NCBI GenBank assembly: GCA_030827595.1
Contig: JAURED010000005.1
Location: 1 to 46,859 of the forward strand
Direction: 5' to 3'
DNA: 46,859 bases
DNA from: Burkholderiales bacterium
Lineage (GTDB): Bacteria > Pseudomonadota > Gammaproteobacteria > Burkholderiales > Methylophilaceae
Of this stretch, positions 1 to 46,859 are shown piece by piece. The translations under genes and the position numbers were made by a program. The notes under the pieces were generated by a model, which did no database searches, was not told where the DNA came from, and saw only the letters and a list, made by a program, of their open reading frames with translations. Position 1 is the stretch's first letter. Each line of letters begins with the position of its first letter.

Positions 1-177
1 ACCTCGCTAGGGCTAGTTTTGATATTAGAGGGTATTTTGCCCCTATTATTCCCTAATTTATGGCAAAATCTCATACGTAACATTTCTAATTATAATCCAG
101 GTCAGTTGAGAACCTATGGATTGGCAATGTTGGTGATGGGAATCATTGTTTTATTTTACGGGATACAAAGCTTATGA
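1..177 (+). CDS. DUF2065 family small membrane protein (3' part)
   Basis: The reading frame is open from the first base and ends in TGA at 175-177, giving 58 visible residues. The visible part has two hydrophobic stretches (LGLVLILEGILPLLFP and GLAMLVMGIIVLFYGI) separated by a short polar segment with the RTYGL motif, the pattern of the YjeT/DUF2065 inner-membrane family. That family is usually found just after hflK-hflC and before hisZ-purA in betaproteobacteria, and hisZ and purA do follow here, so hflC probably lies to the left of the window. The stop overlaps the hisZ start (ATGA), which suggests translational coupling. The 5' end is cut by the window edge. The function of the family is not established. 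Confidence 0.75.
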   Translation, partial: TSLGLVLILEGILPLLFPNLWQNLIRNISNYNPGQLRTYGLAMLVMGIIVLFYGIQSL

Positions 178-1136
178 TTAATACCTGGTCTATACCTGAC
201 AAGGTTGAGGATCTTTATCCAAAACGTGCTTTAGAGCTTGAAAAATCTAGACGCACTCTCGTTGATTATTTTTTAAAGAATAAGTTTGAGTTAATTAATC
301 CATCAATGATTGAGTTTGCTGACAATGTCTCATTCAGTGGAGAATCTGTTGACAGTGATATGTTTAAGATACCAGATCCACTGACGGGCAGGTTAATTGG
401 CATTACACCAGACCTTACCATTCAGACAGCCAGGATCGATAATTACCTTTCTACTTCAATTAGCGATATTCGGAGGTATTGTTATTGTGGCTCCGTTCTA
501 AAAACAAACACCAATTTATTTAATCAGTCCCGGGAAGAGCTTCAGGTCGGTGTTGAGATCTATGGAAATGATAAAATTGATGCCGATATTGATGTAGTAA
601 ACACTTTAATTAAATCGTTTAAATTATTGAAATTAAATAATATTTTATTATCATTTAACGACATTTCAATCTACACAGAATTTCTCAATAGCCTAGGACT
701 CTCGAGTTTTGATTCACCACAGCTTAGGATGCTGTTTGCCAAAAAAGATAGCGTTTCTATTATTGAAACCTTGCAACAAAATCTCACAAAAGTAAAAATC
801 GATAAAATCAAAAAGTTTTTGACTATATACGGCGATAACAATGCATTAAAAGAATTAGCAGAGCTTTTCGCAGGGAATATTAAAGTCATTCAAACAATCA
901 AAAATATTAAGAATATTGTTAAATCATTACCGAGTGGTACAGATTATATTATCGATGTCTCAGACGTGGATTGTTATGAGTATCATTCAGGTTTAATTTT
1001 CTCAGCTTATTCAGCAAAATACACCTCAGCTCTTGCTAAAGGGGGGCGTTTTGAAAATCTTACTTCAAGCTTCGGTAAAAAGAGGCCAGCGGTTGGGTTT
1101 ACATTTGATTTGCGAAGGCTCTTATTCATTGGGTAA
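174..1136 (+). CDS. hisZ: ATP phosphoribosyltransferase regulatory subunit HisZ
   Basis: HisZ is a catalytically inactive paralogue of histidyl-tRNA synthetase. It binds short-form HisG and activates the first step of histidine synthesis. The protein shows the class II synthetase-like fold signals: an N-terminal region with DLTIQTARI near residue 80 (motif 2 region) and a C-terminal AKGGRFENL...VGFTFDLRRLL segment matching motif 3. At 320 residues it is shorter than the roughly 380-390 usual for the family and lacks a C-terminal anticodon-binding domain, as expected for HisZ. Its place directly before purA is the classic betaproteobacterial arrangement. It starts in an ATGA overlap with the DUF2065 gene and ends 3 bases before purA, so the three are probably one operon. 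Confidence 0.9.
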   Translation: MINTWSIPDKVEDLYPKRALELEKSRRTLVDYFLKNKFELINPSMIEFADNVSFSGESVDSDMFKIPDPLTGRLIGITPDLTIQTARIDNYLSTSISDIRRYCYCGSVLKTNTNLFNQSREELQVGVEIYGNDKIDADIDVVNTLIKSFKLLKLNNILLSFNDISIYTEFLNSLGLSSFDSPQLRMLFAKKDSVSIIETLQQNLTKVKIDKIKKFLTIYGDNNALKELAELFAGNIKVIQTIKNIKNIVKSLPSGTDYIIDVSDVDCYEYHSGLIFSAYSAKYTSALAKGGRFENLTSSFGKKRPAVGFTFDLRRLLFIG

Positions 1137-2464
<1,328 letters not shown>

Positions 2465-2465
<1 letters not shown>

Positions 2466-3781
2466 TGCTCGAGGATAGCTCAAATAAAACTCATTTTGGA
2501 ATTAAAGCCCGCTGGATTTACACCGCTAATAATCATCAAGAATTACTTCATAATCACACCGTTTTTATAAAAAATGGGTTAATTGATGAGATCGCTCCTT
2601 CAGAATTAAATAATCAAGCAAATATTATCGACCTGGGAGAATCCATTCTGACGCCAGGGTTAATTAATATGCATACCCATTCGGCAATGACATTTCTTAA
2701 AGGTATTGCCGATGATCAAAAATTAACTGACTGGCTTGAGCAGTCTATTTGGCCCAATGAAGCCAAATTTTTAAATCATGACTTGGTATTTGAGGCCTCC
2801 CAGTTAGCCTGTTTAGAGATGATAAGCTCAGGTGTAACCACCTTTAATGATATGTATTTTTATCCAGAGGCAACGGCTAAAGCAGCCATTAAAATAGGCC
2901 TAAGAGCAAATATCGGTCTAGTATTTATTGATTTTAAGACAAACTATGCCAGTGATTTTACTGACTATTTTGACAAAGGATTCGCATTTAGGGATCACTT
3001 CAGAGATGAGTCTCTAATCTCAACATCTTTGGCTCCCCATGCTCCCTATACCGTCTCTGATGAATCTTTTAAAAAAATTCGAACCTATGCCGATCAACTT
3101 GGGTTAAATATTCACTGTCATCTTCATGAGACAGAATGGGAAATTAATGAAGGTTTAAAAAAATTCGGTATCAGGCCAATAGACCGACTTCATAGGCTAG
3201 GTATTTTAGGGCCCGATTTTATGGGTGTTCACTGTGTACACCTGAATGAATCTGACCTTAGGCTCATTGAAAGTAACCAGATTAATATAATTTCTTGTCC
3301 ATCCTCTAATTTGAAACTCGCTAGTGGTATCCCACCGATAAATTCAATGATAGATAAGGCAAAATTTGTCAGCATTGGAACCGACGGATCGGCGAGCAAT
3401 AACAAGCTGAGTGTATTAGATGATTTAAGATTATTTTCATTATTACAGCGCAACGACGGGAACGAACATGAGTTTTTAAAATCAGAAGATCTGATGGATA
3501 TGGTGACTATTGATGCCGCTAAATCACTTGACCTTGATAGCACAATCGGCTCAATAGAAGTGGGTAAAAAAGCGGATATAGTAGCCTTTGACTTATCAAC
3601 TATCTTTACCCAGCCGGTGTATGACCCACTATCCAGTCTGATTTATTCAGGAAGTCGAGATAATGTTCAACATGTTTGGGTGGAAGGTCAATTGAAATTT
3701 AAAAATAAACAGTTAGTCAATCTGGATGATGCTGAAAGTGCAATTGAAAAAGTAAAATTATGGCAAAACAAAATACAGTAA
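2465..3781 (+). CDS. mtaD: Amidohydrolase, 5-methylthioadenosine/S-adenosylhomocysteine deaminase type (TRZ/ATZ family)
   Basis: This is a metal-dependent amidohydrolase with the family's metal-binding motifs: NMHTHSAMTFLKG near residue 70, HCHLHETEWEINEG near 220, MGVHCVHL near 258 and IGTDGSASNN near 307. The TRZ/ATZ group in proteobacteria includes enzymes that deaminate 5'-methylthioadenosine or S-adenosylhomocysteine. That substrate fits the neighbour ubiG, whose reaction releases S-adenosylhomocysteine, but it is an inference and other deaminated purines or triazine-like substrates are possible. Length (438 residues) is typical. The start overlaps the purA stop by one base, and the 3' end overlaps ubiG by 22 bases, so the genes appear co-transcribed. 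Confidence 0.85.
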
Positions 3782-4476
3782 ACGTTGACCCCTCTGAGGT
3801 TGAAAAATTTAATCAGATTGCTCATAAATGGTGGGACCCCACTTCAGAGTTCAAGCCGTTACATGACATCAACCCCTTGCGCCTTAATTTTATTAATGAA
3901 AATTTTCCCTTACAAGGTAAAAGAGTCTTGGATGTGGGTTGTGGAGGAGGGATATTGAGTGAGTCGATGGCGCAGCTAGGCGCTGAGGTAACTGGTCTTG
4001 ATCAAAGTCAAATTGCAATTAAAATAGCACAACTCCATGCGAAAGAAAGTAATTTAAGTATTGACTATAAATTATTGAATATAGAAGAATTTTTAAAAAA
4101 AAATAAGACAAAATATGATGTAATCACCTGCCTTGAAATGGTAGAGCATGTGCCCAATCCTGCTTCAATTATTGAAGCCTGTTCTAAGTTATTAAATAAA
4201 AATGGTAGGCTTTATCTGTCAACGATTAACCGTAATCCAAAAGCTTTCCTATTTGCTATTATTGGGGCGGAATATGTTTTAAAAATGTTACCCAAGGGGA
4301 CTCACCAGTACGATAAATTTATCAGACCCGATGAAATCCAAGCTTGGTCCACAAGGGTTGGCTTAAAAATAACCGATATAAAGGGCATGAGTTATAACCC
4401 ATTCTTGAAAACGTATTCGCTGGGTAATGATGTTTCAGTCAATTACCTTATGGAACTTCAACACAACGATGATTAA
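3760..4476 (+). CDS. ubiG: Ubiquinone biosynthesis O-methyltransferase UbiG
   Basis: UbiG carries out both O-methylations in ubiquinone synthesis using S-adenosylmethionine. The protein has the characteristic start region VEKFNQIAHKWWDPTSEFKP, then SAM motif I VLDVGCGGGILSE near residue 57, motif II/post I region CLEMVEHVPNP near 125 and the family block LPKGTHQYDKFIRPDE near 175. Length (238 residues) matches the family. It starts inside the end of mtaD (22-base overlap) and is followed by gph with an 8-base overlap. The ubiG-gph pair is a common proteobacterial arrangement. A run of nine A residues lies within the coding region near 4094. Confidence 0.95.
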   Translation: MAKQNTVNVDPSEVEKFNQIAHKWWDPTSEFKPLHDINPLRLNFINENFPLQGKRVLDVGCGGGILSESMAQLGAEVTGLDQSQIAIKIAQLHAKESNLSIDYKLLNIEEFLKKNKTKYDVITCLEMVEHVPNPASIIEACSKLLNKNGRLYLSTINRNPKAFLFAIIGAEYVLKMLPKGTHQYDKFIRPDEIQAWSTRVGLKITDIKGMSYNPFLKTYSLGNDVSVNYLMELQHNDD

Positions 4477-5125
4477 AGCAATCATCTTTGATTTTGATGG
4501 AACCTTAGTAGACACAGCGCCTGATTTAATTGCTTCAGCCAATCATGTTTTTAAACAACACAATCAACTTGAAATTTCATATCAAGAGGGATTGGCTTGT
4601 TCCTCGAATGGAACCTTAGCCTTTTTGCTAAAGCGTTTTTCCAAGGAGGAGATAGATTCACAAGGGTTGGTAAATGAATTTATTGAATTTTATCTCACTG
4701 TTTGTGCCGATAATGTGAGTCTGTTTAATGATTTGGAAATTTTACTTAAAGATTTGTATCAACAAAATATAATCTTAGGCATAGTTACCAACAAACCAAA
4801 AATTTTTACTAATAAAATTATTGAACGGCTTGATATACAACATCTATTTAAGTTTGTGATCAGTCCAGATGATGGTTTTAAACCTAAACCAGATAACGAC
4901 ATGCTGGTCAGTGCTCTTGTTCAAGAAAATTTAAATCCTTCTGAAGTCCTCTATATTGGAGATGGGGAACGTGACATTATTGCGGCGAATAAAACCAATG
5001 TTGGTTCGGTATTAGCTGCTTATGGATACATTGATCCTAAAGAAAATGTAGAAGTTTGGGGTAATGATTATGTGATTAATTCATCAAATGATTTAAAACT
5101 TTTGATTAATAGTTTTTCGCTCTGA
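4469..5125 (+). CDS. gph: Phosphoglycolate phosphatase (HAD family)
   Basis: This HAD-superfamily hydrolase dephosphorylates 2-phosphoglycolate, formed during DNA repair or by oxygenase side reactions. HAD motif I is at the very N-terminus (IIFDFDGTLVDTAPD), motif II is GIVTNKP near residue 105, the conserved lysine region is KPKPDN, and motif III/IV is YIGDGERDIIAA near 165. I place the start at 4469, not at the ATG 42 bases upstream, because the HAD family begins almost directly with motif I and the extra 14 residues would be out-of-frame ubiG sequence. This leaves an 8-base overlap with ubiG. The 3' end overlaps the convergent recR gene by 33 bases. Confidence 0.9.
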   Translation: MIKAIIFDFDGTLVDTAPDLIASANHVFKQHNQLEISYQEGLACSSNGTLAFLLKRFSKEEIDSQGLVNEFIEFYLTVCADNVSLFNDLEILLKDLYQQNIILGIVTNKPKIFTNKIIERLDIQHLFKFVISPDDGFKPKPDNDMLVSALVQENLNPSEVLYIGDGERDIIAANKTNVGSVLAAYGYIDPKENVEVWGNDYVINSSNDLKLLINSFSL

Positions 5126-5695
5126 TATAGCCTGAGCCAAGGTGCCTGAATCGGTATACTCGATTTCTGACCCAGAGGGCATCCCCCTTGCAATTCGGCT
5201 CAATTTCTTTCCTAAATCTTTGAGTAATTCGGTGATGTAAGTTGCCGTTGCGTCACCCTCTTTGGTAAAGTTTGTGGCGATGATGATCTCTTCAATTTGT
5301 TCATCCTTACAACGATCATAGAGGCCACCCATATTTAAATCTTTTGGACCAATTCCATCTAGAGGAGATAGTCTACCCATTAAGATATAGTAAATGCCGT
5401 CAAAGGAATGTGTCTGTTCAAACATTAGAAGATCGGTTGGCATTTCAATAATACATAAGACTTTTTTGTTACGCTTTGGATCGAGACACAAGTCACAAGT
5501 GGGTGATTCTGAAAAATTATTACATGATGAGCATTTTCCGAGTAACTCAAAACTATTGAGTATTGAATTTGCTAAGCGCCTCGCGCCTTTTGGATCACGT
5601 TGGAGAAGATAATAAGCCATCCGGGTAGCAGATTTTGGACCAACACCAGGCAGACATTTGATGCTATCTATTAATTCATCAAGCACTTTTGACAT
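5093..5695 (-). CDS. recR: Recombination mediator protein RecR
   Basis: RecR works with RecO (and RecF) to load RecA at single-strand gaps. The 200-residue protein has the normal length and domains: an N-terminal helix-hairpin-helix (LIDSIKCLPGVGPKSATRMAYYLL split over residues 7-30), a four-cysteine zinc motif (CSSCNNF...CDLCLD, near residues 55-72), and a TOPRIM domain with the acidic centre IIEMPTDLLMFE near residue 81. It lies 12 bases after ybaB on the same strand, the widespread dnaX-ybaB-recR order. Its 3' end overlaps gph on the opposite strand by 33 bases, and I see no terminator between the two convergent genes. Confidence 0.96.
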   Translation of the reverse strand: MSKVLDELIDSIKCLPGVGPKSATRMAYYLLQRDPKGARRLANSILNSFELLGKCSSCNNFSESPTCDLCLDPKRNKKVLCIIEMPTDLLMFEQTHSFDGIYYILMGRLSPLDGIGPKDLNMGGLYDRCKDEQIEEIIIATNFTKEGDATATYITELLKDLGKKLSRIARGMPSGSEIEYTDSGTLAQAISERKTINQKF

Positions 5696-5707
5696 GATAT
5701 TCTTTTC

Positions 5708-6016
5708 TTAGAAAGGAAGGTTCATGCCTGGGGGAACAAGCCCAGACATTTTTTGACTGGTTGTGGCTTCAATTTTTGCTTGTGTGTCTTTTAAGGCCAC
5801 CAGGATAAGATCCTCTAGTAGCTCTTTATCTTGCATCAAAGAATCATCAATAAAAACTTTCCTGACTTCATTTTTACAAGTCATAGTGATCTTTACTTGC
5901 CCATTACTTGCTGAGCCTTCGACTTCAATATTACCCAGTTCATTCTGAGCTTTTTGAAGATTGGCTTGCATCATTTGAGCTTGCTTCATTAGGTTTCCCA
6001 TGCCGCCTTTTGCCAT
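5708..6016 (-). CDS. ybaB: YbaB/EbfC family nucleoid-associated protein
   Basis: This small DNA-binding nucleoid protein (102 residues, normal length) starts with a glycine/methionine-rich segment, then the helix MKQAQMMQANLQKAQNEL, a beta region containing VEGSASNGQVKITM, and a C-terminal stretch ending in SGLVPPGMNLPF, all typical of the family. It sits between dnaX (14 bases upstream) and recR (12 bases downstream). A good Shine-Dalgarno sequence (GAGGAGACG) precedes the ATG. The exact cellular role is known only as DNA binding and bridging in other bacteria. Confidence 0.94.
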   Translation of the reverse strand: MAKGGMGNLMKQAQMMQANLQKAQNELGNIEVEGSASNGQVKITMTCKNEVRKVFIDDSLMQDKELLEDLILVALKDTQAKIEATTSQKMSGLVPPGMNLPF

Positions 6017-6030
6017 AATAACGTCTCCTC

Positions 6031-7596
6031 TTAGTGATTGATTGGTTTGATGGTCTCTTCAATAATTTGACCCTCAAACTCATTTAATATTTTTTCCAAA
6101 TTTTGATCGGATTTTATTGAATTTGTTGCATGTTTTAAAGCCTCAGTGTCTTCAAGATTTTTTTCATGAGCTGGCGTTTGCGTGGTTTCAGCCTCTTGAA
6201 TATAAACGCGAACTCTTTCACCCGTTAATTCAAGAAGCGATGACTCAAGAATGTTGATGTATTTATCGTTATTTAGGTGTTTAAATTTATCGTCCACTGC
6301 GAGGTAAAGTTGCTGATCACTATACGAAATAATTTCACAATTCTGCGCGAGTGTCTTTGCCATCCCATGTTTAAGTTGCTCGACAACTTGACGCCAATTA
6401 TTTGGGTTGATTTTTATATCAATATCATCAGATGTTAAATTTTTTTTTTCAGCTTCTTCGGTGGAATTAGGTTTTTTAATTGCGTTGCTTTGCGTCTCTT
6501 TATTTGGCTCTATAGATACTTTATTCGGATTATGATTTGGCATGAAGTTCATTAATCGGATCACCGTCATAACAAAACCAACATAGGGATTAGGCGCTAA
6601 TGGAAGGTCTTTTAATCCATGAATGGTAATTTGATAAAGTGTCTGAAGTAATTTGGGTTCAATGACATCTGCCATGGATTTTTTACGATCCGGATGCTCA
6701 TTAAAGGTTTGCTCCACAGAGATCTCATAAAATCTCTCTGACAAGGTTTTTAATATATTTTCATAGGATAAGTTTGCCGTCTTAATTGTCGATAAAATGG
6801 ATTGCACAGCATCCTTCTTATTGGTCACAATGGCCTCTATTAAATTGGTCGTTGTGTCCTTAGATATTATCCCTAGGATGGCCTGAAGTTTTTCACTGAT
6901 TACTTCCCCATTGGTGTAGTTAATTACTCGGTCCGCCAAGGACAATGCATCCCGCATACTTCCCTCAGCAAATTGAGCAATCATGTCAACGGCTGCCTCA
7001 TCATAGTTAATTTTTTCTTCATCAAATATTTTTTTTAATTGACCAATAAGTTCTTCATTGGTCATTTGCATCAAATTAAAATGTAAGCACCGAGAAATTA
7101 CTGTGACTGGAATTTTTTCAGGATCGGTGGTTGCCAAAATAAAAATAACATGGGCCGGGGGCTCCTCAAGTGTTTTTAACATCGCATTAAATGAGCTTTT
7201 CGAAAGCATATGCACTTCATCAATGATAAAAACTTTGTATGGCGAAGAGGTCGGTTGATAATTAGCATTTTCCATCAACTCACGCATGTTATCGACTTGG
7301 GTATTTGATGCTGCATCCAGCTCAATCACATCGATGGCTTTTGATTGATCAATTTCCAGGCATGAGGAACATTCGCAGCAGGGGGTATCGGTGACCCCAG
7401 TTTGGCAATTCAAGCATTTAGCAAAGATTCGGGCAATTGTTGTTTTTCCGACCCCACGAGTTCCAGAAAATAAGTAGGCATGATGAATGCGTTCATTTTG
7501 AATGGAGTTTTTAATTGCTTGTATAGTAAATTCTTGACCCACGATGGAGTCAAAATTTTTCGGGCGCCATTTTCTTGCTAATGCTTGATTTTTCAT
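6031..7596 (-). CDS. dnaX: DNA polymerase III subunits tau/gamma
   Basis: DnaX is the ATPase of the clamp loader. Its tau form also ties the polymerase to the helicase. Domain I carries Walker A SGTRGVGKTT (residues 44-53), a zinc-binding cysteine set (61, 64, 73, 76, 79), Walker B IIDEVH (124-129) and the SRC arginine finger in VISRCLHF near 168. Domain III ends near residue 360, followed by a polar linker and a shorter-than-usual tau-specific C-terminal region (521 residues in all; E. coli has 643). At codons 383-386 lies a run of ten A residues on the coding strand (6449-6440). A shift in either direction reaches a stop within seven codons, so a gamma-like product of 386 or 389 residues is possible. 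The gene starts 15 bases after the SRP RNA. Confidence 0.96.
   Translation of the reverse strand: MKNQALARKWRPKNFDSIVGQEFTIQAIKNSIQNERIHHAYLFSGTRGVGKTTIARIFAKCLNCQTGVTDTPCCECSSCLEIDQSKAIDVIELDAASNTQVDNMRELMENANYQPTSSPYKVFIIDEVHMLSKSSFNAMLKTLEEPPAHVIFILATTDPEKIPVTVISRCLHFNLMQMTNEELIGQLKKIFDEEKINYDEAAVDMIAQFAEGSMRDALSLADRVINYTNGEVISEKLQAILGIISKDTTTNLIEAIVTNKKDAVQSILSTIKTANLSYENILKTLSERFYEISVEQTFNEHPDRKKSMADVIEPKLLQTLYQITIHGLKDLPLAPNPYVGFVMTVIRLMNFMPNHNPNKVSIEPNKETQSNAIKKPNSTEEAEKKNLTSDDIDIKINPNNWRQVVEQLKHGMAKTLAQNCEIISYSDQQLYLAVDDKFKHLNNDKYINILESSLLELTGERVRVYIQEAETTQTPAHEKNLEDTEALKHATNSIKSDQNLEKILNEFEGQIIEETIKPINH
6440..6449 (-). promoter_or_regulatory. A10 slippery run in dnaX, candidate transcriptional slippage / frameshift site
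   Basis: The coding strand reads GAA AAA AAA AAT TTA in frame, giving ten consecutive A residues just after domain III of DnaX. One extra A leads to K-F-N-I and then TGA. One lost A leads to I and then TAA. Thermus dnaX uses an A9 run for transcriptional slippage to make gamma, and E. coli uses a ribosomal frameshift at A AAA AAG. The position at the domain III/IV boundary supports the same use here. However, A9 runs also occur in ubiG and glnE in this window, so the run alone is not proof. Confidence 0.45.
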
Positions 7597-7611
7597 AATG
7601 TTTAAAAGTTA

Positions 7612-7707
7612 AGGCGAGCCATAATCTCGGCACTTGCTTCATTAGTTGTGGCTGCTTGCTTCCGCACCTGACCAGGTTGGCTAACTTACAATGCGAGGTG
7701 ACCCGCC
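7612..7707 (-). ncRNA. ffs: Signal recognition particle RNA, small bacterial type (4.5S RNA)
   Basis: On the minus strand the sequence contains the SRP core GGTCAGGTGCGGAAGCAAGC, which holds the conserved GGTCAG and GGAAG elements of domain IV, followed by GCAGCC. The 5' end GGCGGGTC can pair with the 3' end GGCTCGCC to close the long hairpin, giving an RNA of about 96 nt. It binds Ffh and targets ribosomes making membrane proteins. The gene lies 15 bases upstream of the dnaX start on the same strand, with no terminator between, so dnaX is probably transcribed through it. A possible -10 box (TAGAAT, 7720-7715) lies just upstream. The exact ends are estimated from the pairing. Confidence 0.9.
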
Positions 7708-7745
7708 AATTAATATTCTACATGAAGATGGTTTGCTATGCTCAG

Positions 7746-8123
7746 CTAGCCACATCTTTTTACTGGGTGTTGTGAGAGGTATTTCCATTCCTCATCTGAG
7801 TAGAGGCGGGAGCGAATAAAAAAACGCAAACCTGTTGGCCTCTCTAATGAAAATTGGCCTCCAGTACCTGGTATGGCATCTAAAGTGAGGTGAGTATGTT
7901 CCCAATACTCAAATTGAGTAAAGCTCATGTAAAAAGGAACACCATGAACTTCTCCAAGACAAACGTCACTGTTCCCTAAAAAGAATTCACCCTGGGGATA
8001 ACACATTGGTGCGCTCCCGTCACAACAACCCCCAGATTGATGAAACATGACGGGCCCATGAATCTTTACCAGCTCATCTATAAGTTGGTTTGCTTTGTCG
8101 GTTGATGTAATTCGTGTAATCAT
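7746..8123 (-). CDS. DUF779 domain-containing protein
   Basis: The 125-residue protein matches the DUF779 family: HGPVMFHQSGGCCDGSAPMC near residues 22-41, then FLGNSDVCLGEV, FYMSFTQFEYWEHTH and GTGGQFSLERPTGLRFF. The paired cysteines in SGGCCDGS and histidine-containing motifs could bind metal, but that is inference. The family is almost always next to an aldehyde dehydrogenase, as it is here, and its role is unknown. The ATG directly follows the T-run of a hairpin at 8124-8152, so it has no Shine-Dalgarno sequence. There is no alternative start before residue 26 (the M of HGPVMF), so the start at 8123 looks right from the family alignment. Confidence 0.85.
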   Translation of the reverse strand: MITRITSTDKANQLIDELVKIHGPVMFHQSGGCCDGSAPMCYPQGEFFLGNSDVCLGEVHGVPFYMSFTQFEYWEHTHLTLDAIPGTGGQFSLERPTGLRFFIRSRLYSDEEWKYLSQHPVKRCG

Positions 8124-8152
8124 AAAAAAAGGCTGCGTTTAATAGCAGCCTT
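8124..8152 (-). terminator. Intrinsic terminator or attenuator between aldehyde dehydrogenase and DUF779 gene
   Basis: Read on the minus strand, AAGGCTGC and GCAGCCTT form an 8-bp perfect stem around an 8-nt loop, ending in a run of seven T residues. The last T is immediately followed by the ATG of the DUF779 gene. It is well placed to stop transcripts coming from the aldehyde dehydrogenase gene. If it does not stop them fully, it would act as an attenuator for the DUF779 gene. Confidence 0.75.
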
Positions 8153-8174
8153 CATTTTATACTAATTTAGCAGG

Positions 8175-9695
8175 CTAAAAGAAACCTAATTTATTTTCGC
8201 TGTAACTGACCAATAAATTTTTAGTTTGCTGATAGTGATCAAGCATCATCTTGTGGTTTTCACGACCGATACCAGATTGTTTATACCCACCAAAGGCAGC
8301 GTGGGCTGGGTAAGCATGATAACAATTAGTCCAAACACGTCCAGCTTGAATGCCACGGCCCATACGATGAGCGGTATTGCCATTTCGCGTCCAAACACCT
8401 GATCCCAATCCATACAGAGTATCATTAGCAATTGCAAGCGCTTCAGCCTCATCTTTAAAGGTAGTGACTGAGACCACTGGACCAAAAATTTCTTCTTGGA
8501 AAATTCTCATCTTGTTATGCCCTTTAAGGATTGTTGGCTCTATATAGTAGCCCCCTGAAAGTTCACCATCAAGCGAGCGTTGATTACCACCCGTTAATAG
8601 TTCAGCGCCTTCTTCTTGACCAAGTTTAATGTAAGACATGATCTTTTCTTGTTGTTCGCTTGATGCTTGCGCACCAATCATAGTCGCTGCGTCCAGTGGC
8701 GATCCACTTTTAATTGCTTTAGTTCTCTCAATGGCACGCTCAATAAAGGCGTCGTATATCGATTCTTGAATCAATGCACGAGAAGGGCAAGTACATACTT
8801 CACCTTGGTTTAGAGCAAACATCGTGAATCCTTCTAAGGCTTTATCGAAATAAGCATCATCTTTATCCATAACATCTTCAAAGAAAATATTAGGAGATTT
8901 GCCACCGAGTTCAAGTGTTACCGGAATAATATTTTGCGACGCATATTGCATAATTAATCGACCAGTTGTGGTTTCACCGGTAAAAGCAATTTTAGCAATT
9001 CTGCTTGAGCTAGCTAGAGGTTTGCCTGCTTCAAGACCAAACCCATTCACAAGATTCAGCACTCCAGGAGGGAGAAGGTCGCCAATAATTTCAGCTACAA
9101 TCAGGATGGACACGGGAGTCTGTTCTGCAGGTTTCATAACCACGCAGTTGCCAGCACCAATAGCTGGTGCAAGTTTCCATGCCGCCATTAAAATCGGGAA
9201 ATTCCAAGGAATAATTTGACCAACCACCCCAAGAGGTTCATGAAAATGGTAGGCCACGGTGTCGTGATCAATTTCACAGACCGATCCTTCTTGAGCACGA
9301 ATGGCTCCTGCGAAGTATCTAAAATGATCGATCGCTAAGGGAATGTCTGCAGCCATTGTTTCTCGAATAGGTTTACCGTTATCAATTGTTTCTGCGAGTG
9401 CAATTTTTTCAAGATTTTGCTCCATGCGATCAGCAATTTTATTTAGAATATTTGCTCTTTCAGTAGGGCTTGTTTTACCCCATGCATCTTTGGCTGCATG
9501 GGCTGCATCCAAGGCTAAATTGATATCAGCTTCGGTCGATCTTGCAACCTCACAAAAAGGCTTGCCGGTTAGTGGAGTGATGTTCTCAAAGTATTTACCT
9601 TCAACAGGTTTAACCCATTTACCACCAATAAAATTATCATATCTTTCCTTGAATGGACTATCAATTCCAAGGTTCTTCAGTGTATCAAACGCCAT
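8175..9695 (-). CDS. NAD(P)-dependent aldehyde dehydrogenase (ExaC/AcoD-like)
   Basis: This enzyme oxidises an aldehyde to the acid with NAD(P). It shows the family's N-terminal [16 protein letters not shown], the cofactor-binding [18 protein letters not shown] near residue 160, the FTGETTTGR turn near 238, the catalytic glutamate motif [10 protein letters not shown] near 260 and the catalytic cysteine in [10 protein letters not shown] near 300. Length (506 residues) fits the acetaldehyde/chloroacetaldehyde dehydrogenase group usually paired with DUF779. In a formaldehyde-metabolising organism the substrate could be a short-chain aldehyde; this is inference. A strong Shine-Dalgarno sequence (GGGAGGAAAG) precedes the start, unusual in this window and consistent with high expression. 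Confidence 0.92.
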
Positions 9696-9793
9696 TTTTC
9701 TTTCCTCCCAAAAATAAAATTAGCTGTAATGAATAAATAGTTATTAAGCTAAGTAGATCTATTACATTAAAGCCATTTGGATTTTTAATCAAG

Positions 9794-9824
9794 TCAACAT
9801 TCTCATGAGCTATCTATGTATAAT
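9794..9824 (+). promoter_or_regulatory. Probable promoter of tRNA-Ser
   Basis: A perfect TATAAT at 9819-9824 lies 14 bases before the mature tRNA 5' end. A weak -35 match, TCAACA, is at 9794-9799 with a long 19-bp spacer. The -10 is convincing; the -35 is not. Confidence 0.5.
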
Positions 9825-9838
9825 ATGCAAAATTTCTC

Positions 9839-9930
9839 GGAAGGGTGGATGAGTGGTTTAAGTCGCACGCCTGGAAAGCGTGTTTAGGGTGAACTCCCTA
9901 ACGCGGGTTCGAATCCCGCCCCTTCCGCCA
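9839..9930 (+). tRNA. tRNA-Ser (GGA anticodon)
   Basis: The acceptor arms GGAAGGG and CCCTTCC pair fully, followed by discriminator G and an encoded CCA. The anticodon arm CACGC-CTGGAAA-GCGTG presents GGA, which reads UCC and UCU serine codons. There is a long variable arm (TAGGGTGAACTCCCTA) as expected of a class II tRNA, and a T arm GCGGGTTCGAATCCCGC. Total length is 92 nt including CCA. Confidence 0.95.
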
Positions 9931-10023
9931 TTAATTACTTCCACACAAAAAATAACAACAAATTGATTTTTTTTGTTAATCAGATACAATATGTTGTGTA
10001 TTTAACTTAGACAGGTATCAAGA

Positions 10024-10278
10024 ATGGTGAAAACAGTCTTGAAACATCTCGTAGCTCTAACGATGCTCTTCTTAGTCTTCGGTATCGTTGTGCAACACTT
10101 AGTATCACAGCCACAAGATCCGAAAAAATTAGTCTGTAATGAGGGAAAATTATTATCTCAAGTCACTGGGCAGGGTTCGGTCTATACCAAGGTAAATGGG
10201 TTGTCCTGTGCTTATGAAAAAGGAATACTGATCATTAGTGATAATAAAACTAGAGTTGCGATAAATGAATATCAATAG
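10024..10278 (+). CDS. Small hypothetical protein with N-terminal membrane segment
   Basis: I do not recognise this 84-residue protein. Residues 8-28 (HLVALTMLFLVFGIVVQHLVS) form one hydrophobic segment after a short basic start, so it is probably a membrane-anchored or exported protein with a small periplasmic domain. That domain holds two cysteines (in KKLVCNEG and GLSCAYEKG) that could form a disulphide. A plausible promoter (TTGATT at 9963-9968, 16 bp, TACAAT at 9985-9990) and an AGG-type ribosome site precede the ATG. It stands alone between tRNA-Ser and a convergent gene. Being a real gene rests on the clean start, the membrane segment and the promoter, not on homology. Confidence 0.6.
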   Translation: MVKTVLKHLVALTMLFLVFGIVVQHLVSQPQDPKKLVCNEGKLLSQVTGQGSVYTKVNGLSCAYEKGILIISDNKTRVAINEYQ

Positions 10279-10285
10279 ATCTAAT

Positions 10286-10819
10286 TTAGATTAACTTACA
10301 AAACTCTCCGTTGATTTTTTGATCCGAAATACTAGTCGGTAATTTTTCAGACAGCTGATTTAAAAATTCCAAATAAAGATTTTTGAGCTGGATATCGTGT
10401 CGGGCTTGAATATACATTTGTTTTTTTATGGAGAGTGTTCCATGATTAACTTGCTTTGATGGCTCTTGGTAAATGTAATAATTTAAATCAGCATACATCG
10501 TTTGCATGAGCGGGTTGTAAAAGAAATTAGGTTCAAGCTTGATAATAAAGTCTGAGGTATTTGATTTTTGACATTGACTGTAGGTTATCTTGTTAATAGA
10601 TTGCTGATAGTCGGCTAATGCTTCTTTAAATACATCGGAATGACGATAAAAAATTCTTCTGTTTACACGTGTGGCAATTCTTTCTGAATCGGAGTAATAA
10701 TTATAACGATCATCAAAATAATATTGGACAGAGGTTTCTTCATTGGCTGATAATGTCCTAATAAAAATGAGATTAAAAATAATGGATAAAAAAATAATAT
10801 TTATAAGTTTATGGTTCAT
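10286..10819 (-). CDS. Hypothetical exported protein
   Basis: I do not recognise this 177-residue protein. It begins with a signal peptide (basic NHK, hydrophobic core LINIIFLSIIFNLIFI, likely cleavage after LSA near residue 25). The mature part is rich in tyrosine and asparagine and has two cysteines (QCQKSN near 99 and EFCKLI near the end) that could pair in the periplasm. No catalytic motif is visible. Its start codon lies inside the divergent nuclease gene: the two 5' ends overlap by 38 bases if both starts are right. The 3' end is 7 bases from the convergent 84-residue gene. Confidence 0.6.
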   Translation of the reverse strand: MNHKLINIIFLSIIFNLIFIRTLSANEETSVQYYFDDRYNYYSDSERIATRVNRRIFYRHSDVFKEALADYQQSINKITYSQCQKSNTSDFIIKLEPNFFYNPLMQTMYADLNYYIYQEPSKQVNHGTLSIKKQMYIQARHDIQLKNLYLEFLNQLSEKLPTSISDQKINGEFCKLI

Positions 10820-11279
10820 TTTTTTTAGTCTAAATGGTTTTACTTATAGTTCAACAGAAAATGGGAATATTATAAAGATAATTGATGGCGATACGGTTCA
10901 TTTTTTAAAAGAGGGGGATACAAAATATAAAAAAATTCGATTAGTAGGCATTGACGCACCAGAGTTAAAACAGGAGTTTGGAAAAGAATCAAGACAATGC
11001 TTGGTTGAATTAATTGAAAATAAACCAATACAGTTGGTCAAGTTTGGGCAAGATCGTTATCAGAGAATTTTAGCTAAAATAAAGATTGATCAAGTTGATA
11101 TCAATCTTGCTATGATTAGAAAAGGATGCGCGTGGTTTTATCGACAATATCAAGAAAGTCTTAATGAGGATGATCAAAAATTTTATGATCAAGCAGAACA
11201 GATGGCTCAAAGGCAATTTTTAGGTTTGTTTAAAAATGTAAAAGCGCTTCCACCTTGGGTGTGGCGAAAAAAGAATTGA
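10782..11279 (+). CDS. Secreted thermonuclease-family (SNase-like) protein
   Basis: The protein carries staphylococcal-nuclease fold motifs: IIDGDTVHF near residue 32 (calcium-binding Asp), the KIRLVGIDAPELKQEFG block near 51-67 with the catalytic Arg and acidic residues, and RYQRILAKI near 90 with the second catalytic Arg. It likely cuts DNA or RNA outside the cytoplasm, because it starts with a signal peptide (MDKKIIFISLWFIFFSLNG). I chose the ATG at 10782; the upstream ATG at 10743 would put 13 extra residues before the signal peptide. The chosen start overlaps the divergent gene at 10286-10819 by 38 bases. Confidence 0.82.
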   Translation: MDKKIIFISLWFIFFSLNGFTYSSTENGNIIKIIDGDTVHFLKEGDTKYKKIRLVGIDAPELKQEFGKESRQCLVELIENKPIQLVKFGQDRYQRILAKIKIDQVDINLAMIRKGCAWFYRQYQESLNEDDQKFYDQAEQMAQRQFLGLFKNVKALPPWVWRKKN

Positions 11280-11310
11280 ACAATTAAATTTATTAAGGAT
11301 CATACGAATT

Positions 11311-11841
11311 ATGAAAAAAATATTATCTATACTCTCTTTATTTATATTTCCTGTAGTGAGTTCTGGGGCCTGTGGTAATTTTTACGACACTCCTTTAAAA
11401 ACACTTCAGGGTGAAAATTTTAATTTATGTGAATATAAAGATAAGCCAATTATCTTTGTCAATACGGCGAGTAAATGCGGATTTACTTCCCAGTTTGAAG
11501 ATTTAGAAAAATTATATGCCAATAATAAAGATAAGCTCTTAATCGTCGGTTTTCCATCCAACGATTTTAATCAAGAACCAGGCTCAAACGAGGATATACA
11601 AAAATTCTGCAAATTAACTTATGCCGTTGAATTTCCAATGATGGAAAAATCAAGTGTTGTGGGTCCTAAAGCCAATCCGATATATCAGAAACTCAGCGAG
11701 GTAACTGGCAAGGCTCCGATGTGGAATTTTTATAAATTTGTTGTCATGCCTAATTTTGAAAAAGTCCATGTGTTCTCAAGCATGACCAATCCAGAATCAA
11801 ATGATATTAAGAAGATCCTAAAGCCCTACAACATTAACTAG
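11311..11841 (+). CDS. Glutathione peroxidase, cysteine type, exported
   Basis: This peroxidase reduces hydroperoxides with a thiol donor. The catalytic cysteine sits in NTASKCGFTSQF (near residue 55, where animal enzymes have selenocysteine), with the conserved GFPSNDFNQEPGSNEDI holding the catalytic Gln near 90, and the Trp-containing block APMWNFYKFVV near 146. An N-terminal signal peptide (MKKILSILSLFIFPVVSSGA) indicates a periplasmic location, not the cytoplasm. It lies 31 bases after the nuclease gene, so they may be co-transcribed. Its stop TAG shares the palindrome CTAG with the stop of the convergent ppsR. Confidence 0.92.
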   Translation: MKKILSILSLFIFPVVSSGACGNFYDTPLKTLQGENFNLCEYKDKPIIFVNTASKCGFTSQFEDLEKLYANNKDKLLIVGFPSNDFNQEPGSNEDIQKFCKLTYAVEFPMMEKSSVVGPKANPIYQKLSEVTGKAPMWNFYKFVVMPNFEKVHVFSSMTNPESNDIKKILKPYNIN

Positions 11842-12650
11842 TTTTTGTTAATGTGCTGGATGATGATTGCAGACAATTCTTCGACGGAGCGACTTGTCGA
11901 ATCTGCAATTGGCACACCCAGTTTTTGCATCAATTTTTCTGCTTTTTTAATTTCATCTTTACAGTTTTCAATCGAGGCATAATGGCTGTCGGGCCTGCGC
12001 TCACTTCTTAATGAGCTTAAGCGGTTCGCTTGAATGGTTAGACCAAAAATTTTATCGATATAACCTTCGAGAATAGGTGGGACAGTTCCTCGTTCAAAGT
12101 CTTCAGGAATCAAGGGATAGTTGGCTGCTTTGATGCCAAACTGCATCGCCAAGTAAATACTAGTTGGCGTTTTTCCACTGCGAGAAACGCCGACTAATAT
12201 AACGTGAGCCTGATTTAGACCATTATGGGTCATCCCATCATCATGACCGAGTGCAAAGTTGATCGCCTCAATCCGATTACCATAATTTGCTCCATTCATG
12301 CTATGAGCAACACCCGGGCGGGTGAGAGGATCTTGTTGCAATTCTTTTCCTAAAGGAAATATAAAAGATTCAAACAGGTCAATGTAGTAGGCATCAACTT
12401 CTTTCAGTTCGCTCCTTAATTCATTACTCCCAATAGACATAATGACTACAGGACGCAAACCATTGATTAATTTGGCATTTACAATACGTTTTTGGGCATC
12501 TTCAATTTTTTGATGTGAATCTGTAAAAGGGATTCGAATTTGCTCAAATTCTGTTTCTGGAAAATGCGCCAAAAGACCGCCAAGTGATCCGGCAGTAATA
12601 CCTGTTCAATCAGAAATAAAAAAAGCACGACGTTTAAGATCGTTAGCCAT
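11838..12650 (-). pseudogene. ppsR: PEP synthase regulatory protein (DUF299) gene with in-frame TGA at codon 15
   Basis: This family (bifunctional kinase/pyrophosphorylase) inactivates and reactivates PEP synthase by threonine phosphorylation. From the ATG at 12650 the frame reads R-R-A-F-F-I-S-D, then TGA at 12608-12606, then T-G-I-T-A. The family consensus here is ISDGTGIT, so a glycine codon GGA appears changed to TGA. The rest is intact: the P-loop GVSRSGKTPTS lies about residue 150 of the full frame, and the C-terminal region is complete. A TTG at 12572 could restart translation but would lose the conserved N-terminus. The ATG overlaps the ppsA stop (TAATG). It may be a true nonsense mutation, a sequencing error or a read-through stop; TGA is used as a normal stop elsewhere in the window. 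Confidence 0.85.
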
Positions 12651-15010
12651 TAATTAGAGATTTTTTTCCAGGTTGAAACCACTGTATCTGGATTTAATGA
12701 GACTGAAGTAATTCCTTTTTCAACCAGCCATTGAGCAAAATCATCATGATCTGACGGACCTTGTCCACAAATACCAACGTATTTATTTTTTTTCTTGGCG
12801 GATGAAATTGCCTGCTCAATTAATTTCATGACCGCAGGATCTCTTTCATCAAATCCATCTGCTAAAATACCTGAATCGCGATCGGTCCCCAGTGTGAGTT
12901 GAGTTAAATCATTTGAGCCAATCGAGAAGCCATCGAACAGATCAAGGAAATCATCTGCAAGGATTGCATTGGATGGTACTTCACACATCATGATGACTTT
13001 GAGCCCATTTTCTCCTCTTTTTAATCCGTGAGTTTGTAAAATTTCAATTACCGCTTTAGCTTCATCTAGTGTTCTAACAAATGGAATCATGATTTCAATA
13101 TTAGTGAGGCCTAATTCATCACGCACTTTTTTCAGAGCTTTGCATTCCAGAGCGAAACAGTCTTTAAATTCATCAGAGCGATAACGTGCAGCCCCTCTGA
13201 ATCCGATCATGGGATTCTCTTCATCAGGTTCGTAAATATCACCTGCAACTAATTTTTTGTATTCGTTTGACTTAAAATCAGAGGTTCTTAAAATTACTGG
13301 ATTAGGGTAAAACGCAGCCCCAATGGTCGCGATTCCTTCAGCCACCTTGCTGATGTAAAAATCCTCAGGATCTTTATAGCCTTTTGCCTTATGATCAATA
13401 ACGCTCTTGATATCATTTGGCATAGCCGCATAATTAATAATTGCTTTTGGGTGCACTCCGATAATGTTGTTAATGACAAACTCAAGTCTTGCTAAACCAA
13501 CACCATGGTTAGGAATTTGAGCGAAGGTAAAAGCCATATCTGGATTACCTACATTCATCATAATTTTTACAGGGGGTTTGGGTAGCTCACCATCTTCTTG
13601 AATGTCAATATCAAAATCAAGCTGGCCTTGGTAAACAATTCCGGTTTCTCCCTCAGCACAGGATACAGTGACAATATCTCCATCGTTTAATAATTCGGTG
13701 GCATTTACGCTTCCAACAATAGCTGGAATGCCTAACTCACGAGCAATAATCGCGGCGTGGCAAGTTCGTCCACCACGATTAGTGACTAATGCAGAAGCAC
13801 GTTTCATAACGGGCTCCCAATTAGGGTCTGTCATGTCTGCGACTAAGATATCACCCGGTTGTACTGTATGCATCTCGTTTGGATCAGTAACAACTCTTAC
13901 GGGGCCTGTTCCAATTTTTTGAGTCACTGCTCTGCCAGCTACAATAGCTTTACTGGTTTCTTTTAATTTATAAGTTTCGGTAACATTTTTTTTCTGAGAC
14001 TTAACTGTTTCAGGTCGTGCTTGAAGAATATAAAGTTTATTGTCTAAGCCATTTTTTCCCCACTCAATATCCATAGGGCAGCCGTAATGCTCCTCGATGG
14101 TAACTGCATATTTTGCTAATTCAAGAACTTCTTCGTTAGTTAAACTAAATTGATCCGCATCTTGTGGATTAACATCAATCGTCTCGGTACTTTTTCCAGC
14201 CTCATTTAAATTCGAGAAAATCATTTTAATTTTTTTTGAGCCTATTGTTTTTTTAACAATAGCCGGAAAGTTTTTTTTCAAAAGGGGTTTGTGTACATAG
14301 AATTCATCAGGGTTTACTGCACCCTGAACGACCGTTTCTCCTAAGCCGTAAGATGAGGTAATAAAAACAACATCCTTAAATCCTGATTCAGTGTCGATTG
14401 AAAACATTACTCCCGCACAACCAATATCACTTCTGACCATCTGTTGCACACCGGCTGAAATTGAAACATCTGCATGAATAAACCCTTTATGAACACGGTA
14501 AGAAATTGCCCGGTCATTGTAAAGAGAAGCAAATACTTCTTTAATTGCTTTTTTAATATTATCAATACCATGAATGTTAAGGAAACTTTCTTGCTGCCCT
14601 GCGAATGAAGCGTCTGGAAGATCTTCAGCAGTTGCTGATGATCGAACTGCAAAGGTCATCTCATTGGATGAGCGTTTAATGAGAGTTTCATATTCTTGTT
14701 CAATAGCGTGATCCAGTTCCTTAGGAAAAGGGGTTTGCATAATCCAATTACGAATTTTTTTACCAGAGGCTGCAAGTTGTTGGACATCATTGGTATCGAG
14801 GTGCTCAAGTTCAGACTCAATTTGCACTCCAAGATTATTATGCTTAAGGAACTCCTGGAAAGCCTGCGCTGTGGTTGCAAATCCAGTTGGAACACGAATT
14901 TCTTTCTGTGTCAGTTGAGATATCATTTCTCCCAATGAAGCATTTTTTCCGCCCACCGAACCAACGTCGGTATTCCTGAGTTTTTCAAAAGGGATTACGT
15001 AATCAACCAT
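12650..15010 (-). CDS. ppsA: Phosphoenolpyruvate synthase (pyruvate, water dikinase)
   Basis: PpsA makes PEP from pyruvate and ATP, releasing AMP and phosphate, and is needed for gluconeogenic growth. The N-terminal ATP-grasp domain shows VGGKNASLGEMI near residue 19 and FAVRSSATAEDLPDASFAGQ near 118. The swivelling domain has the phosphorylated histidine in GGRTCHAAIIARELGIPAIVG (split at residues 413-433, His near 418). The C-terminal TIM barrel has FSIGSNDLTQLTLGTDRD near 706 and the GICGQGPSDH block with the proton-donor cysteine near 751. Length (786 residues) is normal. It is followed by ppsR with a one-base overlap and diverges from glnE. An 18-bp palindrome lies 24 bases upstream of its ATG. 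Confidence 0.97.
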   Translation of the reverse strand: MVDYVIPFEKLRNTDVGSVGGKNASLGEMISQLTQKEIRVPTGFATTAQAFQEFLKHNNLGVQIESELEHLDTNDVQQLAASGKKIRNWIMQTPFPKELDHAIEQEYETLIKRSSNEMTFAVRSSATAEDLPDASFAGQQESFLNIHGIDNIKKAIKEVFASLYNDRAISYRVHKGFIHADVSISAGVQQMVRSDIGCAGVMFSIDTESGFKDVVFITSSYGLGETVVQGAVNPDEFYVHKPLLKKNFPAIVKKTIGSKKIKMIFSNLNEAGKSTETIDVNPQDADQFSLTNEEVLELAKYAVTIEEHYGCPMDIEWGKNGLDNKLYILQARPETVKSQKKNVTETYKLKETSKAIVAGRAVTQKIGTGPVRVVTDPNEMHTVQPGDILVADMTDPNWEPVMKRASALVTNRGGRTCHAAIIARELGIPAIVGSVNATELLNDGDIVTVSCAEGETGIVYQGQLDFDIDIQEDGELPKPPVKIMMNVGNPDMAFTFAQIPNHGVGLARLEFVINNIIGVHPKAIINYAAMPNDIKSVIDHKAKGYKDPEDFYISKVAEGIATIGAAFYPNPVILRTSDFKSNEYKKLVAGDIYEPDEENPMIGFRGAARYRSDEFKDCFALECKALKKVRDELGLTNIEIMIPFVRTLDEAKAVIEILQTHGLKRGENGLKVIMMCEVPSNAILADDFLDLFDGFSIGSNDLTQLTLGTDRDSGILADGFDERDPAVMKLIEQAISSAKKKNKYVGICGQGPSDHDDFAQWLVEKGITSVSLNPDTVVSTWKKISN

Positions 15011-15034
15011 GCATTTCTCTCTATATTGAATTGT

Positions 15035-15052
15035 GTGATTTAATTAAATCAC
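15035..15052. promoter_or_regulatory. 18-bp perfect palindrome upstream of ppsA, candidate operator
   Basis: GTGATTTAATTAAATCAC is identical to its reverse complement. It lies 24 bases upstream of the ppsA ATG and 106 bases upstream of glnE. It could be a binding site for a dimeric regulator of ppsA, or a short hairpin in the ppsA leader. The GTGA/TCAC ends recall CRP-family sites, but the spacing is too long for the usual CRP or FNR half-site arrangement. Confidence 0.45.
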
Positions 15053-15158
15053 TGATTATGTTCTTAAACTATTGATAAAGTGTGTAATTTTGCCAAATTA
15101 GTGAAGAAATGTCATCAAATAATGTAATATAAATTCAGTTTTTCACATACCTAAACCA

Positions 15159-17711
15159 ATGAATGTATTGAAACAAGACATAGAAAAAGTATCTCAGTGG
15201 AGCCGTTATTTTAAACGCTCGATAGCAAACCCAGTCATACTTGAGTATCTGGAGAAAGCTGCTTACGATCCTTTTACCGTGTCTGAGGTTGAAAAAATTA
15301 TTCCCAGTGACTGTCAAGAAGAACAGTTATTTTTGAATAATCTAAGAACATCTAGAAATCAAGTACTAAACAAGCTTATTTTTCAAGACCTACTGGGAAT
15401 TATCGATTATAAAAATGTGGTCGAAATCATCTCGCATTTTGCAAACGAGGCTATAACTGCCGTTTTTAATTTTTATAAAAAAGAATTTTTAGAAGTTCAG
15501 CAACACTTCTATATCATTGCGATGGGCAAATTAGGTGGTGGGGAGCTTAATGTATCTTCTGATATCGATTTGATTTTTGCTCATGATTATCCTTCAAATG
15601 ACGATCGTGAATATAAGACGCAGGTTCTTAATTTTGCTAAAAAGATTATCTTTGCTCTTAATCACAATAATGAAAATGGTTTTGTCTTCCGTGTAGATAC
15701 TCGATTAAGGCCGCATGGGTCTGAAGGTGTTCAGGTACCCTCCCTCAATTTTCTGGAGGATTATTACCTAAATTATGGAAGAGAGTGGGAGCGATATGCT
15801 TGGATTAAACAGAGAGTTATCATTGGAAACCAAAAAAAAATTGACACCATCATCCGACCTTTTGTGTATCGGAAATATCTTGACTATAAAACCATAGCTG
15901 AAATTAGAAACCTAAAAAAACTGATCAAAAAAGATTTGAATGATAAAAATAAAGGAAACGACATCAAGCTCGGATATGGGGGCATTAGAGAAATTGAGTT
16001 TATTATTCAAGCTCTACAATTAATAAGGGGTGGAAAAAATATCCACTTAAGGGGCAATAACAGTTTAGACGTTCTCCAACAAATTTATGTCGAGGGACTG
16101 GTGCCACAAAAAGAATATTTGCTTTTAAAAGATACCTATATTTTTTTTAGAAACGTTGAACATCGAATTCAGTATCAAGACGATAAGCAAACACACCTCA
16201 TTCCAAACGGAGATGATTTAAAAATTTTGGCAGACAGTTTTTCGATGGAGGTAGAAGTTTTTTTATTAAAACTTAACAATTGCCAGCAAGAGATTAATTT
16301 TTTATTTGAAGGTTTCTTTAATCAAGAGAAGCAGGGGGATCAGAAAACATATCTTTATAAAAATGAAAATAATAAGACAATAGTTGATAATTTATGCCAA
16401 TCAAAACGCTGGCAAAAGTTGCCAGCAATATCCCAAAATCGAATTCTATATTTATTTGAAGTATTAGATGCTGAGATCGTAGCGGAGGGTTACGACGATC
16501 AAATTTTTATTAAAGTTTATGACCTGATTGAAACCATTGCCTCAAGGTCAAATTACATTGCCTTCTTTTTTGAATACATTGAATGTTTTAAAACTATTAT
16601 CGAATTTGCCTCAAAAAGTTCCTGGATCATAGATTATATAAAAAAACATCCAATTCTGATTGATGATGTTTTAATCAATGAAGGCATGTTCCAGGTTGAA
16701 TATGATCAACTGTATGCAAGAACCTTAGACTCTTTGTCGATGACTGATCAACTGGATGAACAGCTAGACCTTTTGAGAGATCTAAAACATAAGCTTGTTT
16801 TTCAACTTGCAATTTCAGAAATTCGTGGAGTTATCACACTTGAAAAAGTCTCTGACGAGTTAACGGCGATTGCAGATTTTTTTATTCACCTCACCCTTAA
16901 TTTTCTTAAAACCAAATTTAACAATACCGAGTTTTTTGAATCTTTTGTAGTTATTGCCTATGGTAAGTTTGGTGCAAAAGAGATGAGCTATGCCTCAGAT
17001 CTTGATATTGTTTTTTTATATGACCATGACGCTTGTGAGAAAACAGAATTTATCAATATCGCTAAAAAATTAAGCACCTGGCTTTCAAGTTATACCAATG
17101 CAGGTATTCTTTATGATTTAGATTTAGCGCTGAGACCTAACGGAAATAATGGTCTTTTAGTTAGTTCTTTTGATGCTTTTGCAAAATATCAGTTTGAACA
17201 AGCATGGGCTTGGGAACATCAGGCGCTTTCAAAGGCAAGGTTTTGTTATGGCAATAAAAGACTTGCACTAAAATTTGAGAAAATAAGATCTGAAGTACTC
17301 ATGAAAAATAGAAATGCTTCCGAGCTTAAAGCTGAAATTTATCAAATGCGCTTAAAGATGTATGACAATAGTGAACAAAATAGCCAGGGCAATTTTGATA
17401 TAAAAAACAGCAAGGGGGGGCTGATTGATATTGAATTTTTCGTTCAGTACTTTATTTTATTGTATGCAAAAAAATACCCATCATTAATTGAAAATAAAGG
17501 AAATTTGGCGTTAATTGATGATTTAGCTTCGTTAAAATTAATTAAAAAAATAGAAGCTGATACTTTATCAAAAGCTTATCGCATGTATCGCAATATGATT
17601 CATCAATTCTCGTTAAATAATCTAACAACTTTTACAACAGCCGATACTGATATTATCAAAATGGCTGATCAAATTCACCTGTATTTTCAAAGGTATTTGG
17701 GAAACACTTAA
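15159..17711 (+). CDS. glnE: Bifunctional glutamine synthetase adenylyltransferase / adenylyl-removing enzyme
   Basis: GlnE adds and removes AMP on glutamine synthetase in response to PII, tuning ammonia assimilation. Both nucleotidyltransferase domains are visible: the N-terminal one has AMGKLGGGELNVSSDIDLIF (residues 123-142) and RLRPHGSEGVQVPS, and the C-terminal one has AYGKFGAKEMSYASDLDIVF (near 603-622) and LRPNGNNGLLVSS. After each comes a GGIREIEFIIQ- or GGLIDIEFFVQ-type helical block. The protein is 850 residues, somewhat shorter than the 946 of E. coli. The ATG has no clear Shine-Dalgarno sequence. A nine-A run lies at 15832-15840 in the coding sequence. Confidence 0.95.
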   Translation: MNVLKQDIEKVSQWSRYFKRSIANPVILEYLEKAAYDPFTVSEVEKIIPSDCQEEQLFLNNLRTSRNQVLNKLIFQDLLGIIDYKNVVEIISHFANEAITAVFNFYKKEFLEVQQHFYIIAMGKLGGGELNVSSDIDLIFAHDYPSNDDREYKTQVLNFAKKIIFALNHNNENGFVFRVDTRLRPHGSEGVQVPSLNFLEDYYLNYGREWERYAWIKQRVIIGNQKKIDTIIRPFVYRKYLDYKTIAEIRNLKKLIKKDLNDKNKGNDIKLGYGGIREIEFIIQALQLIRGGKNIHLRGNNSLDVLQQIYVEGLVPQKEYLLLKDTYIFFRNVEHRIQYQDDKQTHLIPNGDDLKILADSFSMEVEVFLLKLNNCQQEINFLFEGFFNQEKQGDQKTYLYKNENNKTIVDNLCQSKRWQKLPAISQNRILYLFEVLDAEIVAEGYDDQIFIKVYDLIETIASRSNYIAFFFEYIECFKTIIEFASKSSWIIDYIKKHPILIDDVLINEGMFQVEYDQLYARTLDSLSMTDQLDEQLDLLRDLKHKLVFQLAISEIRGVITLEKVSDELTAIADFFIHLTLNFLKTKFNNTEFFESFVVIAYGKFGAKEMSYASDLDIVFLYDHDACEKTEFINIAKKLSTWLSSYTNAGILYDLDLALRPNGNNGLLVSSFDAFAKYQFEQAWAWEHQALSKARFCYGNKRLALKFEKIRSEVLMKNRNASELKAEIYQMRLKMYDNSEQNSQGNFDIKNSKGGLIDIEFFVQYFILLYAKKYPSLIENKGNLALIDDLASLKLIKKIEADTLSKAYRMYRNMIHQFSLNNLTTFTTADTDIIKMADQIHLYFQRYLGNT

Positions 17712-17838
17712 TATTAATTGCAGACTTCTGTGGATATTGCTAAAATTGATCTCTTAATTACTTAGTCAAAAAAATTACTTTTTTCTTTCAAAAGTATAAA
17801 CATAATTTCAAGATTAAAATACGCAAACGGAGAATACA

Positions 17839-18789
17839 ATGGCATCTTTATTAGAACAATTAAAATCAATGACAACCATCGTTGCCGACACGGGTGAGGT
17901 GGATGCAATTAAAACCCTCAAGCCAGTCGACGCAACAACTAACCCATCTCTATTATTAAAGGCGAGTCAATTACCACAGTGTGAGTCAATGATTGAAGAG
18001 GCTATTGCTTATGCCAAAGCCCAAGGGGGGTCAAAAGAACAACAAGTCGAAAATGCTGCAGATAAACTTGCAGTTGCGGTTGGTCTTGAAATTTTAAACC
18101 ACATCCCTGGAAGAATATCAACTGAGGTTGATGCAAGCCTATCATTTAACATTGACAAGATGGTTCAAAAAGGCAAAAAGCTTATTAAGTTATATAACGA
18201 AGCTGGAGTTTCAAATGACCGTGTTTTGATTAAACTTGCCTCTACATGGGAAGGGATTAAAGCGGGTGAGATTTTAGAAAAAGAGGGCATCAACTGCAAT
18301 TTGACCTTATTATTTAGCTTTGCTCAAGCGCGTGCATGCGCTGAGGCTGGTGTATTCCTGATTTCTCCTTTTGTTGGACGAATCATGGATTGGTACAAAG
18401 CCAAAACTGGTCAGGAATATGCCCCACAAGACGACCCAGGCGTGAAATCAGTAACAACGATCTATAACTGGTACAAGGAACATGGTTTCAAGACAGTTGT
18501 TATGGGCGCGTCATTTAGAAATATTGGGGAAATCACTGAGTTAGCCGGGTGTGATCGTCTAACTATCGCTCCTGCGCTCCTCACAGAGCTTGAAAATACA
18601 GAAGGAAAGCTTGAGAAAAAATTGGTTGATAATGGAGCTAAAACGGACAAACCTGCAAAATTAGAAGAAGATCAATTTAGGTTTGATCATAACGAAGATG
18701 CCATGGCAACCGAGAAGCTGGCGGAAGGTATTCGAAATTTTGTGATTGATCAAAATAAACTTGAAAAAGCCCTTGCCGAGAAACTTTAA
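17839..18789 (+). CDS. tal: Transaldolase
   Basis: Transaldolase exchanges three-carbon units between sugar phosphates; in ribulose monophosphate methylotrophs it helps regenerate the formaldehyde acceptor. Family signatures are [14 protein letters not shown] near residues 28-41, [15 protein letters not shown] near 95, the Schiff-base lysine in [12 protein letters not shown] near 130, and [13 protein letters not shown] near 177. The 316-residue length fits the TalB type. A ribosome site GGAG lies 7 bases before the ATG. It is preceded by a 127-base spacer after glnE and followed by hps, which has its own promoter. Its location with hps and phi supports a role in the RuMP cycle. Confidence 0.96.
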
Positions 18790-18806
18790 GCGAGGCTGAT
18801 TTTGCA

Positions 18807-18833
18807 TTGACATGGGATCTATCTACCTATAAT
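18807..18833 (+). promoter_or_regulatory. Strong promoter of hps
   Basis: A perfect -35 TTGACA (18807-18812) is followed after 15 bp by a perfect -10 TATAAT (18828-18833), or after 17 bp by TAATAT (18830-18835). The leader would be about 60 nt and ends in a GGGAG ribosome site. Both boxes at consensus fits the expected high expression of hexulose phosphate synthase. An inverted repeat overlaps the -10. Confidence 0.8.
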
Positions 18834-18860
18834 ATTCCGGTTCAAACACGAAATAGGTAG
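18823..18860. repeat. Inverted repeat overlapping the hps promoter
   Basis: CTACCTAT (18823-18830) and ATAGGTAG (18853-18860) are perfect 8-base inverted arms 22 bases apart. The left arm covers the first bases of the -10 box, and the right arm falls in the early transcribed region. That placement suits an operator for a dimeric regulator better than an RNA hairpin, since the left arm would not be transcribed. An 8-base match could also be chance. Confidence 0.35.
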
Positions 18861-18903
18861 TAGAGACTTATTTTTTAATTTTATTTATCGGGAGATATTA
18901 ACG

Positions 18904-19533
18904 ATGGCATTAACACAAGTCGCATTAGACTCATTAGATTTCGACGCAACCGTTGCTTTAGCTGAAAAAGTTGCTGCGAATGTAGACATTTTAGAAATTG
19001 GTACACCTTGCATTAAGCATAACGGTATCAAATTATTAGAAACTTTAAGAGCTAAGTTCCCAAACAACTTAATCTTAGTTGACCTTAAAACAATGGATGC
19101 TGGCGAATACGAAGCTGAGCCATTTTACAAAGCTGGCGCAGACATCTGTACAGTTTTAGGTGCTTCAGGTATCGCTACTATCAAAGGCGTTATTGCTGCA
19201 GCGAAGAAATACGGCAAAGAAGTTCAAGTTGACATGATTAACGTTGACGATAAAGAATCTTTAGCAAAAGAAGCTGTTGCTGCTGGTGCTCAAATTATTG
19301 GTGTTCACACTGGTCTTGACGCTCAAGCTGCTGGCCATACACCTTTTGCTGACTTAGCTGCGATTGCTGCACTTAATACTGGTGCTAAAATTTCGGTTGC
19401 TGGTGGTGTTAAAGCTGCTACAACACAGCAAGTTAAAGACGCGGGTGCTGCGATTATTGTTGCGGGCGCTGCGATTTACGGTGCTGCTGATCCAGCTGCT
19501 GCTGCAAAAGAAATTACTGACATCGCTCACTAA
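18904..19533 (+). CDS. hps: 3-Hexulose-6-phosphate synthase
   Basis: HPS condenses formaldehyde with ribulose 5-phosphate to hexulose 6-phosphate, the fixing step of the RuMP pathway. It belongs to the OMP decarboxylase-fold family: ALDSLDFDATVAL at the start, EIGTPCIKHNG near 36, the metal/catalytic motif LVDLKTMDAGEYEAEPF near residue 60, GVHTGLDAQAAG near 137 and ISVAGGVKAATTQQ near 160. Length (209 residues) is standard. Codon use is clearly biased to GCT, GTT, GGT, AAC and GAC compared with neighbouring genes, as seen in very highly expressed genes. It has a strong promoter and its own terminator, so it is probably also made as a single-gene transcript. Confidence 0.97.
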   Translation: MALTQVALDSLDFDATVALAEKVAANVDILEIGTPCIKHNGIKLLETLRAKFPNNLILVDLKTMDAGEYEAEPFYKAGADICTVLGASGIATIKGVIAAAKKYGKEVQVDMINVDDKESLAKEAVAAGAQIIGVHTGLDAQAAGHTPFADLAAIAALNTGAKISVAGGVKAATTQQVKDAGAAIIVAGAAIYGAADPAAAAKEITDIAH

Positions 19534-19557
19534 TTACTTAGTCGATCAGGTATTTTT

Positions 19558-19588
19558 AAAAATCCCGGCTCAGGTCGGGATTTTTTTT
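19558..19588 (+). terminator. Intrinsic terminator after hps
   Basis: AAAAATCCCGGC and GTCGGGATTTTT pair as a 12-bp stem (one G-T pair) around a TCAG tetraloop, followed by further T residues to 19588. It starts 24 bases after the hps stop. Confidence 0.92.
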
Positions 19589-19630
19589 GGTATGATTTGA
19601 TTTTACGATTTCGATATTTAAGGAAATTTA

Positions 19631-20170
19631 ATGGATACACAAAAACTAATTTTAGATAGATTAACCACAGTATTATCAGAAACTGATAAAAGCAACGCCG
19701 CAAAGCTTAAGTCTCTTGTGGATGGAGCAGGAAGAATTTTTGTTGGAGGGGCAGGCCGTTCTGGCCTTGTTTCTCGTTTTTTTGCAATGCGATTAGTCCA
19801 TTCAGGATACCAAGTAAATATGGTTGGTGAAGTTGTGACACCAGCATTAAAAGATGGAGATTTATTAGTCATTATCTCAGGATCAGGAGGAACAAAAACA
19901 CTCATGCCAATTCTTGAGACAGCCAAATCAAAAGGCGGAAAAATCGCTGTGATATCACAAAAAACAAGTTCTGCGATGGCAGATCTTGCTGATTTAGTGG
20001 TACAAATTGGCAATGATGATAGTTACTCAACTTATACCGAAGGTATGCCTATGGGTACGGTATTTGAGTTATCCACCCTTGTCTATCTAGAGGCGGTCAT
20101 TGCTGAAATTTATTTTGACAAAGGATTAACTGAGGATGGCATGAGAGCGATTCATGCTAACCTAGAATAA
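19631..20170 (+). CDS. phi: 6-Phospho-3-hexuloisomerase
   Basis: PHI converts hexulose 6-phosphate to fructose 6-phosphate, completing formaldehyde assimilation. The 179-residue protein is a single SIS domain: FVGGAGRSGLVSRFFAMRLV near residues 37-56, VNMVGEVVTPAL near 64, the sugar-phosphate-binding ISGSGGTKTLMPI near 81, and a C-terminal segment GTVFELSTLVYLEAVIAEI. Length and motifs match the hexuloisomerase group (also called hxlB). The ribosome site is AAGGAAA. It follows hps after a terminator and is closed by its own terminator. Together with tal and hps it forms the RuMP cluster. Confidence 0.95.
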   Translation: MDTQKLILDRLTTVLSETDKSNAAKLKSLVDGAGRIFVGGAGRSGLVSRFFAMRLVHSGYQVNMVGEVVTPALKDGDLLVIISGSGGTKTLMPILETAKSKGGKIAVISQKTSSAMADLADLVVQIGNDDSYSTYTEGMPMGTVFELSTLVYLEAVIAEIYFDKGLTEDGMRAIHANLE

Positions 20171-20187
20171 TCTAGATTCAATCGATG

Positions 20188-20214
20188 AAAAAGGGAGCGT
20201 TTGCTCCCTTTTTT
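20188..20214 (+). terminator. Intrinsic terminator after phi
   Basis: AAAAAGGGAGC (20188-20198) and GCTCCCTTTTT (20203-20213) form a perfect 11-bp stem with a GTTT loop and a T-run to 20214. The next gene, pabB, starts only 11 bases later. Confidence 0.93.
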
Positions 20215-20225
20215 GTTTAGAATTA

Positions 20226-21617
20226 ATGCATATGCATACTTTCAACCTACCTTATTTTAAAGACTCTTTTGTTTGGTTTGATTGTCTTAGATTTGACGAT
20301 ACCCCGATGTTTCTTGATAGCTGTTTTAGCGATAAAAAAAACAATCAGATAAATCGGTACGACATTATCTGCAGTAATCCATTTATTAAATTGAAAGATC
20401 TCGGTACAAAGACTTCTATCCAAAAAGACGGCGTAAATTTTTTATCTGATGAATCATTTATGTCTATCGTGGATATCATGTCTGAGGATTTTAAGAAAAC
20501 TTTTAAAACCAAAGGCGAGTTACCTTTTGAGGGAGGCTTTATTGGTTATCTCGCTTATGAGTTTAATCATTCTTCTGATAAATTCTTAACGATACCCATC
20601 GCGAGAGCAAATGCTTATAAAACGGTAATTATTATTGATCACTATACGGAGCAGGCGTATTTGGTCAGTCATGAGGATAAAGTTTTTGCTGAAAATTATC
20701 ACCAAAAATTACTGGATCAGCTAAACCATTCCAGGAGAGAACAGGAAAAATTTAACATAGTAGGTAATTCTGAGCCTCAAGAAGATTTCGAAGCGTACTG
20801 TAAAAAGTTTAATAAAATTCAAGATTATATTGTCAATGGTGATGTATATCAGGTCAACCTTGCTACAAACTTTACAGTTAACTACAGCGGAGATCCATGG
20901 ATTTTTTATAAGCAGTTTAGAAAAATCAATCAATCTTCTTACATGGCTTTTATAAGTTTCGAAGATTTTTCAATTATTTGTGGGTCACCAGAACAATTTA
21001 TTTCCATTAAAGACAACATCATTGTTTCTCGGCCAATCAAGGGGACCATGCCCCGGGGAAAGGATGAAACATCTGATGAAGGATTTAAATTAAAGCTAAT
21101 GTCTAGTGAAAAAGATAAAGCCGAGAATCTAATGATTGTAGATTTAATTCGCAATGATTTGGGTAAAAATTGTGAAATTGGATCAGTCCAAGTAAAGGAT
21201 TTGTTTGCTTTAGAAAGCTACCCAAATGTTCATCACTTAGTAAGTACAATTGAGGGAAAATTAACAAGTAATATTTCAGCATGGATGGCTTATTGCGATG
21301 CATTTCCAGGCGGTTCAATCACGGGTGCACCCAAACAAAGATCAATGGAGATTATTAGTGAGCTTGAAGAATTTGCTCGCGAGGTTTATTGTGGTTCAAT
21401 TTTTTATTTAAGCTTTTCAGGCTCAATGAATGCAAATATTGCAATCCGAACCCTAGTGGCAAAAAATGGAGTCTTAAATTATTTTTCCGGTGGTGGAATT
21501 ACCCGAGGATCTTCAGCTCAAAGTGAATTTCAAGAGATTCAAGATAAAGCTGCTAATATTGAAAATGTTATTACTTATTTTAGGAGGGGCAATGATGACA
21601 GCGGAAATAATCAATAA
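20226..21617 (+). CDS. pabB: Aminodeoxychorismate synthase component I
   Basis: PabB aminates chorismate to 4-amino-4-deoxychorismate, the precursor of p-aminobenzoate and folate. It shows the chorismate-binding motifs: GGFIGYLAYEFNH near residue 105, DIYQVNLA-like GDVYQVNLATNF near 206, SRPIKGTMPRGKDE near 268, ENLMIVDLIRNDLGK near 298, and GSITGAPKQRSMEII near 362. The length (463 residues) and absence of an anthranilate-type N-terminal extension favour PabB over TrpE. The start is either 20226 or the ATG two codons later at 20232. Neither has a Shine-Dalgarno sequence, because the phi terminator lies immediately upstream. The 3' end overlaps the next gene by 23 bases. Confidence 0.88.
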   Translation: MHMHTFNLPYFKDSFVWFDCLRFDDTPMFLDSCFSDKKNNQINRYDIICSNPFIKLKDLGTKTSIQKDGVNFLSDESFMSIVDIMSEDFKKTFKTKGELPFEGGFIGYLAYEFNHSSDKFLTIPIARANAYKTVIIIDHYTEQAYLVSHEDKVFAENYHQKLLDQLNHSRREQEKFNIVGNSEPQEDFEAYCKKFNKIQDYIVNGDVYQVNLATNFTVNYSGDPWIFYKQFRKINQSSYMAFISFEDFSIICGSPEQFISIKDNIIVSRPIKGTMPRGKDETSDEGFKLKLMSSEKDKAENLMIVDLIRNDLGKNCEIGSVQVKDLFALESYPNVHHLVSTIEGKLTSNISAWMAYCDAFPGGSITGAPKQRSMEIISELEEFAREVYCGSIFYLSFSGSMNANIAIRTLVAKNGVLNYFSGGGITRGSSAQSEFQEIQDKAANIENVITYFRRGNDDSGNNQ

Positions 21618-21867
21618 GGCTAAGGAGCAGTTACCAAGTTGGGTCACTGAGGCTAAATTAATTTATAAATTATTCGAGTTTCAATCATTTGAAAAGAGTA
21701 TTGTATTTACCAACAAGGTGGCTTCATTGGCAGAATCTTTAGATCACCATCCAGATATTTTAATTCAATACAATAAAGTAAAAATTACTTGTTCTACTCA
21801 CGATGTTGGGGGGTTATCAATAAAAGATATTCATTTAGCGCAACAAATAGACGCACTAAAAATTTAA
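21595..21867 (+). CDS. phhB: 4a-Hydroxytetrahydrobiopterin dehydratase (pterin-4a-carbinolamine dehydratase)
   Basis: The 90-residue protein has the family signature SLDHHPDILIQYNKV (catalytic histidines 51 and 52) and THDVGGLSIKDIHLAQQID (third histidine near 68). The enzyme dehydrates a carbinolamine pterin to regenerate the cofactor of aromatic amino acid hydroxylases, but many bacteria without such hydroxylases have it, and its role there may be in pterin repair. I start it at the second of two adjacent ATGs (21595), which stands 7 bases after AGGAGG at 21582-21587; the first ATG (21592) is too close. It overlaps pabB by 23 bases, suggesting coupling within folate/pterin metabolism, and overlaps the convergent RND gene by 12 bases. 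Confidence 0.9.
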   Translation: MTAEIINKAKEQLPSWVTEAKLIYKLFEFQSFEKSIVFTNKVASLAESLDHHPDILIQYNKVKITCSTHDVGGLSIKDIHLAQQIDALKI

Positions 21868-24800
21868 AAATTTTGTTCTTTTAAATTCCCCATAATGTAA
21901 CAAGACCGTCGGAAGAATAAGTAAATTAAGAATAGTGGAGGTGAATAATCCACCAATAATAATCATGGCCATTGGCCCTTCAATTTCCTTTCCTGGTTCA
22001 CCAGACCCAATCGCAATCGGCAAAAGGGCTAGACCAGCAACTAGGGCGGTCATTAAGATTGACGGAAGTCGCTCTGACGCTCCTTGAATACATGTTTCAA
22101 GATTCCAGGAGTGACCCTCGTGATCAACGAGATGTTGGTAGTGTGAAATGAGCATAATAGAATTTCTTAGAGTAATCCCAAATAAAGTTACAAAACCAAC
22201 TAATGAGCCAATTGAAATCCAACCCCCATGCATAGAGGCCGCAATAACTCCACCAATTAATGCAAAAGGAAGATTCAATAAGGTTAGGCTTAAGTTTCTT
22301 AGAGTCCCAAAGGCAATGAATAGCATTAGCAAAACTCCCGCAATGGCAATAACTGAATGCGCAATTAAGTCTTCTCGTGATTTTGCATTTTCTTGAGCTT
22401 CTCCGGTGATCTCATAATAATTTCCAGATCCAAATTGTGTCTGATTTAAACCTTTGGTAACGTTATCAATAAAGTCATTTAAATCATAATTTTCAATATT
22501 TGCAGTAATCGTTTGCACACGCTTTCCTCCTTGATGAAGGATTTTTGATCGCCCACTAATTTGTGAAATTTGAGCGACATCCTCAAGTGTAATCATTTGC
22601 CCCGAGGATGTATGCAGAGGTAATTTTTTTATATCCTCAATATCGTCCTTAAATTCATCGTCGATTGTTACAGCAATATCAACAGGGATCATTCTTTCGT
22701 AGATTTGGGCGACAGGAAGATTTTCATATGCAGCTCGAACGACATCAAGTACATCGGCTCGGCTTAATCCAAAGTTAGTGAGCTGTTCCGGGAGTAATTT
22801 AATATTCACTTGAGGATTACCTGGCGGCGATTGCAACATAATATCTTTTGACCCCGGCATACTTTCAAGGAGTTGTGCAACTTTGATAGCATCTTGATCA
22901 AGAGAGTCCAAGTTTTTTCCATACAGATTAACTACCACAGCCGCATTGTAACCAGATATGGTTTCCTCAATCCTTTCTGTTAAAAAAGTATTGATGGCAA
23001 AATTCACACCAACAAACCCATTATTTTTATCATAGACAATATCTTGGATTGACTTTAATATTCGGCGCTGATCATCCCCCGACTGCTTGGATAATTCAAT
23101 TTCAAACTCACTGTAATGGGTCCCAAATGTATCTGCGCCTAACGGAGATCGACCGACCCATTGAGCAACGGATTGAACACCATCGATATTAAGAATTTGA
23201 TTTGAAACCAAGTTACCAATTCTCAGTGATTCTTGTTCAGAGGTTCCTGGGTAAGCCGTCATGTGCATAATATAATGACCCTCATTTAACGGAGGAATGA
23301 AATGAGTTTTAAATAAGGGGATAAAAGACAGTCCAAACATAATCACAAAAAATGAAAATGTGAGTATTAATTTGGAGCGAGATTCGATTTTTAATAATAC
23401 CTTACGATAGCTTTTTTTTAGAGATTGAATCACTGGCGAATCATCAGTATTTAAATTTTCATTTTTCGCTAACAATATGAAACTTAAAGCTGGTGTAACT
23501 GTTAGAGCAACTAACAAAGAAGCGAGGATCGATAAAATATAAGCTATTCCTAATGGCCCAAATAACTTTCCGGCAACTCCTGAGAGTGATAACAATGGAA
23601 GAAAAACAATTACAATAATTAATGTTGCATAAACAACTGATTTTCTGACTTCCATGGATGATTCAAATACCACTTGATATAAAGGTTTTTTGTTGGTGAG
23701 CTTTTTGTTTTCTCTTAACCTTCGAAAAATATTTTCTACATCAATAATCGCATCATCAACAACTTCACCGAGGGCGATAGCTAGTCCACTCAAAACCATT
23801 ACATTTAAACCCAAGTTCATATGGCTCATAATGCTGATAGCAGAGAGAAGTGATAAGGGGATTGCAACCGCAGAAATAAAAGCAGTTCTGAAATTAAAAA
23901 GAAATAAATATAAGATTGCAATTACCAATACCGCACCAATAATTATATCTACCCTAAGACCCTTAATCGACGCATCAATAAAATTAGCAGGTTTAAAAAG
24001 CTCCGTGTGGATTTTAATTTGTTCTTTATCAGAAACTGGAAGAAGCGATTGAATCGACTTTTCAAGATTTTTTGTCAGTTCGTAAGTGTCTGAACCAAGC
24101 TGTCCTTGAATAGAAAGATAGACACCAATTTGTCCGTTAATTGATGCACTGCTGATAGATGGTACAAAGCCATCTTCAATCTCAGCCACATCTTTCAATC
24201 GAAGAAGTTTTCCTTGTTGGTTAACTAAAGTCGTTTGTTTTAACTCTTCTATGGTTAACGCCTGACCCTCGGTATTAATAATAATTCTTTGATTTTTATT
24301 TTGAATAAAACCCGCTCCCCTAACCGCAGATGATTTTTGAGCTGCTAAAAAGATATCTTGCAAACTGATATTATTTTCGATTAATTTTTTTGGGATCGTT
24401 TTTATTTGATATTGTCTTACCTTGCCCCCAAAACGATTAACATCAGCCACACCTTCAACGCTCATCAAATGTGGAATAACTACATTGTCGGCAAAAGAAC
24501 GAAGCTCAATTTCATTTTTTGTTTTTGAGGTTAAACCAATGCCTAAAACACTAGATGCCGAAGAGGTGAGGGGCGTGATTTTTGGAATAATATTTGTGGG
24601 TAAAATATTCGTTAAAGTTGAGAGTTTTTCAGTAATGGATTGTCGATTGAGGTAAATATTAGTATCTTCATTAAAGATCACAGTTACCACCGAAAGCCCG
24701 GGGATAGATTGGGAGCGAATTTGTTTAATGCCAATTGTTCCCGATACCATCACCTCAATCGGTCGTGTGACTAACTTTTCAACTAAATCTGATGAGAACC

Positions 24801-24960
24801 CAGGAGATTCAGTTTGAATCACAACTTGTGTTGGCGAAAATTCTGGGAATACATTTAGGGGGCTATTTTTGATTTGAACAATTCCATACACCACGATAAT
24901 GAGAGCCAAGCCAATAATGACACCAGCATATTTAATAGAAAATTTAATTAATGATGACAA
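21856..24960 (-). CDS. RND efflux permease, heavy-metal (CzcA/CusA) family-like
   Basis: This 1034-residue inner-membrane proton antiporter has the RND layout: a first transmembrane segment at residues 9-27, a large periplasmic loop, six transmembrane segments from about 340, and a repeat of that pattern. Transmembrane 4 carries GEVVDDAIIDVEN near 398-410, the acidic proton-relay pattern of metal-efflux RND pumps. The region RIEETISGYNAAVVV near 665 resembles CzcA-type pumps. By eye, only one of the three Cu/Ag-binding methionines of CusA has a possible match (in IMHMTAYPG), so the substrate is open. It starts with TTG directly after the adaptor stop (TAATTG), with no in-frame ATG available. 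It is the last gene of the operon and ends inside the convergent pterin dehydratase gene. Confidence 0.88.
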   Translation of the reverse strand: MSSLIKFSIKYAGVIIGLALIIVVYGIVQIKNSPLNVFPEFSPTQVVIQTESPGFSSDLVEKLVTRPIEVMVSGTIGIKQIRSQSIPGLSVVTVIFNEDTNIYLNRQSITEKLSTLTNILPTNIIPKITPLTSSASSVLGIGLTSKTKNEIELRSFADNVVIPHLMSVEGVADVNRFGGKVRQYQIKTIPKKLIENNISLQDIFLAAQKSSAVRGAGFIQNKNQRIIINTEGQALTIEELKQTTLVNQQGKLLRLKDVAEIEDGFVPSISSASINGQIGVYLSIQGQLGSDTYELTKNLEKSIQSLLPVSDKEQIKIHTELFKPANFIDASIKGLRVDIIIGAVLVIAILYLFLFNFRTAFISAVAIPLSLLSAISIMSHMNLGLNVMVLSGLAIALGEVVDDAIIDVENIFRRLRENKKLTNKKPLYQVVFESSMEVRKSVVYATLIIVIVFLPLLSLSGVAGKLFGPLGIAYILSILASLLVALTVTPALSFILLAKNENLNTDDSPVIQSLKKSYRKVLLKIESRSKLILTFSFFVIMFGLSFIPLFKTHFIPPLNEGHYIMHMTAYPGTSEQESLRIGNLVSNQILNIDGVQSVAQWVGRSPLGADTFGTHYSEFEIELSKQSGDDQRRILKSIQDIVYDKNNGFVGVNFAINTFLTERIEETISGYNAAVVVNLYGKNLDSLDQDAIKVAQLLESMPGSKDIMLQSPPGNPQVNIKLLPEQLTNFGLSRADVLDVVRAAYENLPVAQIYERMIPVDIAVTIDDEFKDDIEDIKKLPLHTSSGQMITLEDVAQISQISGRSKILHQGGKRVQTITANIENYDLNDFIDNVTKGLNQTQFGSGNYYEITGEAQENAKSREDLIAHSVIAIAGVLLMLFIAFGTLRNLSLTLLNLPFALIGGVIAASMHGGWISIGSLVGFVTLFGITLRNSIMLISHYQHLVDHEGHSWNLETCIQGASERLPSILMTALVAGLALLPIAIGSGEPGKEIEGPMAMIIIGGLFTSTILNLLILPTVLLHYGEFKRTKFLNF

Positions 24961-26025
24961 TTAATCCTCATTTTCATTTTTAATTTGATATTTATATTCC
25001 TCGGAAAGAAGAAGTTGGACTCCATTAATAACTAGTAAATCTTTATCATTTAATAATTTTGATTCGGCCAACCATCCTGATTTAATTTCATTTATTAAAT
25101 TAATGGGTTTTTTTATAAATAAATTACTCTCAGTTTCTGTGTAAACCCAAGAGATTCCATTACTCCAGACAATGGCGGAATTGGGGATTTCATATAATTT
25201 CTTTTGATTTTTTTGATCATTTTTGTAAAACCCAACAAGTTTTGAACCTATTCTTAATTCAGAGGAATTAATGAGGTAATAAAAAGTCTGTCCAAGAATA
25301 CTCGGTTCTATCGTTGGCGCTTCGGCAACAAAAGTTCCTTCAATCTCATTATTCCCATTGATAGGAGAAAAAATTATTTTTTTCGGAACCGGGTTATTAC
25401 TCTCAGCCGAAGGGAGGGTAATCTTAATTAACCGAGCATTTCCTTGCAGTATTTTTTTTAGGTTACTTTTATCTTCATTTTCACTGATTAAGCGATAAAA
25501 TTTATCACCCCATTGGGTCATCACTTTTTGTTTTAAGTTATTTTTTAGAGTAGCTTTTTTTTCAAGCGTCACAGCGAGGTTATTCAAAATTGCTTCTTGA
25601 TCAAGTAAAACTTGATCAGATATATTTTTTTCATCTTTATTGAGTTCAAGAAAAGCAAAATATTTTTTTTCTTCAGCTTTTTTTTGATTCTGGAGTGTTG
25701 CGATATCCTGAAGTAATTGATCATGAATATTTTTTAAATCAATGAGCGTATCGGTAGCTTGAACAATGCCATAATTTGAAAATGACATCTTTTTGTCCGA
25801 GGTCTGAATTTTTTCTGTAACAATGCCACTATTTTTTACAATAGATTGATTCAATCTGACCTGGCTCAACCCATCTGCATTGATTTCTAAAAACGATATA
25901 GACTCATCTTCTTCTACTAAGCTGTCATCAGTAAACTCATCACTGCCAATAAAAATAACAACCCAAATTAAAATCATAATGACAAATGACTGAACGACAA
26001 TAATGATTAAACTTTTTTTATTCAT
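24961..26025 (-). CDS. Divergent RND periplasmic adaptor (membrane fusion) protein
   Basis: Identity comes mainly from position between an outer-membrane factor and an RND pump. The 354-residue protein has an N-terminal membrane anchor (residues 5-26), a beta segment ending in SFSNYGIVQATD, a long charged alpha hairpin from about residue 77 to 195 broken near NISDQ, and a beta-rich C-terminal part (FSPINGNNEIEGTFV, IPNSAIVWSNGISWVY) like the beta-barrel and membrane-proximal domains of CusB/CzcB. I cannot see the usual lipoyl half-motif (G-x-V, then G-D-x-V-x-x-G-Q) before the hairpin. The ATG overlaps the upstream gene by 8 bases, and the stop abuts the RND start. Confidence 0.75.
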   Translation of the reverse strand: MNKKSLIIIVVQSFVIMILIWVVIFIGSDEFTDDSLVEEDESISFLEINADGLSQVRLNQSIVKNSGIVTEKIQTSDKKMSFSNYGIVQATDTLIDLKNIHDQLLQDIATLQNQKKAEEKKYFAFLELNKDEKNISDQVLLDQEAILNNLAVTLEKKATLKNNLKQKVMTQWGDKFYRLISENEDKSNLKKILQGNARLIKITLPSAESNNPVPKKIIFSPINGNNEIEGTFVAEAPTIEPSILGQTFYYLINSSELRIGSKLVGFYKNDQKNQKKLYEIPNSAIVWSNGISWVYTETESNLFIKKPINLINEIKSGWLAESKLLNDKDLLVINGVQLLLSEEYKYQIKNENED

Positions 26026-27442
26026 TCGGCTGTTTTTCTATAATTAATTTACTAACAAAGGGTTTATGGTAAGTTTTTTCAATTTCATAACCATTGATCA
26101 CTAAATTATATAAGCTATCAAGATAAATATAGTCAATTTCATATAATTTAATTTTTTCTTTTTCTAGTTCATATCGACTTAGCAAGCCCTGACTATATTT
26201 TTTTTGAATGCTTGAGAGTAAATTTTCTTTTTCAGAAAGTAAATTTTTGGCATTTTCGAATTTTTCCTGTGCTTGGTTCAGTATCAAAACAACATTATCG
26301 GTGTCATTCACGAGCTGCAATTGAAGATCTATTATCCTTGTTGCTTCAGCTTCTCTAATTTTTTCAGCTCGTGATATCAGGGCTTTATTTTTTTCAATAT
26401 TTGGAATGAGGGAGGTTATACCCAAGGTCCAAATTTTATCTCCAAAGTCATACAAGTATGCCGGATTGAATTGAATATCAGGGTATTGTTTGGCAACCTC
26501 AAGCTTTAGACCCGCCTCTGATATTGCATAATCAGCAAGACTTTTTCTTAAATCTATTCTTATTAGTGACGCTTCTTCATTCCATTGTTGATAGAGCTGG
26601 TTTTGATGAAAATTTGCAATTTCCGTTAGCAGGCCGTCAATAATGTTATCCGCAAGAATTGGATTTTTTTCAAGAAAATTAACGCGAACTCCAGTTGCTT
26701 GGGCAATTGATTTTCGTAAATTGATTTGTTCCAATTGTAAATTTTTTAATTTATTTTCTGCTGCCTGTAAGTCAAGCTTAGCTTGTTGCAGCGAAAGTTG
26801 ATCATTAATACCATTTTCAAATCTTCTTAGACTCATGTTATAAATCGCTTGTTTTGAAATTAACTCATTTTTAATAACCTGAATTTTTTTAATTTGAAAA
26901 GCATATTGGATGGTCGCATTGACTAATTTTAAGCGTTCATTCCAAGATACAAGTCGATACTTTTCGTAAGATGATTGTGAGGTATTCAATGCAATTTCAT
27001 AACGAATCAATCTCTTGTTTGCCGTTTCAAAGGGAAATAAAAGATTCAGACCCGCAATATCTTTTGAGATATCATCGTTTGCATTATTTCCAGAACCTAC
27101 ATCAAGTCCAATTGATGATTGTGGTCGAAATTTTGCAATGACCTCATTTGACTTTGTGCTTTGGTAGTCTTTTTCAGCAATTTTAATTTGAGTATTAAAA
27201 AAATACAGAGCAGCCAAAAGAGAGTTTATGTTCCAGCCTTTATCTATTGGTTGAATATTTATATCATCAATCGATGATATAAAATCTTGAAAAGAGGGGG
27301 CATTCGGAGTTTGATCATCGATCTGTTCCTTAATCTCAGCTAAATCAATCTCTTTATCTGAATAGGGGATAAGTTGACATCCCGCCATGAAAAGGCAAAA
27401 AAATAAGATAACAAGAGGGCGTTCTAGAAGGGCAAAATTCAA
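26018..27442 (-). CDS. TolC-type outer membrane efflux lipoprotein
   Basis: The protein has a lipoprotein signal (hydrophobic LVILFFCLFMAGC, lipid-modified Cys at residue 22) and then the long alpha-helical repeats of outer membrane efflux proteins: two similar halves with repeated coiled segments, such as NGINDQLSLQQAKLDLQAAE near residue 208 and SQGLLSRYELEKEKIKLYE-like text near 415. It would form the trimeric exit duct of the tripartite pump. The start is TTG at 27442; an in-frame stop lies upstream with no ATG between. This makes two TTG starts in a three-gene operon. It lies 124 bases from tRNA-Leu on the other strand. Confidence 0.85.
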   Translation of the reverse strand: MNFALLERPLVILFFCLFMAGCQLIPYSDKEIDLAEIKEQIDDQTPNAPSFQDFISSIDDINIQPIDKGWNINSLLAALYFFNTQIKIAEKDYQSTKSNEVIAKFRPQSSIGLDVGSGNNANDDISKDIAGLNLLFPFETANKRLIRYEIALNTSQSSYEKYRLVSWNERLKLVNATIQYAFQIKKIQVIKNELISKQAIYNMSLRRFENGINDQLSLQQAKLDLQAAENKLKNLQLEQINLRKSIAQATGVRVNFLEKNPILADNIIDGLLTEIANFHQNQLYQQWNEEASLIRIDLRKSLADYAISEAGLKLEVAKQYPDIQFNPAYLYDFGDKIWTLGITSLIPNIEKNKALISRAEKIREAEATRIIDLQLQLVNDTDNVVLILNQAQEKFENAKNLLSEKENLLSSIQKKYSQGLLSRYELEKEKIKLYEIDYIYLDSLYNLVINGYEIEKTYHKPFVSKLIIEKQPNE

Positions 27443-27542
27443 TTTATGTTTATAAGTTTTAAGTTAATGATTAATACAAATTCTAACAAACTTTATCCTA
27501 TAAATTTATGGAATTTATTTATCAAATATTCGTCTGTAATGA

Positions 27543-27548
27543 TATAAT
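27543..27548 (+). promoter_or_regulatory. -10 box of tRNA-Leu promoter
   Basis: A perfect TATAAT lies 18 bases before the mature 5' end of tRNA-Leu. No good -35 box is visible at the right distance, so only the -10 is claimed. Confidence 0.5.
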
Positions 27549-27566
27549 TTGCGATTCTCTGGTTTT

Positions 27567-27651
27567 GCGAGAGTGGCGGAATTGGTAGACGCACTGGATT
27601 TAGGTTCCAGCGCCTAAAAGCGTGAGAGTTCGAGTCTCTCCTCTCGCACCA
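27567..27651 (+). tRNA. tRNA-Leu (TAG anticodon)
   Basis: Acceptor arms GCGAGAG and CTCTCGC pair fully, with discriminator A and encoded CCA. The anticodon arm CTGGA-TTTAGGT-TCCAG presents TAG, reading CTA-type leucine codons. A long variable arm and the T arm GAGAGTTCGAGTCTCTC complete a class II tRNA of 85 nt. Confidence 0.95.
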
Positions 27652-27712
27652 ACATATTAAGCGTCTTTATTTTTATATTGATCTAAACATTAGGTTTTTA
27701 AGGTACTGAACA

Positions 27713-29017
27713 ATGACACAAGCTGTAGAAAAAATTAGCGACATCGAAAGAAAAGTGAAGGGCAAAATAATTATTGCACCTCTCGAAAATGAAATTAAAC
27801 AAAAGTTTAAACAAGTCTCTAGAAATGCACGAATTCAGGGTTTTCGTCCCGGCAAGGCCCCGATGAGTATCATCGAGAAGCAGTATGGTCCTGACATACG
27901 ATCTGAAGTATATTCTCGAGCGATTGAAACTCAGTTTGGACAAATTGTTCAGGAGAATAAGCTCAATATTGTTGGGATGCCTCAAATTACCCATGACCCA
28001 CTGCCAGAAATCAAAGATGATTTTGAGTTTACAGCAACATTCGAGGTCCTTCCTGAAGTCAAGGATATTGACTTTAAAAAGATTGAAATTACACATCCTG
28101 AAGTTAAATTATCCAAAAAAGACATCGAGACAACCATTGAAACGATGCAAAAACAACGAGCCACATTTAAAAAAGTTGAACGTGCATCAAAACTTGGAGA
28201 CCGGGTTCATGTCAAGCTTGAATCTTACATTGATGGAAAAACAGCTGAATCAACTGGTTCTGAATCATTAAATTTCATTTTAGGCGACAAAAATCGTTTG
28301 GAAGTTTTTGATAAAGAATTGGTAGGTTTAAAAGCATCTGATATGAAAGATTTTGAAATTCACTATCCGAAAAATCATGATCCAGCTCAGCTAGCAGACA
28401 AAAAAGTTAAATACAGTGTACAAATTTTAGAAGTGAATGAAATGGAACTGCCAAAACTTGATGAGGCATTTGCCAAGTCTCTTGGCATCGAGAGCGGTAA
28501 TGTCGAGGAAATGAAAAAACAAATTGAAGCCTCTTTGACTGAAGAGGTCGATAAGCGTGTCAAACTTAAAGAGAAAGATCAGGTTTTTGTTGAACTTGTG
28601 AAGCATGCTAAGTTTGATCTCCCTAAATCTGTGATTGACAATGAATCCTATCGCTTAATGCAACAGATGTTAGAAAATTTGGAGCGCCAGGGTGGAAAAG
28701 TGAAAGATCTTAAGCTTGAGCCATCGATGTTTAATGAAAGAGCTGAACAAACAGCTCGCTTGAGAATAGTTTTGGCTCACTTAGTTGATAAAGAGAAGCT
28801 GCATGCCACCGAAGAGCAGGTTAAATCTAAAATTGAAGAATTTGCTCAGTCTTATGACAATCCAGCGGAGGCAGTGAAGTGGTTTTATGAAAAACAAGAG
28901 CGTTTAAATGAACCGGCGGCTCTTGCTACAGAAGATAATGTCGTTAACTTTGTGCTTAAATCCTGTAAGGTTAAACAAGAAAAAGTTTCTTTTGACGATT
29001 TAATGGGAAATAGATAA
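27713..29017 (+). CDS. tig: Trigger factor chaperone
   Basis: Trigger factor binds ribosomes at the tunnel exit and folds nascent chains; it also has prolyl isomerase activity. The ribosome-docking signature is seen as [17 protein letters not shown] near residues 43-59. The FKBP-type domain spans about 150-240 ([33 protein letters not shown]), and the helical chaperone arms follow. Length (434 residues) is typical. It opens the tig-clpP-clpX-lon cluster and has an AAGG ribosome site. No terminator separates it from clpP 7 bases later. Confidence 0.97.
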
Positions 29018-29024
29018 TTTATTT

Positions 29025-29648
29025 ATGTATATAGAAAAATCTAATACAAACAATACAACAGTAGGCTTAGGCTATATTCCGATGGTTGTTGAACAAAGCG
29101 GAAGAGGTGAGCGTGCATATGATATCTACTCTCGACTTTTAAAAGAGCGAGTTGTATTTCTTGTGGGACCGGTCGATGATATGACCGCAAATGTAGTCGT
29201 CGCACAACTTTTATTTTTAGAAGCCGAAAACCCAGATAAAGACATATCCCTCTATATAAACTCACCTGGCGGTTCCGTGACTGCAGGAATGGCTATATAT
29301 GACACCATGCAATTCATTAAACCTGATGTGAGCACACTGTGTATTGGGCAAGCCGCGAGCATGGGTGCTTTACTCTTAACCGCTGGTGCAAAAGATAAAA
29401 GGTTTTGTCTCCCAAATTCAAGGGTGATGATTCATCAACCTTTGGGTGGATTTCAAGGTCAGGCATCAGATATTGAAATTCATGCTAAAGAAATTTTATA
29501 TTTAAAAGATAAATTAAATAGAATTTTATCTACACACACAGGTCAAAAAATTGAGAATGTTGCCAAGGATACAGATCGTGACAATTTCATGAGTGCTGAT
29601 GATGCTGTTAAATATGGTCTTGTTGATCAGGTTATTAGCAAACGATAA
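29025..29648 (+). CDS. clpP: ATP-dependent Clp protease proteolytic subunit
   Basis: ClpP forms the double-heptamer chamber that degrades proteins fed by ClpX or ClpA. The catalytic triad is visible: Ser112 in [11 protein letters not shown], His137 in [11 protein letters not shown], and Asp near 186 in TDRDNFMS. The N-terminal segment [20 protein letters not shown] matches the processed loop and IGF-facing region. Length (207 residues) is normal. It begins 7 bases after tig and ends 27 bases before clpX, so the three are probably co-transcribed. The start has no obvious Shine-Dalgarno sequence. Confidence 0.97.
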
Positions 29649-29675
29649 ACTCTTTAAGTTACTATTTAGATACTT

Positions 29676-30932
29676 ATGAGCGATCAAGATAAAGATAAAT
29701 CTCTTTTTTGTTCCTTCTGTGGAAAAAATCAACACGAAGTTAAAAAGCTTATCGCTGGGCCGTCTGTTTTCATTTGTGACGAATGTATTGATTTATGTAC
29801 TGATATCATTAAAGAAGAAATAAAGGCATCTGATTCAAAAAAAGAAGTTGATATCGATCACATTCCAAAACCCCAAGAAATTTTTGACCAATTAAACTTG
29901 CATATCATTGGTCAGGACCAAGCCAAAAAGGCACTATCAGTTGCTGTTTACAATCACTATAAAAGATTAGGAGAAACAATCACTGATGATGTAAAAATTG
30001 CTAAAAGTAATATTTTGTTGATTGGCCCTACTGGTTCAGGCAAGACGCTTCTTGCGCAAACATTGGCTAGTTTTTTAAATGTCCCATTTGTTATTGCAGA
30101 TGCTACGACGCTGACAGAGGCTGGTTATGTAGGTGAAGATGTTGAAAATATCATGCAAAAATTACTGCAAAAATGTGATTATGATGTAACCAAAGCCCAA
30201 AAAGGAATTGTGTATATTGATGAAGTTGATAAAATTTCAAGGAAATCTGATAACCCCTCTATTACCCGTGATGTATCTGGAGAGGGAGTTCAACAGGCCT
30301 TGTTAAAGCTTATTGAGGGTACAGTAGCCTCTGTTCCCCCTCAAGGTGGAAGAAAGCATCCGAATCAAGAGTTTGTTCAAATAGATACGTCTAATATTTT
30401 ATTTATTTGTGGAGGCGCTTTTGACGGTTTAGAAAAAGTTATCCAAAGACGCTTAGAAAGTAATAGTATCGGATTTGGAGCAAGTGTTGCATCAAAAAAT
30501 GATAGTAAATCAAGTTATCAGCTACTTAAAAAAACAGAATCTGAAGATCTGGTTAAGTTTGGATTAATTCCAGAATTTATTGGAAGGCTTCCTGTGATTT
30601 CAGCTCTTGAGCCCTTAGATATTGATGCATTAAGAAAGATATTAATCGAACCAAAAAATGCGTTAACAAAACAATATAAAAAATTATTTGAAATTGAGGG
30701 TGTTGAATTAGAATTTAGGGATCAGGCGTTATCTCAGATTGCTAAAAAGGCATTGGATCGGAATACTGGGGCGAGGGGACTAAGGTCTATTTTAGAAGAA
30801 ACCCTGCAGGATATTATGTTTGATATTCCGTCTGACAAAACGATTGAGAAAGTTATCATTGATGAAAAAACCATCACTGAAAAATCCAAACCTATTCTAA
30901 TTCATTCAGATCAAAAAAAAATTAACGAATAA
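29676..30932 (+). CDS. clpX: ATP-dependent Clp protease ATP-binding subunit ClpX
   Basis: ClpX is the hexameric unfoldase of ClpXP. It has the N-terminal zinc-binding domain with Cys12, Cys15, Cys34 and Cys37, then the AAA+ core: Walker [15 protein letters not shown] near residue 114, pore loop GYVGEDVE near 149, Walker [12 protein letters not shown] near 178, the [10 protein letters not shown] loop near 226, and the sensor-2 GARGLRS motif near 365. Length (418 residues) is typical. It follows clpP in the conserved order, and a heat-shock-like promoter for lon lies in the 83 bases after it. Confidence 0.98.
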
Positions 30933-30944
30933 TCTTATATTCAC

Positions 30945-30971
30945 TTGAATTATTCTAATTAGCCTCCATAA
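30945..30971 (+). promoter_or_regulatory. Candidate sigma-32 (RpoH) heat-shock promoter of lon
   Basis: CTTGAA at 30945-30950, followed after 13 bases by CTCCATAA at 30964-30971, is close to the heat-shock consensus CTTGAA / CCCCATNT. It lies about 45 bases upstream of the lon ATG, in the clpX-lon spacer. lon is a classic RpoH target, which supports the reading. Confidence 0.55.
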
Positions 30972-31015
30972 TAAAAGTAATAATAAACAGATAATCTATA
31001 AGCTTAACCTTACAT

Positions 31016-33424
31016 ATGGCACAAGAAAAAATAAATCCAATCACACCATTACTCCCACTGAGGGATGTTGTTGTTTACCCTCAGCTTGTTATTCCTCTAT
31101 TCGTTGGTAGAGATAAATCAATAAAAGCGATTGAAAAGGCTAATAATGGGGATAAACAAATTTTATTGGTTGCTCAAAAATCAGCAAATAAAGACGACCC
31201 AGATGTCAAAGATCTGTTTGAAATTGGAACGTTAGCTACAATTCTTCAAATGCTCAAACTTCCTGATGGAACCGTGAAGGTTTTAGTAGAGGGCATAGAA
31301 AGAATTCAGTTAACAAAATTTTTTGACTCAGGTGACTTTTGGTCTGCGGAATCAAAAATCATAAAATCTAAAGAAACTAAAGATAAAAAATCGATTGCAT
31401 TGATGAGAACATTATTTTCTCAATTTGATCAGTACGTGAAACTTAATAAAAAGATACCGCCAGAGTTATTAACAACATTATCCTCAATTGAGGAACCAGG
31501 ACGCATGGCTGATTCGATTGCTGCTAATTTAAACCTTAAATTAGCAGACAAGCAAAAACTTCTCGAGTGTATAAATGTTCGAGAGCGTTTAGATATCCTT
31601 TTATCGCTTTTAGAGGGTGAGCTTGATATTCTTCAGGTTGAAAAAAGGATTAGGGGCCGAGTTAAGCGACAAATGGAAAAATCTCAGAGAGAGTATTACT
31701 TAAACGAACAAGTCAAAGCAATTCAAAAAGAGCTTGGTGAACAAGATGAGATGGCTGAATTTGAAGAACTCGAAAAGAAAATAAGTTCTGTAGGGATGTC
31801 AAAAGAGGCTCAAGAAAAGTGCACCAGTGAGTTAAGAAAGTTGAAGATGATGTCTCCCATGTCTGCTGAAGCATCTGTGGTCCGAACCTATATTGAAACG
31901 CTTTTAAATCTTCCATGGGCAAACAAAACAAAGATTAATTCAAGTTTAAAGGATGCTGAAAATACGCTTAATTTAGACCACCATGGGTTAGACAAAGTTA
32001 AGGAAAGGATCATTGAATACTTGGCTGTTCAGCAGCGTGTTGATAAAGTTAAGTCTCCAATCCTTTGCCTTGTGGGACCTCCTGGCGTAGGTAAAACATC
32101 TCTAGGGCAAAGCATAGCCAAAGCGGTCAACAGAAAATTTATACGTATGGCCTTGGGTGGGGTTCGTGATGAATCAGAAATCAGAGGACACCGAAAAACT
32201 TACATTGGCTCAATGCCAGGTAAAGTTCTACAAAACATGACCAAAGTGGGTGTAAATAATCCTTTATTCCTTTTGGATGAAGTGGATAAAATGGGTCAGG
32301 ATTTTAGAGGAGATCCGTCATCAGCCTTACTTGAGGTATTGGATCCTGAGCAGAATCATACTTTTGCAGATCATTATGCTGAGGTTGAATACGATTTATC
32401 TGATGTTATGTTTGTGGCAACAGCAAATACATTAAATATTCCTGAGCCACTGTTAGATCGAATGGAGATTATTCGATTACCTGGGTATACAGAACAAGAA
32501 AAAATTGATATTGCGATGACACATCTTGTGCCAAAGCAATTAAAGTCTCATGGATTGAAAAAAAATGAGCTCACTATTACGCAATCAGCTGTGAAAAGTA
32601 TTATCCAATTTTATACCCGAGAAGCTGGTGTGAGAAAGCTTGAACAAGAAATTGCAAAAATTTGTCGTAAATCGGTCAAGCAATTATTGACCAAAAGAAA
32701 GCTTACTAAAATTTCCGTAACAGCAAAAAATATTGATGACTATTTAGGTGTTAAAATTTTTGACATTGGTTTAGCTGCAAAGAAAAATCAAATTGGTCAG
32801 GTTACAGGATTGGCATGGACTCAAGTGGGTGGCGAGTTGCTGACTATTGAGTCAATTATTATGCCAGGTAAGGGCAAAATTAATTTAACCGGAAAACTCG
32901 GGGATGTGATGAAAGAGTCGATTCATGCTGCACTGAGCGTGGTAAGAAGTCGATCATCTAAGCTCAATATTCCGATGGATTTTTACGAAAAAAATGATTT
33001 TCATATTCACTTACCTGAGGCTGCAACTCCAAAGGATGGGCCAAGTGCCGGAATTGGCATGACCACGGCAATCATATCATCACTCACAAGCATTCCAGTT
33101 CGATCTGATGTTGCCATGACGGGTGAAATTACCCTGAGAGGAGAGGTCTTGCCCATCGGCGGCCTTAAAGAAAAGTTATTAGCAGCGCATCGCGGTGGCA
33201 TAAAGAAAGTGATTATTCCCAATTTAAATAGTAAAGATCTTATTGATATATCAAATGAAGTATTGGCAAAAGTAGAAATAATTCCCGTTAAAACAATTGA
33301 TGAAGTGTTAAAAATTGCGTTAACAAAGGATCCATCAAGTGATAAATTTTTGAAAAAAAATGCCACAAAAAAATCTCTAAATAAAGACAATTTAGTGAAA
33401 ATTGATAAATCTGTCGCACACTAA
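31016..33424 (+). CDS. lon: ATP-dependent Lon protease
   Basis: Lon degrades misfolded and regulatory proteins. The N-terminal substrate-binding domain begins with LLPLRDVVVYPQLVIPLFVG (residues 12-31). A coiled helical domain includes REYYLNEQVKAIQKELGE near 224. The AAA+ module has Walker A GPPGVGKTSLGQ near 355 and Walker B LFLLDEVDKM near 418. The C-terminal peptidase has the Ser677-Lys720 dyad in PKDGPSAGIGM and GGLKEKLLAAH. Length is 802 residues. A short basic tail (KKNATKKS) ends the protein. In many proteobacteria hupB follows lon; here two tRNA genes follow directly. Confidence 0.98.
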   Translation: MAQEKINPITPLLPLRDVVVYPQLVIPLFVGRDKSIKAIEKANNGDKQILLVAQKSANKDDPDVKDLFEIGTLATILQMLKLPDGTVKVLVEGIERIQLTKFFDSGDFWSAESKIIKSKETKDKKSIALMRTLFSQFDQYVKLNKKIPPELLTTLSSIEEPGRMADSIAANLNLKLADKQKLLECINVRERLDILLSLLEGELDILQVEKRIRGRVKRQMEKSQREYYLNEQVKAIQKELGEQDEMAEFEELEKKISSVGMSKEAQEKCTSELRKLKMMSPMSAEASVVRTYIETLLNLPWANKTKINSSLKDAENTLNLDHHGLDKVKERIIEYLAVQQRVDKVKSPILCLVGPPGVGKTSLGQSIAKAVNRKFIRMALGGVRDESEIRGHRKTYIGSMPGKVLQNMTKVGVNNPLFLLDEVDKMGQDFRGDPSSALLEVLDPEQNHTFADHYAEVEYDLSDVMFVATANTLNIPEPLLDRMEIIRLPGYTEQEKIDIAMTHLVPKQLKSHGLKKNELTITQSAVKSIIQFYTREAGVRKLEQEIAKICRKSVKQLLTKRKLTKISVTAKNIDDYLGVKIFDIGLAAKKNQIGQVTGLAWTQVGGELLTIESIIMPGKGKINLTGKLGDVMKESIHAALSVVRSRSSKLNIPMDFYEKNDFHIHLPEAATPKDGPSAGIGMTTAIISSLTSIPVRSDVAMTGEITLRGEVLPIGGLKEKLLAAHRGGIKKVIIPNLNSKDLIDISNEVLAKVEIIPVKTIDEVLKIALTKDPSSDKFLKKNATKKSLNKDNLVKIDKSVAH

Positions 33425-33454
33425 AATAAGCTAGCATTTCATAGGTACTTATTG

Positions 33455-33460
33455 TAGAAT
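33455..33460 (+). promoter_or_regulatory. -10 box upstream of tRNA-Val
   Basis: TAGAAT stands 20 bases before the mature tRNA-Val. The -35 region is not clear. It would serve both tRNA genes and perhaps ppiD, as no terminator is seen after lon or between these genes. Confidence 0.4.
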
Positions 33461-33480
33461 GGCGTCCTCGATATTATTTT

Positions 33481-33556
33481 GGGTGCTTAGCTCAGTTGGT
33501 AGAGCGTCGCCCTTACAAGGCGAATGTCGGCGGTTCGACCCCGTCAGCACCCACCA
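33481..33556 (+). tRNA. tRNA-Val (TAC anticodon)
   Basis: Acceptor arms GGGTGCT and AGCACCC pair, with discriminator A and encoded CCA. The anticodon arm TCGCC-CTTACAA-GGCGA presents TAC, reading GTA and GTG valine codons. The D arm GCTCAGTTGGTAGAGC is standard. Total 76 nt. It lies between lon and ppiD, a conserved site for this tRNA in betaproteobacteria. Confidence 0.95.
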
Positions 33557-33560
33557 GTTA

Positions 33561-33637
33561 GGAGTGGTAGTTCAGTTGGTTAGAATACCGGCCTGTCACG
33601 CCGGGGGTCGCGGGTTCGAGTCCCGTCCACTCCGCCA
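33561..33637 (+). tRNA. tRNA-Asp (GTC anticodon)
   Basis: Acceptor arms GGAGTGG and CCACTCC pair, with discriminator G and encoded CCA. The anticodon arm CCGGC-CTGTCAC-GCCGG presents GTC for aspartate. Total 77 nt. It starts 4 bases after tRNA-Val, so the two are surely processed from one transcript. Confidence 0.95.
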
Positions 33638-33677
33638 ACTTTTTAGAACTTTTTGATTCTGTAAGGTCATAAAATTC

Positions 33678-35561
33678 ATGTTAGAAACCATAAGAAATGG
33701 ACTAGAAAAAAAATGGGCTAAGGTTGTTTTAGCCATTATTGTCGTGCCCTTTGCTTTGTTTGGCATCGATTCTTATTTGAACTCAATGGGCTCTAATGTC
33801 ACTGTGGCTTCAGTGAATAACTTTGAAATCAGCGCCCAAGATTTCCAAAGATCAATGATGGTCCTTCAAGAAAGACTTGATGCTGAAGGACAAGACCGTT
33901 CTATTCTTCAATCTCCTGAATTAAAAAAAAGTGTCATAGAGTCTTTAGTTGATAGTCAGCTAATCAAAGAAGCGGTTAACAAATATAATTTTCGTATTTC
34001 GAACGATCAATTAACCACTTATCTGGTTGGCATGCCTGATTTCCAAGAAAACGGAAAGTTCTCTCAACAACGCTATGATCAAATCGTACAATATAATGGA
34101 CTCACTCCAAAGAAATTAGAGGATCAAATTCGTGGTGATATGGCTACCCAGCAAATCCAGGGTACCTTAGCAAATTTATCTTACTACCCAAAAAATAAAA
34201 TTGATGATATCGCCAAAATAGCTTATCAAAAGCGCCATGTGAAACTATATGACTTGTTACTAAAAGATTACGAAGCAGCCGTTAAGGTTTCTGATGAAGA
34301 ACTTAATACTTTTTATAATGACAATCCCTCTTCTTTTATTCGTCCCGATCAAGTTAAGATTGATTTCGTGGTCTATTCTGTCGCCAATATTGTCCCAACT
34401 ATTAACGTGACAGACGAGGATATTAAGTCGTTTTATGAGGCCAACAAGGCTAACTATGAGGGTGCCGAAGAAAGATCTGCCAGTCATATTTTATTTTTAG
34501 CTGATAAGTCTTTATCTAACGATGAACTAACAAAAGTAAAAACACAGGCTGAGAAAGTGTTAGCTGACCTTAAAAAGAACCCAAAGAAATTTTCTGAATA
34601 TGCCAAAAAATATTCACAAGATCCGGAGTCAGCAAAAAATGATGGTTCATTGGGATTTTTCAAACGTGGGGTTATGGTTAAGGAGTTTGAAGATTCTGTT
34701 TATTCCATGAAAAAGGGTGCTATTTCTGACTTAGTACAATCTGATTTTGGGTTTCATATTATTCGTCTTGACGATATTAAAGGTGATCAAGTTACTTTTG
34801 CTGATGTTAAGCCTCAGATTAAAGGTGAGCTCATATATCAAAAAGCCCTCGAGAAATACAATACGAATGCTGAAGACTTTAGCAATATGGTCTATGAAAG
34901 CAAAGATTCACTCCAGTCAGTCATAGATAAGTATAGTTTAGATGTTCAACAAAGCCAGTGGTTGTCAAAACAGGACGCAGAGAGATTCTTCAATAATCCA
35001 GTGTTCGCTGATGCAATATTTGATAAATCCATTATTGAAAATAAATTTAATACACCCGCCATCGAAGTTTCACCAAATAATTTAGTCTCTGCGCGTGTCG
35101 TTGACTTTAGAAAATCGGAGACCAGACCTTTTGAAGAAGTTAAGTCAGAAATTAAAGATTACTTAAAAAAACGTAACGCTCAAGAAAATTTAATTAATGA
35201 TGGAAATAAGCTAGTTTCAGACCTTCAGGATGCTTCTGCAAATGAACCAAAGTGGTTTGATGATTTGACGATAGATCGTTCAGATAAAAAAGGGCTTTCT
35301 GACGTTATTGCCGAGGAAATTTTTAAGTTAAACTCATCAAATCTCCCTGTCTATTCAGGTATCTTTGATCCTAAAGGAGAGTTTATTGTGATTAAGCTTG
35401 ATAAGGTAAGCAGTGAGGATATTGGAGCTGAAGACATTGAATTTTTTAATGAAGAGTTTTTATCAGCTATCGATAAGGAAATCGAAAGAGCTTACATCGA
35501 AGATTTGAGAGCTGATTCAAAAATAAAAATCAACTCCAAATTTCTTCAATTTAATGACTAG
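33678..35561 (+). CDS. ppiD: Periplasmic folding chaperone PpiD (SurA N-domain, parvulin)
   Basis: PpiD is anchored in the inner membrane and helps newly secreted proteins fold at the Sec exit. The N-terminal KKWAKVVLAIIVVPFALFGID (residues 11-31) is the typical single membrane anchor with basic cytoplasmic start. A SurA-like helical region follows (QDFQRSMMVLQERLDAE). One parvulin domain lies at about 265-360 with SASHILFLADK, DGSLGFFKRGVMV and SDFGFHIIRLDD. Length is 627 residues, normal for the family. It closes the clpXP-lon cluster and ends 4 bases before the convergent fabI. Confidence 0.93.
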   Translation: MLETIRNGLEKKWAKVVLAIIVVPFALFGIDSYLNSMGSNVTVASVNNFEISAQDFQRSMMVLQERLDAEGQDRSILQSPELKKSVIESLVDSQLIKEAVNKYNFRISNDQLTTYLVGMPDFQENGKFSQQRYDQIVQYNGLTPKKLEDQIRGDMATQQIQGTLANLSYYPKNKIDDIAKIAYQKRHVKLYDLLLKDYEAAVKVSDEELNTFYNDNPSSFIRPDQVKIDFVVYSVANIVPTINVTDEDIKSFYEANKANYEGAEERSASHILFLADKSLSNDELTKVKTQAEKVLADLKKNPKKFSEYAKKYSQDPESAKNDGSLGFFKRGVMVKEFEDSVYSMKKGAISDLVQSDFGFHIIRLDDIKGDQVTFADVKPQIKGELIYQKALEKYNTNAEDFSNMVYESKDSLQSVIDKYSLDVQQSQWLSKQDAERFFNNPVFADAIFDKSIIENKFNTPAIEVSPNNLVSARVVDFRKSETRPFEEVKSEIKDYLKKRNAQENLINDGNKLVSDLQDASANEPKWFDDLTIDRSDKKGLSDVIAEEIFKLNSSNLPVYSGIFDPKGEFIVIKLDKVSSEDIGAEDIEFFNEEFLSAIDKEIERAYIEDLRADSKIKINSKFLQFND

Positions 35562-35565
35562 ATAG

Positions 35566-36348
35566 TTATTCAATTGCTCCTGCAGCAGTGATATTCATTC
35601 CTCCATCTACATAAGTTACCTCACCGGTAATGCCACTCGCAAGGTCACTGCACAGAAATGCTGCAACATTACCAACCTCATCAATTGTTACATTTCTTCT
35701 TAAAGAGGCATGTTTCTCGTTAAAGGAATACATCTTATCAAAATCAGAAATGCCTGAAGCAGCCAAAGTTTTAATGGGACCCGCTGATACAGCATTCACT
35801 CTTATTCCTCTCGGACCCAAGCTTTGGGACATATAACGAACGTTTGCTTCTAAGCTTGCTTTAGCAAGACCCATAACATTATAGTTAGGCATTGTCCGTT
35901 CAGCACCCAGATAGCTCACCGTCAATAAGCTTGCATTGGGAGATAACATCGGTAAGGCTGCTTTGGCCAATGCTGTAAAGCTGTATGAACTTACATCATG
36001 AGCAATTCTAAAATTTTCTCGGGAAGTATTTTCAACAAAATCACCTTGAAGAGCCTCTTTTGGAACAAATGCAATCGAGTGCACAATGACATCAACTGAA
36101 TTCCAATAGGTTTTTAGCTTAACGAATAGATCAATTATTTGATCATCAAAAGAAACATCACATGGTAGAACAATATCTGAATTAAAATTAGCAGCCAATT
36201 TTCTAACACGTTGTTCATGCTTATCAACTTGATGCGTAAAGGCTAATTCAGCCCCTTGTTGATGCATTGCATTGGCAATACCATAAGCAATCGAACGGTC
36301 ACTAAGTAAACCTAAAATTAAAACTCGTTTATTTTTTAAAAAAGACAT
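35566..36348 (-). CDS. fabI: Enoyl-[acyl-carrier-protein] reductase (NADH) FabI
   Basis: FabI performs the last reduction in each round of fatty acid elongation and is the target of triclosan. It is a short-chain dehydrogenase with the FabI-specific nucleotide loop [15 protein letters not shown] (residues 11-25), [15 protein letters not shown] near 90, the catalytic Tyr and Lys in [14 protein letters not shown] (Y-x6-K, near 156-163), and the [11 protein letters not shown] loop near 191. Length (260 residues) is standard. It lies 24 bases after the ABC permease genes on the same strand. A GAGG ribosome site precedes the ATG. Confidence 0.96.
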
Positions 36349-36372
36349 ATGTACCTCATAGCGATGATGATA

Positions 36373-37185
36373 TTAAGTATTTTGGTCGAAGTTATCTCTT
36401 AGACCCTCCCCAAGTAGATTATAACCTAATACAGTAATCAAAATTGCTAATCCAGGGAACAGTGATAACCACCATGCAAATTGAATATACTCTTTGCCAT
36501 CTGTCAGAATATTTCCCCATGATGCTGTTGGAGCCTGCACACCTAGACCAAGAAAACTCAAACCAGATTCAATAAGCACAGCACTTGCCACACCCAAAAC
36601 AGTACTCACAATAATGGGCCCAAGGCTATTTGGAAGCAGATGGGTTAGAATAATTCTAAGATCACTGGCACCAATAGTCTCAGCCGCTAAAATGAAATCT
36701 CTTTCTTTGAGGCTTAAAAATTCAGCACGCACTAGACGGGTTACACCCATCCAAGATGTCAGACCAATAACTATCATAATATTCCATATAGACGGTGTTA
36801 AAAACGCAATGACAGCAAGTATTAAAAAGAATGAGGGGATGGATAACATTACGTCTACCAACCGCATAATTAGGGTATCAGTTATACCTCTATAGAACCC
36901 AGCGATAGAGCCAAGAACAATACCAATGAGTGTCGAGATACCGACTGCAACAATACCAACCAATAGTGAAATTTGGGCTCCATGCAGCATTCTTGAGAAA
37001 ACATCCCGACCAAGTGCATCTGTTCCCATAATATGTTGTTTATTCGGAGACACCAATATTGATTGGATGTCTATGTAATTTGGATCATAAGGACTTAGGT
37101 AGCTAGCAAACAAAGCTAGAATAGCAATTAGCAGAATGATAATTAATCCTGCAAGCGCTAATGGATTCTTAATTATTTTTTTCAT
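36373..37185 (-). CDS. Oligopeptide-type ABC transporter permease (DppC/OppC family)
   Basis: The 270-residue inner-membrane protein has an N-terminal segment (LALAGLIIILLIAILALFAS), the OppC-family block DPNYIDIQSILV...GTDALGRDVFSRMLHGAQIS near residues 35-73, five further hydrophobic helices, and the ATPase-docking EAA loop GASDLRIILTHLLPNSLGPI near 168-187. It pairs with the permease upstream (ATGA overlap) to form the channel. Family members import di- and oligopeptides, nickel or other solutes; the substrate cannot be read from sequence. No ATPase gene follows; the next gene is fabI. Confidence 0.88.
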   Translation of the reverse strand: MKKIIKNPLALAGLIIILLIAILALFASYLSPYDPNYIDIQSILVSPNKQHIMGTDALGRDVFSRMLHGAQISLLVGIVAVGISTLIGIVLGSIAGFYRGITDTLIMRLVDVMLSIPSFFLILAVIAFLTPSIWNIMIVIGLTSWMGVTRLVRAEFLSLKERDFILAAETIGASDLRIILTHLLPNSLGPIIVSTVLGVASAVLIESGLSFLGLGVQAPTASWGNILTDGKEYIQFAWWLSLFPGLAILITVLGYNLLGEGLRDNFDQNT

Positions 37186-38201
37186 TTGCTTAGACCTCTT
37201 CTAATTCTTGGGTCTGCCCAAGCATACGCTAAATCTGCAATCAAATTTCCCAATAAAGTTAAAATCGATCCAATGGTTAAAATACCCATGACCACAGGAA
37301 AGTCCCTCATTAACACGGCGTCATAAAATAATTTTCCCATCCCGGGAATCGCAAAAATAGATTCAGCAATCACCGAGCCACCTATGAGTCCAGGAATTGA
37401 AAGTCCTAGTATGGTGATGAGTGGTAAAAGCGCGTTTTTAAGAGTGTGAACAAAGATCACTTTTTTTTCATACAAGCCTTTTGCTCTCGCTGTTTTAATA
37501 AAATCTTGATTAAGAATTTCGATCATTCCGTTTCGAACATAGAGGGAAATTCCTGCTAATCCACTCAGACAGGAAATAAAAACAGGAAGAATGAGATGTT
37601 TGAGCATATCAATAAATTGGGTAATTGGACTCATTTGTTCATAACCAATTGAGTGCAAACCAGATATGGGTAAAATTTGATTCGAAACACCTAATGAGTA
37701 CATTAATAAAAGAGCTAGCCAAAAACCAGGGATAGCAAATCCAACAAATACAAAAAGGGTAATCAGTCTATCCGGTATTTTATTTTTCCTGATGGCAGCA
37801 ATTGTTCCAAGAACAATTGATATAGAAAAAATTAAAAAAATAGTTAATAAATTGATTAGTAAGGTAATCGGTAAGGCTTTTTGAATCAATCCAGGTTTAA
37901 TATTTCCATTCTTATCCTTTTCTTGCCACAGCACAGGCCTTTGGTGGGACGCAAACGAGTTTCCAAAATCAAGTTTTGCGATTCGTTTTAACCATAGACC
38001 ATATTGAACTAGGATTGGTTTATCAAGGTTATACATCTCACGTAATTTTTGTCTTGACTCTTCACTTGCTTTTGGATTAAAAGCTGACTCATTAGAGGTA
38101 ATGTCACCTGGAGCCAGATGCATTATAAAAAATGAAATGAGGCTGATACCAATTAACATTGGGATCATCCATAAAATTCTTTTTAATAAGTATTTCAGCA
38201 T
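37182..38201 (-). CDS. Oligopeptide-type ABC transporter permease (DppB/OppB family)
   Basis: The 339-residue protein starts with the DppB-type first helix (RILWMIPMLIGISLISFFIM) and the conserved HLAPGD motif near residue 30, then several hydrophobic helices and an EAA loop RAKGLYEKKVIFVHTLKNAL near 238-257. The C-terminal ADPRIRRG is typical of OppB homologues. Between helix 1 and 2 there is a longer-than-usual periplasmic insert (KDKNGNIKPGLIQKALP), as in the YejB-like branch. Its ATG overlaps the substrate-binding protein stop by one base (TAATG). Confidence 0.88.
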   Translation of the reverse strand: MLKYLLKRILWMIPMLIGISLISFFIMHLAPGDITSNESAFNPKASEESRQKLREMYNLDKPILVQYGLWLKRIAKLDFGNSFASHQRPVLWQEKDKNGNIKPGLIQKALPITLLINLLTIFLIFSISIVLGTIAAIRKNKIPDRLITLFVFVGFAIPGFWLALLLMYSLGVSNQILPISGLHSIGYEQMSPITQFIDMLKHLILPVFISCLSGLAGISLYVRNGMIEILNQDFIKTARAKGLYEKKVIFVHTLKNALLPLITILGLSIPGLIGGSVIAESIFAIPGMGKLFYDAVLMRDFPVVMGILTIGSILTLLGNLIADLAYAWADPRIRRGLSK

Positions 38202-39826
38202 TACAGACTCATTTCATTTCTTCGAAATTTGGTTGGTACGAACCACTCATAGTCATTGTGATATATCCCAGCGGGGGGAGATAATTTTTTTACCCCTTTT
38301 ATTTTTTTATGAATAGCGGATAGACCATAACCTGCGTATAAATAGACAATAGGCTGATCTTCATAGAGGATTGAAGAAAATTCATCATAAATAGCCTTTC
38401 TTTTTTCTTTATTTAACTCTCGCCTTCCTTTTTCTAAAAGGTCATCAACAGTTTTATTCGAGTAACCAATAAAATTAAACTGTCCAGGCCCTTGCTGACT
38501 TGAATGCCAAATACTATATTGGTCTGGATCTAGAGATAAACTCCATCCTAGAACAACAGCTTGAAACTCTCCTGTTTTAATAAATCTATTTACAAAACTT
38601 GCCCATTCAATGACGCGTATGGATACATCGATACCAATATCCTGAAGACGACGCTGGATTAATACAGCCGTCATTTCTCTTTGCTTATTTTGGTTGGTTA
38701 AAATTTCAAATGAGAGGGGAATACCATCTTTTTCATAGATGTTATTATTCAAGTGATAACCTGATTTTTCTAATAATTCTTTAGCTTTTTGTGGGTTAAA
38801 ACTCAATTTTTTGATATTTTTATTTTCCCAGTAGGTGCCCGGCTTATATGGGCTGGTAATTTCCTCACCGAGGCCAAGTAAAACACCATCAATGATTTCT
38901 TGACGATCAATCGCATAGCTTATGGCTTTCCTGATATTAATATCATCAAAAGGCTTTTTATTTAAATTAAAGCCAAAATAAGTGTAGCCATTACCCATTT
39001 CTTTATATAAATTAATTTTATTATTTAATTCAGACCTATTAGGAAAGACTCGTGAATATTGGATAGGATTTATACTCATTAAATCAATATTTCCTGCAAT
39101 TAATTCCATAAACTGTGAAGATAAATCAGGAATAATTCGTGAAACTTTATTTTCAATTAATGGTTTGCCATGAATGGCATTCGGATTTGCCTTTAATTTT
39201 AACTGTTGTCCAGTTACCCATGAGTCTAAGGCGAAGTAGTTAGATCCCACCGGATTTAATGAAAAAAATGTGTTATTGATATCTTCATCTTTAAGCAAAT
39301 GTTCAGGAAGAATGTGAAGAGATGCCCAAGTCTCCAAGGCAGGGGCATAAGGCTCATTATATTTGGCAATAAATTGATAATCATTTATACATTCGGCGGA
39401 AGAGACTAATTGGTAGTCAGACCCATAAGGGGTTCGGGTATCAGGGTGGGTTACTGCTTTCCAAGTAAAAAGCACATCTTTACATGTAATTGGCTGATCA
39501 TCAGACCATTTTTTTTGCGTTTTTAAATTAAATTTAATGGTTTTGTAGTCTTCAGAAACTTCCCAACTTTTTGCTAAATCTCCTTCAAATTCAAGATTCT
39601 CATCATATTTAAGGAGGGAATTAAAGATTTGTCCAGCAATTGCAGATGATGCACCATCTCCCGCAATCATGGCAATAAGGTTATTAGGCTCGCCAATCAT
39701 TGCATTTGTAAGGGTGCCTCCCGATTCTTGAGAGGCTTCTTCATCGAAATTTATTACATCCTCAGTTTGTGATTTATTACATCCAAAAAGACAAATAAAA
39801 AAAAGTGAGGTAAGTATTAATCGCAT
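38201..39826 (-). CDS. ABC transporter substrate-binding lipoprotein, family 5 (peptide/nickel type)
   Basis: This 541-residue protein has a lipoprotein signal (ILTSLFFICLFGC, lipidated Cys at residue 16) and family 5 binding-protein motifs: NDYQ-, LAKSWEVSEDYKTIKFNLK near 83, the KWSDDQPITCKDVLFTW signature near residues 105-121, and DDINIRKAISYAIDRQEIID near 295-314. It would be tethered to the outer face of the inner membrane, or to the outer membrane, and deliver peptides or a related solute to the two permeases encoded next. It follows mltD after 6 bases, so the whole gloB-mltD-ABC stretch may be one transcript. Confidence 0.9.
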   Translation of the reverse strand: MRLILTSLFFICLFGCNKSQTEDVINFDEEASQESGGTLTNAMIGEPNNLIAMIAGDGASSAIAGQIFNSLLKYDENLEFEGDLAKSWEVSEDYKTIKFNLKTQKKWSDDQPITCKDVLFTWKAVTHPDTRTPYGSDYQLVSSAECINDYQFIAKYNEPYAPALETWASLHILPEHLLKDEDINNTFFSLNPVGSNYFALDSWVTGQQLKLKANPNAIHGKPLIENKVSRIIPDLSSQFMELIAGNIDLMSINPIQYSRVFPNRSELNNKINLYKEMGNGYTYFGFNLNKKPFDDINIRKAISYAIDRQEIIDGVLLGLGEEITSPYKPGTYWENKNIKKLSFNPQKAKELLEKSGYHLNNNIYEKDGIPLSFEILTNQNKQREMTAVLIQRRLQDIGIDVSIRVIEWASFVNRFIKTGEFQAVVLGWSLSLDPDQYSIWHSSQQGPGQFNFIGYSNKTVDDLLEKGRRELNKEKRKAIYDEFSSILYEDQPIVYLYAGYGLSAIHKKIKGVKKLSPPAGIYHNDYEWFVPTKFRRNEMSL

Positions 39827-39832
39827 AAGGCA

Positions 39833-41158
39833 CTATTGGGGAATATCTATATACTTACCTACGATTATATTTGTACTCTTGAGTTCATTAAACTCCATAA
39901 TATCTTTGATCGGTATTTTATATTTTCTTGCTATTCCTCCCAGGGTATCGCCAGGACGGATTTTATGAGAAATTATGTTTGAATATGAGTAAAGAGTGTT
40001 CGTACTAACTGGGTATTTTTTAAGTACATCCGGAGAGGAGGGGATAAGAATAATATTGTTTTTTAAAGTTTGGTTACTTCTTAATTGATTGATTTTAACT
40101 AATTCGTTGATATCAATATTGAATTTTTTTGCAACATGAGTTACTTTTTCGCCTTTAATCGGTTTGTAAGTTATCCAATTGGTTAGAGGTTCAGTATTTT
40201 CTTTTAAATTTTTCATGAAAGTGTCAACACTATCAACTGGAAGTAAAATATCTTGAACGCCGAAGTGAGCTTTCATAACTGGACGGTTGTGTTCAGCATT
40301 TAACAGTTGAAATTCTTCATAAGGAATGTTTGCAAATTCAGCGGCAATATGGGTATCAATTTGATCAGGAACATTGACTACTTGGAAATAAGGTTGATCA
40401 GGTATATCTTTTATAAATAGCTGAAATTTTTCTGGATCTTGAATAATTTGTTTGACTGCAAGTAGCTTTGGAACATAATCCTTAGTCTCTCTTGGGAGGT
40501 TTAAAGAATAATAATCTGTTGGTAATTTTCTCTTTTTATTTTTTAATATATCTCTTTTTACCCTTCCTTCGCCAGCATTATATGCCGCTAATGCTAATTC
40601 CCATGATCCAAATAAACCATGCAATTTCTCAAGATAATCAAGAGCTGCAGATGTAGAGTCAATAATATTTCTTCTTTTATCACGCCACCAATCTTGTTCT
40701 AAACCAAAAATTTTTCCAGTTGAGGGAATAAATTGCCAAACTCCAACCGCCTTTTGTCTTGAATTTGCTATAGGATTATAGGCACTTTCAATCATAGGTA
40801 ATAATGCTATTTCCATAGGCATATTTCTTTTTTCAACTTCCTCGACGACATAGTAAAGGTAGCGTGATGATCTTTCAATCATTCGCTCAACATAATCAGG
40901 TCTTGATTGGTACCAATTAATATACTTTTTTACACGTTTATCATTTACATCCTTGATTTCAAAGCCGTCACCAATTCTTTTCCATAAGCTTCTCTGGTTT
41001 TCAAGGAAGTGTGTGGAATCCGGGATGAGGGGTACATTGTCATCAAATAACTCAAGGGTAACACCTTCAACATTTTCAATGGTTTCAACATTTTGAAGGC
41101 TATTTGCATAAGTTAAGCTGGTTAAAAAAGCGAGTAGGGTGAGTACAAAAAATTTCAT
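39833..41158 (-). CDS. mltD: Membrane-bound lytic murein transglycosylase D
   Basis: MltD cleaves peptidoglycan glycan strands to anhydro-muropeptides. After a signal peptide (MKFFVLTLLAFLTSLTYA), the SLT domain spans about 95-220, with the catalytic Glu in LPMIESAYNP near residue 124, AVGVWQFIPSTGKIFGL near 139 and ALAAYNAGEGRVKR near 190. Two LysM cell-wall-binding domains follow (GEKVTHVAKKFNIDINELVK near 336 and RPGDTLGGIARKYKIPIKDI near 400). Unlike E. coli MltD I see no lipobox. Its ATG immediately follows the gloB stop (TAG ATG), so the pair is probably coupled. gloB-mltD adjacency is common. Confidence 0.94.
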   Translation of the reverse strand: MKFFVLTLLAFLTSLTYANSLQNVETIENVEGVTLELFDDNVPLIPDSTHFLENQRSLWKRIGDGFEIKDVNDKRVKKYINWYQSRPDYVERMIERSSRYLYYVVEEVEKRNMPMEIALLPMIESAYNPIANSRQKAVGVWQFIPSTGKIFGLEQDWWRDKRRNIIDSTSAALDYLEKLHGLFGSWELALAAYNAGEGRVKRDILKNKKRKLPTDYYSLNLPRETKDYVPKLLAVKQIIQDPEKFQLFIKDIPDQPYFQVVNVPDQIDTHIAAEFANIPYEEFQLLNAEHNRPVMKAHFGVQDILLPVDSVDTFMKNLKENTEPLTNWITYKPIKGEKVTHVAKKFNIDINELVKINQLRSNQTLKNNIILIPSSPDVLKKYPVSTNTLYSYSNIISHKIRPGDTLGGIARKYKIPIKDIMEFNELKSTNIIVGKYIDIPQ

Positions 41159-41854
41159 CTAATATTGGTTCTTTGCAATTCTAAGTTGTTTGAATTCTTC
41201 AAAATTTGAATTCAAAAAGGGATTTAATTCTAACTCATCCTTGAGCTTTGAGGGTAAAGTGATTGATCTACGTGATAGTTTTTTATAGATTTTTTTAAAA
41301 CGCTCATTATCCTTAAAGTAATCAATTAAAAATTTTAAATTATCTAGGGTATATTCATGCGTACAATAAACGTTGCAATTTGTATCTAATTTTTTTAGTT
41401 TTTCCAGGCTTGAAAACATCTGTTCAAAAGAACCTTCAAATACTCTGCCACAACCAAAGCTAAACAGAGTGTCACCACAAAAAAGCATACCATCACCAAA
41501 ATAAATAATATGGTCGAGAGTATGACCCGGAACTTCAGCTACCTTTAGAGTAAGTGCATTTTTAAAAAGTTTAATTTCATCATTTTCTTTAACTGGATTA
41601 AAGTCGAACTTAAATTTTTTATTTTGAGGAGCGAAGACTGTTACATTGTATGTTTGAATTAATTTTGATAATCCACCAACGTGGTCATTATGATGATGGG
41701 TAATTAAGATAGCCGTAGGATGAAGATTGTTTTTTTCATGAAACTTAATAACCTCTTCAGAAGTTCCCGGATCCACAATAACAGTATTATCGTTATGAAT
41801 GATCGTCCATACATAATTATCATTTAGAATAGCGATTGGGTGGACTTTAAACAT
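41159..41854 (-). CDS. gloB: Hydroxyacylglutathione hydrolase (glyoxalase II)
   Basis: GloB hydrolyses S-lactoylglutathione to lactate and glutathione, finishing methylglyoxal detoxification. The metallo-beta-lactamase motif ITHHHNDHVGG (near residues 51-61) provides most zinc ligands, with VPGHTLDHIIYF near 108, FCGDTLFSFGCGRVFEG near 124 and YCTHEYTLDNLKF near 163. The 231-residue length is slightly short for the family (about 250), with a trimmed C-terminus. It is the first gene of a leftward unit with mltD. Only 21 bases separate its start from the divergent methyltransferase gene. Confidence 0.94.
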   Translation of the reverse strand: MFKVHPIAILNDNYVWTIIHNDNTVIVDPGTSEEVIKFHEKNNLHPTAILITHHHNDHVGGLSKLIQTYNVTVFAPQNKKFKFDFNPVKENDEIKLFKNALTLKVAEVPGHTLDHIIYFGDGMLFCGDTLFSFGCGRVFEGSFEQMFSSLEKLKKLDTNCNVYCTHEYTLDNLKFLIDYFKDNERFKKIYKKLSRRSITLPSKLKDELELNPFLNSNFEEFKQLRIAKNQY

Positions 41855-41875
41855 AGATAAATTATAAACTTAATT
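41855..41875. promoter_or_regulatory. 21-bp divergent spacer with overlapping -10-like boxes on both strands
   Basis: The spacer contains TATAAA on the plus strand (41863-41868) and TATAAT on the minus strand (41866-41861), sharing a TTATAA core. Each lies about 7 bases from its gene's ATG. A usual start 7 bases after the -10 would fall on or next to each ATG, giving leaderless messages. -35-like boxes lie in the opposite genes: TGGACT at 41841-41846 for plus, TTCAAA at 41890-41885 for minus. Confidence 0.45.
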
Positions 41876-42526
41876 ATGACTTGGTTTGAAACAAAAAGAG
41901 GAAAAGATTTACTACAGCTTGAACAAAATATTCTTGATCAATTATTTGATCATCTTTTTGGCTATAACATTATTCAAATAGGCACACATCGGTCACTGAT
42001 TAACAATTCACGTTTTAAATATAAATATTCAAATCAACAAATTAGATATAAACCTGATGGCCTGCCATTTGAAAATGACTCAATAGATTGCATAGTTTTA
42101 CCTCATCAAGATATTGATGATGGACAAATCCTTTCTGAGGTCTATCGCACACTAATACCGCAAGGGCATGCGATCTTTATAAACTTCAATCCGTGGAGCC
42201 CGATTGGTATAAAGACTTTTTTCTCACTCAGCTCGGAAGAGCCATGGAATCAAAATTTAGAAAGTTTTACGTCATTTCAAAATAAAATATTGAATTATGA
42301 CTTTGAGATTGTGAATGGGAAATTTTTTGGTTATCATCCCAACTTTAAGTCAGCCTCAAATTTATCGAATTGGGATAAGATCGGCGATCGTTGGTTTCCA
42401 TTATTCGCTAATATTTATTTGATTGTTGCCAGAAAAAAAATTGTTACATTGACCCCAATTAAACCCTCATGGAAGGGTCATGTCCAAAAGAATCAAGTAA
42501 AGGTGAAATCAAAATATGAAGTATAA
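41876..42526 (+). CDS. Methyltransferase-like protein (YafS type)
   Basis: The 216-residue protein fits the class I SAM-dependent methyltransferase proteins found between gloB and rnhA in proteobacteria (YafS in E. coli). The motif I region IIQIGTHRSL near residue 34 lacks the usual G-x-G-x-G pattern. The later LPFENDSIDCIVLPHQDID near 63-81 and the post-motif III region GHAIFINFNPWSPIGIKTFF near 104-123 match the methyltransferase-11 pattern with the YafS-type NPWSPxG. Whether it still binds SAM is unclear. The substrate is unknown. It overlaps rnhA by 11 bases. The start has no Shine-Dalgarno sequence. Confidence 0.8.
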   Translation: MTWFETKRGKDLLQLEQNILDQLFDHLFGYNIIQIGTHRSLINNSRFKYKYSNQQIRYKPDGLPFENDSIDCIVLPHQDIDDGQILSEVYRTLIPQGHAIFINFNPWSPIGIKTFFSLSSEEPWNQNLESFTSFQNKILNYDFEIVNGKFFGYHPNFKSASNLSNWDKIGDRWFPLFANIYLIVARKKIVTLTPIKPSWKGHVQKNQVKVKSKYEV

Positions 42527-42965
42527 GCTCTATACAGACGGGTCTTGTCATGGTAACCCTGGGCCAGGTGGCTGGGCTTTTTTAATTCATAACGGCGAAA
42601 CAATTATTTGTAAAAAATCTGGACGTATGAACCTAACCACAAACAATCAGATGGAATTATCTGCAGCAATAGAAGCAATCAATAATTTCAAGCTAATCAG
42701 TTCTGAAAAGACCGTATCAATATATACAGATTCTAAATACGTCATCGATGGAATTAATTCATGGATTCATGGATGGAAAAAAAATAACTGGATGACATCT
42801 GCTAAGAAGCCAGTTAAAAATGTGGAGCTATGGAAAAAGTTAGATGAATATGCAGCATCATTAATAATATCGTGGCATTGGGTTAAAGGACATAGTGGAG
42901 ATGTTTATAATGACCAGGTTGACCAAATGGCAAATGATGCAACAAATGGTATATTAATCATATGA
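42516..42965 (+). CDS. rnhA: Ribonuclease HI
   Basis: RNase HI removes the RNA strand from RNA-DNA hybrids. All four acidic catalytic residues are visible: Asp in YTDGSCHGNPGPGGWAF (near residue 7), Glu in NNQMELSAAIEA (near 46), Asp in YTDSKYVIDGI (near 69) and Asp in NDQVDQMAND (near 132). The conserved His lies in HWVKGHSGD near 122. Length (149 residues) is normal. It overlaps the methyltransferase gene by 11 bases and the dnaQ start by 4 bases (ATGA); rnhA-dnaQ adjacency is the classic arrangement. Confidence 0.97.
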   Translation: MKYKLYTDGSCHGNPGPGGWAFLIHNGETIICKKSGRMNLTTNNQMELSAAIEAINNFKLISSEKTVSIYTDSKYVIDGINSWIHGWKKNNWMTSAKKPVKNVELWKKLDEYAASLIISWHWVKGHSGDVYNDQVDQMANDATNGILII

Positions 42966-43624
42966 GAAAAATATTTTTAGATACGGAAACTACTGGACTA
43001 GATCCTAATCAAGGTCATCGAATTATCGAGATAGCAGCAGTTGAGATGATAAACCGTCAGCTGTCAAATAATCAATTTCATGTCTATATCAATCCTGAGA
43101 GAGAAATTGACGAGGCTGCGCAGGAAGTTCATGGACTCACTCTGGATTTTTTATCAGATAAAGCTCTTTTCCAAGACATTGCTCAGGACTTTATAGATTT
43201 TATTGCTGATTCAGAATTAATTATCCATAACGCTCCTTTTGATCTTGGTTTTATCAATATGGAGCTGGGAAGAATTAAAAAAGGAGAGGTCGATGATTAT
43301 GTTGAAAAAGTTACTGATACATTGGCTATGGCCAGAGAATTGAGACCTGGACAAAGAAATAATCTTGACGCCTTATGTCGTCATTACGGTGTTGATAATT
43401 CTCAAAGAAATCTTCATGGTGCTCTCTTAGATTCTTTATTACTCTCTGAGGTCTATATAGGAATGACACGAGGACAAGAGGCACTCGAAATTAATTTCAC
43501 AAATCATAACGCTCAACAGATTAATATTGATCAAGACATATTGAATCAGCTTAGGGTAATTGAAGCGAGCGAGAAGGATTTAGATTTGCACTTAAAGTAT
43601 TTGGAAAAAATTAAAATAAATTAA
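42962..43624 (+). CDS. dnaQ: DNA polymerase III epsilon subunit (proofreading exonuclease)
   Basis: DnaQ is the 3'-5' proofreading exonuclease of the replicative polymerase. The DEDDh motifs are present: ExoI FLDTETTGLDP (Asp5-area), ExoII HNAPFDLGFINMEL near residue 90, and ExoIII HGALLDSLLLSEVY near 154-167, with the catalytic His. The C-terminal region (to residue 220) is short but would carry the polymerase-binding tail. It begins in an ATGA overlap with rnhA and ends 2 bases before the convergent queD. Confidence 0.95.
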   Translation: MRKIFLDTETTGLDPNQGHRIIEIAAVEMINRQLSNNQFHVYINPEREIDEAAQEVHGLTLDFLSDKALFQDIAQDFIDFIADSELIIHNAPFDLGFINMELGRIKKGEVDDYVEKVTDTLAMARELRPGQRNNLDALCRHYGVDNSQRNLHGALLDSLLLSEVYIGMTRGQEALEINFTNHNAQQINIDQDILNQLRVIEASEKDLDLHLKYLEKIKIN

Positions 43625-43626
43625 CT

Positions 43627-44073
43627 TTAATCTTCTATTCCAGCGTCAGCCCAATTATTAGGGGTTTCATATAAGCGCACACGATGAGGCTTAATTTTAT
43701 TATTAAACTTTAGACTAAAAGCTTTTTTAAGCATCTCAAAGGCAATTAAAGCCATATTTTCAGCTGTCGGCACCATGGATAGGATCACTGTCTTGTGATT
43801 TGGTAAACTGTTGAGAAAATCTAACACCTCAAAATCTTTTTCATACACAATAAAAGCATGATCCCAAGGGTCGACAATCGTATTTTTAACTAACTCTTTT
43901 GCATCTTTGAAATCTATTACCATGCCAAAGTCAGATTGATTTTCCTCTTGAATAATGTCACCACTCAATGAAACTTCAATGGCATAACGATGACCATGTA
44001 AGTTTTTGCAACTAGACTTGTGATTTGGGATGCGATGACCAGCGTCAAATTCCATTCTTGATGTGATTATCAT
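43627..44073 (-). CDS. queD: 6-Carboxy-tetrahydropterin synthase
   Basis: QueD converts dihydroneopterin triphosphate to 6-carboxytetrahydropterin for queuosine and other 7-deazapurines. Zinc ligands are seen in FDAGHRIPNH and NLHGHRYAIEV, and the catalytic cysteine in SSCKNLHGH near residue 22. The PTPS-family block VPTAENMALIAFEML lies near 101-115, and RLYETPNNWADAG near the end. Length (148 residues) fits the slightly longer proteobacterial type. Its ATG overlaps the stop of the M48 protease gene upstream (ATGA). No other queuosine gene is in the window. Confidence 0.9.
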   Translation of the reverse strand: MIITSRMEFDAGHRIPNHKSSCKNLHGHRYAIEVSLSGDIIQEENQSDFGMVIDFKDAKELVKNTIVDPWDHAFIVYEKDFEVLDFLNSLPNHKTVILSMVPTAENMALIAFEMLKKAFSLKFNNKIKPHRVRLYETPNNWADAGIED

Positions 44074-45326
44074 TTTTTTTGTATCTCAAGCGCACTAATT
44101 CTTGCGATTGCCGGCGGGTGGCTATCATAAAATGCAGAATAGAGACTATCAGGAGTTAATGTTGATGCATTATCTCTGTATAGCTTGATCAGCGAATTTT
44201 TGAGATCAGAGGCTGGAGTATATTTACAGGCATATGCATCTGCTTCATATTCATTTTTCCTTGAGTAAAATGCCATTATTGGTCTTATAAAGAATAATAC
44301 TAATGGGCTTATAAGAACAAAAAGAAGGAGTGCCGTGGCATTACTTTGTTCAGTAACACCTAGACCAAAATAAAACCATTCATTAGTTTTGAGAAAGTCT
44401 AAGAGATAAAGTCCTACAAATGAAATTAAAAATAGTGCAAAAATTCTTTTTTTTACATGATTGTGAGCAAAATGACCTAACTCATGAGCAAGAACAGCTA
44501 GAATTTCATTATGGGTTAACCGCTCGAGAAGGGTGTCGAAAAATACAATTCTTTTGGCCTTACCAAAACCAGTAAAATAGGCGTTACCGTGCGTGCTTCT
44601 TAAAGAACCATTCATAACAAACAAACCATCTGACTCAAAGCCGCACTTCTTTAAAAGAATTTCAATCTTTGATTTGAGTTCTTTATCCATCATGGGGTTA
44701 AATTTATTGAAAAGAGGAGCAATATAGAGAGGATATACGGCTAACATAACCACATTAAAAATAGAAAAAAAGACCCAGAGCCAGATCCACCACGATTCAC
44801 CAAGGTTGCCAAATATCCATAATGCAACGTAAATAACAGGTACAACAATGATCAAAGATACCATGCTTTGTTTAAATAAATCTGAGATGAAAAGTGATAG
44901 AGTCATTTTATTAAATCCAAATTTTTCATCGACTATAAAAGTTTTATATAAACCAAGTGGAAGCTCTATTAAGCTTGAAAGTATCATGATGATCAAAATC
45001 AATGCGACTCCCTGAATAATTTCACTACTGAAGTATGCAGATATGATGGTATTAAACTCGTTGATCCATCCACCTAGGGTGATCAAGTATAAAAATAATG
45101 CTTGCACTATTAAACCAACAATATTAATTTTTGTTTTCGCGGATGTGTATGCAGCAGCTTTGGTATGATCTTTAATTTTTATAATTTTTTTGAAATCATT
45201 AGGCACGGTGAGGCTGTGTTTAATTGCACTATTATTCTGTCTAATGGACAGATAAACTTCAGTCGCACATGACAATATAAGCAGTGTTAGAAAAATATTA
45301 CTAAATAGAATTTCATTCATAAGCAT
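44070..45326 (-). CDS. M48 family metallopeptidase (Ste24-like, membrane)
   Basis: This multi-spanning zinc protease resembles CAAX prenyl protease Ste24. The HEXXH motif is LAHELGHFAHNH (His281, Glu282, His285), and the third zinc ligand is the Glu in KNEYEADAYACKY near 350. About six hydrophobic segments surround the site, including the M48-N region with LGLYKTFIVDEKFGFNK near 125 and RSTHGNAYFTGFGKAKRIVF near 243. Bacterial members are thought to degrade membrane proteins or prepare exported peptides; substrates here are unknown. The start may be 45326 or the ATG two codons later (MNEIL at 45320). Confidence 0.92.
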   Translation of the reverse strand: MLMNEILFSNIFLTLLILSCATEVYLSIRQNNSAIKHSLTVPNDFKKIIKIKDHTKAAAYTSAKTKINIVGLIVQALFLYLITLGGWINEFNTIISAYFSSEIIQGVALILIIMILSSLIELPLGLYKTFIVDEKFGFNKMTLSLFISDLFKQSMVSLIIVVPVIYVALWIFGNLGESWWIWLWVFFSIFNVVMLAVYPLYIAPLFNKFNPMMDKELKSKIEILLKKCGFESDGLFVMNGSLRSTHGNAYFTGFGKAKRIVFFDTLLERLTHNEILAVLAHELGHFAHNHVKKRIFALFLISFVGLYLLDFLKTNEWFYFGLGVTEQSNATALLLFVLISPLVLFFIRPIMAFYSRKNEYEADAYACKYTPASDLKNSLIKLYRDNASTLTPDSLYSAFYDSHPPAIARISALEIQKK

Positions 45327-45403
45327 TATAATTATTTTAAAATCAGCATTTTAAATCAAAAGGGATGTTAAAGTTATGATTAATTGTAAAAGTCTTTTAT
45401 TTA

Positions 45404-45967
45404 ATGGAAATCATGACAAAAAATAACAATAACCTAGTATGGCTTGATATGGAGATGACCGGTCTTGACCCGGTGAACGATAAAATAATAGAAATTGCTG
45501 TCATTGTCACTGATCCAAATTTAGAGATTCTTTCTGAAGCTCCGGTTTTTGTGATTAAACAAGACGATTTACTTTTACAGAATATGGATGCATGGAACAC
45601 AAACACGCATTCAAAGTCTGGATTAATTGAAAAAGTTAAGCATTCAACAACAACTGAGAAGGATGCAGAAGATCAGCTAATTAATTTTTTAAGGCCTTAT
45701 GTTGATAAAAATAAATCACCGATGTGTGGAAATACCATATGCCAAGATAGGCGTTTTATGGCAAATTATATGCCTAAATTGGAAGCTTATTTTCACTATC
45801 GAAATCTTGATGTCAGTGTATTTAAAGAGCTTGCCAAACGTTGGCGGCCAGAACTAATTGGCAAATTTAAAAAATCAGCAAAACATGAAGCCTTGGCTGA
45901 TATAAAAGAGTCTATTGAAGAATTAAAATTTTATCGAGAACATTTTTTAAAAATACCAAATGATTAA
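45404..45967 (+). CDS. orn: Oligoribonuclease
   Basis: Orn degrades 2-5 nt RNA fragments (including pGpG from cyclic-di-GMP breakdown) to nucleotides. It is a DEDDh exonuclease with [12 protein letters not shown] near residues 10-22, [16 protein letters not shown] near 110, and [14 protein letters not shown] near 163. Length is 187 residues. Two ATGs are possible: 45404 (MEIM) and 45413 (MTKN). Neither has a clear ribosome site, and the second gives the more usual N-terminus. The 77-base spacer to the divergent M48 gene probably holds both promoters. It overlaps crcB by 8 bases. Confidence 0.95.
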
Positions 45968-46355
45968 TTTATATCAAATTTTTATCATTTCTATTTTTGC
46001 TGCGTTCGGCGCGGTACTTAGGTATGTTTTAGTTTTGATATTTCCTTTTAATGCCAATATTATTAATGGAGTATTGCTGGCCAATGTGATGGGTTGTTTT
46101 CTTATGGGAATATTACTTTATGTGGTGAATCAGTTGGCATTCATGAATGAAACCATTCGGTTGGGTCTGATTGTTGGTTTTCTTGGAAGCCTGACTACAT
46201 TCTCCTCTTTTGGAGGCTACTTTTTTGAATTAGTTGAAGGAAGATTTTTTACAAAAGCCTTCCTTCATGTTTTAGTGACAACCGGTTTATCCCTAGCATC
46301 CTTATACATTGGATACTGGCTGATAAGTCATTTATCCAGTCGTTTTTTTAACTGA
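45960..46355 (+). CDS. crcB: Fluoride ion channel CrcB/Fluc
   Basis: Fluc channels export fluoride. The 131-residue protein has four transmembrane segments and the hallmark sequences GAVLRYVLV near residue 17, [14 protein letters not shown] near 40 with the pore Asn, and [19 protein letters not shown] near 73-91 with the TTFSSF phenylalanine/threonine track. Its start overlaps orn by 8 bases, so it is co-transcribed with it. I see no fluoride riboswitch upstream, as expected for an operon-internal gene. The 3' end overlaps the convergent gene by 24 bases. Confidence 0.95.
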
Positions 46356-46859
46356 TTTTTTTGCGGGTGCTTTTTTTTGGCTTTTAGCCTTAGCGGGCGA
46401 TGCCTTAGTCTCAATCATGACTAACTTTTCTGATGCTTTGGGTTTGACGTCATCCTTCTTAGCCCATGATGGTTTTTTCCTTTTTGTGGGCTTTTTAACA
46501 TCTGAATTATCAACTTCAACAGAAGCTTTTTTTGAAGTTTCAACAAGCTTAAGTCCGACATCCTCTAAATTAATATCTTTAAGCTCCTCTTGAGGTTTTC
46601 TCACCGGTTTGTTTTTTTGAGGTTGAGGTTTCTTATGGTCCGAATCCGCTATTACTTTTTGATTAGCTTGAGACTGTTGTTTTGGCTGAATAGCATCCTT
46701 AGGTGTTTTTAAAACTTTTTCTTTATCTTCTGGTTTATTTTCAAGAAGATTTTCATTTTTTTGATTTCTTCCTCGATTGTTTCTTCTTCTCCGATTATTT
46801 TTAAATGGTTTTTTAAAGTTCTCTTGTGGATCGCTATTCGGAATGACATTTTCAGTTTC
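46332..46859 (-). CDS. rne: Basic low-complexity C-terminal tail, probably ribonuclease E (5' part outside window)
   Basis: The frame is open from the right edge (Glu codon at 46859-46857) to TAA at 46334-46332, giving 175 visible residues. It is highly charged and disordered: an arginine/asparagine block NNRRRRNNRGRNQ, glutamine- and lysine-rich segments, and a final [18 protein letters not shown] tail. Repeated short motifs L-V-E-T and L-V-M-I-E-T are like those at the end of betaproteobacterial RNase E, which is why I favour that enzyme, the scaffold of RNA degradation. Another basic-tailed protein is possible, since the catalytic part is not visible. An internal GTG or ATG should not be taken as the start. 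Confidence 0.6.
   Translation of the reverse strand, partial: ETENVIPNSDPQENFKKPFKNNRRRRNNRGRNQKNENLLENKPEDKEKVLKTPKDAIQPKQQSQANQKVIADSDHKKPQPQKNKPVRKPQEELKDINLEDVGLKLVETSKKASVEVDNSDVKKPTKRKKPSWAKKDDVKPKASEKLVMIETKASPAKAKSQKKAPAKKSVKKTTG

Follow-up and report, generated by a model that had tools for sequence, protein, structure and literature searches.

The PpsR/PSRP family (PF03618, DUF299) comprises regulators of PEP synthase that act as ADP-dependent kinase and Pi-dependent pyrophosphorylase. The E. coli family member is reported to inactivate PEP synthase in an ADP/ATP-dependent manner and to reactivate it with Pi (PMC2817694), and a maize relative is described as phosphorylating and dephosphorylating pyruvate, phosphate dikinase (PMC9138534). 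Loss of PpsR is already known from E. coli and Burkholderia in the laboratory, where it was in some cases selected for. Evolved E. coli ppsR loss-of-function mutants are reported to grow, with the inactive, phosphorylated form of PpsA more than 100-fold lower (PMC5700066), and in glyphosate-resistant Burkholderia anthina mutations of ppsR, among them a truncation, are reported together with raised PEP (PMC10667639). Narrow literature searches returned no paper joining ppsR with a premature stop or with a methylotroph.

The ppsR gene analysed here is interrupted by an in-frame TGA. It lies in a draft genome of the Methylophilaceae (assembly GCA_030827595.1), on contig JAURED010000005.1, of which positions 1 to 46,859 (46,859 nucleotides) make up the window, that is, the whole stretch of DNA that was analysed. 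The gene, encoding the PEP synthase regulatory protein, occupies 11838-12650 on the minus strand and spans 270 codons plus a stop. Read from the ATG at 12650, its frame gives MANDLKRRAFFISD, followed by TGA at 12608-12606 (codon 15) and then by TGITAGSLGG..., and is open until the TAG at 11840-11838, the TGA being the sole interruption. A six-frame search with PF03618 resulted in a one-piece match with this single internal TGA, scoring 243.3 bits (cut-off 23.5). The C-terminal P-loop pattern of the family, G-V-S-R-[ST]-G-K-T, was found in the ppsR frame as GVSRSGKT; the uninterrupted frame looked for in a PpsR family member was absent, TGA standing at codon 15.

The ppsA gene (12650-15010, minus strand), encoding PEP synthase, is located upstream of ppsR and is intact, with the domains PPDK_N, PEP-utilizers and PEP-utilizers_C. 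Its product is 99.1% identical to that of the closest genome compared, isolate LSUCC0401 (G008), and retains the motif GGRTCHAA, which we take to be the site of the regulated Thr and the catalytic His. The TAA of ppsA overlaps the ATG of ppsR in a TAATG junction. Codon 15 of ppsR is GGA in both G008 and the outgroup genome G011, so one coding-strand G-to-T change accounts for the TGA. The original prediction had been made from this DNA alone and had described the stop at this codon, a single change from GGA to TGA, and an otherwise intact gene with its P-loop and its coupling to ppsA; all of this was found at the locus.

On the other side, a glutathione-peroxidase-like gene (11311-11841, plus strand) is convergent to ppsR, with stops overlapping by 4 bases. 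Further along, two head-to-head frames at 10286-10819 (minus strand) and 10743-11279 (plus strand) overlap at their 5′ ends by 77 bases and have dN/dS values of 0.19 and 0.21, the highest among 42 window genes; a Pfam search with the frame at 10286-10819 gave no match. A small SRP RNA gene was located at 7610-7707 (minus strand, 68.3 bits).

In sequence family, in its GVSRSGKT motif and in its position directly after ppsA, the window gene resembles PpsR/PSRP, from which it differs in being broken by TGA at codon 15. With the alleles reported from E. coli (PMC5700066) and B. anthina (PMC10667639) it has in common that ppsR is lost or damaged; those alleles, as presented in these reports, arose under selection in the laboratory and were confirmed by sequencing, whereas the window allele comes from one draft genome and has no known selection behind it. 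Using the intact G008 protein as query, the only solved sequence at E ≤ 0.001 was the maize pyruvate, phosphate dikinase regulatory protein (5d0n, 5d1f; E 1.8e-21). SDGTG and GVSRTGKT are both found in the maize protein, which, unlike the window PpsR, is a plastid protein and acts on pyruvate, phosphate dikinase.

The age of the stop was assessed by comparison with G008, with which the whole window is collinear and aligned in one piece at 94.4% identity. In ppsR, 49 base differences were counted, of which 44 are silent, 4 are replacements and one is the stop. Following polarisation with G011, the window lineage was assigned 24 silent changes and the stop but no replacement, and the G008 branch 12 silent changes and the 4 replacements; 8 silent changes were unpolarised. 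If ppsR had been unconstrained over the whole window branch, about 79 replacements would be expected alongside the 24 silent changes, with single changes taken as equally likely. As none was observed, unconstrained time can make up no more than about 4% of the branch, or 6% with a single replacement overlooked. Relative to G008, dN/dS was 0.022 for ppsR (rank 12 from the lowest of the 42 window genes) and 0.014 for ppsA (6th lowest). Judged from these substitutions, ppsR is under strong purifying selection.

As in a nonsense pseudogene, the ancestral codon is intact in close relatives; signs of relaxed constraint or of additional decay since the stop arose, which would also be expected of a pseudogene, were not found. 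Such a lack of decay fits a stop of very recent origin and an erroneous base alike. Taken together, the branch counts place the stop at the very tip of the lineage, as a very young mutation or as a base absent from the cells. A very recent nonsense mutation or a sequencing error had both been proposed beforehand, which matches the count of 24 silent changes, 0 replacements and 1 stop; the two stay unseparated by it.

We slightly favour a real base over an erroneous one, and give a little better than an even chance to a tip-lineage G-to-T change at codon 15 that produced a real null allele and left PpsA unswitched. The sequence of events would be as follows. At the tip of the lineage, a single G-to-T change would have converted GGA to TGA. 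Translation from the ATG overlapping the ppsA stop would then end after 14 residues, leaving no working PpsR, provided that useful read-through and an internal start are both absent, as we infer. PpsA, with its motif intact, would escape the phosphorylation that switches it off and would remain active. By analogy with the published mutants, a constantly active PEP synthase is the plain prediction if the allele is real. That PpsA might be unregulated, as first suggested, is accordingly a fair reading of those mutants, the PpsA target motif being intact.

An error in base calling, amplification or assembly, with the cells carrying an intact ppsR and the TGA existing in the draft alone, is also quite possible, if somewhat short of an even chance. 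A lone tip substitution with no second hit, in a gene as strongly constrained as ppsR, has the look of one wrong base. In addition, the draft assembly is gapped, its 22 contigs amounting to 821,260 bases at 67% completeness. To these weights, which are a judgement on a single sequence from one draft genome, the quality of the surrounding assembly is relevant. In the window, 47 frames of at least 60 aa were compared with G008, of which 46 were matched. Three window frames contained stops relative to G008, namely ppsR and two frames antisense to tRNA genes. The latter two were set aside because of this antisense position, the one at 10055-9861 running over tRNA-Ser and the one at 33736-33452 over tRNA-Val and tRNA-Asp. 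By our reading, no frameshift or interior stop relative to G008 was present in window genes other than ppsR.

The comparison was also carried out on a wider sample, consisting of the window and 10 further stretches (214,082 bases, 214 kb), against 858 kb of G008; a G008 counterpart was obtained for 199,430 of the 214,082 bases. From 836 G008 frames of at least 80 aa, 199 were matched at 70% identity or more, and 181 of these were covered over at least 95% of their length. Stops were found in five matched frames: ppsR, the frame antisense to tRNA-Val and tRNA-Asp, and one frame each in stretches L124, L126 and L125. The stop in L124 lies ahead of a second Met, apparently the actual start, and the three stops in L126 fall within the first 20 residues of a frame whose start looks chosen too far upstream; neither was retained as interior nonsense. 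In L125, the stop (10352-10354) was likewise rejected as it sits at the last-but-one residue of a G008 frame of 372 residues, the protein of which would be two residues shorter. The stop in ppsR was therefore judged the sole genuine interior stop among the 199 matched frames.

The 18 partially covered frames ended at piece ends (13) or at runs of exactly 100 N (5). Such runs break genes in contigs C2, C5, C7 and C8 (stretches L118, L121, L123 and L124), and since the lengths missing relative to G008 differ from run to run, they represent scaffold gaps of unknown size.

With 63,043 codons aligned, and 96 of the 2,430 single changes in ppsR creating a stop, the base error rate was bounded loosely at less than about 4 in 10,000. 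The lack of other genuine interior stops or unexplained frameshifts in the matched frames speaks against a sloppy assembly, and so against an error at codon 15, within this loose bound. Nor does the type of change point to an error: G-to-T/C-to-A accounted for 7 of the 133 window-derived changes over 4,360 sites, an ordinary minority class and hence no damage signature.

Codon 15 was subsequently compared among relatives. A PpsR match was present in 52 of the 61 genomes searched, and a stop was found inside the window copy alone, the other 51 matches showing none. Within the genus, 27 of 31 genomes had a PpsR match; leaving out this genome and G009, in which the match is cut at a contig start, all 25 other matches were without a stop. 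The codon-15 column of 111 aligned loci contained Gly in 88, Ser in 13, Arg in 9 and a stop in one, the window copy. These loci represent 106 distinct sequences, five of the Gly loci being exact repeats of another locus; the ppsR genes of G011 and of JAQCBB010000039.1 are identical (L030 and L032 represent one source). Comparing the same codon in relatives, as had been proposed, thus gave GGA in G008 and G011 and no stop in the 110 other loci. The glycine, which had been called conserved, proved to be common (88 of those 110) and not invariant. In contrast, S13, T16 and T19 of the SDGTGIT motif were identical in 111 of 111 loci.

In a survey of the family, 171 of 187 genomes had a PpsR match, and among the matches listed no other stop was present. 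Among genomes with a completeness of 90% or more and a contamination of 5% or less, PpsR was kept in 116 of 119, and its loss is therefore unusual; together with the lack of stops in the 61-genome search, this is a further point in favour of an erroneous base. The 16 genomes without a PpsR match included 12 that also had no PPDK_N match, all of them less than 90% complete. In G010 and G197, the PpsA match lies at or near a contig start, and G079 had only broken, lower-scoring PPDK_N matches. Given this pattern of missing PPDK_N, incompleteness and contig edges, most absences look like assembly gaps. The remaining genome, G078 (same family, genus g40; scored 100% complete), has a full PpsA and no PpsR match, and may be a natural example of a PEP synthase lacking its PpsR regulator. 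The state of PpsA without PpsR may therefore exist outside the window genome.

A null allele further depends on how the TGA is read by the ribosome. A real but leaky TGA, read at a low level by a near-cognate tRNA, most likely tRNA-Trp, would yield a little PpsR and make this a down-allele. The next base after the TGA is A, and in E. coli tRNA-Trp is reported to misread TGA more readily in this context (PMC5289835); the site also tolerates Gly, Ser or Arg in relatives. Trp itself, however, occurred at this column in 0 of 111 loci. TGA is moreover a normal stop in this genome, ending 6 of the 43 window genes counted, 2 of them as TGAA, and RF2 is encoded, as shown by a prfB match above the cut-off. 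The 111 nt of RNA from the start codon showed no better folding than shuffled sequences (z −0.27). In search of a suppressor tRNA, 13 pieces of this genome were scanned; the 7 tRNAs obtained did not include tRNA-Trp, the anticodon of which was thus not seen. Leaky read-through is consequently considered very unlikely.

Selenocysteine insertion or other programmed recoding could be suspected from an in-frame TGA with an open frame on either side. SelB was found over its curated cut-off in 0 of 5 genomes, namely this one (67% complete) and four relatives of about 99% completeness, and the matches below it resemble other translation GTPases. Furthermore, the codon-15 column is Gly, Ser or Arg and never Cys in the 110 other loci, and the TGA is shared by none of the other 51 matches. 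Selenocysteine was rejected for the lack of SelB, the unremarkable folding and the lack of a conserved TGA or Cys at the site, and programmed recoding, by selenocysteine or otherwise, is rated extremely improbable. A changed code with TGA as a sense codon was rejected on the basis of the genes ended by TGA and the RF2 gene. Programmed read-through, selenocysteine and a changed code therefore have no support, and nothing points to a new mechanism. Stop read-through, which had been raised at the outset, is thus unsupported as a regulated event, the TGA being an ordinary, unshared stop in RNA of no unusual structure.

Also extremely improbable is a shortened PpsR initiated at TTG of codon 27, the longest remaining frame with a standard start (11838-12572, minus strand), with a catalytic domain that still works. 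The product, of 244 aa, would retain GVSRSGKT, and for the maize regulatory protein a single active site in the C-terminal domain is described in a review (PMC9138534). The N-terminal SDGTGIT motif, with its invariant S13, T16 and T19, would however be missing from it, and no evidence of use of this internal start was found.

The reading as a real null allele retains our slight preference. A broader version, in which a ppsR null allele that locks PEP synthase on is in natural circulation among OM43-type methylotrophs and is perhaps favoured, as a wild counterpart of the sweeps in laboratory evolution, is considered unlikely. The description of the organism as a methylotroph fits the group to which the window genome and G008 belong. 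If the TGA is an error, the finding amounts to an annotation warning only, as automated gene calling could be expected to omit PpsR or to call it short, and so to report it as lost. If it is real, a regulator kept by 116 of 119 well-assembled relatives is dispensable, at least for a time, to a streamlined methylotroph, and the allele would provide a natural test of the purpose of PpsR control in such methylotrophs.
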